Positions 1 through 46,751 of a DNA stretch of 46,751 bases are shown piece after piece. Origin of the DNA: a virus; IMG/VR virus record IMGVR_UViG_3300027741_000109, positions 1-46,751 of that record; one strand, given 5' to 3'. The translations under genes were made by a program, and so were the position numbers. The notes beneath the pieces are model-generated. The model was not told where the DNA came from, ran no database searches, and saw nothing but the letters and a program-made list of their open reading frames with translations. Position 1 is the stretch's first letter; every line of letters begins with the position of its first letter.

Positions 1-589
1 TCGTTTTTACAGGAAGACTCCAGTATTGTGCAGTATCGGTCTTGGTGCTGCAATCTACTGTTTCTAAAAATAATCTATTACGACTTGCATCAGTCTTTTT
101 GAAGTTACATTCAAATGTAACACGTGCTTCTGTTGCACTTGGATTACGTGCAATTACTGTTACTTCGCTTTCTGGAAGTTGGTCTGTTTCTACAAGGCTT
201 GCACTTGCATGACGTAATTTGTAACCTTGTTCTTTCATTGTTTCACTGATTTTATTTGCTGGTGCAATGTTACGAACAAAATCTGGAGTAATGCCAGCAG
301 CTTCCATTGGAGGTTGATGAAGGAACTTCTTTTGAACCTTGCTGCCATCACGTTCAAATGTCAACACAAACTCTGCCATTTGTTGTGCCGTGCCTTCACT
401 TAGTAGACGATTGCGATCTAGTAAATTCCAAGCAGCATTGTCAAGTGCGATTGTTACATGCTTGTCGCTGTGTTCAACTACTGTTGCTAGAACACTTGTA
501 ACACTGTTAAGTTCAATGTTTACAACATCACCAGTAACTGGTGCCTTCATTGCTCTGTCTACTTGTGCTACATAATCTAGAAAGTTCAT
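1..589 (-). CDS. Hypothetical protein, C-terminus cut by window edge
   Basis: I read this frame directly: it opens at the ATG at 589, preceded by an AGGA ribosome site, and stays open for 196 codons to the window edge. The N-terminus begins MNFLDYVAQVDRAMKAP. I do not recognise the family. It is soluble-looking, with no signal peptide or membrane segment, and is rich in Thr/Val strands. It lies downstream, in the same direction, of two other unknown genes in the structural block, so a virion or assembly role is plausible but only by context. Confidence 0.75.
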   Translation of the reverse strand, partial: MNFLDYVAQVDRAMKAPVTGDVVNIELNSVTSVLATVVEHSDKHVTIALDNAAWNLLDRNRLLSEGTAQQMAEFVLTFERDGSKVQKKFLHQPPMEAAGITPDFVRNIAPANKISETMKEQGYKLRHASASLVETDQLPESEVTVIARNPSATEARVTFECNFKKTDASRNRLFLETVDCSTKTDTAQYWSLPVKT

Positions 590-598
590 TGTGATTCC

Positions 599-1342
599 TT
601 AGTCAAAACTTACTGCTACATGTGTTGGGTTATCGCCGCCAGCAACCTTTGGATAAGTTGCCTTTGGACGATGAATACCATTGCCTTTTGGCACTGCTGC
701 TGAAATACCTTTAGTCATTTCGTGTGGACTATTGGTATAAGGACGCTCTGCTGCATCTTCAATTGTCTCTGGACCGCTCATACCAATTGGCAAATCGCTA
801 TCCATGCTCATATCAATATCCATGCTAGGACCGCCATCGATACTTGGAAGATTTGCACCTACAGATGGAAGACCCATAGGTTCTACTGGTTCGCTAGGAA
901 CCATTGCATGATCGCTTGGAATTTCTGGCATACCGCCGCCCATTGGAGAAGCACCAGGTACATCGCCAGGTGCGCCAGCCATATCAGGTGAGTTAACACC
1001 ATTTACCATACCAGCAAGTTTAAGAATCTGTGCTAGAATTGCATCATCGCCGCTTGTCTTAATTTCAATGCCTTCTGCAACAGGTGCTCCCATTTTAGTA
1101 GCATTCTGAATAGCATGTGCCATTTCTGGACTGCGTGATTCAAGTTCACGTAGCTTTGATAGAACATCAACCATATAAGAACCATTGCTTGTTGATGGCA
1201 TTGTTGTCTTTGTTTCAACAACCTTCTGCTCAGTTGGTGTAATAGTGTTTAACTTTGCAACACTACTGATAGCACGACCAAGTTCTTCTGGGCTGCGTCC
1301 TTGTATTTCTTGTAATTTCTTTATTACATCAATCATTTGCAT
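599..1342 (-). CDS. Hypothetical protein with a repeated N-terminal helix motif and a Met/Pro/Gly-rich middle
   Basis: 247 aa, not recognised. Two related helical segments occur near the N-terminus: VIKKLQEIQGRSPEELGRAI (about residues 5-24) and VLSKLRELESRSPEMAHAI (about 59-77), an internal duplication. Residues about 115-205 are low complexity (Met, Pro, Gly, Ser, Asp), suggesting a flexible linker; the C-terminus is basic. The start overlaps the stop of the upstream gene, so the two are translationally coupled. Being in the structural block, it could be a head-assembly or core-type protein, which is an inference only. Confidence 0.7.
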   Translation of the reverse strand: MQMIDVIKKLQEIQGRSPEELGRAISSVAKLNTITPTEQKVVETKTTMPSTSNGSYMVDVLSKLRELESRSPEMAHAIQNATKMGAPVAEGIEIKTSGDDAILAQILKLAGMVNGVNSPDMAGAPGDVPGASPMGGGMPEIPSDHAMVPSEPVEPMGLPSVGANLPSIDGGPSMDIDMSMDSDLPIGMSGPETIEDAAERPYTNSPHEMTKGISAAVPKGNGIHRPKATYPKVAGGDNPTHVAVSFD

Positions 1343-1914
1343 TATCGTTGTCCTGCTCTGCTTGGTAGTGGTGGTAGTTTATTTTTTCTTGTTCCGACAG
1401 GACTAGTGTTGCTCTGTGGAAAATCATTTGAAGTTTTGCCTACAGTTGGCTTTACTGCAAAAGGATATTCAATTGAAGTTGAAGCAATAGCGTTTGCTAA
1501 ATCTGCAAGCAACTGCGGTGCTTTTTGTTCTGGATAATTCTTCTCAAGAATTGCCTGACCATCAGCTTCTGGAACCATTGGTGCTGCTAAAATTTCTTGG
1601 TTTGGCGTAAGAACTAAAATTCTACTCAGTGATACTTGTGTTGCCTCGTGAATTGCTGCTTGAATCTCAGCAGGAGTTGCTGGATACTGAACAACTAAAT
1701 CAATCATATACAAATCTGTTGCTTTAAGATGCAAGAATCCTGTATGATCTTCGCTTACTGGCAAGTGCTTTGGTTCACTGATAGCTTCGAGATTCCAACG
1801 TGCTAATACTTTTTGCAAACTTTCCATTTGTTCTTTGGAAAATTGTTCTGCAATTTTAACACGGAAACCATATTTCTTTTCGGTTTCTGAAATATATTGT
1901 CTTAGGGTTTTCAT
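1342..1914 (-). CDS. Hypothetical protein in structural block (starts MKTLRQYI)
   Basis: 190 aa, no recognised domain. An alpha/beta-looking region (residues about 20-135) is followed by a Pro/Ser/Lys-rich basic tail. The ATG at 1914 has an AAGG ribosome site, and a late-promoter box (ATAAATA) lies at 1936-1942, inside the end of the neighbouring homing endonuclease gene. The N-terminus resembles the style of many T4-like head proteins, but I cannot assign it. It is followed by a 1-nt-overlapping gene, so the pair is probably one transcription unit. Confidence 0.7.
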   Translation of the reverse strand: MKTLRQYISETEKKYGFRVKIAEQFSKEQMESLQKVLARWNLEAISEPKHLPVSEDHTGFLHLKATDLYMIDLVVQYPATPAEIQAAIHEATQVSLSRILVLTPNQEILAAPMVPEADGQAILEKNYPEQKAPQLLADLANAIASTSIEYPFAVKPTVGKTSNDFPQSNTSPVGTRKNKLPPLPSRAGQR

Positions 1915-1930
1915 TGTTAAACCTTTTTTA

Positions 1931-2581
1931 TTAAGTATTTATTGCTTTCGGAAAGTTTTTATTAAATCGTGCTTTTTGTGCCGCAGATATTCTTGCTCTT
2001 GATTCATCTGATAAAGGTTTTGCGTTTTGTTTTCTAGTCGTTACTTTTTTTGCAATTGTTTCAGCAGATTGTTTAGTACCATACATATTGTGTTTTTCAC
2101 CTTGTTTTGCAGCAGATAATTTTTCTAATGTTTCAGGTGAATGTTTCTTACCAATATTTGCTTTTTTTAATTTTTCACAAAACTCTTGTGATTTTTTTCT
2201 ATCTTTGTGCCACGATGGTTTTCCTTTATGTGCCGCACTAATCTTTGCTTTTGTTTCTGCTGAATGTTTTCTTCCTACATTAAACTTTCCACCGCTTGCG
2301 CCTTCTCCGCCATCAGTTTTATTTAATAATATACCAGTTTCAATATCTTTTCTACCGTACCAACGAATTAAGCGGCGTTCTATTGCTAATGCACCTATTT
2401 CAGTTAAATTGTGTTCAAGTATAATAATTTTAGACTGATCTTTTGGAACAGATATGCCATTATGTCTAGCATAAACTCTTTTTCCTGTTCCCTTACCGAT
2501 ATAATAAGGCGTTAAGTCACTTGCTCTTATATAGGCATATACATAATATCCGCTTGGCGGATTAGTGCTGGTAAATACCAT
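1931..2581 (-). CDS. GIY-YIG homing endonuclease with NUMOD3 repeats
   Basis: 216 aa. The GIY-YIG nuclease domain spans about residues 8-95: the YYVYAYI strand, then [10 protein letters not shown] carrying the catalytic-type Arg, and later a Glu-rich helix ([11 protein letters not shown]). Three NUMOD3-like DNA-binding repeats follow ([24 protein letters not shown]). An open frame extends upstream to 2728, but it would overlap the gp16-like gene; the ATG at 2581 has an AAGGA site and starts just before the nuclease domain, so I chose it. It is free-standing between the gp16-like gene and the 190-aa gene, a typical selfish insertion in a phage structural operon. Confidence 0.9.
1936..1942 (-). 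promoter_or_regulatory. Late promoter box inside GIY-YIG gene 3' end
   Basis: ATAAATA on the minus strand at the last codons of the homing endonuclease, about 22 nt before the ATG at 1914. Confidence 0.5.
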
Positions 2582-2639
2582 TGCGCTGTGTTCCTTATAA
2601 ACATAGAGTAGGTGGGGCGGCAACCCGTGACCTACACTA

Positions 2640-3074
2640 TTATTTATCTTTATTTCTAAATGTAGATAACAGTTCGTTACGGTCAAATACTTGTGCTTCA
2701 ACATTAAGAGAATCATCGCCGCCAGCATCCTTATTCATATCATGCTGCATCTTCTGCATCTTAAGTAGAATTTCAGTTTGCTTTAACTTTTTCTGAACCT
2801 TGCCTAATTTTGCAGTAACGGCTGCAGTTAGCATTTTGGCACTTGCTTCAAATATTGGTGCTGCAAACCTGGCTTCTACATTCATTCCAAGCGATTGTAA
2901 GTTTTCAAAACTCTCTACTGCTTGATCTGCTAATTGGTCAAGGTCTTTGTCCAGAGCATCTTCTGCTACTTGTGGCAATGAACTTTCAATTTGGTGTGCG
3001 TTCTCTAAGGCTTCTACAACCTCTTTGCTTTGTGCCGATGGTAAGTTAAAAAGATTTTCTAATTTTTCTGTCAT
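2640..3074 (-). CDS. 16: Probable terminase small subunit (T4 gp16-like)
   Basis: 144 aa. The arrangement matches T4 gp16: an acidic N-terminus, then a helical core (about residues 70-112, [20 protein letters not shown] and a Met/Lys/Gln helix), then a short tail containing [10 protein letters not shown], which parallels the NATVF-GSPTELM tail of T4 gp16. The role would be DNA recognition and regulation of the packaging motor. The large subunit (gp17) is not next door, as it would be in T4. The call rests on pattern similarity by eye; a structural chaperone or scaffold is possible. Confidence 0.55.
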
Positions 3075-3082
3075 ACTATTAA

Positions 3083-3529
3083 TTATCGTTTTTTCTTCTT
3101 GGTACCAGCAAACATATCATGTTCGGTAATAACTCTAAACTGTATTTGCTGACGTTGGCACCATTCTGCTGCTGCTTTCCACTTTGCTTGGTTCACAACC
3201 GCTTGTATTTGGGTTCGTTGACTGCGACCAGCGGCTTCTAAACTTGTTTCCTTATGAGGCTTAATTTCTACAAGTTCTGCATGTAAATTTTTGTTTACAT
3301 CTTCATAAACTACAAAAAAATCAGGAACATAACTTTTAGTTTTACCAACAACAGGATTAACATAAGGTATAGAGATGCTTTCACTTGCCCAATTCTTAAC
3401 ACTTGGATGAGTGTCAAGAAAGGTCATAAATTTTAATTCCCAACTGCTGCGGTATCTTATACTGCCACGACCTGCATACTTTTCTGGATTTTTAGGAGTG
3501 AACAGCCCTTGACTATACTTTAGACTCAT
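3083..3529 (-). CDS. 4: Head completion protein (T4 gp4-like, TnsA/nuclease fold)
   Basis: 148 aa, close to T4 gp4 (about 150). Diagnostic segments are the N-terminal KYSQGLFTPKNPEKYAG, then RYRSSWELKFMTFLD, SESISIPY, the PDFFVVYED strand and VEIKP, and a C-terminal NQAKWKAAAEWC...FRVITEHD. The E/PDF/EIKP spacing is that of a restriction-endonuclease-like fold. In T4 this protein completes the DNA-filled head before the neck is added. It overlaps the upstream gene by 4 nt (ATGA), so translation is coupled. Confidence 0.85.
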   Translation of the reverse strand: MSLKYSQGLFTPKNPEKYAGRGSIRYRSSWELKFMTFLDTHPSVKNWASESISIPYVNPVVGKTKSYVPDFFVVYEDVNKNLHAELVEIKPHKETSLEAAGRSQRTQIQAVVNQAKWKAAAEWCQRQQIQFRVITEHDMFAGTKKKKR

Positions 3530-3885
3530 GCAATAATATTTCGAGAAACTAGTGGAGCAGTTGCATTGTTTCTCTTATAACCTAACTTACTCGTAGAACC
3601 TTTTGCACTGTTAAAGAAACTAATCAACAATTCTTTTATATTTGTACTATTTGGTGCTGCCTGAAACTGTTGCAATACTGTCAGTGGTTCAAGGTTGTTA
3701 TTATAGGTAAGTGCTATAACACTTTGTGCAAGAGCACCAGCAGCATCGCTACTATTTGTTAATGTATAGAAGTAACCATATACTTGCCCCCACACAGCAT
3801 CACTAACTTGCATTGGCTGACTGAAATATCCATTAAAGAATACTTTTGTATCTGTAGGTTGGGTCGTGCTTGGTATGTTTGCCAT
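3526..3885 (-). CDS. Hypothetical virion-region protein, late promoter abuts its ATG
   Basis: 119 aa, not recognised. Mostly helical, with a polar N-terminus and no signal peptide. A late box (ATAAATA, 3891-3897) lies exactly 5 nt before the ATG, and there is no Shine-Dalgarno sequence between them. It is coupled by a 4-nt overlap to the gp4-like gene. The position between the tube-fold protein and gp4 suggests a small head or baseplate part, by context only. Confidence 0.7.
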   Translation of the reverse strand: MANIPSTTQPTDTKVFFNGYFSQPMQVSDAVWGQVYGYFYTLTNSSDAAGALAQSVIALTYNNNLEPLTVLQQFQAAPNSTNIKELLISFFNSAKGSTSKLGYKRNNATAPLVSRNIIA

Positions 3886-3890
3886 GAAAA

Positions 3891-3897
3891 TATTTAT
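3891..3897 (-). promoter_or_regulatory. Late promoter box abutting ATG at 3885
   Basis: ATAAATA, 5 nt, ATG. No ribosome site in between. Confidence 0.65.
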
Positions 3898-5402
3898 GCA
3901 ACGTTATTTTTACTGTAAGCAATATAATTTTTTGCAACAGGAACTAGGTCTGTGCCTGGTGCTACATTAAGTTGTGCGATCTGTGTTGAAGCGAGTGCAA
4001 TGTCACTTGTGCTATATCCACTGCTTAACAATGTTTGTTGCCAACTTGCTCCAGTATATATTGGATTAACAGGAGCGGCTGGATTGTTAAAATCAATCAT
4101 GCTTGGTATGCTATTTGGTTGTCCATAGTTTATAGTTCCAACACCAATAACATTTGTTGGATTATCAATATATTGTTGAGCAATAACGGTTTGTGCAGTT
4201 ATGGTATTTTGAAATCCATATTGGTCAAGTGTTGTTTGTGGAACTGTATCTACAAAGTTGCTAGCACCGTTAATTTGGTCTATGCTATATCCTTGATTCC
4301 ATAAACCACTTTGATAACTGCCATCACTAAAAGGATTAACTGTTGAAGGTGATAAACTTGGCTGATCAGGGTTTATAAATCCAGTTGCAGAATCAGGATT
4401 AAAGATAGGTTGTCTATCAGGTGAATTTTGTGAAAAACTTGGACTTATTGTATTTGCTAATGGAAATACTGTATCTGCACCATTTTGATTGCTTGCATTA
4501 TTGTTGATAATGCTTTCAATTTCTTGCTGACTAAATCCAGTATTGGTTGATGGATAATATTGATTAGTTTGATCAGCAAATCCAAAACTGCCCCGTGCTT
4601 GTTGACGCAATTGTGATTGGTTATAAAAATCTTGACCTTGTGGTTCTAACCCACCAGTTATTGGATTTACATAATAACCACGTCCATATTGTCCACTTAA
4701 TCCACTTAAATTATTATCATAGAACGCACTGTCATTAAATCCAGGTATACCGCCTGTGTATCCTTGTTCATAAGTTACACCGTTATAACGAACTTGCATA
4801 GTAGCTTCCATTATGCCCTGTCCTTCACTATAATCATGAGTATCATGTTGAAAACTTGTAATCACAGGATTCATTAGTGTAATCTTATTGCTTTCGCCAC
4901 CAAACATACTATAAATTTCAATTGCACTAAAGAACGGCGTTAGACTGCCATTATCTAAGCCCCAAGAACTGTGCAAACGATCTTGATAACGATCATCATA
5001 TTGATAATCATTAAACCCATATTTTCCATCAGCATAATAATAATTGTAATAATTTTGCCATAGTTCACGAAGACCATTACTGTTATCATCGTGAAATTTT
5101 ATATTAACTGGCTCATACTTAATTCTGTCTTGAATATAAACATGGCGATTATATTGATTTAAATCTTTTACATCCATAGTAAACTTAGGAAGGTCAACTG
5201 TTTTAACAAGATAACCAATTTCACTGGCATCAATGTAATTTGGCACATCTGATGCAAGGACAAAGTTTACATAAAAAAGATATTTGGATTTTGGAGCACG
5301 GCTAAAATTGTTGGTGCGAAAAACTTGGGCGGCGTGTGCATAATCATGCACTTCGCCGCCGTGTAGTAAACTATTGAGGATGGAACCAAGTAAACTAGCC
5401 AT
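3894..5402 (-). CDS. Tail tube-fold protein with long Gln/Asn-rich C-terminus (gp19/gp54-like)
   Basis: 502 aa. Residues about 25-215 look like the T4 gp19-type tube fold: SRAPKSKYLFYVNFVL, LVKTVDLPKF, YNRHVYIQDRIKYEPVNIKF, then HDDNSNGLRELW and a YYNYYYADGKYG turn. After that comes a Gly/Asn/Gln/Ser-rich region with related short segments (SGLWNQGYSIDQINGAS, LLSSGYSTSDIALAS). Lying next to gp19 and carrying extra C-terminal sequence, it may be the tube initiator (gp54 role) or a specialised tube subunit. AAGG ribosome site before the ATG at 5402. Confidence 0.65.
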   Translation of the reverse strand: MASLLGSILNSLLHGGEVHDYAHAAQVFRTNNFSRAPKSKYLFYVNFVLASDVPNYIDASEIGYLVKTVDLPKFTMDVKDLNQYNRHVYIQDRIKYEPVNIKFHDDNSNGLRELWQNYYNYYYADGKYGFNDYQYDDRYQDRLHSSWGLDNGSLTPFFSAIEIYSMFGGESNKITLMNPVITSFQHDTHDYSEGQGIMEATMQVRYNGVTYEQGYTGGIPGFNDSAFYDNNLSGLSGQYGRGYYVNPITGGLEPQGQDFYNQSQLRQQARGSFGFADQTNQYYPSTNTGFSQQEIESIINNNASNQNGADTVFPLANTISPSFSQNSPDRQPIFNPDSATGFINPDQPSLSPSTVNPFSDGSYQSGLWNQGYSIDQINGASNFVDTVPQTTLDQYGFQNTITAQTVIAQQYIDNPTNVIGVGTINYGQPNSIPSMIDFNNPAAPVNPIYTGASWQQTLLSSGYSTSDIALASTQIAQLNVAPGTDLVPVAKNYIAYSKNNVA

Positions 5403-5412
5403 TGTTTAACCT

Positions 5413-6036
5413 TTAGCCAGTGATACTAGCCCCACGAGTTCTTGTTACTGTCTTTCCAACGCCTGTAGTTGTTGGTACTTGTAACGCATTATCATAACGC
5501 AATGTCATGCTGATAGTTGCTGGATCATTGCTTTGATAATCAAAGTTATTATAGTTAACTTCTTGAATAAAGCAACCATACAACTGCCAAGTTTCAAGCG
5601 TAGTTGGACCATTGGCACCGTTGCCGCCGTCAAGTGCTTCAAACTGGGTAATGAACTTATAATCAATACCACTGACTGCACTTGCCTGTTCAGCAAAGTC
5701 AAACTGCTTCTGCAATTGCTCACCAACAAGTAGACGCACACTACCATTGGCATCGTCACGTAGTTCTACGCTAACAGTTTGCCATTCTGGTTTGCCTTGT
5801 AGATACATTTTACTGTTATACAAGTCAATAGTGATTGGGTTAAAGTTTAGGTTAGGACGTGTGAAACTCATAACCTGTTTAGTTAGTTCTGTAGTTGGGC
5901 TAGTAACGCCAAAGTTTAGAAATGTAACTCTAAAGCGATACTTTAGCAAAGGCATTAATAAGCCTTGGTTACCTGCACTCTGGTCACTATTACTGGCAAC
6001 AGGAACTGTCATGTTGAGTAATGATGCAACTGCCAT
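5413..6036 (-). CDS. 19: Tail tube protein (T4 gp19-like)
   Basis: 207 aa, the expected size for gp19 (T4: 163; marine T4-like phages often longer). The fold signature is visible: LLKYRFRVTFLNFG, VMSFTRPNLNF, ITIDLYNSKMYLQGKPEWQTVSVELRDDANGSV, QLYGCFIQEVNYNNFDYQSNDPATISMTLRYDNA in successive order. It forms the inner tube through which DNA passes. It has its own late promoter (ATAAATA, 6055-6061) and an AGGAG site, and it follows a terminator that separates it from gp18. Confidence 0.85.
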   Translation of the reverse strand: MAVASLLNMTVPVASNSDQSAGNQGLLMPLLKYRFRVTFLNFGVTSPTTELTKQVMSFTRPNLNFNPITIDLYNSKMYLQGKPEWQTVSVELRDDANGSVRLLVGEQLQKQFDFAEQASAVSGIDYKFITQFEALDGGNGANGPTTLETWQLYGCFIQEVNYNNFDYQSNDPATISMTLRYDNALQVPTTTGVGKTVTRTRGASITG

Positions 6037-6054
6037 CTGATTCTCCTATAGAAG

Positions 6055-6061
6055 TATTTAT
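6055..6061 (-). promoter_or_regulatory. Late promoter for tail tube gene
   Basis: ATAAATA with a 19-nt gap to the ATG that holds AGGAG. Confidence 0.7.
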
Positions 6062-6093
6062 ATTACTTTGCTCACTTTTAATTGGGGGTATAA

Positions 6094-6121
6094 AAAAAGC
6101 CGCTATTGCTAGCGGCTTTTT
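6094..6121 (-). terminator. Intrinsic terminator after the tail sheath gene
   Basis: An 11-12 bp perfect hairpin (arms around GCCGCT / AGCGGC, TTGC loop) is flanked on the minus-strand 3' side by a run of seven T. It ends the gp18 transcript, so the very abundant sheath and tube mRNAs are made separately. Confidence 0.85.
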
Positions 6122-6140
6122 ATTAATTATTTTAACAACC

Positions 6141-9100
6141 TTATATGGTTGCAGTAGTCATTAGACTTGTAGTACTATTGCTTAGACCACCAAGACCTGC
6201 ACCAGTGCCAGCAATTGCACCAGTATTCAAGATACGAACAGGGATATAGATGAACTCTACAGCCTTTGTTGGTTCAATTGCAATATCAATATGCAATTCG
6301 TTACGGTCAATGGTAGCAGGTGTATTGTTTGTAGTATCGCAAACTACTAGGTAGTCATAGATACCACGTTGAGCAACGATATTATTCAGCAAGCCAGCAA
6401 CTGCATTTGTTGCTTCGTTACGAGTAATAGTATCATTTGGCTCGAACACCAATGGCTTAGCAAGACGCTCAAGGTTGTAACGTAGATAGTTAATCAAACG
6501 AGCAACGTTGATACGGTCAAGTGCAGTAGCAGTTGCCTGACGAGTGTGGTTACCATAGTTGAGGATACCTTCTGTTGGGAACACTGCAACTGGGTTAACA
6601 TTGTTGCTATACAATAGATCACGTAGACCTTGGCTTGTTCCAATACTATAGAACTTACCAGTTACACGATCAACATAACCAATCTTTGTTACGTTATCAA
6701 TCTTACCACGCAGAGCACCCGCTGGAGCAAACCATGGAGCACTTGCTTGGTCACTCTTAATAACCATGCGTAGAATTGCGTGAGTGATTGGCACAACTAC
6801 CTGTCCAACACCATCAAGTGCATTGGTATAAGCAGCACCTGGATAGAATACCGCAGTATAACTATCACTTGTTGCTAGACCTTCTTCATCACTGGAACTT
6901 ACTCCTGCACTATTAGTGATATAATTGTTTACACTAGTAGTATCGCTTGATAGACCCATTGGAGTATCAGCAAGAATAAAGCCAGTATTACGACGATCAT
7001 TGTTTAGACTTATTAGGTTACTAGTAAGTTCTGGATAACCAGGACATACAAGTAGATTGAAGTTAATTTGATCTTCACGAGCAGTTGTACTGTTATCTAC
7101 TGCTTGTTTAAGAGCACTTACTACAACATTGCGAACAGCCTTGCGACCCATATATGGAGTTCCATTAGCATTCTTACCACTTACACTGCTCCAAGTTGCA
7201 GCAACATCTGGAAGAGTTTGTAATGGATAGTTTGTACTGTTAAACTTGCTTGAAATATATTGTTTAACATTGTAACTGCTACGACGAGTATTGAATAGAA
7301 TCATACCACGTGGATATAGTTGTGGGTTAAGAACATCCAAATCAACATAATCGCTTGTTAACAAACTAACAATAGTTGGCTTTGCATCAAGTGCAGGGTC
7401 TGATTTACCATTAGTATCCCAACGAGCATCAGCAAATAGGATACCGCTTTCTGTAGTGTTATCAGTGTTATCAAGAAGAATCCATTGGTCAGTGCCATTA
7501 TAACGCTGCCAACGATAGATTGTTGGATAATTTTCAAGATCAGCAGTTGAAACCCACAAATCGCCGTATACAAGTGCAGTGCCATCGGTTTGTGTAGTTG
7601 GCTTGCTGCTGCTAATGATTGGTCCAAGTGGATCGGTGTTGCTTAGGTTATAACCACGGCTATCGCTAGTTACGTTCTTATAGCCTTTCCAAATAGTACC
7701 GTTGTTAATCATAACATCTACTTCAAGTGGAGTTTCATAATACCACAATGTGCCATCATCTGGCGCAACAACTGGTGCAGTTGATTGTTGATATAGGTAT
7801 TCAGCAGGCTGCCAATAAGTTCCTGTTAGAGTACCATTACCAGCATCATCATATATATTAGTTGTACTTGTAGTAATACCAGCAGTAGTTAGTGGTGTAT
7901 TGGTAGTGTTTACAAACACAATATCACCAGCATTTGTATGACCAAATTGAATATTATTTGTGCTTGTTAATGTACAAGTCAAATATGGAATATTCAATGC
8001 TAACACATCGCTTACAAAACTTGCCGCAGTAGTACCACTTAAAGTTACTGTATAAGTGCTGCTTAGTGCACTGCTACCAGGAGTTGTTACCTGAATTGTA
8101 AATGCATCATTTGCAGTGAATGTTGGTGCTGATACTGTACCTGTTACAGTAAGTGGCGTACCAGTACCCATCCATTGTAGCAATTTAAATGTACCAGTAT
8201 TATTTCCAAGAATATCATACTTCACAAATAGTGTATCTGTTGCAATACCTAAACCACCAAGAGTTGGATCAATATTGTATGTTGCAATACGACGATGTTG
8301 ATAAACTGGCGCAGGAATAGCATCCCAATTCATTGTAGCACTGTTCCAACGATATACAGTGAAGTTTGCACCACTATTTACAGCAGTAGTTTTTAACCAA
8401 ATACTGCCACTTGGACGTGGAGTACTATCAGTACTTTTCCATGCAGGTACGCTATAGTGTGCACCATAACTTAGGGCTGCATCATAGTAAGTTCCGCCAG
8501 TTATACCAAGATTTGTAAGTGGTTGACCTGCTGAATTACTAATAGCAATCTTACCATCGGCATTGCTACCATCACTTCTTGCCAACGCATTGGCAAATAA
8601 GTTGAAGTAACCATTGAGTAGTTTTGCATTAACGCCAGGAAGTGCAGCACTATTAATAGTTGCAACAAGGTTAGCAACGCTTGTGTTTGCAATAGTGAAA
8701 GTTGTTCCGTTAAGACTAATAGCATTTGTTAGTGTAAGAGTAGTTGCCTGTGAATTACCAACAATAGTTGGTGTTCTTGCCATCCATGCATTACTACCGA
8801 TTGTCTGCCAAGAATTATCATACATCTTCTGATAAATTGGGTTCTTAACATCAGTTGCAACAACAGCATATGTTCCAACAGTTCCAACATTGCTATAAGG
8901 AACACCACCAGTAAGTTGTGTTGTGCTTGTAATAACAAGAGGAGTTTGTGAATTGAATACTTGATTCGTAGCGTCCCATTGGAAAATACCCCAACTAGTA
9001 GTTGCAGTATCAAGCCATTGTGTTCCACCAGTAGGATCAGCATATGGACGGTTGCTGCTGCCACTCAACTGACCAAGGTTTACATTGGCACGAAGAATAT

Positions 9101-9422
9101 ATGCCTGATTGGTAATACCAAGTGTACTGTGAGCAGCCATCAAACCGTATTCAGCAAGTTCACTACCAAATAGACGGTTTCCGCTTGCATCAGTAGGGAA
9201 GATTGGCAAGCCATAGTTGCTTAGTAATTCTTTTTGGCTTGAAACCAATTGAAGTGTGTTTACTGTGCTACTAGTAGTATAAGTTGCAATGCCACCGGCA
9301 GTGCTATTCTTGTCTTGTGCTGTAGCAAGTAGAATAAAAGGGACTGTGCCAGGACCAGTTGGTGCGTAATTGCTTTCATCAATTACTGTTACTGATACGC
9401 CAGGAGATACGAGAGTTGCCAT
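6141..9422 (-). CDS. 18: Tail sheath protein (T4 gp18-like), unusually long
   Basis: 1093 aa, against 659 in T4. The N-terminus (LVSPGVSVTVIDESNYAPTGPGTVPF, split here across residues 4-29) and the C-terminal sheath domain (about residues 730-1075: a TRQATATALDRINVARL segment, YLRYNLERLAKPLVFEPND, then LHIDIAIEPTKAVEFIYIPV) are typical. The middle (about 130-640) is a long Thr/Asn/Gly-rich insertion with repeated segments (YRWNSAT, YRWQRYNGTDQW, DGTLWYYETP) that probably decorates the tail surface. Late promoter CTAAATA at 9451-9457 and an AAGGA site precede the ATG. Confidence 0.95.
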   Translation of the reverse strand: MATLVSPGVSVTVIDESNYAPTGPGTVPFILLATAQDKNSTAGGIATYTTSSTVNTLQLVSSQKELLSNYGLPIFPTDASGNRLFGSELAEYGLMAAHSTLGITNQAYILRANVNLGQLSGSSNRPYADPTGGTQWLDTATTSWGIFQWDATNQVFNSQTPLVITSTTQLTGGVPYSNVGTVGTYAVVATDVKNPIYQKMYDNSWQTIGSNAWMARTPTIVGNSQATTLTLTNAISLNGTTFTIANTSVANLVATINSAALPGVNAKLLNGYFNLFANALARSDGSNADGKIAISNSAGQPLTNLGITGGTYYDAALSYGAHYSVPAWKSTDSTPRPSGSIWLKTTAVNSGANFTVYRWNSATMNWDAIPAPVYQHRRIATYNIDPTLGGLGIATDTLFVKYDILGNNTGTFKLLQWMGTGTPLTVTGTVSAPTFTANDAFTIQVTTPGSSALSSTYTVTLSGTTAASFVSDVLALNIPYLTCTLTSTNNIQFGHTNAGDIVFVNTTNTPLTTAGITTSTTNIYDDAGNGTLTGTYWQPAEYLYQQSTAPVVAPDDGTLWYYETPLEVDVMINNGTIWKGYKNVTSDSRGYNLSNTDPLGPIISSSKPTTQTDGTALVYGDLWVSTADLENYPTIYRWQRYNGTDQWILLDNTDNTTESGILFADARWDTNGKSDPALDAKPTIVSLLTSDYVDLDVLNPQLYPRGMILFNTRRSSYNVKQYISSKFNSTNYPLQTLPDVAATWSSVSGKNANGTPYMGRKAVRNVVVSALKQAVDNSTTAREDQINFNLLVCPGYPELTSNLISLNNDRRNTGFILADTPMGLSSDTTSVNNYITNSAGVSSSDEEGLATSDSYTAVFYPGAAYTNALDGVGQVVVPITHAILRMVIKSDQASAPWFAPAGALRGKIDNVTKIGYVDRVTGKFYSIGTSQGLRDLLYSNNVNPVAVFPTEGILNYGNHTRQATATALDRINVARLINYLRYNLERLAKPLVFEPNDTITRNEATNAVAGLLNNIVAQRGIYDYLVVCDTTNNTPATIDRNELHIDIAIEPTKAVEFIYIPVRILNTGAIAGTGAGLGGLSNSTTSLMTTATI

Positions 9423-9450
9423 AGGGTCTATTCCTTTAAGGTGTTGCTAA

Positions 9451-9457
9451 TATTTAG
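9451..9457 (-). promoter_or_regulatory. Late promoter for tail sheath gene
   Basis: CTAAATA, the form seen in marine T4-like phages, with a 28-nt gap to the ATG holding AAGGA. Confidence 0.65.
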
Positions 9458-9502
9458 CGGAATAGATTAAAATGGGTGTTTTTAAAAGGTTAAGTATGGA
9501 TA

Positions 9503-10108
9503 TTATAACAAATTTGTAACAGCAGTTTGTAAATCTTCAATAGTTCCATCATTTTTGATAACGTGGTTCATATTTGCATTGACCCACGACCACTCACTTG
9601 AATGAATGTCAAGTGGTTCTTCGCCGTGTTTAAGAAGATTTACCATCCAGTCAGGATAATCACCACGTTGGACTGCCCATACTTCTCCACCAAGACGACG
9701 AATTAGGTTGATTTCATTGGGGAAACGTGTGTCTGGAATAACAATGTTGCTGTATTCAAATGAACCATTAACAACTTTTCTAAGTTTATTTTCTAAACTT
9801 GCAATCCAAATATCTTCATGGAAATTTTCACGGCAAACATCGGTTCCCCAAAATTGTAGAACCCAACGAGGCGTAAGCCAAGGCAAATTTAAACGTTCTG
9901 CCCACCAATCATCACGCTGTTCACGCCATTCACGGCTTTCTGCTGTATCACCTTCAAGCAAATGACGAGGCCACCCAAATACGGCGGCAATCATATCCTT
10001 AAGACTGTCAGCAAAACTTACTTTTTGAAAGCCATGCTCTTTAACAAGGATATCCGCAACGGTTCCTTTGCCACCACCGATAAGACCGCATACACCAATA
10101 ATTTTCAT
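9503..10108 (-). CDS. 1: Deoxynucleoside monophosphate kinase (T4 gp1-like)
   Basis: 201 aa. The P-loop GLIGGGKGT is at residues 8-16, followed by VSFADSLKDMIA and FGWPRHLLEGD, hallmarks of phage dNMP kinases, and later WVLQFWGTDVCRE and VIPDTRFPNE. It phosphorylates dNMPs (in T4, dTMP, dGMP and hm-dCMP) to feed phage DNA synthesis. It lies between gp13 and gp18, so a metabolic gene sits inside the structural cluster. No clear Shine-Dalgarno or late box precedes it. Confidence 0.88.
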   Translation of the reverse strand: MKIIGVCGLIGGGKGTVADILVKEHGFQKVSFADSLKDMIAAVFGWPRHLLEGDTAESREWREQRDDWWAERLNLPWLTPRWVLQFWGTDVCRENFHEDIWIASLENKLRKVVNGSFEYSNIVIPDTRFPNEINLIRRLGGEVWAVQRGDYPDWMVNLLKHGEEPLDIHSSEWSWVNANMNHVIKNDGTIEDLQTAVTNLL

Positions 10109-10146
10109 GATTTTACTTTATCAAAGAATTAAGGAAATGTCAAATA

Positions 10147-10899
10147 TTATCCGATAACAAACCACATTGGAGTTTCACCAGCCATATAATTTGTTAATTC
10201 TAATTCAAGTGCATCAATCTTGGCTTGACCACGTGTAAGCAAGTCAGTTCCATTTAGTGAACTGCCACCTTGTGGACCAGGTAACGTAGCAAACTTACTA
10301 CGTGCTTCCCCAAGCATTAGCATACAACGAGCAAGCGTATATTCACGTAACCATGGCTTGCTATAGATATCTTGAAGAAGAATGATATCTGGCTTATAAT
10401 TTTCAGTCCATAGCAGAATAGTTTCTTTATCACTACGTGGACGGCGCATAATTGTAATTTCTTTTGTAGTAGTATTAAACTGATAATTTAAGAAACCACC
10501 AAACATCTTTGCTGCTTCTTTAAGAAAAGCACTATAAAGATAGTAGGTTGATAAACCACCAACACGACCACTTTGGATCATATAGAAGTTTACGAAACCT
10601 GCTTCAAATGGCTCATACTGCGAACTTGTGCCGCTGTTAGCACCAATATTACGCTTGTATACGTTACGAACGCTTATAACTTCTTGTGGCAGCGTATAGG
10701 TATTGGTATCATGCAGTAGTTCTAAAAATGAATAGCTTTCTTCAACACTATTTGCGCTGCGTTGACGATAGCGTATTAGAGACTGTGATAATGATGTTTC
10801 AAAATGAATAGGATCAAGTTCAACATCTACCATACCGTCGCCAAGACTGTATCGCACATAATCAAATACTTCGGTTTTAAGTTCTTGTAAGGTTGCCAT
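10147..10899 (-). CDS. 13: Neck protein (T4 gp13-like)
   Basis: 250 aa from the ATG at 10899. The N-terminal LQELKTEVFDYVRYSLG with VDVELDPIHFETSL matches the start of T4 gp13 (ELKDVILRRLG...VELTPDQI), and the C-terminal LLWTENYKPD, WLREYTLARCMLMLG, LPGPQGG, ALELELTNYMAGETPMWFVIG matches its end. gp13 joins the neck with gp14 after head filling. A longer frame to 10929 exists, but a late box (ATAAATA, 10905-10911) sits 5 nt before 10899, which supports the shorter start. Confidence 0.82.
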   Translation of the reverse strand: MATLQELKTEVFDYVRYSLGDGMVDVELDPIHFETSLSQSLIRYRQRSANSVEESYSFLELLHDTNTYTLPQEVISVRNVYKRNIGANSGTSSQYEPFEAGFVNFYMIQSGRVGGLSTYYLYSAFLKEAAKMFGGFLNYQFNTTTKEITIMRRPRSDKETILLWTENYKPDIILLQDIYSKPWLREYTLARCMLMLGEARSKFATLPGPQGGSSLNGTDLLTRGQAKIDALELELTNYMAGETPMWFVIG

Positions 10900-10904
10900 A
10901 CAAA

Positions 10905-10911
10905 TATTTAT
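10905..10911 (-). promoter_or_regulatory. Late promoter box abutting gp13 ATG
   Basis: ATAAATA, 5 nt, ATG at 10899. Confidence 0.65.
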
Positions 10912-10913
10912 GA

Positions 10914-11189
10914 CTAACGAGTATCCCAATCACGGCGATGGCTGATAAGTTCATCGCCCCAACGAAGATGAAAATAAACTTCATCTTCTGGTGTAAAATC
11001 TGCTTCAATAGTTACTACATAACCAATATAACCATCAGGACTGTTTATGTTTGTTCTGAATAGTGGAGTTTGCAGTGCGTGTTCCATTACCCACGCACCA
11101 GCCTCACTCTTTTGCCATTCTATTATAGGACCAGCAGCATAGAGTTGGGCATCTTCTACATCACCCATACGGAAACGATGAACTATCAT
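10914..11189 (-). CDS. Small protein of the F-x(3)-R-W tail family
   Basis: 91 aa, no assigned function. It ends DFTPEDEVYFHLRWGDE followed by a short basic tail. The same acidic-turn plus aromatic/Arg-Trp ending recurs in the tandem small genes at 18303-19634 and at 36281, so I place it in that paralogous family. A GTAAATA late-type box (11195-11201) is exactly 5 nt before its ATG. The longer read-through frame of gp13 would overlap its end. Confidence 0.65.
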   Translation of the reverse strand: MIVHRFRMGDVEDAQLYAAGPIIEWQKSEAGAWVMEHALQTPLFRTNINSPDGYIGYVVTIEADFTPEDEVYFHLRWGDELISHRRDWDTR

Positions 11190-11194
11190 ACCGT

Positions 11195-11201
11195 TATTTA
11201 C
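11195..11201 (-). promoter_or_regulatory. Late-type box abutting ATG at 11189
   Basis: GTAAATA, 5 nt, ATG. Confidence 0.5.
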
Positions 11202-11485
11202 GCTACTTCAAATGCCATGAGATAGTAAGTTAAGTCTTCTGGTTCAAATTTTGCGGTAACGGCTACACGATATTCAAGTGATGCAATATCAAAATGGGCA
11301 TGGAAAGTTACGGTGTCCTTAATGGCATTCTCCCATACCCATTTATAATTTGTGCTAAATTGATGCCATAATATATTGGCTTCACTTTTTGCATCTTCCA
11401 ATGCTCTTTTTTTAGTAAATCCATATAAACTTGGATGTAAACTAGTGCGAAAAACCGTGATAGGTTTAGAAGGGCATATCTTCAT
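11198..11485 (-). CDS. Small hypothetical protein, same tail family
   Basis: 95 aa from the ATG at 11485, which has an AAGG site 8 nt upstream and overlaps the end of the preceding gene. A longer start at 11527 is possible but has no ribosome site. The C-terminus (TAKFEPEDLTYYLMAFEVA) parallels the PEDEVYFHLRW ending of its neighbour. The N-terminal half is basic with a W-containing helix (LWHQFSTNYKWVWENA). Function unknown. Confidence 0.6.
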   Translation of the reverse strand: MKICPSKPITVFRTSLHPSLYGFTKKRALEDAKSEANILWHQFSTNYKWVWENAIKDTVTFHAHFDIASLEYRVAVTAKFEPEDLTYYLMAFEVA

Positions 11486-11882
11486 CTTCTTTACCTTCAT
11501 ACCAATCTGGACCTGGGTCTTTACCATCTACGACTGCTTTTGTCATACGATCCATTTTACGCTTGCTTGCCAACTTTTCTTCACGGTCAGCAATAGTCTT
11601 GTCTTTAAAGCCAAGAATACTAATATACTCACGATACTTCATCCAACCATGCATAAAGTGAATACAATCTTCTGCCGTGCCACTGTATATCATTACACCA
11701 CGTGTATAGATTGGTAATATATCACCATCATCTTTTGGAACGGTAAGTGCAAAATCCGTGCCACTACTTTGTTCATAGGCATAAGAATTGTATGCACCAC
11801 GACTTGGAGTAATTTCAAACCCAAGTTTATTAGCAAGACCAGTAAGGTCGTTGATAGTGCGGTAGTGATTATAGTTTGTCAT
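11466..11882 (-). CDS. Hypothetical protein with acidic C-terminus
   Basis: 138 aa, not recognised. Residues about 60-90 (TRGVMIYSGTAEDCIHFMHGWMKYREYI) carry a conserved-looking Trp/His/Cys core, followed by a Lys-rich helix and an acidic end (GKEDEDMPF). The 4-nt overlap (ATGA) with the upstream gene and 20-nt overlap with the downstream one show a tightly coupled small-gene operon. The resemblance to other SGxAEDxxxFMxGW small phage proteins is only an impression. Confidence 0.65.
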   Translation of the reverse strand: MTNYNHYRTINDLTGLANKLGFEITPSRGAYNSYAYEQSSGTDFALTVPKDDGDILPIYTRGVMIYSGTAEDCIHFMHGWMKYREYISILGFKDKTIADREEKLASKRKMDRMTKAVVDGKDPGPDWYEGKEDEDMPF

Positions 11883-12160
11883 TCTGGATATCCTATGATA
11901 AGTTTCACCAAGTCTTCTTCATTCAAGTAAAAATTATGATGAAACATTGTTTCACACTGCCTATAAATCTGTGGCGCATTATCACCCCACCAACTTGAAG
12001 TATATGAATCATAATTGCTGGTAAAGTATCCGTGTAATTTATGAATCTGTCCCATATCACGAGCAGATATGCGATGACTATATCGTGAATATAATCTATT
12101 ACGCTTATCTAATTTTACCCAACGCACATGCTTATGCAGATATCCGCCGTCGTATTTCAT
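11879..12160 (-). CDS. Small basic hypothetical protein
   Basis: 93 aa, rich in Tyr, Arg, His and Trp (KYDGGYLHKHVRWVKLDKRN near the start). The end, FYLNEEDLVKLIIGYPE, may be a diverged version of the acidic-turn plus aromatic tail of the neighbouring small proteins, but without the Arg-Trp. GGTGA ribosome site; 8 nt separate it from the 390-aa gene. Function unknown. Confidence 0.6.
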   Translation of the reverse strand: MKYDGGYLHKHVRWVKLDKRNRLYSRYSHRISARDMGQIHKLHGYFTSNYDSYTSSWWGDNAPQIYRQCETMFHHNFYLNEEDLVKLIIGYPE

Positions 12161-12168
12161 AAATCACC

Positions 12169-13341
12169 TTACTTGATTGATTTAAGAATTACTGTATCAC
12201 CGTTTAGACGACCTGTCAAGGCAATTTCTGTAGCACGAATACCATCCATGAACTTACGGAGTTGGATTTTACCCGCACCCATAAATGCCTTCATCTGTTC
12301 TTGTGGCTTGCGTAGTGTCTTTGCCACACTCAACTTTTCATCAAAGCCAAGAATAGTGCTGCCCTTGATGCCTAATACGCCACTGCTTACAGCAGCCGTA
12401 TACTTGCCAATCTTACGAGTCTTGGTGTTGTATACCCACAATTCAGTGGCACCAATGATATCGGTAGGGTTAATGGATACAAGATTGAGTTCTTTAAACT
12501 CGTTCATGTACTTGACATTCTTAACGACCTTTTCCTTGCTTAGTGGACGAGCCTTACGAACCTTACGAACAGCAGCCTTGACTACGCCATAGGTTGTGAG
12601 TGCGTCAAACAGTGCCTTATACCAGGCATCATAACGCTTGAACACTGGCTTAGTCATCCAAGAGTAGGCTTCACGCAGAGCAGCATCGCCCTTCTTGTCT
12701 TGTCCTTCAAGCAACTCTGCATACTGATCACTATACTTTTCACGAATACGAGCAACAAATGCCTGTGGCATATTTCCTTCACGGAAGTAAGCCATGAAGT
12801 CAGGTACATCGGTGGCACCTTCCATCATTGCATCAAACATAACTTCCAAGTCGCCAATAGTATCAGCCAATTTATCACGCATATGATCTTGCACATTACG
12901 CTTGGCAACAGGTTTCTCAACCACTTGCTTCTTTTCAGCAATACGAACATTGCCATATGCCAACAGTTCGGCAATCTTTGCGGTGATGAACTCAGCATCA
13001 GGCGACATTGGACAACCACGTAGTATCATCTTGGAAACACTGCCAATGGTAATGCCAACACGACTGTCTTCACATTCAGCAAAAGCAGCAATCTCAGCCT
13101 TGCCCCATTGCAAATGATTCTGCCCAAACTCTACAACGTGCTTGCGCATATCAGCGGCGCTCATGTAGTAGTTGTAGAAATATAGGGCATGGGTAATTTC
13201 CTGACGTAGTTTGTCAGGAGACCATTTCTTAGCATCAGTCCACACTGGTTCTGGACCAGTGAACTTTTCGTCCATAAACTTAGGTTGACGAACAATCGTC
13301 TTCTTAGGTTTAGTTCTTAACTGTAGTGCGGACTTAGCCAT
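12169..13341 (-). CDS. Conserved-looking 390-aa hypothetical protein
   Basis: Not recognised. A basic N-terminus (LRTKPKKTIVRQPK) is followed by a largely helical core (residues about 40-260) and a Lys/Arg-rich C-terminal part with WVYNTKTRKIGKYTA and GSTILGFDEKLS. No signal peptide, membrane span or catalytic motif is apparent. The basic character suggests nucleic-acid or protein binding. GC content here is a little higher than in the neighbours. The upstream cyclotransferase-like gene ends 3 nt before its start, so they are one operon, driven by the promoter at 13982-14009. Confidence 0.65.
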   Translation of the reverse strand: MAKSALQLRTKPKKTIVRQPKFMDEKFTGPEPVWTDAKKWSPDKLRQEITHALYFYNYYMSAADMRKHVVEFGQNHLQWGKAEIAAFAECEDSRVGITIGSVSKMILRGCPMSPDAEFITAKIAELLAYGNVRIAEKKQVVEKPVAKRNVQDHMRDKLADTIGDLEVMFDAMMEGATDVPDFMAYFREGNMPQAFVARIREKYSDQYAELLEGQDKKGDAALREAYSWMTKPVFKRYDAWYKALFDALTTYGVVKAAVRKVRKARPLSKEKVVKNVKYMNEFKELNLVSINPTDIIGATELWVYNTKTRKIGKYTAAVSSGVLGIKGSTILGFDEKLSVAKTLRKPQEQMKAFMGAGKIQLRKFMDGIRATEIALTGRLNGDTVILKSIK

Positions 13342-13344
13342 TAC

Positions 13345-13917
13345 TTACTTCTCCAAATTGCGGTCATAGAAACCATAGTGTTGCGACACATAGCGATCAT
13401 ACTTGTCATCAATATGACCATTATCAAACCGTTCCCATGAATGGTCATTAAAGTAGTCATACCCGTAATCATAGGTTGTGTCAACATATTTCTGCGTAGG
13501 TGCTGCTTCCATAGCCTCTACCAACTGTGCAGTAGGCACACCATGATGTGTATAACCTTCGGTGCACATATCATAATATGATGTGCTAGGTGTCATTTCA
13601 TAGTCTTGATCAGCCATGCTATAAACCCAAGCAATATATGCTTCGGTCTCAGTTTGAACCAACACACGCTGACGCAAGTAATAAGTTGGAAAACCTTCAA
13701 GACGGTCAAGCGCAATCATATCACTATCGCTTACTTCCCATAACACGCCACTGACAATGCTGCCTGTATCAATCTCAACATCGGCATGGTTACGAAACAC
13801 AAGACGATAGTCGTTCAGATAGGCAACACCTACTAGGGTAGCATCGGGGCAACGCTTTGCCATCTGCTCAGGGTGGGTGTTCATTCCGTATCCGAAATAA
13901 TAACTGCGATATTCCAT
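13345..13917 (-). CDS. Gamma-glutamylcyclotransferase-like (AIG2/GGCT fold) protein
   Basis: 190 aa from the ATG at 13917, chosen for its GAGGAG site. The GGCT-like substrate loop YYFGYGMN is at residues 6-13 (consensus YFAYGSN), LVFRNH and the SGVLWEVSDSDMIALDRLEG helix follow, and FPTYYLRQRVLVQ matches the EGxPxxYxRxxVxV signature. Family members cyclise gamma-glutamyl amines or peptides. The last 60 residues are a Tyr/Asp/His-rich extension not typical of the family. A host-like promoter lies just upstream. Confidence 0.75.
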   Translation of the reverse strand: MEYRSYYFGYGMNTHPEQMAKRCPDATLVGVAYLNDYRLVFRNHADVEIDTGSIVSGVLWEVSDSDMIALDRLEGFPTYYLRQRVLVQTETEAYIAWVYSMADQDYEMTPSTSYYDMCTEGYTHHGVPTAQLVEAMEAAPTQKYVDTTYDYGYDYFNDHSWERFDNGHIDDKYDRYVSQHYGFYDRNLEK

Positions 13918-13981
13918 AGTAAACTCCTCGTTGTCACGGGCAGACCTTGCCCAAAAGGGGGCATACATTGCCCCATGACTT

Positions 13982-14009
13982 AAAATACCATGTCCTAGAG
14001 ATTTGTCAA
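13982..14009 (-). promoter_or_regulatory. Host-like (sigma70) promoter for the cyclotransferase-390 aa operon
   Basis: On the minus strand TTGACA (14004-14009) is followed after 16 bp by TATTTT (13982-13987). It is divergent from the promoter at 14046-14073. Confidence 0.65.
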
Positions 14010-14045
14010 GCATTATTTTTAATTATATTAGGGTTAAAAAAACCC

Positions 14046-14073
14046 TTGACAAATAGCCCAATTATGGTAAATT
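14046..14073 (+). promoter_or_regulatory. Host-like promoter for small membrane protein gene
   Basis: TTGACA (14046-14051), 16-bp spacer, TAAATT (14068-14073). The predicted start of transcription falls at about 14080, i.e. on the ATG. Confidence 0.6.
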
Positions 14074-14079
14074 AAGAGA

Positions 14080-14355
14080 ATGTGGATGTTAATCTTCGTT
14101 TTATTCCTATTAGGGTTCATGTTGGTCTGGAACCTTGCAGAATCAATGTGGGAACTAGACCATTGGATCGCTACCGCCGAACAGCGGGAGCGAGATGGAT
14201 ATGATTATGAGAACGATTTACCCGTTAAACCGCCCATAACCTTGCCTAAACCAGCAACAGAAGATGTTCAAAAAATGTCAATTTCTCTGCAGAATTTTCC
14301 TAAATCTGCCGAAGATGCCAAGGCAAAAATTGCCCGTTTAATGAAAAAACAATAA
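14080..14355 (+). CDS. Small membrane-anchored hypothetical protein
   Basis: 91 aa. Residues 3-18 (MLIFVLFLLGFMLVWN) form one membrane helix, followed by a polar, charged domain with a Pro-rich linker (LPVKPPITLPKP) and a Lys/Ala-rich end. It has no lipobox. Expression from the promoter at 14046 would give a leaderless message at this ATG; the ATG six bases downstream (14086) has an AAGAG-like sequence upstream and is the alternative start. Function unknown. Confidence 0.65.
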   Translation: MWMLIFVLFLLGFMLVWNLAESMWELDHWIATAEQRERDGYDYENDLPVKPPITLPKPATEDVQKMSISLQNFPKSAEDAKAKIARLMKKQ

Positions 14356-14371
14356 ACTCATTAAATAATGA

Positions 14372-14746
14372 GTGCGTTATATATTGGGAATACTTGCCTT
14401 ACTATTAACTACTTCTGCTCACGCACAAGATTGCGATTGGGTAGGTGAAATTTTACATTATGATTCATGTAAGGTAGAAAGTAATCTTGGCAATACTGAT
14501 GTTTTCATAGGCAATCGTGAATGGTATTACCGTTTTTATGGCACAAAAGCAGAGAAGCGAAGATTAGTTTATACATATTATACTAATACGCACACATGGA
14601 TACGTGATTATACGCTTGAAGATATTCTATGGATCGGAAAGCAGAAACCAGGCAGCGGTTCTTGTCGTGAAAATTATAACAAATTAAATAAACCATCTAC
14701 CCAATCTTGGGACATAGATGATGGCACAAAATTGTGTCTTTATTAA
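14372..14746 (+). CDS. Secreted hypothetical protein (signal peptide, GTG start)
   Basis: 124 aa. A clear Sec signal peptide (RYILGILALLLTTSAHA, cut before QDCDW) precedes a small domain with four or five Cys, aromatic and charged residues, likely disulfide-bonded in the periplasm. The start is GTG at 14372; the nearby ATG at 14368 is in another frame. A TTAAATA late-like box lies at 14361-14367, 4 nt before the start. Function unknown; exported phage proteins of this sort may act at the host envelope. Confidence 0.65.
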   Translation: MRYILGILALLLTTSAHAQDCDWVGEILHYDSCKVESNLGNTDVFIGNREWYYRFYGTKAEKRRLVYTYYTNTHTWIRDYTLEDILWIGKQKPGSGSCRENYNKLNKPSTQSWDIDDGTKLCLY

Positions 14747-14765
14747 AAAAATTTAAACAATAAAA

Positions 14766-14788
14766 AAGGCGGGAAAAATTCCCGCCTT
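14766..14788 (-). terminator. Terminator between convergent genes
   Basis: A 10-bp perfect hairpin (AAGGCGGGAA, AAA loop, TTCCCGCCTT). On the minus strand a six-T run follows, so it ends the outer-membrane gene transcript; it may also work on the plus strand. Confidence 0.85.
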
Positions 14789-14811
14789 AATCTTATCTAT
14801 GTTCTAAACAA

Positions 14812-15459
14812 TTAGAACTTAGCAGTTAGACCGAATGCAAAAGCATCGCCAGTTGCATTGAAACTTGTTGAAGTATCAAAACTACGATATACAGTTGCGC
14901 TTACGCTGTAAGTTGAATTGATGTCATAAGTTACACCAGTTCCAAGACGATGACTCTGGTAACCATAAGTTCCAGTGTCAATTGCACTACGATAACGATA
15001 CTGAACAGCATTTAGAGTTAGACCGTCCATTACCTTATAGTCTGCATTACCATATACAGCAACGTATGGGAAGTTGCCAGTGTCGAGGAAACGTTCACCG
15101 ACGCCAACCTTGCCGCTTACAGCAATACCAGCAAATGCTGGAAGTGCGTAGCCAACTTGTGCTTCAAGATTCTGCTTTACAAGTGCACTTGGAGCCTGAG
15201 TAGTGCTTGCTGCACCACTTACAGAGAAACCACCACCAAGACTGTGCTTGTAGGTTACGCCATAAGCATCATCAACCTTTGCACCAAAGTTATTGCCAAG
15301 GTCTTGACCGTAAGTTACAGTCAAGCTGTCAACGCTAGCAGCAGGAGCAGCAGCCGCTACTGGAGGAGTAGGAGCAGTCTTCTTGCTTGGTAGATCAGTT
15401 GCATTTGCAGCAACAGTAAGAGCCAATAGAGCCATAGTAGTTGTAATAAAGTTCTTCAT
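14812..15459 (-). CDS. Outer-membrane beta-barrel protein (porin-like)
   Basis: 215 aa. Signal peptide MKNFITTTMALLALTVAANA is cut before TDLPSKK; a Pro/Ala-rich linker follows, then about eight alternating amphipathic beta-strands and a C-terminal Phe (FGLTAKF), the mark of BAM-inserted barrels. The mature N-terminus resembles alphaproteobacterial Omp25/Omp31-type porins. It is a stand-alone unit with a strong host-like promoter, AAGGA site and terminator, so it could be expressed early in infection. It could alter receptor display, permeability or superinfection; which is unknown. Confidence 0.8.
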   Translation of the reverse strand: MKNFITTTMALLALTVAANATDLPSKKTAPTPPVAAAAPAASVDSLTVTYGQDLGNNFGAKVDDAYGVTYKHSLGGGFSVSGAASTTQAPSALVKQNLEAQVGYALPAFAGIAVSGKVGVGERFLDTGNFPYVAVYGNADYKVMDGLTLNAVQYRYRSAIDTGTYGYQSHRLGTGVTYDINSTYSVSATVYRSFDTSTSFNATGDAFAFGLTAKF

Positions 15460-15482
15460 TATATTTTCCTTTCAGATGTTTG

Positions 15483-15511
15483 GTTATATCATAGACAACG
15501 AGTTTTGTCTA
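15483..15511 (-). promoter_or_regulatory. Host-like promoter for outer-membrane barrel gene
   Basis: Minus strand TAGACA (15506-15511), 17-bp spacer, TATAAC (15483-15488). The 15512-15680 spacer toward the divergent hydrolase gene shows nothing else I can name. Confidence 0.6.
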
Positions 15512-15681
15512 ATTATTTTTCAACCTATATTATTAATTAATATTTGTTGAGGCAACGTTAGGTTTTAACTCCGTAAGTTTAATTTGACAGTATCGTCGCC
15601 ATGCTTCACTCACCATGTGATTTTGGAAGCATAGTATTTAGTCTAGAAAATCTACCTTATTATAAAATGCATTAAAAATCA

Positions 15682-15688
15682 ATAAATA
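15682..15688 (+). promoter_or_regulatory. Late promoter box abutting the cell-wall hydrolase ATG
   Basis: ATAAATA, then 5 nt, then ATG at 15694. There is no ribosome site between them. Confidence 0.7.
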
Positions 15689-15693
15689 TTTTA

Positions 15694-16572
15694 ATGCTAC
15701 TAAGTGAATTATACGACGAAGAACTGGTCGAAGGTCCGATGACAGATAGGTTAAAACGCCTTGCAGCGGCAGGTGCAGTTGCTGGCGGTCTTGGTTTTGG
15801 TGGATATTCTGCCCTAAATGCTCCAAAATCACCAGAGGCTCCCGTTACTGTGGCCCAAACGCAACAAACGCAACAAAGCGACACTGTGAAGCAAGCAGAG
15901 CCACAAAAAGCAGAGAAGCGTGTTAATCCTAACTTTCCAAAAGGGTTAGCAGATGTTGATAAGATGACTGTAGATCAACGTGTTGCCGCCTTTACACAAA
16001 CTGTTCTACCACTAATTCAAGCAGAAAATAATAAGATATTAGGTGAACGTAGCCGTCTTATTCGTGATATAAAGTATATTAAGAGTGGCAAAAAACTTCC
16101 ACAAGAAGAAAATGGATGGGTGTATGGACTTACACAAAAGTATGGTGAAGATAATCTATATGACTTACTTGAAAAGATTGATATCATTCCACCAAGTATT
16201 GCGCTAGCACAAGCAGCAATTGAAAGTACTTGGGGACAAGATGAAAAAACACGCAGTTCAAATGCTTTCTATGGTCAGAAATCTTGGGCAAAAAGTGGCG
16301 GCGTAGAAGGACCGTATGGCGAACGCTATCGTGCATTTGATACACCAAATCAAAGCATTGCTGCTTATATGACCAATCTGAATACGCACGATGCCTATGA
16401 TGATTTTCGTGCTACTCGTGCTGCCATACGTAAAAGTGGCAAGCCAATCACAGGTTTAGCACTAGTTCCAAAACTGATTAATTATACAGACACAGGCAAG
16501 GCATATCCACAAAAACTTGCTTCTATGATCAAGGGACGTGACCTACATAAATACGATATACCTAAAAAATAA
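15694..16572 (+). CDS. Glucosaminidase-type cell-wall hydrolase (Bax/FlgJ-like), membrane-anchored
   Basis: 292 aa. A hydrophobic segment at about residues 23-41 (LAAAGAVAGGLGFGGYSAL) is a signal anchor; a Gln/Pro linker follows, then the glucosaminidase domain (about 150-285). The catalytic Glu lies in PSIALAQAAIESTWG (E177), and SSNAFYGQKSW and YRAFDTPNQSIAAYM complete the family signature. It would cleave peptidoglycan during lysis, or DNA entry if packaged. A late promoter 5 nt before the ATG fits a lysis role. No holin is recognised next to it. Confidence 0.85.
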   Translation: MLLSELYDEELVEGPMTDRLKRLAAAGAVAGGLGFGGYSALNAPKSPEAPVTVAQTQQTQQSDTVKQAEPQKAEKRVNPNFPKGLADVDKMTVDQRVAAFTQTVLPLIQAENNKILGERSRLIRDIKYIKSGKKLPQEENGWVYGLTQKYGEDNLYDLLEKIDIIPPSIALAQAAIESTWGQDEKTRSSNAFYGQKSWAKSGGVEGPYGERYRAFDTPNQSIAAYMTNLNTHDAYDDFRATRAAIRKSGKPITGLALVPKLINYTDTGKAYPQKLASMIKGRDLHKYDIPKK

Positions 16573-16614
16573 TGCTTGACAACTATAAAATCTGTGTTAT
16601 ATTCATAATATAAG
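16571..16614 (+). repeat. 44-bp promoter repeat, copy 1
   Basis: 41 of 44 positions are identical to 17850-17893. It contains the TTGACA/TATATT promoter and its palindrome. The two copies bracket the Api92-like and methyltransferase genes. Confidence 0.85.
16576..16603 (+). promoter_or_regulatory. Early host-like promoter
   Basis: TTGACA (16576-16581), 16 bp, TATATT (16598-16603); the -10 is the left arm of TATATT-CAT-AATATA. Leader of about 24 nt with a GGAG site. Confidence 0.75.
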
Positions 16615-16633
16615 TCAAAAACAGGAGATTTTT

Positions 16634-17245
16634 ATGCCAAATTGGTGCGATAACCGTGTCACTTTCACCCACGAAGACCCAGAACAGATTACCCGTCTCG
16701 TAAATGCTGCCAAAGAGGGCAAGTTGCTCAATGAATTTCTTCCTATACCACAAGAGTTGCTTGAAGAAGCACCCATCGGTGATGACTATGAACAACGCCG
16801 TAACGCTATCACTGCTCGCAATCAGGAACAATTTGGCTATCCAAGTTGGTATGAATGGTCTATTGATAATTGGGGGACCAAGTGGGATATCTCCGAAGTT
16901 CCCGAAGAAATGTTTGAATTGAGCAATGATGGCAAAACTGTGTCATTCTCGTTTGATACAGCATGGTCACCACCTACCGAATGGTATGATAATATTGCAG
17001 GATTTGATATTAATGCTTATTACTATGAACCAGGCGGTAGTTTCTGTGGTAAGTGGAGCAGTGAAAGTGGCGATGACCAATATGAAATTGGTGACGATAT
17101 TAACGATGCTAAGGAACGCATTCCTAGCGATATTTTGGATAATATGGGCATTATTGACGATATGGAATCATGGGCAGAAGCCAATGAGGACGATCTTGAG
17201 GATGAACTTGACATGAATGAAGCCGAGGAAGAAGATGGCGAATAA
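16634..17245 (+). CDS. Api92/YubB-like ferredoxin-fold protein
   Basis: 203 aa. The opening MPNWCDNRVTF is the signature of the phage Api92-like family; later, SWYEWSIDNWGTKWD and a FSFDTAWSPPTEWYD segment match the same family (Trp-rich, found on plasmids and phages, function unknown). The last 55 residues are strongly acidic (EANEDDLEDELDMNEAEEED), like the neighbouring early proteins. GGAG ribosome site and an early-type promoter suggest expression soon after infection. Confidence 0.8.
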   Translation: MPNWCDNRVTFTHEDPEQITRLVNAAKEGKLLNEFLPIPQELLEEAPIGDDYEQRRNAITARNQEQFGYPSWYEWSIDNWGTKWDISEVPEEMFELSNDGKTVSFSFDTAWSPPTEWYDNIAGFDINAYYYEPGGSFCGKWSSESGDDQYEIGDDINDAKERIPSDILDNMGIIDDMESWAEANEDDLEDELDMNEAEEEDGE

Positions 17246-17858
17246 AAAAATCTATAGTGAGTTAGAAGAGCATACCACATATATTGGAAAAAATACACTT
17301 GATCCACAAAAAACGTGGGTTGACATTATAAACAATCACCAAAAAACTGAGTTAATAAGTTGGTTTAATAAAAACAATTATAAGGATTTTTTTTATGATA
17401 AAATCATAGTTGACGCTGGTTCTGGGCTAGGAAGAATGATTCCGCTATTATCTTTTTTTAAACCAAAGAAAATTATATCTGTAGAACCAGATTTAACACT
17501 CTTAGAAAAACAAAAAAAATTTTTAAATAGTGAATTTTATTTTTTACCCAAGAAAAAGATAAATTGTGAGATAGAATATATTAATCAAAATATAGAAGAT
17601 TTTATCGATAACAAACATAATTTTGACATTTTATGTTTATTTTATGTGATTGTCCATCTTGATATTAACAAGGTATTTTTAAATTTTAATAAAAATATGT
17701 TAATAATGAACAGTACAAGAAATTTAAAAGATGGAAAACTATTAGATATTATTAAGGAAAATGATCTTAATATTCATGAATATCATGAGTTTTCAACCGA
17801 AGAAAAATGGTTAACGAATGGGTCACATTTTTTGCTTTCCATCAAAAATAATGCTTGA
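17235..17858 (+). CDS. Class I SAM-dependent methyltransferase, AT-rich cassette
   Basis: 207 aa from ATG 17235 (GAGGAAG upstream), overlapping the previous gene by 11 nt. Motif I is VDAGSGLGR (residues 59-67), and SVEPD gives the acidic motif II. The end (STEEKWLTNGSHFLL) is family-like for small-molecule or sugar methyltransferases, but the substrate is unknown. Lys/Asn/Ile content is much higher and GC lower than in the flanking genes, and it lies inside a duplicated promoter repeat, both signs of recent acquisition. Confidence 0.75.
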   Translation: MANKKIYSELEEHTTYIGKNTLDPQKTWVDIINNHQKTELISWFNKNNYKDFFYDKIIVDAGSGLGRMIPLLSFFKPKKIISVEPDLTLLEKQKKFLNSEFYFLPKKKINCEIEYINQNIEDFIDNKHNFDILCLFYVIVHLDINKVFLNFNKNMLIMNSTRNLKDGKLLDIIKENDLNIHEYHEFSTEEKWLTNGSHFLLSIKNNA

Positions 17859-17893
17859 CAACCTTTAAATCTGTGTTATATTCATAATATAAG
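17850..17893 (+). repeat. 44-bp promoter repeat, copy 2
   Basis: Near-identical to 16571-16614 (three mismatches, all in the promoter spacer). It overlaps the end of the methyltransferase gene. Confidence 0.85.
17855..17882 (+). promoter_or_regulatory. Early host-like promoter
   Basis: TTGACA (17855-17860), 16 bp, TATATT (17877-17882) inside the palindrome TATATT-CAT-AATATA. It drives the small-gene run starting at 17909. Confidence 0.75.
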
Positions 17894-17908
17894 CAATGGA
17901 GAAAACAA

Positions 17909-18127
17909 ATGACCGTCAATGAAGCAACTTCTCTCGCCGCACGTATTGAGTCCGTTCTTGCACGGCACAAGCGTTCTGAAATTTCACAGGCGGAAACGCT
18001 TGTAGAAATTCATTATATTGCTAACGACCTTCGTGATTATGCAGATAATCTTGATCGTGCAATGTATGAGGAACTTGGTCATGCCCTTGAACGGTATGAT
18101 GATGCAATGGTAGCAAAGGGAGTTTGA
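17909..18127 (+). CDS. Small helical hypothetical protein
   Basis: 72 aa, not recognised; entirely helical with heptad-like spacing (LAARIESVLARHKR, LRDYADNLDRAMYEELGHALERYD). A GGAG site precedes the ATG. First gene of the early operon behind the second promoter copy; the next small gene begins 1 nt after its stop. Confidence 0.65.
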   Translation: MTVNEATSLAARIESVLARHKRSEISQAETLVEIHYIANDLRDYADNLDRAMYEELGHALERYDDAMVAKGV

Positions 18128-18128
18128 T

Positions 18129-18269
18129 ATGAAGCGGTTTGTGTTTAAGATGGAATGTGGCGGTATCTTTGATTGTATCGCCCGTAATTTTGAGGTAGCT
18201 TGCATTCGGTTTGAACAAAACCAGTTGGGTTTCCGACCCGAAAACATCCTTGAAGTTCGTGAATGGTAA
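18129..18269 (+). CDS. 46-aa hypothetical protein
   Basis: A short frame begins at ATG 18129, 1 nt after the preceding stop, and ends at TAA 18267-18269. The sequence (KRFVFKMECGGIFDCIARN, then EVACIRFEQNQLGFRPENI) looks like one compact alpha/beta unit with three Cys. A GGGAG-like sequence precedes it. It is followed by a stable hairpin. Probably a real small gene because of tight packing; function unknown. Confidence 0.5.
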   Translation: MKRFVFKMECGGIFDCIARNFEVACIRFEQNQLGFRPENILEVREW

Positions 18270-18274
18270 GGGAA

Positions 18275-18296
18275 AAGGGGTGGGAAACCACCCCTT
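18275..18296 (+). terminator. GC-rich hairpin, terminator or mRNA stabiliser
   Basis: A 9-bp stem (AAGGGGTGG / CCACCCCTT) with a GAAA tetraloop follows the stop at 18269. There is no T run, so it may be a processing or partial-termination signal rather than a full terminator. Confidence 0.55.
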
Positions 18297-18302
18297 AATG
18301 CT

Positions 18303-18554
18303 ATGAGCAGTCGTTTAATTATAATAGATACCAAACATAGTTTAACTGATGTATTAGTATGGCTAGAACGCAATGTTAGTCCAGTTACCAATCGCAGTGC
18401 TATTTACGAAGGTCTAGACAATATGCCAGAGGGTGAGCATTGGAAAGTTGTCAATAAACCTACTCGTTATATGAGCAATGTGCGATTTGCGGTAGAGTTT
18501 GATGACACGGTTGATGAAAGTATTATCTTATATTTTGCATTGAGGTTTGTATGA
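18303..18554 (+). CDS. Tiny tandem paralogue family member 1
   Basis: 83 aa. Layout: N-terminal strand and helix (DVLVWLERNVSP), a middle strand with a Trp (GEHWKVVN), then VRFAVEFDDTVDESIILYFALRFV. The last part is the family tail: a beta-strand, an acidic turn, and a helix with Phe-x-x-Arg-Phe. It overlaps the next gene by 4 nt (ATGA). No known function. Confidence 0.65.
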   Translation: MSSRLIIIDTKHSLTDVLVWLERNVSPVTNRSAIYEGLDNMPEGEHWKVVNKPTRYMSNVRFAVEFDDTVDESIILYFALRFV

Positions 18555-18775
18555 AACCTATTAAAAATGACCTTAAAAATTATTTGAATTTTAAACGTAA
18601 GTTTGCGTTATTTCCGCACAGATGTGCTATATCCGAGCGTATCATTTGGTTAGAGTATGCGCAGTGTGCAGAGCCAAGTTGGATTGTATTAGGTGATGAT
18701 GAATTACTTAAATCTAAACCTATTTGGCACGATGAATATGAGCATCTTAATTGGGCAATTATAAATGACTTATGA
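18551..18775 (+). CDS. Tiny protein in tandem array, divergent member
   Basis: 74 aa. It shares the size and the W-E/Y pattern (AISERIIWLEYAQCAEPSWIV) with its neighbours but ends HEYEHLNWAIINDL-like (DEYEHLNWAIINDL), without the Arg-Trp tail. It may be a diverged paralogue or an unrelated gene in the same operon. Overlaps both neighbours (4 and 11 nt). Confidence 0.55.
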   Translation: MKPIKNDLKNYLNFKRKFALFPHRCAISERIIWLEYAQCAEPSWIVLGDDELLKSKPIWHDEYEHLNWAIINDL

Positions 18776-18995
18776 TATTGACATATCAGATGGTATGCTG
18801 CACAAGTGGTTATATTATGAAACTGGGTTTGAACAACTGCATCCTATTCCAGATATTATTCGTTGGATGGAAGAGCAAGGTTATGTGTATGGTAGGGATT
18901 GGAAAGTAGATACTTTCACTGGTAAAAGTTATTGGATTACATTTCCTAATAAGGAAATAGCAGCGTTATTTGTAGCACGATGGTCAGCATCTTAA
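18765..18995 (+). CDS. Tiny tandem paralogue family member
   Basis: 76 aa. An N-terminal helix (DIIRWMEEQGYVYGRDWKV) is followed by a strand and the family tail WITFPNKEIAALFVARWSAS. The shared design is a helix, a Trp strand, and a terminal helix ending in Arg-Trp. Overlaps neighbours by 11 and 16 nt, so translation is coupled. Function unknown. Confidence 0.65.
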   Translation: MTYDIDISDGMLHKWLYYETGFEQLHPIPDIIRWMEEQGYVYGRDWKVDTFTGKSYWITFPNKEIAALFVARWSAS

Positions 18996-19165
18996 TTAAA
19001 ACATATCCACTATCACCAAGAGCAACCTATGACCAAATTAAATGGTGTATGGATAATTGTAAGGGAATATGGGACAAGAAACCCGTAGAAAATGATGGCA
19101 TACACTGGACATTTAATAGCAGTGAAGATGCGGTTTTATTTGTAGTGCATTGGAAGACACGATGA
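18980..19165 (+). CDS. Tiny tandem paralogue family member
   Basis: 61 aa, the shortest of the set: YDQIKWCMDNCKGIWDKK helix, then HWTFNSSEDAVLFVVHWKTR as the tail, with His in place of the tail Arg. The acidic SEDA turn matches the 19162 and 36281 members. Overlaps neighbours by 16 and 4 nt. Confidence 0.62.
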   Translation: MVSILIKTYPLSPRATYDQIKWCMDNCKGIWDKKPVENDGIHWTFNSSEDAVLFVVHWKTR

Positions 19166-19407
19166 TGGATTTAAATTTTGAAAATGGTTTTTGGATTCCA
19201 CAAAATTGGAGTGATTCAACCAACACCATGTGGAAAAACTTTGCGACTTATTGTAAGAGCAAAGGTGCTTTTAATGAAGTTGTGCTGCTTACCGAGTTTA
19301 ATGCCAAAGCACAACGATATGCTTGGGGTGATGATGACGATGACCAATGGTTTGTGCGTTTTAATACACCCGAAGACTATACTTTTTTTGTAATGAGATT
19401 TGCGTAA
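19162..19407 (+). CDS. Tiny tandem paralogue family member
   Basis: 81 aa from ATG 19162, which overlaps the upstream stop as ATGATG; a start 12 nt earlier at 19150 is possible. It has a W-rich N-terminal part (GFWIPQNWSDSTNTMWKNF), an acidic loop (GDDDDDQW) and the tail VRFNTPEDYTFFVMRFA. The tail is nearly the family consensus: strand, (S/T)PED, Phe-x-x-Arg-Phe. Function unknown. Confidence 0.65.
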   Translation: MMDLNFENGFWIPQNWSDSTNTMWKNFATYCKSKGAFNEVVLLTEFNAKAQRYAWGDDDDDQWFVRFNTPEDYTFFVMRFA

Positions 19408-19634
19408 TGGCTAAAATCAGAGTTCATGAGTTAGGACCGCAACGCTGGCATATGAGTGTGTGGTTTTTCAACGACGATGGCAGCGTAAATTGGGAATTTA
19501 AGAAGTGGATGTCTGACAACTATCCAGATTGCCTTTGCATACACAGGTTTAATAGTGGTGAACCATATTGGGAACTGCGTGGTGGCGATCAGGCGGATCA
19601 GGCATTTATTGCGATGCGTTGGGGCGGCGAGTAA
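19407..19634 (+). CDS. Tiny tandem paralogue family member, last of array
   Basis: 75 aa. Pattern as in its neighbours: RWHMSVWFFNDDGSVNWEF, a helix, HRFNSGEPYWELR strand, then GGDQADQAFIAMRWGGE. The FNSGEPYW strand is echoed in the distant copy at 36281 (FNSGDPYWSL), which supports homology of the two loci. Start overlaps the previous stop by 1 nt. Confidence 0.65.
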   Translation: MAKIRVHELGPQRWHMSVWFFNDDGSVNWEFKKWMSDNYPDCLCIHRFNSGEPYWELRGGDQADQAFIAMRWGGE

Positions 19635-19636
19635 TT

Positions 19637-19643
19637 GTAAATA
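19637..19643 (+). promoter_or_regulatory. Late-type box before FliL-like gene
   Basis: GTAAATA, exactly 5 nt before the ATG at 19649. Confidence 0.55.
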
Positions 19644-19648
19644 ATTGT

Positions 19649-20017
19649 ATGAAAACCTTGTTTACAATATTATTTTTATTATTTGCATCTGCCGCCCACG
19701 CAGAAGATATCTCGTATTATTCATTTCCTGAACCTTTTTTAGTTTCTATAAGTGGCTCACCAAAATTAGTTCAAGTAAATCTAACACTAGTCAGTGAATA
19801 TGAATCACGCATATACGACAATGTAAAGAAGCATAACCTAGCAATCCGCAATGCCGTTATTGAAACATTGGGCGGAAGCCAAGAAGCAGAGTTTAAGGTT
19901 CAAAATCGTCTTATTCTTGCTGAAAAAATATGCGGCGCAATCAACCAGGTACTGATGAACAAAGTACGCTTTGGTGGTATCAAAGAAGTTTTAATTACTG
20001 ATATTGTTGTAAAATAA
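19649..20017 (+). CDS. Periplasmic FliL-domain-like protein
   Basis: 122 aa from ATG 19649; the longer frame from 19568 would overlap the previous gene. The signal peptide (KTLFTILFLLFASAAHA, cut before EDIS) precedes a FliL-like domain: FPEPFLVSISG, then LVQVNLTLVSE, HNLAIRNAVIETLGG, KICGAINQVLMNK and the terminal strand EVLITDIVVK. These follow the FliL order (FxVNL, YLxV, IRxxIxxLL, IN..L, V.FTDFVIQ). Host FliL works at the flagellar stator. Here it lacks the usual cytoplasmic anchor. Identification is by motif reading only. Confidence 0.6.
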   Translation: MKTLFTILFLLFASAAHAEDISYYSFPEPFLVSISGSPKLVQVNLTLVSEYESRIYDNVKKHNLAIRNAVIETLGGSQEAEFKVQNRLILAEKICGAINQVLMNKVRFGGIKEVLITDIVVK

Positions 20018-20020
20018 ATA
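20014..20020 (+). promoter_or_regulatory. Late promoter box abutting UDP-sugar dehydrogenase ATG
   Basis: ATAAATA, 5 nt, ATG at 20026; it overlaps the stop region of the FliL-like gene. Confidence 0.65.
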
Positions 20021-20025
20021 TCCCT

Positions 20026-21168
20026 ATGAAAATATCAATGATTGGTTTGGGCAAACTTGGATTGCCGTGTGCAACTGTAATGAGTAAACATTATGAAGTA
20101 GTGGGCTATGACATTGGTCCAATACATGCAGATTTTCCACTTAAAGCAACTATTAACAGTTGTATTGAAAACAGTGATATAATCTTTGTTGCTGTTCCTA
20201 CTCCACATGAAAAAGAATATGGTGGCGAAACGCCAACAAGTCATCTGCCCGTCAAAGATTTTGATTATACCATTGTAAAAGATGTGCTCATTAAAATTGC
20301 GCAGTACAAGACTCCACAGCAACAAGTTGTGCTAATTTCAACAGTTCTACCAGGCACAACTCGCCGTGAACTTGCACCAATTATTCCCGACATCATTTAT
20401 AACCCTTATCTCATTGCAGTTGGTACTGTAGGAGAAGATTTTATTGATCCTGAAATGATTATCATTGGACACAACGACAATCCAAATGTAGAAAAGTTAG
20501 TAGAAATTTACAGTACTTGTTGCGCACCAAATAGCCGTTATGAAACAGGAACATGGGAAGATGCAGAAGCAATCAAGATTTTTTACAATACTTTTGCAAG
20601 CACAAAACTAGCACTTGTAAACACAATCTATGATGTATCGCAGCGTATTGGCAACATGAATGTTGATAATATTACAAGCGCACTTGCTGATTCTACTCGT
20701 AGAATAATGAGTGCTAAGTATATGACTGCTGGTCTTGGTGATGGTGGTGCTTGTCATCCTCGTGATAATATTGCACTTCGTTGGTTGGCAGATGAATTAA
20801 ATCTTGGATATGATATCTTTGGGGATATCATGAAAGCAAGAGAAGCCCAAGCCAAAAACATGGCACAGGTATTGGTAAATTATGGGTTGCCAGTTTGTAT
20901 ACTTGGTCAGAGTTATAAACCAAATGTTCCAAATCGTGATGGCAGTTATGCGCTGCTTGTTGGACACTATGTACGAGAATTAGGTGGCGTTCTGCACTAT
21001 CATGATCCACTTAACAATATTGAATTGCCACTTGTTGATCCTGTCACTTATCTGATAAGTTATCATCATGGTTGGTTAGCAGATTATAATTACATTCCAA
21101 ACAGTATAATCGTTGATCCTTGGCGCACTAACATGAATATTCCTAATTGTAAAGTAATTAATTTATGA
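20026..21168 (+). CDS. UDP-glucose/GDP-mannose dehydrogenase family protein
   Basis: 380 aa. Rossmann motif MIGLGKLGLP (residues 5-14); IIFVAVPTP; YNPYLIAVGT in place of NPEFLREG; EDFIDPEMIIIG; the catalytic-site Lys in EAIKIFYNTFASTKLALVN (K184); and the catalytic Cys in GDGGACHPRDN (C243). The family oxidises a UDP-hexose to the uronic acid with two NAD+. All key residues are present, so it should be active. It overlaps the next gene by 4 nt (ATGA), suggesting a pathway that supplies or modifies a nucleotide sugar. Confidence 0.88.
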   Translation: MKISMIGLGKLGLPCATVMSKHYEVVGYDIGPIHADFPLKATINSCIENSDIIFVAVPTPHEKEYGGETPTSHLPVKDFDYTIVKDVLIKIAQYKTPQQQVVLISTVLPGTTRRELAPIIPDIIYNPYLIAVGTVGEDFIDPEMIIIGHNDNPNVEKLVEIYSTCCAPNSRYETGTWEDAEAIKIFYNTFASTKLALVNTIYDVSQRIGNMNVDNITSALADSTRRIMSAKYMTAGLGDGGACHPRDNIALRWLADELNLGYDIFGDIMKAREAQAKNMAQVLVNYGLPVCILGQSYKPNVPNRDGSYALLVGHYVRELGGVLHYHDPLNNIELPLVDPVTYLISYHHGWLADYNYIPNSIIVDPWRTNMNIPNCKVINL

Positions 21169-22289
21169 CAATTGTAAATCTTGAACCTACCGATAGCGAT
21201 ACTAATTGGGTATATTATAGTAAACATGGACACATAGGTGTTGTACGTGAAATATTAAACCACGTAAGTTTAAATGGTAAATTTTTGTTTATTGTTGATT
21301 CTTCCAATTTTAGAGAGATGCATGAAGGGAAACGACAGCCATTTGATATCTATCCTGGTGTGTTTGAATATAAAAAACAAGCCGAAGAAAACAATTTAAA
21401 GTTTATCATGATTATAGAGATGTTATATGAGGCTCCAAGTTATAACAATTTAAAATTGCAGATTACCGATATTTCTCAACGTTTAGACATACCAACACAA
21501 GATATGATTATATTCAGCGGTGCGTTAGAACAAGATAACACAAAGATAAAACATGCTCTATGTACAAAAGTATTATCTCGCAATGGAATGTTTGAAAATA
21601 CTACAGCAATAGGAATTCCTACCCACCATTATATAAGTTTAGTACGAATGGTACGCAGTCATCGTCTTGCTGCAACAATAGAAATACTAGAGAGAGGCAT
21701 TGAACATCTTGGTAGATTAAGTATGGGCAGCGGTTATTACACAAGACCAGAAGAACACGATTACTCAATCTTGCCAGAAAAATATCGTAATAAATTTCCA
21801 ATGTTTATCGATGGTTTAATTTTAGGCGATGAGCAATATCGTGGTGAACCGCCAGATATTATAAATGCTTTTGCCAATATAGTACAGGAAACTAGTTTTG
21901 ATGAATCCTATAGATTCATGCGTTCTCATACTATTATATGGCATCAACCTTTTATAACCGAAAAAAGTATAAAACCTATGGTATGGGGACAAGTTCCAAT
22001 TTTTATAGCATGTCATAATCACGATGTTTATATGCGTGAATTTGGCTTTGATATATTTGATGATATCATAGACCATAGTTATAATCAAGAACCTGATCCT
22101 ACAAAACGAATTGTACTGGCGGTTGACCAATTAGAAAAGTTATGCAATAAACCCATTGAGTATTGGCAACAGTATAAAGCAGAAAATATTGAACGATTTG
22201 TAAAAAATCGTGAATTAACACAACAAATCATAGACCAAACATCGCATATAAGTGCTGCAAATTTACAAAAAATTCTTGACAATTGCTAA
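21165..22289 (+). CDS. Unknown protein coupled to UDP-sugar dehydrogenase, possibly glycosyltransferase-like
   Basis: 374 aa, not firmly recognised. The C-terminal part (about residues 260-330: PFITEKSIKPMVWGQVPIFIACHN, shown in part, then FDIFDDIIDHSYNQEPDP) has the E-K-x-x-K-P, G-x-x-P-I-F arrangement seen in several nucleotide-sugar transferases and related conserved phage proteins. No signal peptide or membrane helix. The ATGA overlap with the dehydrogenase argues for a joint sugar pathway, perhaps glycosylating DNA, virion or host surface; this is inference. Confidence 0.55.
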   Translation: MTIVNLEPTDSDTNWVYYSKHGHIGVVREILNHVSLNGKFLFIVDSSNFREMHEGKRQPFDIYPGVFEYKKQAEENNLKFIMIIEMLYEAPSYNNLKLQITDISQRLDIPTQDMIIFSGALEQDNTKIKHALCTKVLSRNGMFENTTAIGIPTHHYISLVRMVRSHRLAATIEILERGIEHLGRLSMGSGYYTRPEEHDYSILPEKYRNKFPMFIDGLILGDEQYRGEPPDIINAFANIVQETSFDESYRFMRSHTIIWHQPFITEKSIKPMVWGQVPIFIACHNHDVYMREFGFDIFDDIIDHSYNQEPDPTKRIVLAVDQLEKLCNKPIEYWQQYKAENIERFVKNRELTQQIIDQTSHISAANLQKILDNC

Positions 22290-22304
22290 TCTTTACGGCA
22301 TACT
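22276..22304 (+). promoter_or_regulatory. Host-like promoter for acidic small-gene operon
   Basis: TTGACA (22276-22281), 17-bp spacer, CATACT (22299-22304). It overlaps the end of the preceding gene. Confidence 0.55.
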
Positions 22305-22327
22305 ATTTGTAAAGATTGGAAATCAAG

Positions 22328-22558
22328 ATGGTCAGAAAAAGCAGTGAAATTATTGAAGATTTTATTAACTCGCTAGAGAAACTTATTGATACTCTAGATG
22401 ATGAATGGCATCACAATGACGAAGGTGAATGGCGACAGGCAGATAATATCCGTAAAAATATTTTGCCAGTCGTTAAAGAAAATTTCAAAGAACATCTTGA
22501 CGAATATATTGACCGCAGAATGCAAACCTACTTAGAAAGAGCAAAACAAAATGACTGA
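22328..22558 (+). CDS. Small acidic helical hypothetical protein
   Basis: 76 aa from ATG 22328. A TTG start at 22316 is possible, but the ATG has GGA at good spacing. The protein is all helix, charged (IEDFINSLEKLIDTLDDEW), no recognised family. First gene of an operon of overlapping small genes that runs to 24729. Confidence 0.62.
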   Translation: MVRKSSEIIEDFINSLEKLIDTLDDEWHHNDEGEWRQADNIRKNILPVVKENFKEHLDEYIDRRMQTYLERAKQND

Positions 22559-23054
22559 TGAAACCGCACAAAAACTAATTGAATATAAGGTATCAACTCG
22601 TTATAAGAAGAGTGTTACAGAAATTGAATATTTTAGAAAAGATGACAAGACCATTACTTATAGCACAGGTTGGCGTTGGGGATATGTCACGCTACTTGTT
22701 CCAGAAGGCGTTGACCTTGCTGCTGAACTTGATGCCGAAAACAACGATGAAGTTGAAATTGATGAACTTGGATATGATATCCATGACCGTGATTTAGATG
22801 ATGGTTGTTGGGATGAGTGGGATTATGGTGATCTTGATGATGAGGCAATTGCAGCCATTGATGAAGCCGTCGAAGAAGAAGGTTATGCATATGGTGCGTT
22901 AGTTGATGTTCTAGAATGGGATGCAGTTGATAGCACATTAGTATTCAGTGGTCCACTTGACATTGAAAACATGGGCGAATATACTCCCTATGTTCATACA
23001 CCAAGTGAAGATGAAGATGAAGACGAAGAGGAAGATGACAATGTACAAGATTGA
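22551..23054 (+). CDS. Acidic hypothetical protein
   Basis: 167 aa. The N-terminal 60 residues look like a beta-rich domain (IEYKVSTRYKKSVTEIEYF, TGWRWGYVTLLVP). The rest is extremely acidic, ending SEDEDEDEEEDD. Acidic proteins like this can mimic DNA, but no family is recognised. It overlaps the previous gene by 8 nt and the next by 14 nt. Confidence 0.65.
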   Translation: MTDETAQKLIEYKVSTRYKKSVTEIEYFRKDDKTITYSTGWRWGYVTLLVPEGVDLAAELDAENNDEVEIDELGYDIHDRDLDDGCWDEWDYGDLDDEAIAAIDEAVEEEGYAYGALVDVLEWDAVDSTLVFSGPLDIENMGEYTPYVHTPSEDEDEDEEEDDNVQD

Positions 23055-23286
23055 AATCAGTGACGAGACTGCAGAAAGCATGTTCCGTGATATTCTTGTT
23101 GAAGACTATCGCCGTATTCGTAACGATATCTATGATTTGACCAATCGTGCAGTTGAAAAAGGTGAACTTAAACCTTTTGAACAAGAAGACCTTGAAAACA
23201 ACAAGCAGTACTTTGAAGCTATAAAGGTTATGCTTGGTTATTATCTGCCACTAAGTGATGCAGAAGCAATTATTGGTGAAGCATGA
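23041..23286 (+). CDS. Small helical hypothetical protein
   Basis: 81 aa from ATG 23041, with GAGG about 9 nt upstream; an ATG 6 nt earlier (23035) is the alternative. MYKIEISDETAESMFRDIL is followed by LVEDYRRIRNDI and a long helix with YFEAIKVMLGYYL. Looks like a conserved small phage protein but has no assigned function. Overlaps the next gene by 4 nt (ATGA). Confidence 0.62.
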   Translation: MYKIEISDETAESMFRDILVEDYRRIRNDIYDLTNRAVEKGELKPFEQEDLENNKQYFEAIKVMLGYYLPLSDAEAIIGEA

Positions 23287-23543
23287 AAATCGTTGAAAAA
23301 CTTCATGCTATTGCAGAAGAGTGTGAGCGTGGTGAGCGATCACCTGTCAGCGGTATTTCTACTTGGCCAAAGGAAACTACGGTAGAGTGGAAAGCCGCTC
23401 ACATTATTGAACAAGCCATGCAATCTTTGAAAACTATCATTGATACCGATGAAGTTGTACCAGCCGAAGCACTACGCTTTATGGCTAAACGTAATTATGA
23501 AATGTTGTTAGGATTATGCAATGCCGCAGAATTGGATAGTTGA
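23283..23543 (+). CDS. Small hypothetical protein
   Basis: 86 aa, helical, begins MKIVEKLHAIAEECERGE and contains EWKAAHIIEQAMQSLK. Unrecognised. ATGA overlap at the start and a 23-nt overlap with the next gene at the end show coupling in the acidic-protein operon. Confidence 0.6.
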   Translation: MKIVEKLHAIAEECERGERSPVSGISTWPKETTVEWKAAHIIEQAMQSLKTIIDTDEVVPAEALRFMAKRNYEMLLGLCNAAELDS

Positions 23544-23718
23544 ACTCATCGAAGACCCAGAAACCAAAGACTTGCTACTGCCATTTCCAGAAGATATGTT
23601 AAAAATTTTGGATTGGGAAGAAGGCACAGTGTTGTGTTGGGAAATCACAACTGATAACAAGATTGTCTTGAAAAAGAAAATTGATGATGAAGATCGTGAC
23701 GAGGACAATGGACTATGA
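23521..23718 (+). CDS. AbrB/MazE-like small protein
   Basis: 65 aa. The core LPFPEDMLKILDWEEGTVLCWE followed by KIVLKKK (here quoted in pieces) has the swapped-hairpin AbrB pattern: (I/L)P-helix-LGW-x-GD/T-x-L-strand-x-(V/I)-L-K. AbrB-type proteins bind DNA and often serve as antitoxins; no toxin partner is seen next to it. The acidic tail (DDEDRDEDNG) fits its neighbours. The call is by motif shape only. Confidence 0.5.
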   Translation: MPQNWIVELIEDPETKDLLLPFPEDMLKILDWEEGTVLCWEITTDNKIVLKKKIDDEDRDEDNGL

Positions 23719-23921
23719 AATATGTCTTGACAATTATTGCACCCATGTTACTATTAGGTTGTATGAAAACAACTAACTATGTTCTGCCACAGAGTGGATT
23801 AGCAGCGGAACACAAACCACTGACAGTGCCACATCGTGATTGGTTAGAAAGTGGTTGTTGGTTTCGCAGTGAAAATGGACATGATGTGAAAGTATGCCAT
23901 GAAAATACAGGTAGTAAGTGA
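23715..23921 (+). CDS. Small lipoprotein
   Basis: 68 aa. Lipoprotein signal KYVLTIIAPMLLLGC with the lipobox LLGC and Cys16 as acylation site. The mature part is about 53 aa with two further Cys and three Trp/His-rich segments. It overlaps the preceding stop by 4 nt and the next start by 23 nt. It could be an envelope factor such as a lysis or exclusion lipoprotein, but nothing identifies which. Confidence 0.6.
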   Translation: MKYVLTIIAPMLLLGCMKTTNYVLPQSGLAAEHKPLTVPHRDWLESGCWFRSENGHDVKVCHENTGSK

Positions 23922-24729
23922 TCTACATTTAGAACATGCCGCTGCACCAGATATTACAAATACTGGTGCAGATGTTCTTGTATTAGGTGGAGATATTTGT
24001 ATTGCAGAACATATCTATCGTCATCCATTAAAAAATGCTGACATGCGTAATAATGACAGTCATTATGCCAATGCTAAACGCTATCGTGATTTTTTTTGTT
24101 ATTGCAGTGATAACTGGTCAACGGTAATTTATTTGAGCGGAAACCACGAACATTATAGTGGTCGTTGGGATAGAACCACGGCTATCTTGCGTGAAGAAAC
24201 TGAACGTTATAGTAACATCTTATTCTGTGATCAGGACCGTGTTGACATGGGTGATGTAACATTCTTGGGCGTATCGCTATGGACTGATTTTAATAATGGT
24301 GATCCACTTACCATGCTATCGGTAAAGGATATGATGAATGACTATCGTGCCATTACTGAAAACCCAAGTGAAGGATTGTATTACAAACTGCGTCCTATCA
24401 CTACATTCAATAAGCACAAGAGTGATTTAGATTGGTTGCGTGTACAGTTATCACTGTTGAAAGACCGCAAGGTAGTGGTTTGTAGTCATCATGCACCAAG
24501 TCATAGTAGCATTCACCGTGACTATACGCATCAGCATATCATGAACGGTGCTTTTGTTAGCAATCTGGATGAATTTATTCTTGATAATCCACAGATTAAA
24601 CTATGGACACATGGTCATGTTCATAATACATGGAATTATACTATTGGTGATACACAAATTGTGTGTAATCCACGTGGTTATCCAGGTGAACACAGTGGTT
24701 GGAACCCACAAACAGTGGTAGAAGTTTAA
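23899..24729 (+). CDS. Calcineurin-like metallophosphoesterase
   Basis: 276 aa. All metal-binding motifs occur in order: SDLHLEH (residues 7-13), LGGDI, SGNHEHY, CSHHAPSH and WTHGHVH. The substrate is unknown; relatives cleave nucleic acids, cyclic nucleotides, nucleotides or phosphoproteins. Last gene of the overlapping operon. It converges with, and overlaps by 4 nt, the minus-strand gene that ends at 24726. Confidence 0.85.
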   Translation: MKIQVVSDLHLEHAAAPDITNTGADVLVLGGDICIAEHIYRHPLKNADMRNNDSHYANAKRYRDFFCYCSDNWSTVIYLSGNHEHYSGRWDRTTAILREETERYSNILFCDQDRVDMGDVTFLGVSLWTDFNNGDPLTMLSVKDMMNDYRAITENPSEGLYYKLRPITTFNKHKSDLDWLRVQLSLLKDRKVVVCSHHAPSHSSIHRDYTHQHIMNGAFVSNLDEFILDNPQIKLWTHGHVHNTWNYTIGDTQIVCNPRGYPGEHSGWNPQTVVEV

Positions 24730-25031
24730 TCTTCTACTTGTGGTGCTTTCATCAATCCAGCACGAATTTTAATTATCTTTAATTCATCATTGTGAGGTTC
24801 ATTGCCATCAGTGCTATGAACTTCACTGCCATGCTCTGGTGTTGGAAACATTGGTTCTGCATCATCGCTGTGGTCGCTTTGGTCAAATTTAACTGGAACC
24901 ATCATAGCAAGATTAGGTGCCTTGGTTACTTCTGGAGTATTTGGATCGGTGTCAGGTGTAGTCTCACCATCCTGATTAGTAGGGCTTTGCAACTTGTCAA
25001 TGAGTTTTCTTATAAATTCTGCGGCGTCCAT
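24726..25031 (-). CDS. Hypothetical protein, Pro/Asp/Thr-rich
   Basis: 101 aa. An N-terminal helix (DAAEFIRKLIDKLQS) is followed by a low-complexity acidic Pro/Thr/Asp/His stretch and the tail DELKIIKIRAGLMKAP. AAGGA site at the ATG. It follows the 25340 gene by 9 nt, sharing its late promoter, so it is probably a minor virion or assembly protein. Confidence 0.6.
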   Translation of the reverse strand: MDAAEFIRKLIDKLQSPTNQDGETTPDTDPNTPEVTKAPNLAMMVPVKFDQSDHSDDAEPMFPTPEHGSEVHSTDGNEPHNDELKIIKIRAGLMKAPQVED

Positions 25032-25040
25032 TATGATTCC

Positions 25041-25340
25041 TTATTGAACACTTGCGTTGCCAGAGATTGTGCTTGGAGCAACATAGCCCACATTGACTAC
25101 GCTGACTTCTGCTGCGCCAGATATAGTAATAAATGCTAGTTTATTTCCCAAACCTTCCATATTGATATAGCGAGTAGTACCAGCAGGTATAACATCACAG
25201 TTACCAATGAAAGCAGTTGGATTTACACCTACTGCATAATGAACGCTTGCATTTGCAGTTACCTTTGCTTTTGTGCTCGTAATAGCAATTGTTTGACCGC
25301 TAGTTGAACTATTTGCGTTTATAATCTGTGCTGATGGCAT
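25041..25340 (-). CDS. Probable small structural protein
   Basis: 99 aa from the ATG at 25340 (GAGGA, 8 nt spacing; an upstream ATG at 25358 has none). It is a small beta-rich protein, Ser/Thr/Ala/Val-dominated (AQIINANSSTSGQTIAITST), ending GYVAPSTISGNASVQ. Such sequences are typical of head or tail decoration, trimer or fibre-accessory proteins. A late box (ATAAATA, 25360-25366) places it among late genes. Confidence 0.6.
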   Translation of the reverse strand: MPSAQIINANSSTSGQTIAITSTKAKVTANASVHYAVGVNPTAFIGNCDVIPAGTTRYINMEGLGNKLAFITISGAAEVSVVNVGYVAPSTISGNASVQ

Positions 25341-25359
25341 CTTAAAAATCCTCTGCAAT

Positions 25360-25366
25360 TATTTAT
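25360..25366 (-). promoter_or_regulatory. Late promoter for the 25340-24726 operon
   Basis: ATAAATA on the minus strand; about 14 nt leader carrying GAGGA. Confidence 0.6.
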
Positions 25367-25367
25367 C

Positions 25368-25396
25368 TTGACTTATACTTACATGATTGTTATAAT
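25368..25396 (+). promoter_or_regulatory. Host-like promoter for dam
   Basis: TTGACT (25368-25373), 17 bp, TATAAT (25391-25396), the best -10 in the window. It is divergent from the late promoter next to it. Confidence 0.7.
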
Positions 25397-25419
25397 TAAA
25401 CCTAATTATTAGGAAGATT

Positions 25420-26310
25420 ATGATCATTAGTAAACCATTCTTAAAGTGGGCTGGCAACAAGCATGTTCTTATTCCTGTTCTAACAGAACACTTTGGACAA
25501 GGCAAACGATTAGTTGAACCATTCTTAGGCAGTGGTGCTGTTTTTATGGGAACTGATTATAAAGAATATTTGTTAAGCGATGTAAATCCTGATCTTATTG
25601 GTCTGTATAATAATCTAAAACACCATGCAAATGATATTATAGCAGAGACTAAACAATTATTTGATGATAAGCATAACACCGAATCCGCATACTATGCGTT
25701 GCGTGATGAGTTTAATAATCTACAAGATTCAACTGCCATACGAAAAAGTGCTATATTTGTTTATCTTAATAAGCATGCATTCAATGGGCTATGTCGTTAT
25801 AACAGCAGTGGAAAGTTTAATGTTCCATATGGCAGAAAGAATGCCAGAAAAAATAAACTTGATGAGCGGTTGTTTGAAGATAGTGGTGATGATTTTACTA
25901 TTTCATCTGCAAGTTTTCCACAGGAAGAAATGGAAAAGTTTGCAATAAAATGCGAAATTGCAGAGTTTCGCCTAGCAAGTTTTGAAGAAACTATGGCGAT
26001 GGCAGTAGAAAGCGATATAGTTTATTGTGATCCACCCTATGTTCCACTAACCCTTACTGCTAATTTCAATTCTTATTCCGTTGATAATTTTACGATGGAT
26101 AACCAACGGCGTCTTGCTGACTTAGCAAATGAATTGACAAATAAAAACATTCGTGTTATTGTTAGTAATCATGACACTGATGTAAGTAGAGAATTATACA
26201 AGGGCGCAACTATTACCGAAATAGATGTGCGTCGTTATATTGCAAGTAAGAGTTCACAGCGTGGTATGGCAAAAGAATTAATTGCGGTTTTTAACAAGGA
26301 AAATAAATGA
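25420..26310 (+). CDS. dam: Dam-type (D12 class) DNA adenine methyltransferase
   Basis: 296 aa. KPFLKWAGNK (residues 6-14), the SAM motif EPFLGSGA (34-41), FNGLCRYNSSGKFNVPYG (121-138) and the catalytic DPPY (204-207) are all intact. The D12 family methylates adenine N6, usually in GATC. In phages it protects genomes from restriction or aids packaging recognition. AGGAAG ribosome site; ATGA overlap with the next methyltransferase gene makes a two-enzyme modification operon. Confidence 0.92.
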   Translation: MIISKPFLKWAGNKHVLIPVLTEHFGQGKRLVEPFLGSGAVFMGTDYKEYLLSDVNPDLIGLYNNLKHHANDIIAETKQLFDDKHNTESAYYALRDEFNNLQDSTAIRKSAIFVYLNKHAFNGLCRYNSSGKFNVPYGRKNARKNKLDERLFEDSGDDFTISSASFPQEEMEKFAIKCEIAEFRLASFEETMAMAVESDIVYCDPPYVPLTLTANFNSYSVDNFTMDNQRRLADLANELTNKNIRVIVSNHDTDVSRELYKGATITEIDVRRYIASKSSQRGMAKELIAVFNKENK

Positions 26311-27395
26311 CTGTCCAGATTTTAAACGGCGATTGCCGTGATGTTCTACAAACGCTGCCAGAGGGTAGTATCAATATGTGTGTAACTTCGCCACCTTACT
26401 ATGGCTTGCGAGATTATGGAACTGCTACATGGACGGGTGGTGATCCACAGTGTGACCACGTTGAAAAGATTGCTGCACACGGTGGCGAACGTGCTGACCG
26501 TGATCAAAGCGGCAATGTATTCAAGTTTCGTGGAACTTGTGAAAAATGTGGCGCAACCTCAACCGATAATCAAATTGGTTTAGAGGAATCACCAGAAGAA
26601 TATATTGCACAACTTGTAGAAGTGTTTCGTGAAGTAAAACGTGTTCTGCGTGATGATGGAACGTTATGGGTAAACATTGGTGACTCTTATTATAACTATC
26701 GCAGTGGTGAGGCATTTGTTAAACAAAGCGTTGCTAAGACAAAACAAGATTTACCATCACATAGCCCAAGTCGTAATAATAAATTAGATGGTCTTAAAAG
26801 TAAAGACCTGATTGGTATTCCTTGGATGTTGGCATTTGCGCTTCGTGCAGATGGTTGGTATTTGCGTCAGGATATTATTTGGCATAAGCCTAATCCTATG
26901 CCAGAGTCAGTAAAAGACCGTTGTACAAAGGCACACGAATATATCTTTCTGTTAAGCAAGAGCAAGAACTATTACTTTGACCATGAGGCAATTAAGGAAC
27001 CTGCACAGAACTGGGGAACTAGAGATCGTAGTAATTTTCGCAGTGGAACCGAAGACCCATTACTAAAACAGCATGGTCTTAAAGGAAAAGAATGGGAAGA
27101 AAATCCAACACGCAATAAACGTTCTGTGTGGACAGTTAATACCAAACCATACAAGGAAGCACACTTTGCTACTTTCCCAACTGAGTTGGTTGAACCAGCA
27201 ATCCTTGCAGGTTGTCCAAAGGGCGGAATGGTACTTGATCCATTTGGCGGCAGTGGAACAACAGGCTATGTAGCAGATAAGTTAGGACGTAATGCAACCC
27301 TAATTGAACTTAATCCGCAATACATTGATATTGCTGAAAACCGCATTGACCCACCAGAACAAAGACTTGATCCAAATTTATTTGAAGTGTCATAA
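26307..27395 (+). CDS. DNA methyltransferase, N4-cytosine or N6-adenine type (beta class)
   Basis: 362 aa. Motif IV is TSPPYYG (residues 27-33) and motif I is DPFGGSGTTG (311-320), in the IV-before-I order of beta-class enzymes. SPPY favours N4-cytosine, but N6-adenine cannot be excluded. An insertion at residues about 49-81 holds C49/H51 and C78/C81, a possible zinc knuckle. The central IIWHKPNPMPES is a further family mark. The target sequence is unknown. Confidence 0.88.
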   Translation: MTVQILNGDCRDVLQTLPEGSINMCVTSPPYYGLRDYGTATWTGGDPQCDHVEKIAAHGGERADRDQSGNVFKFRGTCEKCGATSTDNQIGLEESPEEYIAQLVEVFREVKRVLRDDGTLWVNIGDSYYNYRSGEAFVKQSVAKTKQDLPSHSPSRNNKLDGLKSKDLIGIPWMLAFALRADGWYLRQDIIWHKPNPMPESVKDRCTKAHEYIFLLSKSKNYYFDHEAIKEPAQNWGTRDRSNFRSGTEDPLLKQHGLKGKEWEENPTRNKRSVWTVNTKPYKEAHFATFPTELVEPAILAGCPKGGMVLDPFGGSGTTGYVADKLGRNATLIELNPQYIDIAENRIDPPEQRLDPNLFEVS

Positions 27396-27397
27396 CA

Positions 27398-27415
27398 CTG
27401 TCACAATAGTGTGAT
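27398..27415 (+). promoter_or_regulatory. Pho-box-like operator before pstS
   Basis: CTGTCAC, 4 nt (AATA), then GTGTGAT: two 7-bp half-sites with the PhoB spacing; the second matches consensus CTGTCAT at 5 of 7. It sits 34 nt before the pstS start codon. The same bases also form a short inverted repeat (ACACT...AGTGT). Confidence 0.5.
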
Positions 27416-27448
27416 AAATTATGTTTAGCATTAAAAGGAGAAAACCAC

Positions 27449-28378
27449 ATGCTATCTAGACTACTCGTAGTTGCAGCAGCAACGATTATTGGTACAGCAG
27501 CAATGGCTGCTGAAATTACAGGTGCAGGCGCTACCTTCCCATATCCGATTTATTCAAAGTGGGCAGATGCTTATAAGAAGAGTTCAGGCAATACCTTAAA
27601 CTATCAATCAATCGGTAGTGGTGCAGGCATGAAGCAGATTGAAGCCAAGACGGTAACATTTGGCGCAACTGATATTCCAGTAAAGCCAGAAGACTTAGAA
27701 AAGAAGGGTCAGGTTCAATTTCCAATGATCGTTGGTGGTATTGTTCCAGTTGTAAATCTAAAAGAAGTTGCAAGTGGCAAACTAACGCTTTCAACTGATA
27801 TTCTTGCTAAAATCTATATGGAAAAGATTCGTCGTTGGAATGACAAGGAAATTGCAGCACTTAATCCAGGTTTAGAACTTCCAAACCTTCCAATCATTAA
27901 GATTCGTCGTAGTGATGGTTCGGGTACAACTTGGAACTTCACTCGTTTCCTTGCAGAAGCAAATGCTGATTGGAAGAAGACATTTGGTTTTGGACAGAGC
28001 GTTGAATGGGTAGGTGGTGCTATTGGTGCCAACGGTAACGCTGGTGTCGCAGCAAACGTTCAGCAAACCAATGGTTCAATTGGTTATGTAGAATATGCTT
28101 ATGCAAAGCAGAATGATCTTACTGTTGCTAATATGATTGGTAGCGATGGCAAGGCAGTTGCTCCAAGCCTTAAGGCTTTCCAAACTACTTGGCCAATGGT
28201 TGCTACTTCTTATATCGTAATGTATAAGGCACCAGGCGATATCGATGCGTCAAAGGCTGCAATCAAGTTCTTTGAATTTGGATATGCTAACGACAAAATG
28301 GCAGAAGAACTAGATTATGTTCCGCTAACCGCTGTTCAGAAGGCAGATGTAAAAAAAGTTTGGGCAAGCATAAAATAA
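27449..28378 (+). CDS. pstS: PstS, phosphate ABC transporter substrate-binding protein
   Basis: 309 aa. Signal peptide (LSRLLVVAAATIIGTAAMA, then AEITGAGATFPYPIYSKW). Phosphate-binding motifs TGAGATFP, IGSGAGMKQI and RRSDGSGTTWNFTRFL are intact. It captures periplasmic phosphate for the host PstCAB transporter. No other transporter gene is nearby, so it would work with host parts, as in phosphate-stress phages. Strong AAGGAGAA site, Pho-box-like operator upstream and a terminator downstream make a stand-alone unit. Confidence 0.95.
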   Translation: MLSRLLVVAAATIIGTAAMAAEITGAGATFPYPIYSKWADAYKKSSGNTLNYQSIGSGAGMKQIEAKTVTFGATDIPVKPEDLEKKGQVQFPMIVGGIVPVVNLKEVASGKLTLSTDILAKIYMEKIRRWNDKEIAALNPGLELPNLPIIKIRRSDGSGTTWNFTRFLAEANADWKKTFGFGQSVEWVGGAIGANGNAGVAANVQQTNGSIGYVEYAYAKQNDLTVANMIGSDGKAVAPSLKAFQTTWPMVATSYIVMYKAPGDIDASKAAIKFFEFGYANDKMAEELDYVPLTAVQKADVKKVWASIK

Positions 28379-28413
28379 CTCTTGACATATTAAGTCAATA
28401 GATGTATAAAGAG

Positions 28414-28447
28414 AAGGTGAGAGGGAAAAACCCTTTCACCTTTTTTT
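28414..28447 (+). terminator. Intrinsic terminator after pstS
   Basis: A 12-bp stem (AAGGTGAGAGGG / CCCTTTCACCTT, one G-T pair), AAAAA loop, followed by a seven-T run. Confidence 0.9.
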
Positions 28448-28473
28448 ATTTTTAAAAAAGATAAAAAAAGTTC

Positions 28474-28501
28474 TTGACAAATATTTTTTATCGTGTATAA
28501 A
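28474..28501 (+). promoter_or_regulatory. Overlapping early and late promoter for a small transcript
   Basis: TTGACA (28474-28479), 16 bp, TATAAA (28496-28501). The late-type ATAAATA at 28497-28503 overlaps the -10. Confidence 0.65.
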
Positions 28502-28525
28502 TAGAACTACAAATTGAGAGCAAAC

Positions 28526-28612
28526 ATGACTAACACGCCTAAACATTATGATTATAACATTTGCCGCATGCCAGAAGGTTTCTGGATTGAGGGGGCGTGT
28601 GCCTTGATGTGA
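28526..28612 (+). CDS. 28-aa micro-ORF
   Basis: ATG 28526 to TGA 28610-28612, encoding a 28-residue peptide (TNTPKHYDYNICRMPEGFW, then IEGACALM). It lies between a strong promoter (28474) and a strong terminator (28638), so it is the only visible content of a 160-nt transcript. A hairpin (28605-28623) covers the stop codon. It may be a real peptide or the reading of a small regulatory RNA. Confidence 0.4.
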   Translation: MTNTPKHYDYNICRMPEGFWIEGACALM

Positions 28613-28637
28613 TATGCACATCATAGTATGCACTTAG

Positions 28638-28668
28638 CCCCCGAAGCGCAAGTTTCGGGGGTTTTTTT
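28638..28668 (+). terminator. Strong intrinsic terminator of the small transcript
   Basis: Eight-bp stem (CCCCCGAA / TTCGGGGG), eight-nt loop and a seven-T run. The following 28669-28785 spacer holds another hairpin (28682-28706, GCTACTC / GAGTAGC) but no gene I can support. Confidence 0.9.
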
Positions 28669-28785
28669 ATATCTACGGGACGCTACTCCCCACGCATAAG
28701 AGTAGCCCTTGACTAGTACTGGCTCCAAATGGACGCAGGTGGTTTCAGCAAGGCAGAACTTTTGTTCAACTCCTTTCACTGGTGC

Positions 28786-28792
28786 ATAAATA
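28786..28792 (+). promoter_or_regulatory. Late promoter box abutting GIY-YIG gene
   Basis: ATAAATA, 5 nt, ATG at 28798. Confidence 0.6.
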
Positions 28793-28797
28793 ACTAT

Positions 28798-29424
28798 ATG
28801 TATTACACGATTTATAAAATTACAAACAAAATTAATAAAAAATATTATATTGGAAAACATCAAACTACTGATCTCAATGATGATTATATGGGAAGTGGAA
28901 AACTTCTTAAAAGAGCAATTATAAAATATGGTATTGAAAATTTTATTAAAGAAATACTTTTTGTTTTTGACAATGAAGAAGATATGAACAAAAAAGAAAA
29001 AGAACTTGTCATTATCTCCGAAGAAACATATAATTTGTGCGAGGGTGGCAAGGGTGGATTTAGTTATCTTAATAAAAATGGTCTTAATAAATCAGATAAA
29101 CAAAAACAAGTAGCAAGAGAACTCATATTAAAACTTCATAAGACAGTAAATTATTCCGACGAATATAAAGAATCAAGATTAAAAAGATTAAAATTAGCAA
29201 CTGAAAAAATGCGAGAAAAGTTTCCAGAAGGAACTTGGTTCGGCAAAAAACATACGCCAGAGACTATTGAAAAAATAAAAAAATCAACCAAAGGAAAACA
29301 AACGGGAGAAAAAAATTCCCAATTTGGAACCTGTTGGATTACAAATGGTCAAGAAAATAAAAAAATTAAAAAAGAAGATATTCAAAATTATAAAAATTTA
29401 GGATATTACAAAGGAAGAATATAG
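28798..29424 (+). CDS. GIY-YIG homing endonuclease, overlapping tRNA-Trp
   Basis: 208 aa from ATG 28798 (a frame from 28729 exists, but the nuclease domain begins YYTIYKI right after 28798). GIY-YIG signature YTIYKITNK, then YYIGKHQ, the EKELVIISEETYNLCEGGKGG helix, and NUMOD3-like GKKHTPETIEKIKKS followed by GKQTGEKNSQFG. Very Lys/Asn-rich and AT-rich, unlike neighbours. Its TAG stop (29422-29424) lies inside the 5' end of the tRNA-Trp gene, so the insertion ends within the tRNA acceptor strand. Confidence 0.85.
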   Translation: MYYTIYKITNKINKKYYIGKHQTTDLNDDYMGSGKLLKRAIIKYGIENFIKEILFVFDNEEDMNKKEKELVIISEETYNLCEGGKGGFSYLNKNGLNKSDKQKQVARELILKLHKTVNYSDEYKESRLKRLKLATEKMREKFPEGTWFGKKHTPETIEKIKKSTKGKQTGEKNSQFGTCWITNGQENKKIKKEDIQNYKNLGYYKGRI

Positions 29425-29495
29425 GGGTAGGTTAATTGGCAAACCGCAAGTCTCCAAAACTTGAATTCTCAGATCGTTGCTGAGTCCCTGTGCCA
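29421..29495 (+). tRNA. tRNA-Trp (CCA)
   Basis: Acceptor ATAGGGG / TCCCTGT, D stem GGTT / AACC, anticodon arm CAAGT-CTCCAAA-ACTTG, T stem CTCAG / CTGAG, encoded CCA. The T loop is ATCGTTG, lacking the usual TTC start. Its first four bases overlap the endonuclease stop region. Confidence 0.85.
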
Positions 29496-29503
29496 TTTTT
29501 CTC

Positions 29504-29531
29504 TTGACAAACTGTAAAAACCTGATATATT
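29504..29531 (+). promoter_or_regulatory. Early host-like promoter
   Basis: TTGACA (29504-29509), 16 bp, TATATT (29526-29531) in TATATT-AGT-AATATG. The predicted +1 coincides with the ATG at 29538. Confidence 0.7.
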
Positions 29532-29537
29532 AGTAAT

Positions 29538-29774
29538 ATGGCTAGAACTCCTAAACCACTTGACAAACCCGTTATTCCAGAAGATACCTGTCCATATATT
29601 GATATGGCACAGGGATTGCTTGATAAGATGGCTAGCGAGCCTGATGCTGGTTGGCGAGGTGAACAGGAAACCCTAGCCAGAGCACTACTAGAATATGTGC
29701 GGGAAAGCAACTTTAAGTTGCGGACAGCCTCTAAATTCTGGTATGATCAGTACCAAAAAGTGTCAAAAAACTAA
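29538..29774 (+). CDS. Small hypothetical protein, likely leaderless
   Basis: 78 aa. A Pro-rich start (RTPKPLDKPVIPEDTCPYID) is followed by helices (MAQGLLDKMASE, TLARALLEYVRESN). Unrecognised. The ATG is 6 nt after the -10 box, leaving no room for a leader. A short AAAAAC/GTTTTT hairpin spans the stop codon. Confidence 0.65.
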   Translation: MARTPKPLDKPVIPEDTCPYIDMAQGLLDKMASEPDAGWRGEQETLARALLEYVRESNFKLRTASKFWYDQYQKVSKN

Positions 29775-29809
29775 GTTTTTGTGTCAAAATATTGGCAAAA
29801 CTGTCAAAA
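29761..29809 (+). repeat. Three TGTCAAAA direct repeats, about 20 bp apart
   Basis: TGTCAAAA starts at 29761, 29782 and 29802 (steps of 21 and 20 bp, two helical turns), just upstream of the -35 at 29819. The spacing suggests operator sites on one face of the helix. Confidence 0.55.
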
Positions 29810-29818
29810 AAATAACAC

Positions 29819-29846
29819 TTGACAACAATTTTAACTATGGTATATT
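29819..29846 (+). promoter_or_regulatory. Early host-like promoter for amidotransferase-like gene
   Basis: TTGACA (29819-29824), 16 bp, TATATT (29841-29846) in the palindrome TATATT-AGT-AATATA. Confidence 0.75.
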
Positions 29847-29875
29847 AGTAATATACCGCAGTTTAGGAGAGTTTC

Positions 29876-30508
29876 ATGCGTAAAATAGCATTATTTTCCC
29901 ATCATCCAGTGTGCTCCCGTGACTGTACAAACGGCATGATTGCTGCTTTGAGCGGCGGATATGACATTGAGACCTTTCGTGTCGATGATGACTTTGGCGC
30001 TATCTTGGGTTCTGCTGACATTGTAGCATTTCCTGGCGGTATCGGTGACAGCATGTCATTTGACTATTTGCTTGGCGACAAGGTAGAGATGATCCAAGAC
30101 TTTATTGCTCATGGCGGCAAGTATCTTGGTATCTGCATGGGTGCGTATTGGGCTGGCAGCCACTATTTCAATCTACTTGATGGCGTAGATGCTGTTCAGT
30201 ATATCAAGCGTCCTACTACTGACATTGCTCGTTCATATGGTACAGTTGCAGATATTACATGGAACGGTAAACGTGACTCTATGTACTTCTATGATGGGTG
30301 TGCATTGGTTGGCAACAAGCGTAAGTTTGAGACTGTTGCTACCTATGCAAACGGCGATGCTATGGCTATTCGTCAAGGCAATGTAGGTATCATCGGCTGT
30401 CATCCTGAGAGCCAAGCATACTGGTATGATACATGGCAGTATATGCCACAGTTCTATCACGATGGTCATCATCATACGCTGCTACGTGAGTTCGTAGATA
30501 AACTATAA
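29876..30508 (+). CDS. Class I glutamine-amidotransferase-fold protein (BPL_N-like)
   Basis: 210 aa. The nucleophile elbow is GICMGAYWAG (Cys87); FPGGIGDS (53-60) forms the oxyanion strand; IGCHPES near residue 172-178 supplies His and Glu. The ensemble matches the amidotransferase-like N-terminal domain of biotin-protein ligase (BPL_N), of unknown reaction. GC content is higher than in its surroundings. AGGAG site, its own early promoter with upstream repeats, and it leads directly into the tRNA run. Confidence 0.75.
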   Translation: MRKIALFSHHPVCSRDCTNGMIAALSGGYDIETFRVDDDFGAILGSADIVAFPGGIGDSMSFDYLLGDKVEMIQDFIAHGGKYLGICMGAYWAGSHYFNLLDGVDAVQYIKRPTTDIARSYGTVADITWNGKRDSMYFYDGCALVGNKRKFETVATYANGDAMAIRQGNVGIIGCHPESQAYWYDTWQYMPQFYHDGHHHTLLREFVDKL

Positions 30509-30512
30509 TCGA

Positions 30513-30589
30513 GAGGCAGTGCGCTGGAATGGTGACAGCAAGGTCTGCAAAACCTGATAATGTGGGTTCGACCCCCACCTGCCTCTCCA
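30513..30589 (+). tRNA. tRNA-Cys (GCA)
   Basis: Acceptor GAGGCAG / CTGCCTC, D stem GCTG / CAGC, anticodon loop CTGCAAA, T arm GTGGG-TTCGACC-CCCAC, discriminator T, encoded CCA. Begins 4 nt after the amidotransferase stop. Confidence 0.85.
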
Positions 30590-30595
30590 ATATGT

Positions 30596-30672
30596 GGTCT
30601 GTAGGTCGAATTGGTTAAGACGCTTGCCTGTCACGCAAGAGATAACGGGTTCAACTCCCGTACAGATCGCCA
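30596..30672 (+). tRNA. tRNA-Asp (GTC)
   Basis: Acceptor GGTCTGT / ACAGATC, D stem GTC / GAC, anticodon arm CTTGC-CTGTCAC-GCAAG, T arm ACGGG-TTCAACT-CCCGT, encoded CCA. Confidence 0.9.
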
Positions 30673-30681
30673 ATAAATTAT

Positions 30682-30755
30682 GCTCCCATCGTCTATCGGA
30701 AGGATAACAGACTTTCAATCTGCAGAGACGGGTTCAACTCCCGTTGGGAGCACCA
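30682..30755 (+). tRNA. tRNA-Glu (TTC)
   Basis: Acceptor GCTCCCA / TGGGAGC, anticodon arm CAGA-CTTTCAA-TCTG, T arm ACGGG-TTCAACT-CCCGT, encoded CCA. Confidence 0.9.
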
Positions 30756-30762
30756 ATTTTTC

Positions 30763-30837
30763 TGGCGTGTAACTCAGAGGTAGAGTACAGTCCTGATAAG
30801 ACTGGAGTCGGTGGTTCGATCCCACCCATGCCAACCA
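30763..30837 (+). tRNA. tRNA-Ile (GAT)
   Basis: Acceptor TGGCGTG / CATGCCA, D stem ACTC / GAGT, anticodon arm CAGTC-CTGATAA-GACTG, T arm GGTGG-TTCGATC-CCACC, encoded CCA. Confidence 0.9.
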
Positions 30838-30844
30838 AAATAAT

Positions 30845-30920
30845 ACCCAAGTAGCACAGCGGTAGTGGCAACGCTCTCATAAGGCGTGGGTCGTTGGTTC
30901 AAATCCAACCTTGGGTACCA
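30845..30920 (+). tRNA. tRNA-Met (CAT), copy 1
   Basis: Acceptor ACCCAAG / CTTGGGT, anticodon arm ACGCT-CTCATAA-GGCGT, T arm GTTGG-TTCAAAT-CCAAC, encoded CCA. It lacks the initiator GGG/CCC anticodon stem. It could also be a lysidine-modified Ile tRNA. Confidence 0.85.
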
Positions 30921-30927
30921 ATTATGT

Positions 30928-31005
30928 GGACCGTTAGCTGAGTTGGTTCTAGCGGGAGACTCTTAATCTCCGTCAACGTAGGTTCAAATCCTACACGGTC
31001 TACCA
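30928..31005 (+). tRNA. tRNA-Lys (CTT)
   Basis: Acceptor GGACCGT / ACGGTCT, D stem GCT / AGC, anticodon arm GGAGA-CTCTTAA-TCTCC, T arm GTAGG-TTCAAAT-CCTAC, encoded CCA. Confidence 0.85.
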
Positions 31006-31012
31006 AAATAAT

Positions 31013-31087
31013 GCTTTCTTGGTGAAATGGATATCACAGAAGTCTACGAAACTTTAGTTCCAAGTTCGAATCTTGGGGAGAGCGCCA
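31013..31087 (+). tRNA. tRNA-Arg (ACG)
   Basis: Acceptor GCTTTCT / GGAGAGC (two G-T pairs), D stem GTGA / TCAC, anticodon loop CTACGAA, T-loop TTCGAAT, encoded CCA. The A34 would need host TadA deamination to inosine. Confidence 0.85.
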
Positions 31088-31109
31088 ACAAATGATATAT
31101 ACAAATAAT

Positions 31110-31183
31110 GCGGCTATGATGTAGAGGTAACCTGCTTCGTTGCCAACGAAGATTCGCCAGTTCGATTCTGGCTAGCCGCTCCA
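31110..31183 (+). tRNA. tRNA-Gly (GCC)
   Basis: Acceptor GCGGCTA / TAGCCGC, anticodon arm CTTCG-TTGCCAA-CGAAG, T arm GCCAG-TTCGATT-CTGGC, encoded CCA. Confidence 0.9.
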
Positions 31184-31193
31184 ATTTTTTTCA

Positions 31194-31221
31194 TTGACAA
31201 TCTGCAAAATCATGTTATATT
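31194..31221 (+). promoter_or_regulatory. Early host-like promoter inside tRNA cluster
   Basis: TTGACA (31194-31199), 16 bp, TATATT (31216-31221) in TATATT-AAT-AATATG; +1 falls a few bases before tRNA-His. Confidence 0.7.
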
Positions 31222-31231
31222 AATAATATGA

Positions 31232-31306
31232 GCCGTCTAAGTGTTAAAGGTTGCACACGAGTTTGTGGCACTCGTAGAACTGGATCGATACCAGTAGACG
31301 GTACCA
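31232..31306 (+). tRNA. tRNA-His (GTG)
   Basis: Acceptor GCCGTCT / AGACGGT (terminal G-T), anticodon arm CGAGT-TTGTGGC-ACTCG, T arm ACTGG-ATCGATA-CCAGT, discriminator A, encoded CCA. It has neither an encoded G-1:C73 pair nor T54, both unusual for bacterial tRNA-His. Confidence 0.8.
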
Positions 31307-31338
31307 TTTTATTAAATACCTAATAAAGGGATAAAAAA

Positions 31339-31653
31339 ATGAAATATTTATTACCGCTGTTATTAATTTCAACCACGGCTTTGGCGCAAGAAAACGGCCC
31401 ACTTTGTGCAGTTGGTGAGAAAATATTTGGATATTTAAATTCTCAATATGGCGAAATACCTTTTGCTGAATTTCTTGATCCTCAAAATCGCCATATGATA
31501 ATGTTGGTAAGTCCTAAAACAAACACATGGACAGTTCTACTAGAGCAAAGTGATGGCAGATTCTGTGGTGTTGCCAGCGGTACAAAGTTTGAACCTGCTG
31601 ATCAGAAAAAATTTGAAAAATACCAAGAAAAGAAACCAGAAAATCCAAGCTAA
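31339..31653 (+). CDS. Small secreted hypothetical protein
   Basis: 104 aa. Signal peptide (KYLLPLLLISTTALA, cut before QENGPLC), then one compact domain with Cys pairs (LCAVGEK, RFCGVAS) and a Lys/Glu/Pro-rich tail (KKFEKYQEKKPENPS). An AAAGGG site and a TTAAATA late-like box (31312-31318) lie upstream. Probably periplasmic; function unknown. Confidence 0.65.
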   Translation: MKYLLPLLLISTTALAQENGPLCAVGEKIFGYLNSQYGEIPFAEFLDPQNRHMIMLVSPKTNTWTVLLEQSDGRFCGVASGTKFEPADQKKFEKYQEKKPENPS

Positions 31654-31661
31654 AATAGTGC

Positions 31662-31689
31662 TTGACAAATAATTTAAATGTGATAATGT
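31662..31689 (+). promoter_or_regulatory. Host-like promoter for tRNA-Tyr operon
   Basis: TTGACA (31662-31667), 16 bp, TAATGT (31684-31689); +1 just before tRNA-Tyr. Confidence 0.6.
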
Positions 31690-31698
31690 AAAGATATT

Positions 31699-31786
31699 GG
31701 GACGGCTGCTCAGACGGCGGATGGGCATCGGACTGTAAATCCGACACATAGAAACGGAGTTGGTTCGAATCCAACCCGTCCCACCA
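31699..31786 (+). tRNA. tRNA-Tyr (GTA)
   Basis: Class II, 88 nt. Acceptor GGGACGG / CCGTCCC, anticodon arm TCGGA-CTGTAAA-TCCGA, long variable arm, T arm GTTGG-TTCGAAT-CCAAC, encoded CCA. Confidence 0.9.
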
Positions 31787-31794
31787 AAATTTAT

Positions 31795-31872
31795 TGCGGG
31801 GTAGAGAAGTGGTCATCTCGCCAGTCTCATAAACTGGAGATCGTAGGTTCGAATCCTACCCTTCCGCAACCA
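31795..31872 (+). tRNA. tRNA-Met-type (CAT), copy 2
   Basis: Acceptor TGCGGGG / TTCCGCA (G-T pairs at 6 and 7), anticodon arm CCAGT-CTCATAA-ACTGG, T arm GTAGG-TTCGAAT-CCTAC, encoded CCA. One of the two CAT tRNAs may be tRNA-Ile2 read by lysidine; I cannot tell which. Confidence 0.85.
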
Positions 31873-31996
31873 AGATTGTAGCAGTATGGCACTGCTTGTG
31901 AAGCACCTACGGAGATGGTAGGAATGCAGACGGGCCTCCTGCCGGTCTAACAAAACAAATGCCAACAGTTTGCCAACAGTAGGGTTGCAAACCTAC

Positions 31997-32072
31997 TGGT
32001 CGTTCGTCTATAGGAATAGGATACAACTGCGGAGACAGTTGAGAGATGGGTTCGAATCCCATACGACAGGCA
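31997..32072 (+). pseudogene. tRNA-like relic, probably from a Glu/Gln-type tRNA
   Basis: A perfect T arm (ATGGG-TTCGAAT-CCCAT) and a tRNA-Glu-like D arm are present. The acceptor is mismatched (TGGTCGT against ACGACAG), the 3' end is GGCA rather than CCA, and the anticodon stem-loop (CAACTG-CGGAGA-CAGTTG) has a 6-nt loop without T33. Probably inactive or repurposed. Confidence 0.5.
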
Positions 32073-32084
32073 TTTAGGTGAGAG

Positions 32085-32202
32085 GGTTGTAGGTGACCTG
32101 TATATAACTGGGAACCTTCTTATGAACAAATGTGTGATGGAATAACTAGAACTATCACTACCAACGGTTGTAGGTGACGATGGGTGGCTATCGGAACCTT
32201 CT
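32085..32202 (+). repeat. Duplicated 36-bp spacer module
   Basis: GGTTGTAGGTGAC at 32085-32097 and 32166-32178, each followed after 13-14 nt by GGAACCTTCT (32111-32120 and 32193-32202). Between the copies, 32155-32165 can base-pair with the first GTTGTAGGTGA (9 of 11). Confidence 0.7.
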
Positions 32203-32212
32203 ATAAGTTTAT

Positions 32213-32288
32213 CTCTGTAAAGTGTTACCTGGTTGCATCCACGATTTGGAGTCGTGTGGTTGGGGTTCGAATCCCCATACGGAGACCA
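32213..32288 (+). tRNA. tRNA-Pro (TGG)
   Basis: Acceptor CTCTGTA / TACGGAG, anticodon arm CACGA-TTTGGAG-TCGTG, T loop TTCGAAT, encoded CCA. The following spacer, 32289-32388, has a hairpin (CGGTGTG / CACACTG) but no gene that I can see. Confidence 0.85.
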
Positions 32289-32388
32289 ATATAAAAGACG
32301 GTAAGGCACAATAAACAATCCGCAATGGCGATGGGATGTGTCACGGTGTGGGCGATAGATGGGGGCTGCACACTGACTTTTGATTTCT

Positions 32389-32472
32389 GGATCGGTTACC
32401 GTAGTGGCGAACGGCCTAGGCTTTTAACCTAGTATACCAACATCATGGGTTCGAGTCCCATCCGATCCTCCA
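32389..32472 (+). tRNA. tRNA-Lys (TTT)
   Basis: Acceptor GGATCGG / CCGATCC, D stem CCG / CGG, anticodon arm CTAGG-CTTTTAA-CCTAG, T arm ATGGG-TTCGAGT-CCCAT, encoded CCA. The variable region is 12 nt, longer than the 4-5 nt expected for a class I tRNA. Confidence 0.8.
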
Positions 32473-32479
32473 ATATAAT

Positions 32480-32558
32480 GCACTCGTATGCCGCCTGACT
32501 TCGAATCAGGAGAAAGCTAATTGGATACATGGGGGTTCGAGTCCCTTCGAGTGCTCCA
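32480..32558 (+). tRNA. tRNA-Arg-like (TCG), no normal D arm
   Basis: Acceptor GCACTCG / CGAGTGC, anticodon arm CCTGA-CTTCGAA-TCAGG, T arm GGGGG-TTCGAGT-CCCTT (two G-T pairs), encoded CCA. Only 7 nt separate the acceptor from the anticodon stem, so there is no D arm. Twenty nt between the anticodon and T arms include AGCTAATTGGATA, which looks like a D-arm sequence out of place. Confidence 0.6.
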
Positions 32559-32568
32559 AAAATAATAC

Positions 32569-32597
32569 TTGACAAAACAGGAAAATATAAGTATAGT
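32569..32597 (+). promoter_or_regulatory. Host-like promoter for tRNA-Asn
   Basis: TTGACA (32569-32574), 17 bp, TATAGT (32592-32597). Confidence 0.6.
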
Positions 32598-32613
32598 AAT
32601 AATATAAGGTTAT

Positions 32614-32689
32614 TCCCGAATAGCTCAACTGGCAGAGCACAGTGCTGTTAACACTGGGGTTACTTGTTCGAATCAAGTTTCGGGAGCCA
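32614..32689 (+). tRNA. tRNA-Asn (GTT)
   Basis: Acceptor TCCCGAA / TTCGGGA, D stem GCTC / GAGC, anticodon arm CAGTG-CTGTTAA-CACTG, T arm ACTTG-TTCGAAT-CAAGT, encoded CCA. Confidence 0.9.
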
Positions 32690-32694
32690 ATTTA

Positions 32695-33285
32695 TTAAAA
32701 TGGTAGTGGAAAGAAATACCACACACCGTCTGCTAGTAGTAGCAAACCAACAATACCAACACCAATGCTACCATACCATAGTGCCATACTTACTGCCAGA
32801 ATAGCAGTAGTGCTTAGCACAATAGCAATCTGTAGTACAGTGTTAGCCATGCCAAAGAATGGACTGCGTTTCTTAAGTAGGTCACGTTCTGTTTCAAGTG
32901 CACGAGCCTCTGCCATTATTTCTTTTTTACCATGACCTTTTGGATCACTTTCAAGTTTATCGATTACGCCCTGATAACGGTCAGCACGTTCTGTAAGAAT
33001 TTTACGAACATTAGGCGGTGTGGTAGGGTCTTCTAACTGTGCACGGATATCTTCTAGGTTTACAAAATAAAGATTTTGCTTGATGCTCTTGGCTTGATAG
33101 TAAGCCCATGTATCATTAAGTTCAACATTGTTTGACAATACCTTGCCACTTACCTGACCACCTAACCATGCAGAGATTGCTAGGATAGCAGCAAAGATCG
33201 TGATTGTCACGCTAGCAAGTCCTTTAAGAACTGCTTCACCTTCGCTGCGGCTTAATACTTTACCTTCTTTATTCTTGATAACCAT
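32695..33285 (-). CDS. DUF4337-like membrane protein
   Basis: 196 aa from ATG 33285, which has AAGGA 9 nt upstream (an earlier ATG at 33318 has none). One N-terminal membrane helix (SVTITIFAAILAISAWLGG), then the conserved DUF4337-type NDTWAYYQAKSIKQ, a charged coiled-coil region, and two C-terminal membrane helices ending in WYFFPLPF. Function of the family is unknown. It converges with tRNA-Asn. It could act in envelope disruption or exclusion, but nothing shows this. Confidence 0.6.
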   Translation of the reverse strand: MVIKNKEGKVLSRSEGEAVLKGLASVTITIFAAILAISAWLGGQVSGKVLSNNVELNDTWAYYQAKSIKQNLYFVNLEDIRAQLEDPTTPPNVRKILTERADRYQGVIDKLESDPKGHGKKEIMAEARALETERDLLKKRSPFFGMANTVLQIAIVLSTTAILAVSMALWYGSIGVGIVGLLLLADGVWYFFPLPF

Positions 33286-33340
33286 GTCTAACATTCCTTG
33301 AAATTGTTTTATATCCATTTTAAGTGCATAAACAAAAAGT

Positions 33341-33763
33341 TTATAGATTTGTGGTTATAATACTAGGAAGTGGAACAGTTCCGCCAGTACCTGAAACTTT
33401 TTTAATATTAACAATACCTGAATTGATACTGGTTAACTTATTAGTAACATCGCCCGCAGTTGCAAAAGTACCAAGTTGAGTTTTAACCATTGCGCCTTTG
33501 CCATTCTTTGATATTGCAGCGTTAAGTGAAAAATTATTAGTTGGAATGAAACCGTCGTTTACATTTATTGTTGATCTACCAACATACCAAATTTGACCAG
33601 TTACACTATTTTTTATTTGTTCTACAACATAATATATTGTTGGAAGAGGATCATAAGCATATTTGAGTCCACTTTCAAATGTACCACCTAAATCTGGTCG
33701 TCTTGCATCGACTGGTGCATTCCATTCTTTTACGGGTGCTGGTGGTTGTGAAATAACTGCCAT
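33341..33763 (-). CDS. Hypothetical beta-rich virion-type protein
   Basis: 140 aa, unrecognised. Starts AVISQPPAPVKEWNAPVDAR; contains TIYYVVEQIKNSVTGQIWYV and a Gly/Thr-rich end with GTGGTVPLPSIIT. AAGGA site and a late box upstream (33788-33794). The Pro-rich N-terminus with beta-rich body fits a minor structural protein. Confidence 0.6.
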   Translation of the reverse strand: MAVISQPPAPVKEWNAPVDARRPDLGGTFESGLKYAYDPLPTIYYVVEQIKNSVTGQIWYVGRSTINVNDGFIPTNNFSLNAAISKNGKGAMVKTQLGTFATAGDVTNKLTSINSGIVNIKKVSGTGGTVPLPSIITTNL

Positions 33764-33787
33764 TTTATAAATTCCTTTTGTTATTAA

Positions 33788-33794
33788 TATTTAT
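33788..33794 (-). promoter_or_regulatory. Late promoter box
   Basis: ATAAATA on the minus strand, about 19 nt leader with AGGA before the ATG at 33763. Confidence 0.55.
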
Positions 33795-33809
33795 TATTAA
33801 TTTTTTAAA

Positions 33810-34310
33810 TTATCGTCCTACGATAGTCTTTAATAAAGGAACCCAACTCTTTAGCGAGTAATATGCCATAGGATCAGCAATTCCCCAAATCAGTAAACCA
33901 AGCCATACAACAAGTGGCAAGAATACAAATACTATCATAGCAGCCCAAAAATATTGAACCATTTCATCGTGTGATTCTTGGCGACGACGTTCTGCTTTCT
34001 TGGCAGCATTAGCAGCATCAATCTTGCTTTGCTTGTATGCTGCTCGTTGTGCTGGTGTCATACGTGCCATAGCCATTGCTTCTTGCTCATCAGCAATTTC
34101 TTTCATTGCCTGAACACGCAGCGCATTGTTACTACGAACAATCTGATTATTAATTTCAGTTATTTTATTCTGATTTATAACACGTTGGTTATTTGCTGCT
34201 TTCTGTGCTGGTGCGTTTCTAACAACATCTACGATGCCAAATACAGCATCTGTAACGCCTTTGCCATAGGCTTCACCTAACTTTGCTGCGCTTTTTGGAT
34301 CGAGTGCCAT
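33810..34310 (-). CDS. Membrane protein with coiled-coil cytoplasmic domain
   Basis: 166 aa. Residues about 45-115 form a Lys/Gln/Ala/Arg-rich coiled coil (QKAANNQRVINQNKITEINN, then AQRAAYKQSKIDAANAAKKA), followed by a long hydrophobic segment (YFWAAMIVFVFLPLVVWLGL) that could span the membrane, and a short tail. AGGA site. It could be a phage inner-membrane or virion protein; not recognised. Confidence 0.6.
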   Translation of the reverse strand: MALDPKSAAKLGEAYGKGVTDAVFGIVDVVRNAPAQKAANNQRVINQNKITEINNQIVRSNNALRVQAMKEIADEQEAMAMARMTPAQRAAYKQSKIDAANAAKKAERRRQESHDEMVQYFWAAMIVFVFLPLVVWLGLLIWGIADPMAYYSLKSWVPLLKTIVGR

Positions 34311-34340
34311 AAAATATCCTTATAAATTATAAGATTGTTG

Positions 34341-34369
34341 TTGACTTGCATAACTATTTATGGTAAATT
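34341..34369 (+). promoter_or_regulatory. Host-like promoter for second tRNA cluster
   Basis: TTGACT (34341-34346), 17 bp, TAAATT (34364-34369); +1 a few bases before tRNA-Leu. It overlaps the late box on the other strand. Confidence 0.55.
34355..34361 (-). promoter_or_regulatory. Late promoter box for coiled-coil membrane protein
   Basis: ATAAATA on the minus strand, preceded by C; leader about 39 nt with AGGA before the ATG at 34310. Confidence 0.6.
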
Positions 34370-34380
34370 AATAAAATAAT

Positions 34381-34458
34381 GCCCCGCTGGCCCAACTGGT
34401 TAGAGGTGCTTGACTTAGAATCAAGAGGTTCCCCGTTCGAATCGGGGGCGGGGCACCA
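34381..34458 (+). tRNA. tRNA with Leu anticodon (TAG) in a class I body
   Basis: Acceptor GCCCCGC / GCGGGGC, anticodon arm CTTGA-CTTAGAA-TCAAG, T arm CCCCG-TTCGAAT-CGGGG, encoded CCA. The variable region is only about 5 nt, whereas bacterial tRNA-Leu carries a long variable arm, so charging by LeuRS is not certain. Confidence 0.8.
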
Positions 34459-34460
34459 AT

Positions 34461-34535
34461 GCTGTTATAGCCGAGTGGTAAGGCAATTGATTAGTAATCA
34501 ATAGATCGGGAGTTCGATTCTCTCTAACAGCACCA
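34461..34535 (+). tRNA. tRNA-Thr (AGT)
   Basis: Acceptor GCTGTTA / TAACAGC, D stem GCC / GGC, anticodon arm ATTGA-TTAGTAA-TCAAT, T arm GGGAG-TTCGATT-CTCTC, encoded CCA. A34 is unusual for Thr in bacteria. Confidence 0.85.
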
Positions 34536-34540
34536 TTATT

Positions 34541-34630
34541 GGAAGGGTGGCCGAGTGGTTTATGGCTCTAGTCTTGAAAACTAGCGTAGGTGAAAACCTA
34601 CCGTGAGTTCGAATCTCACCTCTTCCGCCA
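34541..34630 (+). tRNA. tRNA-Ser (TGA)
   Basis: Class II, 90 nt. Acceptor GGAAGGG / CTCTTCC region, anticodon arm CTAGT-CTTGAAA-ACTAG, variable arm GTAGGTG-AAAA-CCTAC, T arm GTGAG-TTCGAAT-CTCAC, encoded CCA. Confidence 0.9.
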
Positions 34631-34651
34631 ACATAGAGAAAGTAAACTAAG

Positions 34652-34762
34652 ATGTATAAGTTTTATAGACGGTTTGTAGACGAATCTGTTAGAATCCTTT
34701 GGCTCGTACTCTTGGTCAAATGGCTTTTAACTGATTTTGATATCCACAGTTTAATTAAATAA
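34652..34762 (+). CDS. 36-aa membrane micro-protein (tentative)
   Basis: ATG 34652 to TAA 34760-34762. Basic start (YKFYRRF), hydrophobic core RILWLVLLVKWLL, and a short polar tail. Single-helix micro-proteins of this form are common in phages. There is no clear ribosome site, and it sits between tRNA genes, so it may not be translated. Confidence 0.35.
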   Translation: MYKFYRRFVDESVRILWLVLLVKWLLTDFDIHSLIK

Positions 34763-34771
34763 AATGAGAGG

Positions 34772-34845
34772 GCGGATTTCGTATAGTGGTAATACCGCAG
34801 CCTTCCAAGCTGCAGCGAGGGGTTCGATTCCCCTAGTCCGCTCCA
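34772..34845 (+). tRNA. tRNA-Gly (TCC)
   Basis: Acceptor GCGGATT / AGTCCGC, anticodon arm GCAGC-CTTCCAA-GCTGC, T arm AGGGG-TTCGATT-CCCCT, encoded CCA. Confidence 0.9.
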
Positions 34846-34851
34846 AATATT

Positions 34852-36018
34852 ATGCAAGAAATTTATAACAAAGATACTGATAAAGTTGAAAATACACTGT
34901 TTTTAGACATGAATGGAAATTTATTAAATTTCCAAAAACTTATTCATGAACCAATTAACGAAAAAATATATTATAGTCCAAGTTGTTTTCCTTTTTTGAG
35001 CAACAACTCTGCAGATGGTTGTTTATATAAGAATTATACAATACCCAACAATCATTATGATTTTACAAACAATATATCTGAGTTACCCCAAGACTTAACC
35101 CTATCAAAATATATTGATATATATTATAATTTATTGAAAAATCATATTCAAGATATTCTTAAACATTATGAAAAAATAATTATTTCATTTAGTGGTGGAA
35201 TTGATAGTTTAGTTTTGTTAAGTTTTGTTGAATTAATTGGTGCATTGGATAAAATTTTATTAGTTAATTATGAAAATTATTTTGTAGATCAGCATCCAGA
35301 TTTAATACGCAATAATACATATAAATTTGATGTTTTGAAAGAAATACAATCTTACATCAAAGATAACTTTATCAGATTTAATATCACAGATTATGATTGG
35401 GTACGATGTGTCAATTATGAAAATTTTACAGAATTGAAATTATATGGTCTAGCAACTATTATGCATAAATTTCCAAATTATACTGTTATCGGAGGCCATC
35501 AAGGTGATAAAACTCTATTACATGACACTTTATGGTTTGATCAATTAATGTTACACGATGAAAACAACAAGAAAATATTTGATATTTTAATTCAAAATAA
35601 AAAATTATATATGAATAATTTTTTAAAATATGATACAACTAAAAAATTTATTCCACTTAAAAATTATAACCTTCGTTCTAACCATGCCGTTTCTGATATT
35701 CATGGAAAATTTTATAATCCTTTTGGAATTGATACAAGAATTTGTAGAAGAATAGATATATCAACGGTGTCATTAGAAGATATAATGGATGCAAGAGTTG
35801 CTCGTGAGATGATCTATCGAAATGTTGGTAAAAAATATGATGGATTTATAACTCAACAGGGAAATTTTGATGGTGATACTTATAGCAAAAAATCTTTTAA
35901 AAAATCAAACTTAAATCCAGATATTTTTGTAATTCCCGATAATATTAATCACAATCAAAACGGAGTAAATTGGTTAACAAAATTACTAAAAAAGATGAAA
36001 TTGAAACAAATACATTAA
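34852..36018 (+). CDS. PP-loop ATPase (N-type ATP pyrophosphatase, asparagine-synthase-like), AT-rich
   Basis: 388 aa. The PP-loop SFSGGIDSLVLLSF is at residues 112-125. A second conserved block, TVIGGHQGDKTLLHD, parallels the Gly/Asp-rich segment of asparagine-synthase domains. There is no glutaminase half. Enzymes of this fold activate a carbonyl by adenylation; tRNA modification, asparagine-type amidation and base modification are all open. AT and Asn/Lys/Ile content is far above the flanking late genes, a sign of transfer. It starts 6 nt after the last tRNA, suggesting co-transcription. Confidence 0.75.
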   Translation: MQEIYNKDTDKVENTLFLDMNGNLLNFQKLIHEPINEKIYYSPSCFPFLSNNSADGCLYKNYTIPNNHYDFTNNISELPQDLTLSKYIDIYYNLLKNHIQDILKHYEKIIISFSGGIDSLVLLSFVELIGALDKILLVNYENYFVDQHPDLIRNNTYKFDVLKEIQSYIKDNFIRFNITDYDWVRCVNYENFTELKLYGLATIMHKFPNYTVIGGHQGDKTLLHDTLWFDQLMLHDENNKKIFDILIQNKKLYMNNFLKYDTTKKFIPLKNYNLRSNHAVSDIHGKFYNPFGIDTRICRRIDISTVSLEDIMDARVAREMIYRNVGKKYDGFITQQGNFDGDTYSKKSFKKSNLNPDIFVIPDNINHNQNGVNWLTKLLKKMKLKQIH

Positions 36019-36110
36019 CTAGTTTAAAGATGATTCAATTTTTAAGTAAAATTTATTGTAAATTTAATTAAATGCATTTGAAAAAAATTATTAATGCAGA
36101 TTGAAGTAAA

Positions 36111-36117
36111 ATAAATA
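36111..36117 (+). promoter_or_regulatory. Late promoter box abutting small ORF
   Basis: ATAAATA, 5 nt, ATG at 36123. The 36019-36110 stretch before it is AT-rich with no gene that I can see. Confidence 0.6.
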
Positions 36118-36122
36118 TTATT

Positions 36123-36284
36123 ATGTTAAATTATTCAATTGCAAAAATGATTGAGTTTGCTTTTACATATATAATCAACAACGAATTAAAAACTATGACA
36201 TATGATATGCCTGATGACAAGAGACTTACTATTATAGAGTATATGACACAGCGTATCGATGAGATACGCAAAGTTCATAAATGA
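36123..36284 (+). CDS. 53-aa hypothetical protein
   Basis: A short frame from ATG 36123 to TGA 36282-36284, with a late box 5 nt before it and an ATGA overlap with the following gene. Sequence is helical (YSIAKMIEFAFTYIINNELK, then IIEYMTQRIDEIRK). Promoter position and coupling support it as a real gene; function unknown. Confidence 0.5.
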   Translation: MLNYSIAKMIEFAFTYIINNELKTMTYDMPDDKRLTIIEYMTQRIDEIRKVHK

Positions 36285-36571
36285 ATCCAACAATAGATGA
36301 CATAGAAGTAGGTGGCGTTACCTCTCTTGCACCAGACAAATACCTAGTTAAAATATATCCTGATATCTTTGGACTAGCGTTTTACCCACCACTAAGCACA
36401 GATTTTTTAAAAGAAACAATACAACAACCACTAAAGCAATGGTGTGATGAATGTTTCTTAAATGAATACTCATTAAATTTTAGATTTAACAGCGGCGATC
36501 CATATTGGTCGTTGCTTTTTAGTAGCAGCAGTGACGTAAATATTTTTATGATGCGTTTTAAGAAAAATTAA
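36281..36571 (+). CDS. Dispersed member of the tiny tail-motif family
   Basis: 96 aa. The C-terminal half, LNFRFNSGDPYWSLLFSSSS followed by DVNIFMMRFKKN, parallels the FNSGEPYWELRGGDQADQ and AFIAMRW part of the 19407 protein, residue for residue in the FNSG(D/E)PYW core. N-terminal part (VGGVTSLAPDKYLVKIYPDI) is unlike the others. Function unknown. Confidence 0.65.
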   Translation: MNPTIDDIEVGGVTSLAPDKYLVKIYPDIFGLAFYPPLSTDFLKETIQQPLKQWCDECFLNEYSLNFRFNSGDPYWSLLFSSSSDVNIFMMRFKKN

Positions 36572-36615
36572 AGACCCATTTCTTTCTTGGTTAAAAAACT
36601 AATAGTTTAATTCCC

Positions 36616-36622
36616 ATAAATA
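36616..36622 (+). promoter_or_regulatory. Late promoter for gp14-gp15
   Basis: ATAAATA 15 nt before ATG 36638, with AGGA in the short leader. Confidence 0.65.
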
Positions 36623-36637
36623 TTACAGGAATAAATT

Positions 36638-37720
36638 ATGCCACGTTTAAGTTTATACAGAGAAAATCATACCAACGATTATAAATGGCAAGATCGCAGA
36701 ATAAGCGAAATCTTTACTATAAGTTGCGTTGGCATAAACGTTCACAAATATCTTGGTCCAAAAGATCAGGGACCAACAACAGATTTAACACAGCCACAAT
36801 ATGCAACACAAAGTGAACAAAATATTCAGGATGTGCTGTTCTTAGAAAATCGTGACCGTTCTTATGATAAGAATGTTTATGCGTTGCGTGGTCACTATAC
36901 AATTCAAGACAATGATTTTAATTTGAGTCAATTTGGATTAATGTTGACGAATGACACACTGTATATAACTTTCCATTCTAATGATATGGTGCAACGTCTT
37001 GGTCGAAAGATTATGCCAGGTGATGTATTTGAATTACCGCATCTTCGTGATTATTATCCACTTGATGAAACACTGCCCGTTGCATTAAAGAAATTTTATG
37101 TTGTACAAGAAGCAACTCGTGCAAGTGAAGGCTATAGTCAAACTTGGTGGAGTCATCTATGGCGTTGTAAAGTTGTTCCAATGGTAGATGGACAAGAATA
37201 CAAGGATATTCTTGATGAAGCCGCTGGTCCAAATACTAATAGTACGCTGCGTGATCTATTAAGTTCTTACAATCGTAATTTACAAATTAATGATGCAGTA
37301 GTTGCACAAGCAAACAGTGATGTTCCAACCAGTGGATACAGCACAAATAGTTTGTATATTTTACCAACCCAAGATGGCATTTCACCTGTTACTGTAATTA
37401 ATGGTTACTTAACTGGCGATGGTGTTCCACCAAATGGATTGCCTGTTACAGTTGATCGTGCTTTTCCAGCAAGCCCAACGCAAGGTCAATATGTTTTGCG
37501 TACAGATTATGTGCCTAGCAGATTGTTTAGATATGATGGCACAACTTGGTTAGCAATACAAGATGTTCAACGTGCTAACATTAATGGCAATACTACAAAT
37601 ACTCAACTTGGAACATTCATTAATAATAAAGCAAATACGCCACTTGCGAACGGTTATTCTGTACCAAGTAATCAAACACTAAGTAACTTGTTACGTATAC
37701 AACCAGATAAGTTAGGATAA
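36638..37720 (+). CDS. 14: Neck protein (T4 gp14-like)
   Basis: 360 aa. The order of motifs follows T4 gp14: an N-terminal LYRENHTNDYKWQDRRISE, then FGLMLTNDTLYITFHSND, a KIMPGDVFELPHLRDYYPLD loop comparable to the PKEGDLIYFP of T4, and FYVVQEATRASEGYSQTWW. The last 130 residues (after about 230) are a Thr/Asn/Gly-rich extension. It lies directly before gp15, as in T4. gp14 acts with gp13 at the neck. The identification is by eye. Confidence 0.6.
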   Translation: MPRLSLYRENHTNDYKWQDRRISEIFTISCVGINVHKYLGPKDQGPTTDLTQPQYATQSEQNIQDVLFLENRDRSYDKNVYALRGHYTIQDNDFNLSQFGLMLTNDTLYITFHSNDMVQRLGRKIMPGDVFELPHLRDYYPLDETLPVALKKFYVVQEATRASEGYSQTWWSHLWRCKVVPMVDGQEYKDILDEAAGPNTNSTLRDLLSSYNRNLQINDAVVAQANSDVPTSGYSTNSLYILPTQDGISPVTVINGYLTGDGVPPNGLPVTVDRAFPASPTQGQYVLRTDYVPSRLFRYDGTTWLAIQDVQRANINGNTTNTQLGTFINNKANTPLANGYSVPSNQTLSNLLRIQPDKLG

Positions 37721-37724
37721 AGCA

Positions 37725-39113
37725 GTGGGTCAGTATTTCTACGATAAACAAATACGCAGATTTATGTCACAGTTCGTGCGTATCTTTAATGAAACATATG
37801 TAGAATATGGCAAAGATGTAAATGGCAACAGTGTTCTTTATCGTGTACCTGTTCGTTATGCCGATACCAATCGTCAAGTCAGTAATATATTAAAGCAAAA
37901 CAGCGACAATGGTATTAATAATGTGCCTATGATAGTTGTTTATATTAAGGCAGTAGATTATGACCGTGGACGCATGCAAGAACCAAAATATGTTGATAAT
38001 AAAAGTGTTCGCACACGTGCAGTTGACCCACTGACAGGAAACAGTAGTGTTAATCAAGGGCAAAATTTTAGTGTCAAAAGATTAATGCCAGCACCGTATA
38101 AACTTACAGTTGTCATGGAACTATGGACAAGTAACTTTGATCAAAAATTACAGCTATGGGAACAAATTTGTTGTCAGTTTAATCCAGATATGGAAATACA
38201 AAATACAGACAATTATCTTGATTGGACAAGTTTAAGTTATGTTTTATTAACCCAAACAAATTGGACTACTCGTGATATTCCTGTTGGCGCAGATGATCCT
38301 ATAGATGTTGCTACCCTAACATTTGAGATGCCTATATGGTTAAGTACGCCAGCAAAATTACTTCGTCTTGGTATTGTGCAAAGTGTTGTTAGTAACATTT
38401 ATGATGCAAATGGTAGCCCAAGCACAGCACTTATAGAAGCAACAAATAGACTTGGAAATCGTCAATATTTTACTCCAACAGGATATCAAGCAGTTGTTAA
38501 CAATGGCAACGTAACTTTGTTTCCACATGGTGGACCAGAGATTAATAATACCAATTTTGCAATACCTACTACTAAGGGAAATGCGATTCCCTGGGCACCT
38601 GTTATTAGTTTATTTGGTAATATTGCAAACAATTATAGTATGTTATATTTGACAGATACAAGAACAGATAGACTTGTTACAGGAACTGTAGCATATGATC
38701 CAACCAATGCTGCTAATTTAAAATTTACAGTTGATCCTGCAACAATACCAACAAATATACTACCAAGTATTAATGCAATTGTTGACCCACAATCGAATGG
38801 ACCTGGTATTGGATTGCCAGCAGCAAGTACTGGACAACGTTATTTGCTTGTTAATGCATTAGGCGGCGCTAGTAATGGAAATGGCGCAGCAGCATGGCAA
38901 AATGCAAACAGTAGTATCACGGTTGCACAACCAAATGACATTATACAATATAATGGTAGTGCTTGGTATGTAGCATACCATCCTACTGCTAATAGTAATT
39001 CTAGTTATGTAACAAATACTTTTTCGAATATTCAATATGCATGGAATGTAAATCAATGGCAAAAAAGTTGGGAAGGTTTGTATCAAGAGGGTCTATGGTC
39101 AATCGTGATCTAA
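37725..39113 (+). CDS. 15: Tail sheath stabiliser/completion protein (T4 gp15-like)
   Basis: 462 aa, starting at GTG 37725. The N-terminus YFYDKQIRRFMSQFVRIF and RVPVRYAD match T4 gp15 (YFYNSSFRRYATLMGDLF, RVPITYAS); MPAPYKLTVVMELWTSNFDQ, WEQICCQFNPDMEIQ and IDVATLTFEMPIWLSTP complete the match. gp15 caps the sheath and binds the neck. T4 gp15 is about 270 aa; here residues after about 230 are a Gly/Asn-rich extension ending in NGSAWYVAYHPT and WNVNQWQKSW. Confidence 0.85.
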   Translation: MGQYFYDKQIRRFMSQFVRIFNETYVEYGKDVNGNSVLYRVPVRYADTNRQVSNILKQNSDNGINNVPMIVVYIKAVDYDRGRMQEPKYVDNKSVRTRAVDPLTGNSSVNQGQNFSVKRLMPAPYKLTVVMELWTSNFDQKLQLWEQICCQFNPDMEIQNTDNYLDWTSLSYVLLTQTNWTTRDIPVGADDPIDVATLTFEMPIWLSTPAKLLRLGIVQSVVSNIYDANGSPSTALIEATNRLGNRQYFTPTGYQAVVNNGNVTLFPHGGPEINNTNFAIPTTKGNAIPWAPVISLFGNIANNYSMLYLTDTRTDRLVTGTVAYDPTNAANLKFTVDPATIPTNILPSINAIVDPQSNGPGIGLPAASTGQRYLLVNALGGASNGNGAAAWQNANSSITVAQPNDIIQYNGSAWYVAYHPTANSNSSYVTNTFSNIQYAWNVNQWQKSWEGLYQEGLWSIVI

Positions 39114-39535
39114 CCGCAGTTGGCGCACTTTTTATAGCAGTTAAAAGTGGTCGTGCTTTATTCTTATTACGAGATCAAGATACCTACAGCGATACATGGG
39201 GATTAGTAGGCGGACAAACCGAAGGCAACGAAACCCTATACGAAGGGTTGGAGCGAGAAACAAGTGAAGAAATTGGATTTGTTCCGCATATTCAAAAAGT
39301 AATTCCACTGGAATTGTTTTCTTCACCCGATGGACATTTTAATTATCATACATTTGTTGTGTTGGTTAAGAATGAATTTTTACCAGAATTAAGCAGCGAA
39401 CACAAAGGTTATGCATGGTGTGATCTAAGCAATACACCTAAACCGCTGCATCCTGGTTTATATAATAGTCTTAATAATAAAGTTATTCGTGAAAAATTAA
39501 AAACTATTCAACAATTATTAAAAATCACCAAGTAA
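39095..39535 (+). CDS. Nudix hydrolase
   Basis: 146 aa from ATG 39095, with AAGAGG upstream; it overlaps the end of gp15. The Nudix box spans residues 40-62 (G40, E46, RETSEEIGF 54-62): GX5EX7REUXEEXGU. N-terminal VGALFIAVKSGR and DTWGLVGGQ are typical. It hydrolyses a nucleoside diphosphate linked to X; specificity unknown, and T4 NudE-like roles are one possibility. Convergent with, and overlapping by 18 nt, the minus-strand gene. Confidence 0.88.
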   Translation: MVNRDLTAVGALFIAVKSGRALFLLRDQDTYSDTWGLVGGQTEGNETLYEGLERETSEEIGFVPHIQKVIPLELFSSPDGHFNYHTFVVLVKNEFLPELSSEHKGYAWCDLSNTPKPLHPGLYNSLNNKVIREKLKTIQQLLKITK

Positions 39536-40225
39536 CACAGCATCACGAACTGATATTTCCTGATAATTTGGCAAATCTTTTAGTGATGGGGATAAATCGG
39601 TGGTATGATGGTTTCTTACACGATAAAATTGTGTACCATTATAAACTCTAACAACATTATAGAGATATGAATAATTGTACTCATTCAAACCAACATCGTG
39701 TTCATAGCCTAAACTATGCTCATAAACATTATTATAAAATTCACCATCGCAACCATCGAATCCAAATAAGAATATTTTTTGAGCACCATCAAATGCTGCA
39801 AGATATGCAGCCGAAGAACCACTATCAAAATGATAAGAATACGGTAGCAAATTTGTATCAGGATAAACGTGCCAATGATTATTTGATGTAAAAAGTTTAT
39901 TATATTTGTCTACTGGAATTTCAGAAAAGAAAATATTATTTTTTATAACATAATAATCAGCAGAGGTATCTTTCCACGCTGCATTGCAAGCATAGGTAAA
40001 TTTGTAACCTTCTGAAACACGTTTGTTATTTTGGTTTAAAATCATTTGTATATCTGGCGCAAGACGACTAATACCATTTCCCAAAACAACCGCAGATTTA
40101 ACAGACATATCATATGGCAAATCACGTGGATTAACAAACACACTTTTCATTTGTTCATTTTCAACATATGTTACTGATTCACCCGTATAATTACGACGGT
40201 ATACTGCATAATTTAAATTTCCCAT
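39518..40225 (-). CDS. MptE/DUF115-like protein next to fibre genes
   Basis: 235 aa. SAVVLGNGISRLAPDIQ (residues about 44-60) resembles the GNGPS nucleotide loop of DUF115/MptE and motility-accessory-factor proteins; YACNAAWKDTSADYYVIKN and the C-terminal SSAAYLAAFDGAQKIFLFGFDG are further matches. Those proteins transfer nonulosonic acid or modify surface glycans. Lying downstream of the fibre genes, it may modify fibres or host glycans. AGGAAG site; it overlaps the preceding gene by 1 nt. Confidence 0.45.
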   Translation of the reverse strand: MGNLNYAVYRRNYTGESVTYVENEQMKSVFVNPRDLPYDMSVKSAVVLGNGISRLAPDIQMILNQNNKRVSEGYKFTYACNAAWKDTSADYYVIKNNIFFSEIPVDKYNKLFTSNNHWHVYPDTNLLPYSYHFDSGSSAAYLAAFDGAQKIFLFGFDGCDGEFYNNVYEHSLGYEHDVGLNEYNYSYLYNVVRVYNGTQFYRVRNHHTTDLSPSLKDLPNYQEISVRDAVLLGDF

Positions 40226-40887
40226 TAAAATCTTCCTACTGCTATTTCAATTTTTACTATGCTATCATCCAAGATGATATCCATGCTCTTACCTATAATA
40301 CAACCTGGCTCGTATAGCGATTTATCTAGCGCACATGCTACACCACGCTCACTACTACTTACCAATAATGTTCCTTTATTTACTGGTCCACGCACTAAAC
40401 AAGGAACACGACCCGTTAGTGCGATTGGTAACCAATTGTCATGTTCAAAATTATCATTCATAAGATAGGCAGGATTTGTTGACACTACGCCAGCAACTGT
40501 GGTATCATGAGGTTGGGTAGAAATCGTGACATCATAATCACCGCCCAATACCATAACCGTGCCAGGTGAGTAGTAACTATCACTATGATACATTTCGGCC
40601 AAGTCGGCGTATTTGGCTGTTGTGGATGTTCCAACAAAGTTAACACCATAGATGAAGTTAAAATAGTTACTACCAACACCACCAATATTTGCTTGAATAT
40701 TAGCACCTGGCAATACGCTGCTGCCAACATAGTGAATGTTAGCCCAAATATTACTATAATATTGTGAACCACTACCACCCAAGTTAACCGCATTATTACT
40801 GCCAGGAATAATACCGCCGCTGACAGTAAGGTTACTATCAACTGTTGCGTTACCATAAATGCGTGTGCCGTCTACTAGTTTTGCCAT
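40225..40887 (-). CDS. Fibre tip / short tail fibre protein
   Basis: 220 aa. Residues 10-75 hold beta-helix-like repeats (VDSNLTVSGGIIPGSNNAVN, then GSQYYSNIWAN, GVGSNYFNFIYG). The STTAKYADLAEMYHSDSYY, PGTVMVLGGDYDV block is a common C-terminal trimerisation or host-interaction module of phage fibres. It shares the late promoter at 40904-40910. Confidence 0.65.
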   Translation of the reverse strand: MAKLVDGTRIYGNATVDSNLTVSGGIIPGSNNAVNLGGSGSQYYSNIWANIHYVGSSVLPGANIQANIGGVGSNYFNFIYGVNFVGTSTTAKYADLAEMYHSDSYYSPGTVMVLGGDYDVTISTQPHDTTVAGVVSTNPAYLMNDNFEHDNWLPIALTGRVPCLVRGPVNKGTLLVSSSERGVACALDKSLYEPGCIIGKSMDIILDDSIVKIEIAVGRF

Positions 40888-40903
40888 AAATTATTCCACT
40901 GTA

Positions 40904-40910
40904 TATTTAG
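40904..40910 (-). promoter_or_regulatory. Late promoter box before the fibre tip gene
   Basis: CTAAATA on the minus strand, 17 nt before ATG 40887; it lies just beyond the stop of the preceding fibre gene. Confidence 0.6.
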
Positions 40911-40917
40911 ACCTATC

Positions 40918-43143
40918 TTAACGACCATATCTTCTTCGAAGTGCGTTATAGTTTGAAGTTACTTCGTCTACTGTCAAACTACGATTGTATACCATAAACG
41001 CACCAAGATTACCACTAGTATATGCATTAGTTCCCATACCAGTGCTGTCTGCTGCCATTAGTGCCATAAATGTGTTTGTACCTGGTGCAGACCATGTTAT
41101 ATTAGATGAACCAACACTGGCACCATTTACATACGCAGTTGCAGTTGTTCCGTTATAAGTGATAACCAAATTATACCAAGCATTTAAACTTTGCGTAGAG
41201 GTTGCAATAGTTGTAACAGCACTGCCTGTCCATAGTCCAAATGAAATAACTCCAGCAGCAGTAATTTCTATTGCACTGGCATGATAACCAGTAGCAAGCG
41301 CCGCCTGACCATCAATTTGAATAATATTTCCTGAACTTGTTGGATATACCCAAATGCTCATTGTAACTGTATTATAGGTAGTAGAATTGAATAGGGAAGA
41401 TGCACTTGTAGCATATTGACTACTTGCGGTCGTAAATGTTAAAGTGCCACCAGTTGTGCTTTTAGCACCACTGTTAAAAGTTGGACCATTAGATAGTGTA
41501 TAATTTTTACCGTTTCCGCTTAAATCTGTCCAAGTTGCTCCGCTACCACTATAACTTGAAGGTTGACCAGCATCTAGCCATACCATTAAACTGCTATCTA
41601 CAACAGGAGCACCTGTCCATTCATCAAATATACCAGCAAGTTGTAAATTACCATTTAGGTTAACACGTTGAGCAACGCTGCCGCTCTTAATTGTAAATTC
41701 ATCAATGATGCCTGTAGTTTGCAATAATCCAACATTAGATATTTTTTGAACAGATATGCCCGTTCCACTATAATTGTATGTAGACAATGGCGAGGTATTT
41801 GAAGTTACTGCGGCGTTACCAGAAGTTCTTGTTAATGTAATTGGACTTAAACTTTTATCTATAATTGTATTAGATTGGCAAGTTAATAATAAAGTGTTAG
41901 GTATTGAACTAAGAGATGATGTTTGGGGCGTGAAGTTAGCAGTATATACTGCCGTGCCTTTTACTATTCTTAAATTAGTAATATAACCATTCCAAGTTAG
42001 CGTTGTATTATCATTATAGAACCTACCAACACCAATAGATGGTGTTGCTGGCCAAGTTGGTGTAGTTGCACTCGTTGAAACAGACGAACCATTTACATAC
42101 ATGGTATTCGTGCTTCCACTACGAACAAGTGCTATATGATACCAAGTGTTAGCCAAAATAGTATTGGTTGCTGAATAAGTTAAAGTAGAGGTACCATTTA
42201 CAAAGAAACCCAATCTACTGCTAGTATCTAAGAAAATTGTTAATCCGTTTGTGCCTGAACTGGTCGCATTTGTAAGGGTAACGATACCAAATTGAGCAGC
42301 ACCTATGCCTATTCCGTATATCCAACATTCTATAGTAAAATCACCTGTTAACTGATAACTTGCACTTGGTGATGCCATTATAAAATCTGGACCAGTATTA
42401 TTAAAATAATAATTGTAATATCCGTTTGGTTTAATCGGCGTTTGAGTGGTTGATGTTACCGTTCCACTTGAAGTAACAGAAAAATTATTTGGACCACTAT
42501 CCGTAAAAGCACTTGTTGAAGGTATAGTAGTTGTGTTTAATAACAGTTTAGTGTTAGTAACTGCTGTCAATGGTTGAGTTGGTGGGGTAACGTTTGCGGT
42601 ATAAATTGCTGTACCATTAACTATACGAAAGTTAGAAATATAACCAGAAATAGGGTAAGTTGTTGCATTTACGGAACCAATATTTGGAGTATCTGAAACA
42701 AAACTTTGTGAATTTGTTACAGACCCTTGAGATAGTCCATTTATATATATTGTCAGTGTAGTTCCACTTCTTACTGCTGCAATATGATTCCACGCATTTA
42801 AGTTAATAGTATTATTAGATGTTAAAAGAACTGTGCCGTTTGAAGAAAGTATAATTTTATTTCCATTTGCATCTGTTTGTAAATAAAAATTATTTGCTAC
42901 TGTAAAAAGTGATGTAGTAGAGAAAATAGTTCCAAACCTTTTAAATGACGTGGGATATAACCATGTTTCTATAGTAAAATCTCCAGTTCCAATAGTAAAT
43001 GCTGAGTTACTTGGAAGAGTCAAATAACCAGTACTACCATCAAACAACAAACTACCAAATGTTATAGGATTATTTGTTAATTCATCAATTGTGCTATTGA
43101 CTACTAAATTTCCAGTATTTGTTAAACGAGATGCTATTGGCAT
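40918..43143 (-). CDS. Fibre protein with three LamG-like domains
   Basis: 741 aa. Three concanavalin/LamG-type modules: residues about 32-200 (SSLLFDGSTGYL-like start, GDFTIETWLYPT, NAWNHIAAVRSG, LTIYINGLS), about 245-430 (DFTIECWIYG, TWYHIALVRSG, MYVNGSSV) and about 540-725 (VTMSIWVYPTS, NAWYNLVITYNG, AYVNGASV). These bind carbohydrates. The C-terminus (YNRSLTVDEVTSNYNALRRR) is the usual LamG end. The start ATG shares a base with the stop of the longer fibre gene (TAATG). Confidence 0.8.
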   Translation of the reverse strand: MPIASRLTNTGNLVVNSTIDELTNNPITFGSLLFDGSTGYLTLPSNSAFTIGTGDFTIETWLYPTSFKRFGTIFSTTSLFTVANNFYLQTDANGNKIILSSNGTVLLTSNNTINLNAWNHIAAVRSGTTLTIYINGLSQGSVTNSQSFVSDTPNIGSVNATTYPISGYISNFRIVNGTAIYTANVTPPTQPLTAVTNTKLLLNTTTIPSTSAFTDSGPNNFSVTSSGTVTSTTQTPIKPNGYYNYYFNNTGPDFIMASPSASYQLTGDFTIECWIYGIGIGAAQFGIVTLTNATSSGTNGLTIFLDTSSRLGFFVNGTSTLTYSATNTILANTWYHIALVRSGSTNTMYVNGSSVSTSATTPTWPATPSIGVGRFYNDNTTLTWNGYITNLRIVKGTAVYTANFTPQTSSLSSIPNTLLLTCQSNTIIDKSLSPITLTRTSGNAAVTSNTSPLSTYNYSGTGISVQKISNVGLLQTTGIIDEFTIKSGSVAQRVNLNGNLQLAGIFDEWTGAPVVDSSLMVWLDAGQPSSYSGSGATWTDLSGNGKNYTLSNGPTFNSGAKSTTGGTLTFTTASSQYATSASSLFNSTTYNTVTMSIWVYPTSSGNIIQIDGQAALATGYHASAIEITAAGVISFGLWTGSAVTTIATSTQSLNAWYNLVITYNGTTATAYVNGASVGSSNITWSAPGTNTFMALMAADSTGMGTNAYTSGNLGAFMVYNRSLTVDEVTSNYNALRRRYGR

Positions 43144-46100
43144 TATCCGAATACCGTGTCTAAACTGTTAGTGGTGCTATTATAATATGTATAAGCCACA
43201 CTAGTACTATTACCACTGTATGTATAACCAGTACGCTGTTGTGTATAGATATTTCCGCCTACATACACGTTACCAGCAATACCAGCACCACCACTTGAAA
43301 TCAGTGTACCGCTTGTTGTAGAGTTAGTGGCAGTATTGTCTAATAGATATAGCGTAGTTGCAGCACTTAATACAACATCACCAGCGCCATCTGGATCAAG
43401 GTATAAATTACCATTTGTTCCGGCAGTTGTTGAAAAATTATTGGCTATAATCCAACTATTGCTACCTATCGTAGCATTACCCGTGGTTGCAATAGTTGTA
43501 AATGAGCCGCTGTTTGCAATATTAGCACCAATAGCACCTGTTAGGTAACCAACATGCTGTCCACCACCGCTAGTTGTGAAACTTGCACCAGTAAAGACAG
43601 CACCTGTATTACCAAATGTACCAGCATTAATAGTAGGAGCAGCAATAGTATCAGTTGTTGTAATAGTTGTTGTGTTAATAAACGTAGTGTTACCAGCAAT
43701 ACTTAAGTTACCGCCAACATATAAGTTACCGCCAACACCCATACCACCACTGATTACAATAGCACCCGTAGTTGTAGAGGTTGAAGTAGTTGCGCTGTTA
43801 GATACAAGGTTACCACTAACATAGTTGTATTGTAAATAAGTTGCTCCACCAAATGCAGTACCATTTGCAAACTGAATTGCGGTATTTGCACCTGCTGCGG
43901 TACTGCTACCACCACCACCGCCACCAGCAGTTGATCCATTTGGATAGAAGATACCGCTTGTAGTTACAATGTTACCAACATATAAGTTGCCGCTAATACC
44001 AGCACCGCCAGTAATAACCATTGTGCCAGTAGTTGTAGATGTACTGCCAGTGTTTGAGTTAGCATATAAGAAAGGCGATGCTATAAATGCTGTTGTAACA
44101 AATGTATTAGCATATGTTAATGTAGAGAATGTTGGTAGTCCAGTTGCAGTAATAGTAACCGCAGCACTGCTACCATCAGTAATATACGCAGCAGATGAAG
44201 TTACGTTAAGCAATAGTGCAGTATTGGCTATACTAGTTGGTGAAGCATATGGAGGTGCAAAGTTAGCAGTATAAACTGCTGTTCCGCTGACATATCTTAT
44301 ACCTGTAATATAACCTGTGAAGTAATTGTGACCGCCAGCCGTGTTGAAATCGCCAGCGAGAAATGTAGTATCGGTAAATGTCAGGGCTGTTACAGTAGAT
44401 GCCACCGATACACCATTAATATATAAACTTGTAGTGCTGCCGCTTCTAACTAGTGCTACGTGATACCATTTATTGTTGGTTGGCGGTGAAGCAGTATATG
44501 TGAGAAAGTTACCTGCCAAGTTTCTTACGTACCATCCTGTAACATCAACCCACAACCAAAACCCAGTATTAGTACCAGTACTGTTCATTATAGAAACAAC
44601 ACCTGGATTACCACTACTAGCAAGAACAGTAGGATAAACCCATGCTTCCATGGTGAAATTACCATTTACTGCTGCTACCGTGCCGCTAACAGAACTGTTA
44701 CTGCCGTTAAAGAAAAGGCTGTTATTTACAGTACTGTTAAGTGTTGCATATGCGGCACTTATACTTCCATTGGCGCTGACATTACCGATAGTTGTTGCAT
44801 ACACGTTTGCGGCATTAATTGTAACACCATTGGTGTTACCTTGTAGATTGGTTATACCACTTACTGTTACGGTTGTAAATGAGCCGCTGTTTGCGCTATT
44901 CGCACCAATAGCGCCTGTATGATAACCAGTTAATTGTCCACCACCACTTGTAGTGAAACTTGGACTTGTGAGCGAACCTGTGCTTGTTATATTAGTTTGG
45001 GCATTAGTTATTAATGTACCGCTTAAACCACTGTTTGCTACCACATAAGCAGCATACACGTTTGCAGTTTGTGCTGTAATATTAGCACTTGAAACTAAAC
45101 CAGTTAGAATACCAACTGAAGTAATATTAGTTTGTGCTGCGGTTGATAGGGTACCAGTAAGCGTAGCACCACTGTTACCAATAGTTCCACCCTGAATAGT
45201 AGTAGCATTAATTGTAGTACCGTTGGTTGTGCCTTGTAGGTTAGTAGTTCCAGTAACGTTAAATGCGCCAGTCACGGTTATAGGATTTGATCCGCTGCGT
45301 CCAATATAGTTTGTAGCATTGGTGCTACCAAATACAATATAACCTTGCGTATTATCTTGTTGACCCATAACACGTGCTGTATTTGCTACGTTAATATCGC
45401 CTAACCAAAGATCATCACCAATTTGAAAATTAGTGCCATTGCCGTTATTTGTGGCGTGGACAATATCAGCGGTAACATTTCCGCCAACTCCAATACCACC
45501 ACTTACAACGATTGCACCAGTAGTATTATTTGTAGATGCTGTTGTGCTGCTGCTTACAAGATTGCCACTTGCACTAATATATTGTAGAGATGTTGCGCCA
45601 CCAAAACTTCCACCATTGTTAAATTGTATCTGAGTGCTAGCACCACCAGGACTACCGCTACCACCGCTACTATATACTGAACCATTAGGCCAATATACAC
45701 CGTTTGTAGTAACAAGATTTCCTACAGTTGCTGTGGCCGTAGTTGGAATAGTGATAGAGCCTGTGTCACTCAATATGAAGATGGTTTGAGTGTATGCACT
45801 ATTAACAACTTCCAGACCACCAGTAGGATTTAAACGAAAATATTTGTTTGGATTTGTACCGGCACTGTAGGTATTTGTTAATTTAAGAAAATCAAGATAT
45901 CCCGTGCCACCTTGACCATAAATATTACCAATAATTGATAGCGCACTTGTTGATGCAGTGCTACCAGTTGCAATATAAATGTTTGCATAATTGTTTAGTG
46001 TGGTATTTCCACTTGCAGTTAGCGTAGTAAATGCACCACTATTAGCAGCATTGGCACCAATAGCACCAGTGTGATAACCAGTTAACTGTCCACCACTGCT

Positions 46101-46751
46101 TGTTGTGAAACTTGGACTTGTAAGCGCACCAGTACTTGTAATATTAGTTTGTGCTGCAGTTGATAGTGTACCAGTTAAGGTTGTGCCTGTATTACCTATT
46201 GTACCAGCATATACTGCTGAACCATTAATTAAATTACCATTTATCGCAGCAGCAGTATTACCTATTGTGGTTGCGTATAGGTTTGTTGCATTGATAGTGG
46301 CACCGTTAGTTGTGCCTTGTAGATTTGTAGTTCCACTTACAGTAAGTGATCCTAATGTACCAACACTTGTAATGTTTGTTTGTGCATTAGTTATTAGGGT
46401 TCCGCTTAAGCCGCTATTTGCTACTACATAAGCAGCATATAAGTTGGCTGTTTGCGAAGTGATGTTACCACTAGTTACAAGACCAGTTAACGTTCCAACA
46501 CTTGTGATGTTTGTTTGACTTGCACTCTGACTGTTTAGTGTTCCATAAAGTACTGCACCAGCATTACCAATCGTGCCACCAATAACAGTAGGAGCAGCAA
46601 TTGTTCCAGTAGAAGTTAAACCAGTAAGTGTGCCAACGCTTGTAATATTAGTCTGTGCTGCCGTTGATAACGTACCAGTGAGTGTGGCACCGCTGTTGCC
46701 AATAGTACCAGCAGTAATGGTTGTAAATGCACCTGTATTTCCGCCATTTGC
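43143..46751 (-). CDS. Giant repeat-rich fibre protein, N-terminus beyond window
   Basis: At least 1202 residues. I followed the frame codon by codon: no stop occurs from 43143 to the right edge. The TTG at 45773 is therefore an internal codon, not the start. The protein is built from repeated blocks such as TTGAIVVSGGIGVGGN, TSGTLISSGGAGIAGN, LTSPSFTTSGGGQLTGYHTGA and GSFTTVTVSG, plus a LamG domain (residues about 370-570 counted from codon 45773). Repeats recur at 20-60 codon intervals, consistent with a long trimeric shaft that binds host glycans. Confidence 0.85.
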   Translation of the reverse strand, partial: ANGGNTGAFTTITAGTIGNSGATLTGTLSTAAQTNITSVGTLTGLTSTGTIAAPTVIGGTIGNAGAVLYGTLNSQSASQTNITSVGTLTGLVTSGNITSQTANLYAAYVVANSGLSGTLITNAQTNITSVGTLGSLTVSGTTNLQGTTNGATINATNLYATTIGNTAAAINGNLINGSAVYAGTIGNTGTTLTGTLSTAAQTNITSTGALTSPSFTTSSGGQLTGYHTGAIGANAANSGAFTTLTASGNTTLNNYANIYIATGSTASTSALSIIGNIYGQGGTGYLDFLKLTNTYSAGTNPNKYFRLNPTGGLEVVNSAYTQTIFILSDTGSITIPTTATATVGNLVTTNGVYWPNGSVYSSGGSGSPGGASTQIQFNNGGSFGGATSLQYISASGNLVSSSTTASTNNTTGAIVVSGGIGVGGNVTADIVHATNNGNGTNFQIGDDLWLGDINVANTARVMGQQDNTQGYIVFGSTNATNYIGRSGSNPITVTGAFNVTGTTNLQGTTNGTTINATTIQGGTIGNSGATLTGTLSTAAQTNITSVGILTGLVSSANITAQTANVYAAYVVANSGLSGTLITNAQTNITSTGSLTSPSFTTSGGGQLTGYHTGAIGANSANSGSFTTVTVSGITNLQGNTNGVTINAANVYATTIGNVSANGSISAAYATLNSTVNNSLFFNGSNSSVSGTVAAVNGNFTMEAWVYPTVLASSGNPGVVSIMNSTGTNTGFWLWVDVTGWYVRNLAGNFLTYTASPPTNNKWYHVALVRSGSTTSLYINGVSVASTVTALTFTDTTFLAGDFNTAGGHNYFTGYITGIRYVSGTAVYTANFAPPYASPTSIANTALLLNVTSSAAYITDGSSAAVTITATGLPTFSTLTYANTFVTTAFIASPFLYANSNTGSTSTTTGTMVITGGAGISGNLYVGNIVTTSGIFYPNGSTAGGGGGGSSTAAGANTAIQFANGTAFGGATYLQYNYVSGNLVSNSATTSTSTTTGAIVISGGMGVGGNLYVGGNLSIAGNTTFINTTTITTTDTIAAPTINAGTFGNTGAVFTGASFTTSGGGQHVGYLTGAIGANIANSGSFTTIATTGNATIGSNSWIIANNFSTTAGTNGNLYLDPDGAGDVVLSAATTLYLLDNTATNSTTSGTLISSGGAGIAGNVYVGGNIYTQQRTGYTYSGNSTSVAYTYYNSTTNSLDTVFG

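Follow-up and report, generated by a model that had tools for sequence, protein, structure and literature searches.

The array of overlapping small genes analysed here is, according to our profile comparisons, one local cassette from a superfamily of single-domain proteins specific to phages; in some T4-type giant phages this superfamily has grown to tens to about 200 diverged copies in a genome. The family was previously unnamed and is found in none of the family libraries used. Its members combine a constant C-terminal tail with a variable body, and the protein-level constraint on the tail is far above that on the body. We consider it quite possible, and tentatively prefer, that these proteins are early-type binders, in which a constant core or docking helix carries a variable body that would bind host or defence targets.

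The window, i.e., the whole stretch of DNA that was analysed, is a 46.7-kb virus contig with 19 tRNA genes, a fragment from the genome of a T4-type jumbo myovirus. The tail sheaths most similar to that of the window are those of Sinorhizobium phage Phosso, Agrobacterium phage Atu_ph07, PA5oct, and RaK2-like jumbo myoviruses. The same array is present in a 338-kb relative (G001) and in a dozen shorter contigs. All six overlapping array genes originally reported are present (Table 1), and consecutive reading frames overlap in an operon-like manner, by 4, 11, 16, 16 (or 4), and 1 nt. The one call that had to be revised is the start of the fifth gene. The TTG start at 19150 (reading frame 19150-19407) is less likely than the ATG at 19162, which yields a protein of 81 residues and a 4-nt ATGA overlap; since the orthologues start at this ATG, it is most likely the true start. 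The window copy of gene b is without the N-terminal GQ.WYD..LK..DG..W extension of its relatives (e.g., L013 4213-4539). In L006 (5253-5945) and L014 (5254-6024), what we read from the sequence as a putative homing endonuclease gene directly follows the array; this gene is absent from the window.

Table 1 Array genes, dispersed family members, regulatory candidates, and capsid-segment fusions. Coordinates refer to the window unless a contig is named
Feature	Coordinates	Strand	Description and evidence
Gene a, family member	18303-18554	+	83 aa; tail EFDDTVDESIILYFALRFV; predicted beta-alpha-beta-beta-alpha model; orthologues in 10/10 non-redundant relatives
Gene b, not a family member	18551-18775	+	74 aa; hhalign 0.1%
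Gene c, family member	18765-18995	+	76 aa; tail WITFPNKEIAALFVARWSAS; hhalign 96%
Gene d, family member, accessory	18980-19165	+	61 aa; tail WTFNSSEDAVLFVVHWKTR; hhalign 95%; only 2 related contigs have it
Gene e, family member	19162-19407	+	81 aa from ATG 19162; tail FVRFNTPEDYTFFVMRFA; hhalign 73%; start as in orthologues
Gene f, family member	19407-19634	+	75 aa; FNSGEPYW core; tail DQAFIAMRWGGE; predicted beta-beta-alpha-beta-beta-alpha model; orthologues in 12 contigs
Gene i, dispersed family member	36281-36571	+	96 aa; FNSGDPYW core as in gene f; tblastn to gene f E 5.7e-5; hhalign 82%
Gene g, probable family member	10914-11189	-	91 aa; 14-residue extension after the tail; tail PSSM/HMM; hhalign only 26%
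Gene h, tentative family member	11198-11527	-	109 aa; tail only; tail PSSM/HMM; hhalign 1.7%
Hairpin	18275-18296	+	Perfect 9-bp stem, GAAA loop, GC-rich, without T-run; MFE -18.0 kcal/mol for the 41-nt stretch
Sigma-70-like promoter, candidate	17855-17882	+	TTGACA-16-TATATT (11/12); 5' of the two genes preceding the array; nearest strong upstream one
gp23-segment fusion ORF	L353 963-1376
gp23-segment fusion ORF	L351 818-1297
gp23-segment fusion ORF	L352 885-1406
gp23-segment fusion ORF	G010 162463-162897
gp23-segment fusion ORF	L355 1047-1493	-
gp23-segment fusion ORF	L354 1042-1461	-

The original prediction held that five of the six array genes share a C-terminal tail and that related tails occur at three places outside the array. 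In a leave-one-out PSSM test, five of the eight window members outscore all 5480 shuffled ORFs (p about 2e-4), and the remaining ones reach p = 0.004-0.04, the best match of gene h lying outside its tail. The resemblance of the tails is therefore beyond chance for most window members. A tail HMM finds all eight places (E 4e-13 to 1e-8); since these places were its seeds, this recovery is not independent support. An independent check was provided by hhalign comparison of the window group profiles with 48 members from three other giant phages. It should be noted that the orthologue groups in the window's clade are shallow. Genes c, d, i, and e align to the wider family at the values given in Table 1; genes a and f reach 94% and 93% with bridging relatives and 38.8% and 42.1% without them, while unrelated window gene groups stay at or below 9.6%. 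The profile alignments of genes a, c, d, f, and i run from helix 1 (W-x-x-x-N) to the C-terminus at 82-96% (for a and f with bridging relatives only), and that of gene e is restricted to the tail part. The C-terminal motif F....DA..LF.L.[WF] lies within a few residues of the stop in genes a, c, d, e, f, i, and g, and is weakly recognizable in gene h.

Judged by these profiles, the array genes other than b constitute, together with gene i, one family, which we regard as established; gene b belongs to a different family, as its exclusion from the original five implied. The outlying tails fared unequally: gene i is a member, gene g probably is one, and gene h can be assigned tentatively, with its tail as the basis. 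Two further candidates, genes 11466 and 11879, were rejected (hhalign 0.7% and 1.1%).

Across phages, the family comprises single-domain proteins of about 60-130 residues, in which helix 1 often carries W-[CL]-x-E-N and the third strand and second helix read F....DAMLFKL.W up to the stop, this consensus usually ending one residue before it. Searches with single members (tblastn against 50,697 phage records) yielded no convincing match, since divergence has brought the bodies down to chance level, whereas profiles and C-terminal-anchored scoring succeeded. In G001, the tail HMM marks 12 places; its matches in Phosso, Atu_ph07, and PA5oct are weak. A C-terminal-anchored matrix, which was not trained on G009 or G010, identifies 80-82 tail ORFs in the cultured phage Phosso, with the motif mostly within a few residues of the stop, 93 in the 417-kb contig G010, 206 in 390 kb of the 561-kb contig G009, and 10 in G001, compared with 0 in T4 and 0 in 98 kb of RaK2. 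The background of this matrix is essentially nil in shuffled sets and amounts to 0-3 matches at internal positions. Member counts vary with thresholds, the HMM at E up to 0.1 giving 50 in Phosso, 85 in G010, and at least 147 in G009, and the largest counts come from metagenome contigs. Nevertheless, the expansion is real, since it is seen in Phosso, a cultured phage. A second tandem trio of members lies in G001 at 278000-281500 (L051), and its ORF 1494-1739 bridges gene a to other members.

The DNA pattern AMLFKL.W-x-stop occurs in 70 viral contig stretches, many of them from contigs of 180-608 kb, and 67 of the 70 contain true members, often two to three per kilobase. A scan of bacterial and archaeal genomes (257 billion bases) with this pattern gave 13 matches, none of which is a member; the family is phage-restricted. 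Tail profiles have zero matches in thirteen other large or T4-like phages, namely P-SSM2, SCTP-2, Vibrio phage 2.275.O, XbC2, RaK2, T4, CBB, S-PM2, Lak-A1, Bacillus phage G, phiKZ, PAU, and CZ01. Of the large contigs checked, nearly all have a gp23 capsid gene, or a segment of one, of the T4 type. The members have a median length of about 93-95 residues, are mildly acidic, and are often encoded in series of as many as 12 genes that overlap by 4 nt.

Structure prediction supports a beta-alpha-beta-beta-alpha core common to the family, genes a and f being the two members modelled. The AlphaFold model of gene a has exactly this order of elements (pLDDT 82.4, pTM 0.72), and that of gene f adds a further strand at the N-terminus of this core (pLDDT 87.5, pTM 0.74). 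The proposal of one shared fold was thus borne out in these two models, which were compared by element order. Because the element order matches and the profiles link the members, at up to 96% in hhalign compared with less than 10% for unrelated controls, the original prediction came through on both counts on which it could have failed. Foldseek with the gene a model gave no confident match. With the gene f model it returned mostly eIF1/SUI1 chains (probability up to 1.0, TM about 0.6, best E 4.6e-3). This resemblance should be read at the level of predicted fold and topology only: the secondary structure order is alike, but identity is only 12-16%, E is above 0.001, the likeness is not seen with gene a, and eIF1/SUI1 proteins are basic while the tail-family members are mildly acidic. 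Moreover, the Pfam SUI1 profile matches no window member and none of 48 relatives.

The contrast between tail and body is pronounced. Among paralogues, mean pairwise identity is 0.32-0.38 in the last 18 residues and 0.46-0.57 in the last 9, and in all other segments it is 0.05-0.10, which is the chance level. Agreement of synonymous codons within the tails (0.38, 0.45, and 0.45, compared with 0.36, 0.41, and 0.37 expected) is nearly random. Conserved tails, bodies at chance level, and near-random synonymous codons together indicate selection on the protein sequence of the tail; gene conversion or recent copying of tail DNA was rejected on account of the codons. The near freedom of synonymous codons to vary also implies that most duplicates are old. 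Position 15 of the 18 tail residues is K or R in 90-98% of members, which counts toward docking, since fold packing alone does not require a charged residue. Furthermore, the tail consensus differs by phage lineage, ending in K-W-L in G009 and in T-W-G in G010. The basic residue of LF-[KR]-L, as seen in Phosso, G009, and G010, is not found in the window members, which mostly have R two positions later. This substitution marks the window's clade as a subgroup and does not bear on the definition of the family. Because this clade is without the conserved K, the docking surface may differ between lineages.

One alternative is that the tail is the central strand plus packed helix, needed for folding, and that there is no common partner, each protein working alone. 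In both models the tail indeed forms strand 3 and helix 2 of the shared core at high confidence, and its conserved positions are mostly hydrophobic or aromatic; since the tail is predicted to lie inside a folded domain, part of its conservation may be packing. We nevertheless judge this alternative somewhat unlikely. Folding alone would not readily account for strand 1, helix 1, and strand 2 standing at 5-10% identity against 46-57% for helix 2, for a basic residue kept so consistently within the helix, or for a separate tail consensus in each lineage.

The original prediction also attributed the array to tandem duplication with the strong divergence typical of an arms race. The first part is established for some relatives of the window. 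In G009, 35 pairs of neighbouring members have similar bodies, compared with 3.8 expected (permutation p = 0.0005), and in Phosso there are 4 such pairs compared with 0.7 expected (p = 0.005). Neighbours are thus more alike than distant members in these two phages, which argues for tandem duplication, while a third phage shows no excess of similar neighbours. The second part found no support. The dN/dS values of array-gene orthologues are 0.04-0.46, similar to those of neighbouring genes (several dS values are saturated, so only low-dS pairs are informative); no positive selection was seen, and the orthologues are under purifying selection. What differs between relatives is which array genes are present. 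Gene d is found in only two of ten relatives, gene c is missing in three (the G001-like contigs and L014), and gene b is absent in L006 and L007; the arrays of L005, L008, and L014 contain further family members.

The surroundings of the array give some indication of its expression. The hairpin of Table 1, located between gene 18129 and gene a, is conserved in L003 and L013. Six of the ten relatives (L005, L006, L007, L008, L012, and L014) have, in its place, a perfect TTGACA-16-TATAAT promoter exactly 6 nt before the ATG of gene a. With a promoter at this distance, the predicted transcript would start at the start codon of gene a, i.e., would be leaderless. A 6-nt spacing between promoter and ATG is the commonest across G001 as a whole. 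In the window, the sigma-70-like promoter at 17855-17882 is the candidate operon promoter. From the promoter type, the cassette is probably made early in the window's clade; sigma-70-type promoters show no excess before members in Phosso, G009, or G010.

Members also occur as double-domain proteins and as fusions to other domains. In five giant phages (G010, G011, G013, G016, and G020), and with the order reversed in G015, the tail-family domain is joined to a segment of 35-60 residues from the major capsid protein that the phage itself encodes (E 1e-8 to 1e-18). The segment aligns to residues about 94-132 of T4 gp23 and, by this alignment, corresponds to the conserved gp23 region containing Gol, which we take to span residues about 93-122. 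In T4, the Gol peptide binds EF-Tu and activates the Lit protease (PMC3014915). A stretch of 35-40 residues fused in the six giant phages is from the same capsid region as in this T4 exclusion system, but the window's own members are without it. In Phosso, a member at 113923-114303 (-) carries a different gp23 segment, an ORF at 182235-182855 has a gp23 segment without a tail, and a member at 117043-117525 (-) has an N-terminal stretch resembling two transmembrane helices. Another Phosso (PV764938) gene, at 367954-369522, encodes a CCA-adding tRNA nucleotidyltransferase (PF01743) with a member-like C-terminus and lies directly 5' of a five-member run; the fusion is probable, its tail being atypical in sequence.

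Other functions were weighed as well. Members might be modulators linked to translation, acting on EF-Tu, tRNA, or ribosomes and thus steering host translation. Such a role would fit the fusion of the domain, in six huge phages, to a capsid region described as EF-Tu-binding (PMC3014915), the member-like end of the Phosso CCA-adding enzyme, and the eIF1/SUI1 chains as best PDB matches of the gene f model. We find it distinctly unlikely, considering that the eIF1 similarity is one of topology in one of two models, that the members are mildly acidic, and that they show no association with tRNA genes, clustering near which was rejected by a rotation test. The tail or the fused capsid segment might also dock proteins to the head for packaging and injection, in the manner of T4 internal proteins. 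One constant tail on many different bodies, and the fusion of own major capsid protein segments in several genomes, could be understood in this way. Yet the capsid segment is on very few members, three PA5oct members have no ESI-MS/MS note in the annotated record while many of their neighbours have one, and the promoter type in the window's clade is early-like, so that a capsid-associated role appears very unlikely. That members, above all the gp23-segment fusions, are decoys occupying sensors such as Lit or CapRel-like systems is highly improbable: the fused segment spans the Gol region (PMC3014915) and capsid protein is known to set off bacterial immunity (PMC9712102), but only one or a few members per genome carry the segment, and, because Gol activates Lit rather than blocking it, a decoy would have to bind without activating.

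Pfam, PHROGs, NCBIfam, and PADLOC contain no match for the family, only scattered single-member matches, the best being that of one tail to a PHROG of unknown function (E 0.001; others above 0.005). The anti-phage defence profiles of PADLOC-DB gave two stray single-member matches among 48 members (E 0.0058 and 0.031), neither convincing, and the PDB searched by sequence gave nothing below E 0.05. One relative of gene a matched DUF6956 (PF22273) at E 0.067, which was treated as chance; this profile (cut-off 27 bits) has no match in 10 phage records at E 10, and control genomes are likewise without a match. No published description of the tail family was found in a search that covered only a minority of subscription journals and preprints. 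Closest among known cases is the expansion of zinc ribbons in Bacillus phage G, with about 35 copies, which was called unprecedented (PMC7824862). There, too, a small single-domain protein has multiplied within one giant-phage lineage, but the zinc ribbons have a different fold, are several times fewer, and have no described shared C-terminal tail; the tail profile has no match in phage G.

Returning to the preferred reading of the family as binders, the proteins would be small binders and not enzymes: they are small, show no conserved residues of catalytic type, and join a variable body to a constant tail, all of which fits a binder with one constant and one variable surface. The constant strand-helix unit would form the core of the structure and probably double as a shared surface for docking or oligomerisation, and the variable first half and loops would select different partners. 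The partners would most likely be host or defence proteins, each bound by a binder of its own, with binders acquired and lost as the host range changes. Such targets are, in our opinion, the likeliest in view of the kind of promoter seen in the window's clade, the genes gained and lost among relatives, and the scale of the expansion. Counting against this reading are the PADLOC result, the sigma-70 promoter counts of Phosso, G009, and G010, and dN/dS values that give no sign of positive selection. Since hosts sense phage capsid protein, as in CapRelSJ46 capsid-triggered immunity (PMC9712102), proteins carrying a capsid segment would be meaningful.

Whatever the partners, a large share of the unknown genes in some giant phages collapses into one family: Phosso has about 80 tail ORFs compared with 735 annotated features, and members make up about 22% of the called genes in the stretch of G009 that was read. 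Annotators gain a profile and structural biologists a single fold to solve, and the role of many small unknown giant-phage genes becomes testable through one partner hunt, for which the capsid-segment fusions offer EF-Tu and capsid sensors as concrete first targets. A bolder extension, which we regard as unlikely, is that roughly a tenth to a fifth of the genes in some giant T4-type phages are plug-in adaptors, whose constant C-terminal helix would dock one common phage partner, whose hypervariable body would pick host targets, and whose capsid-Gol versions would handle EF-Tu or capsid-sensing immunity. If true, this adaptor repertoire would correspond, in phages, to the large sets of effectors that eukaryotic pathogens deploy.
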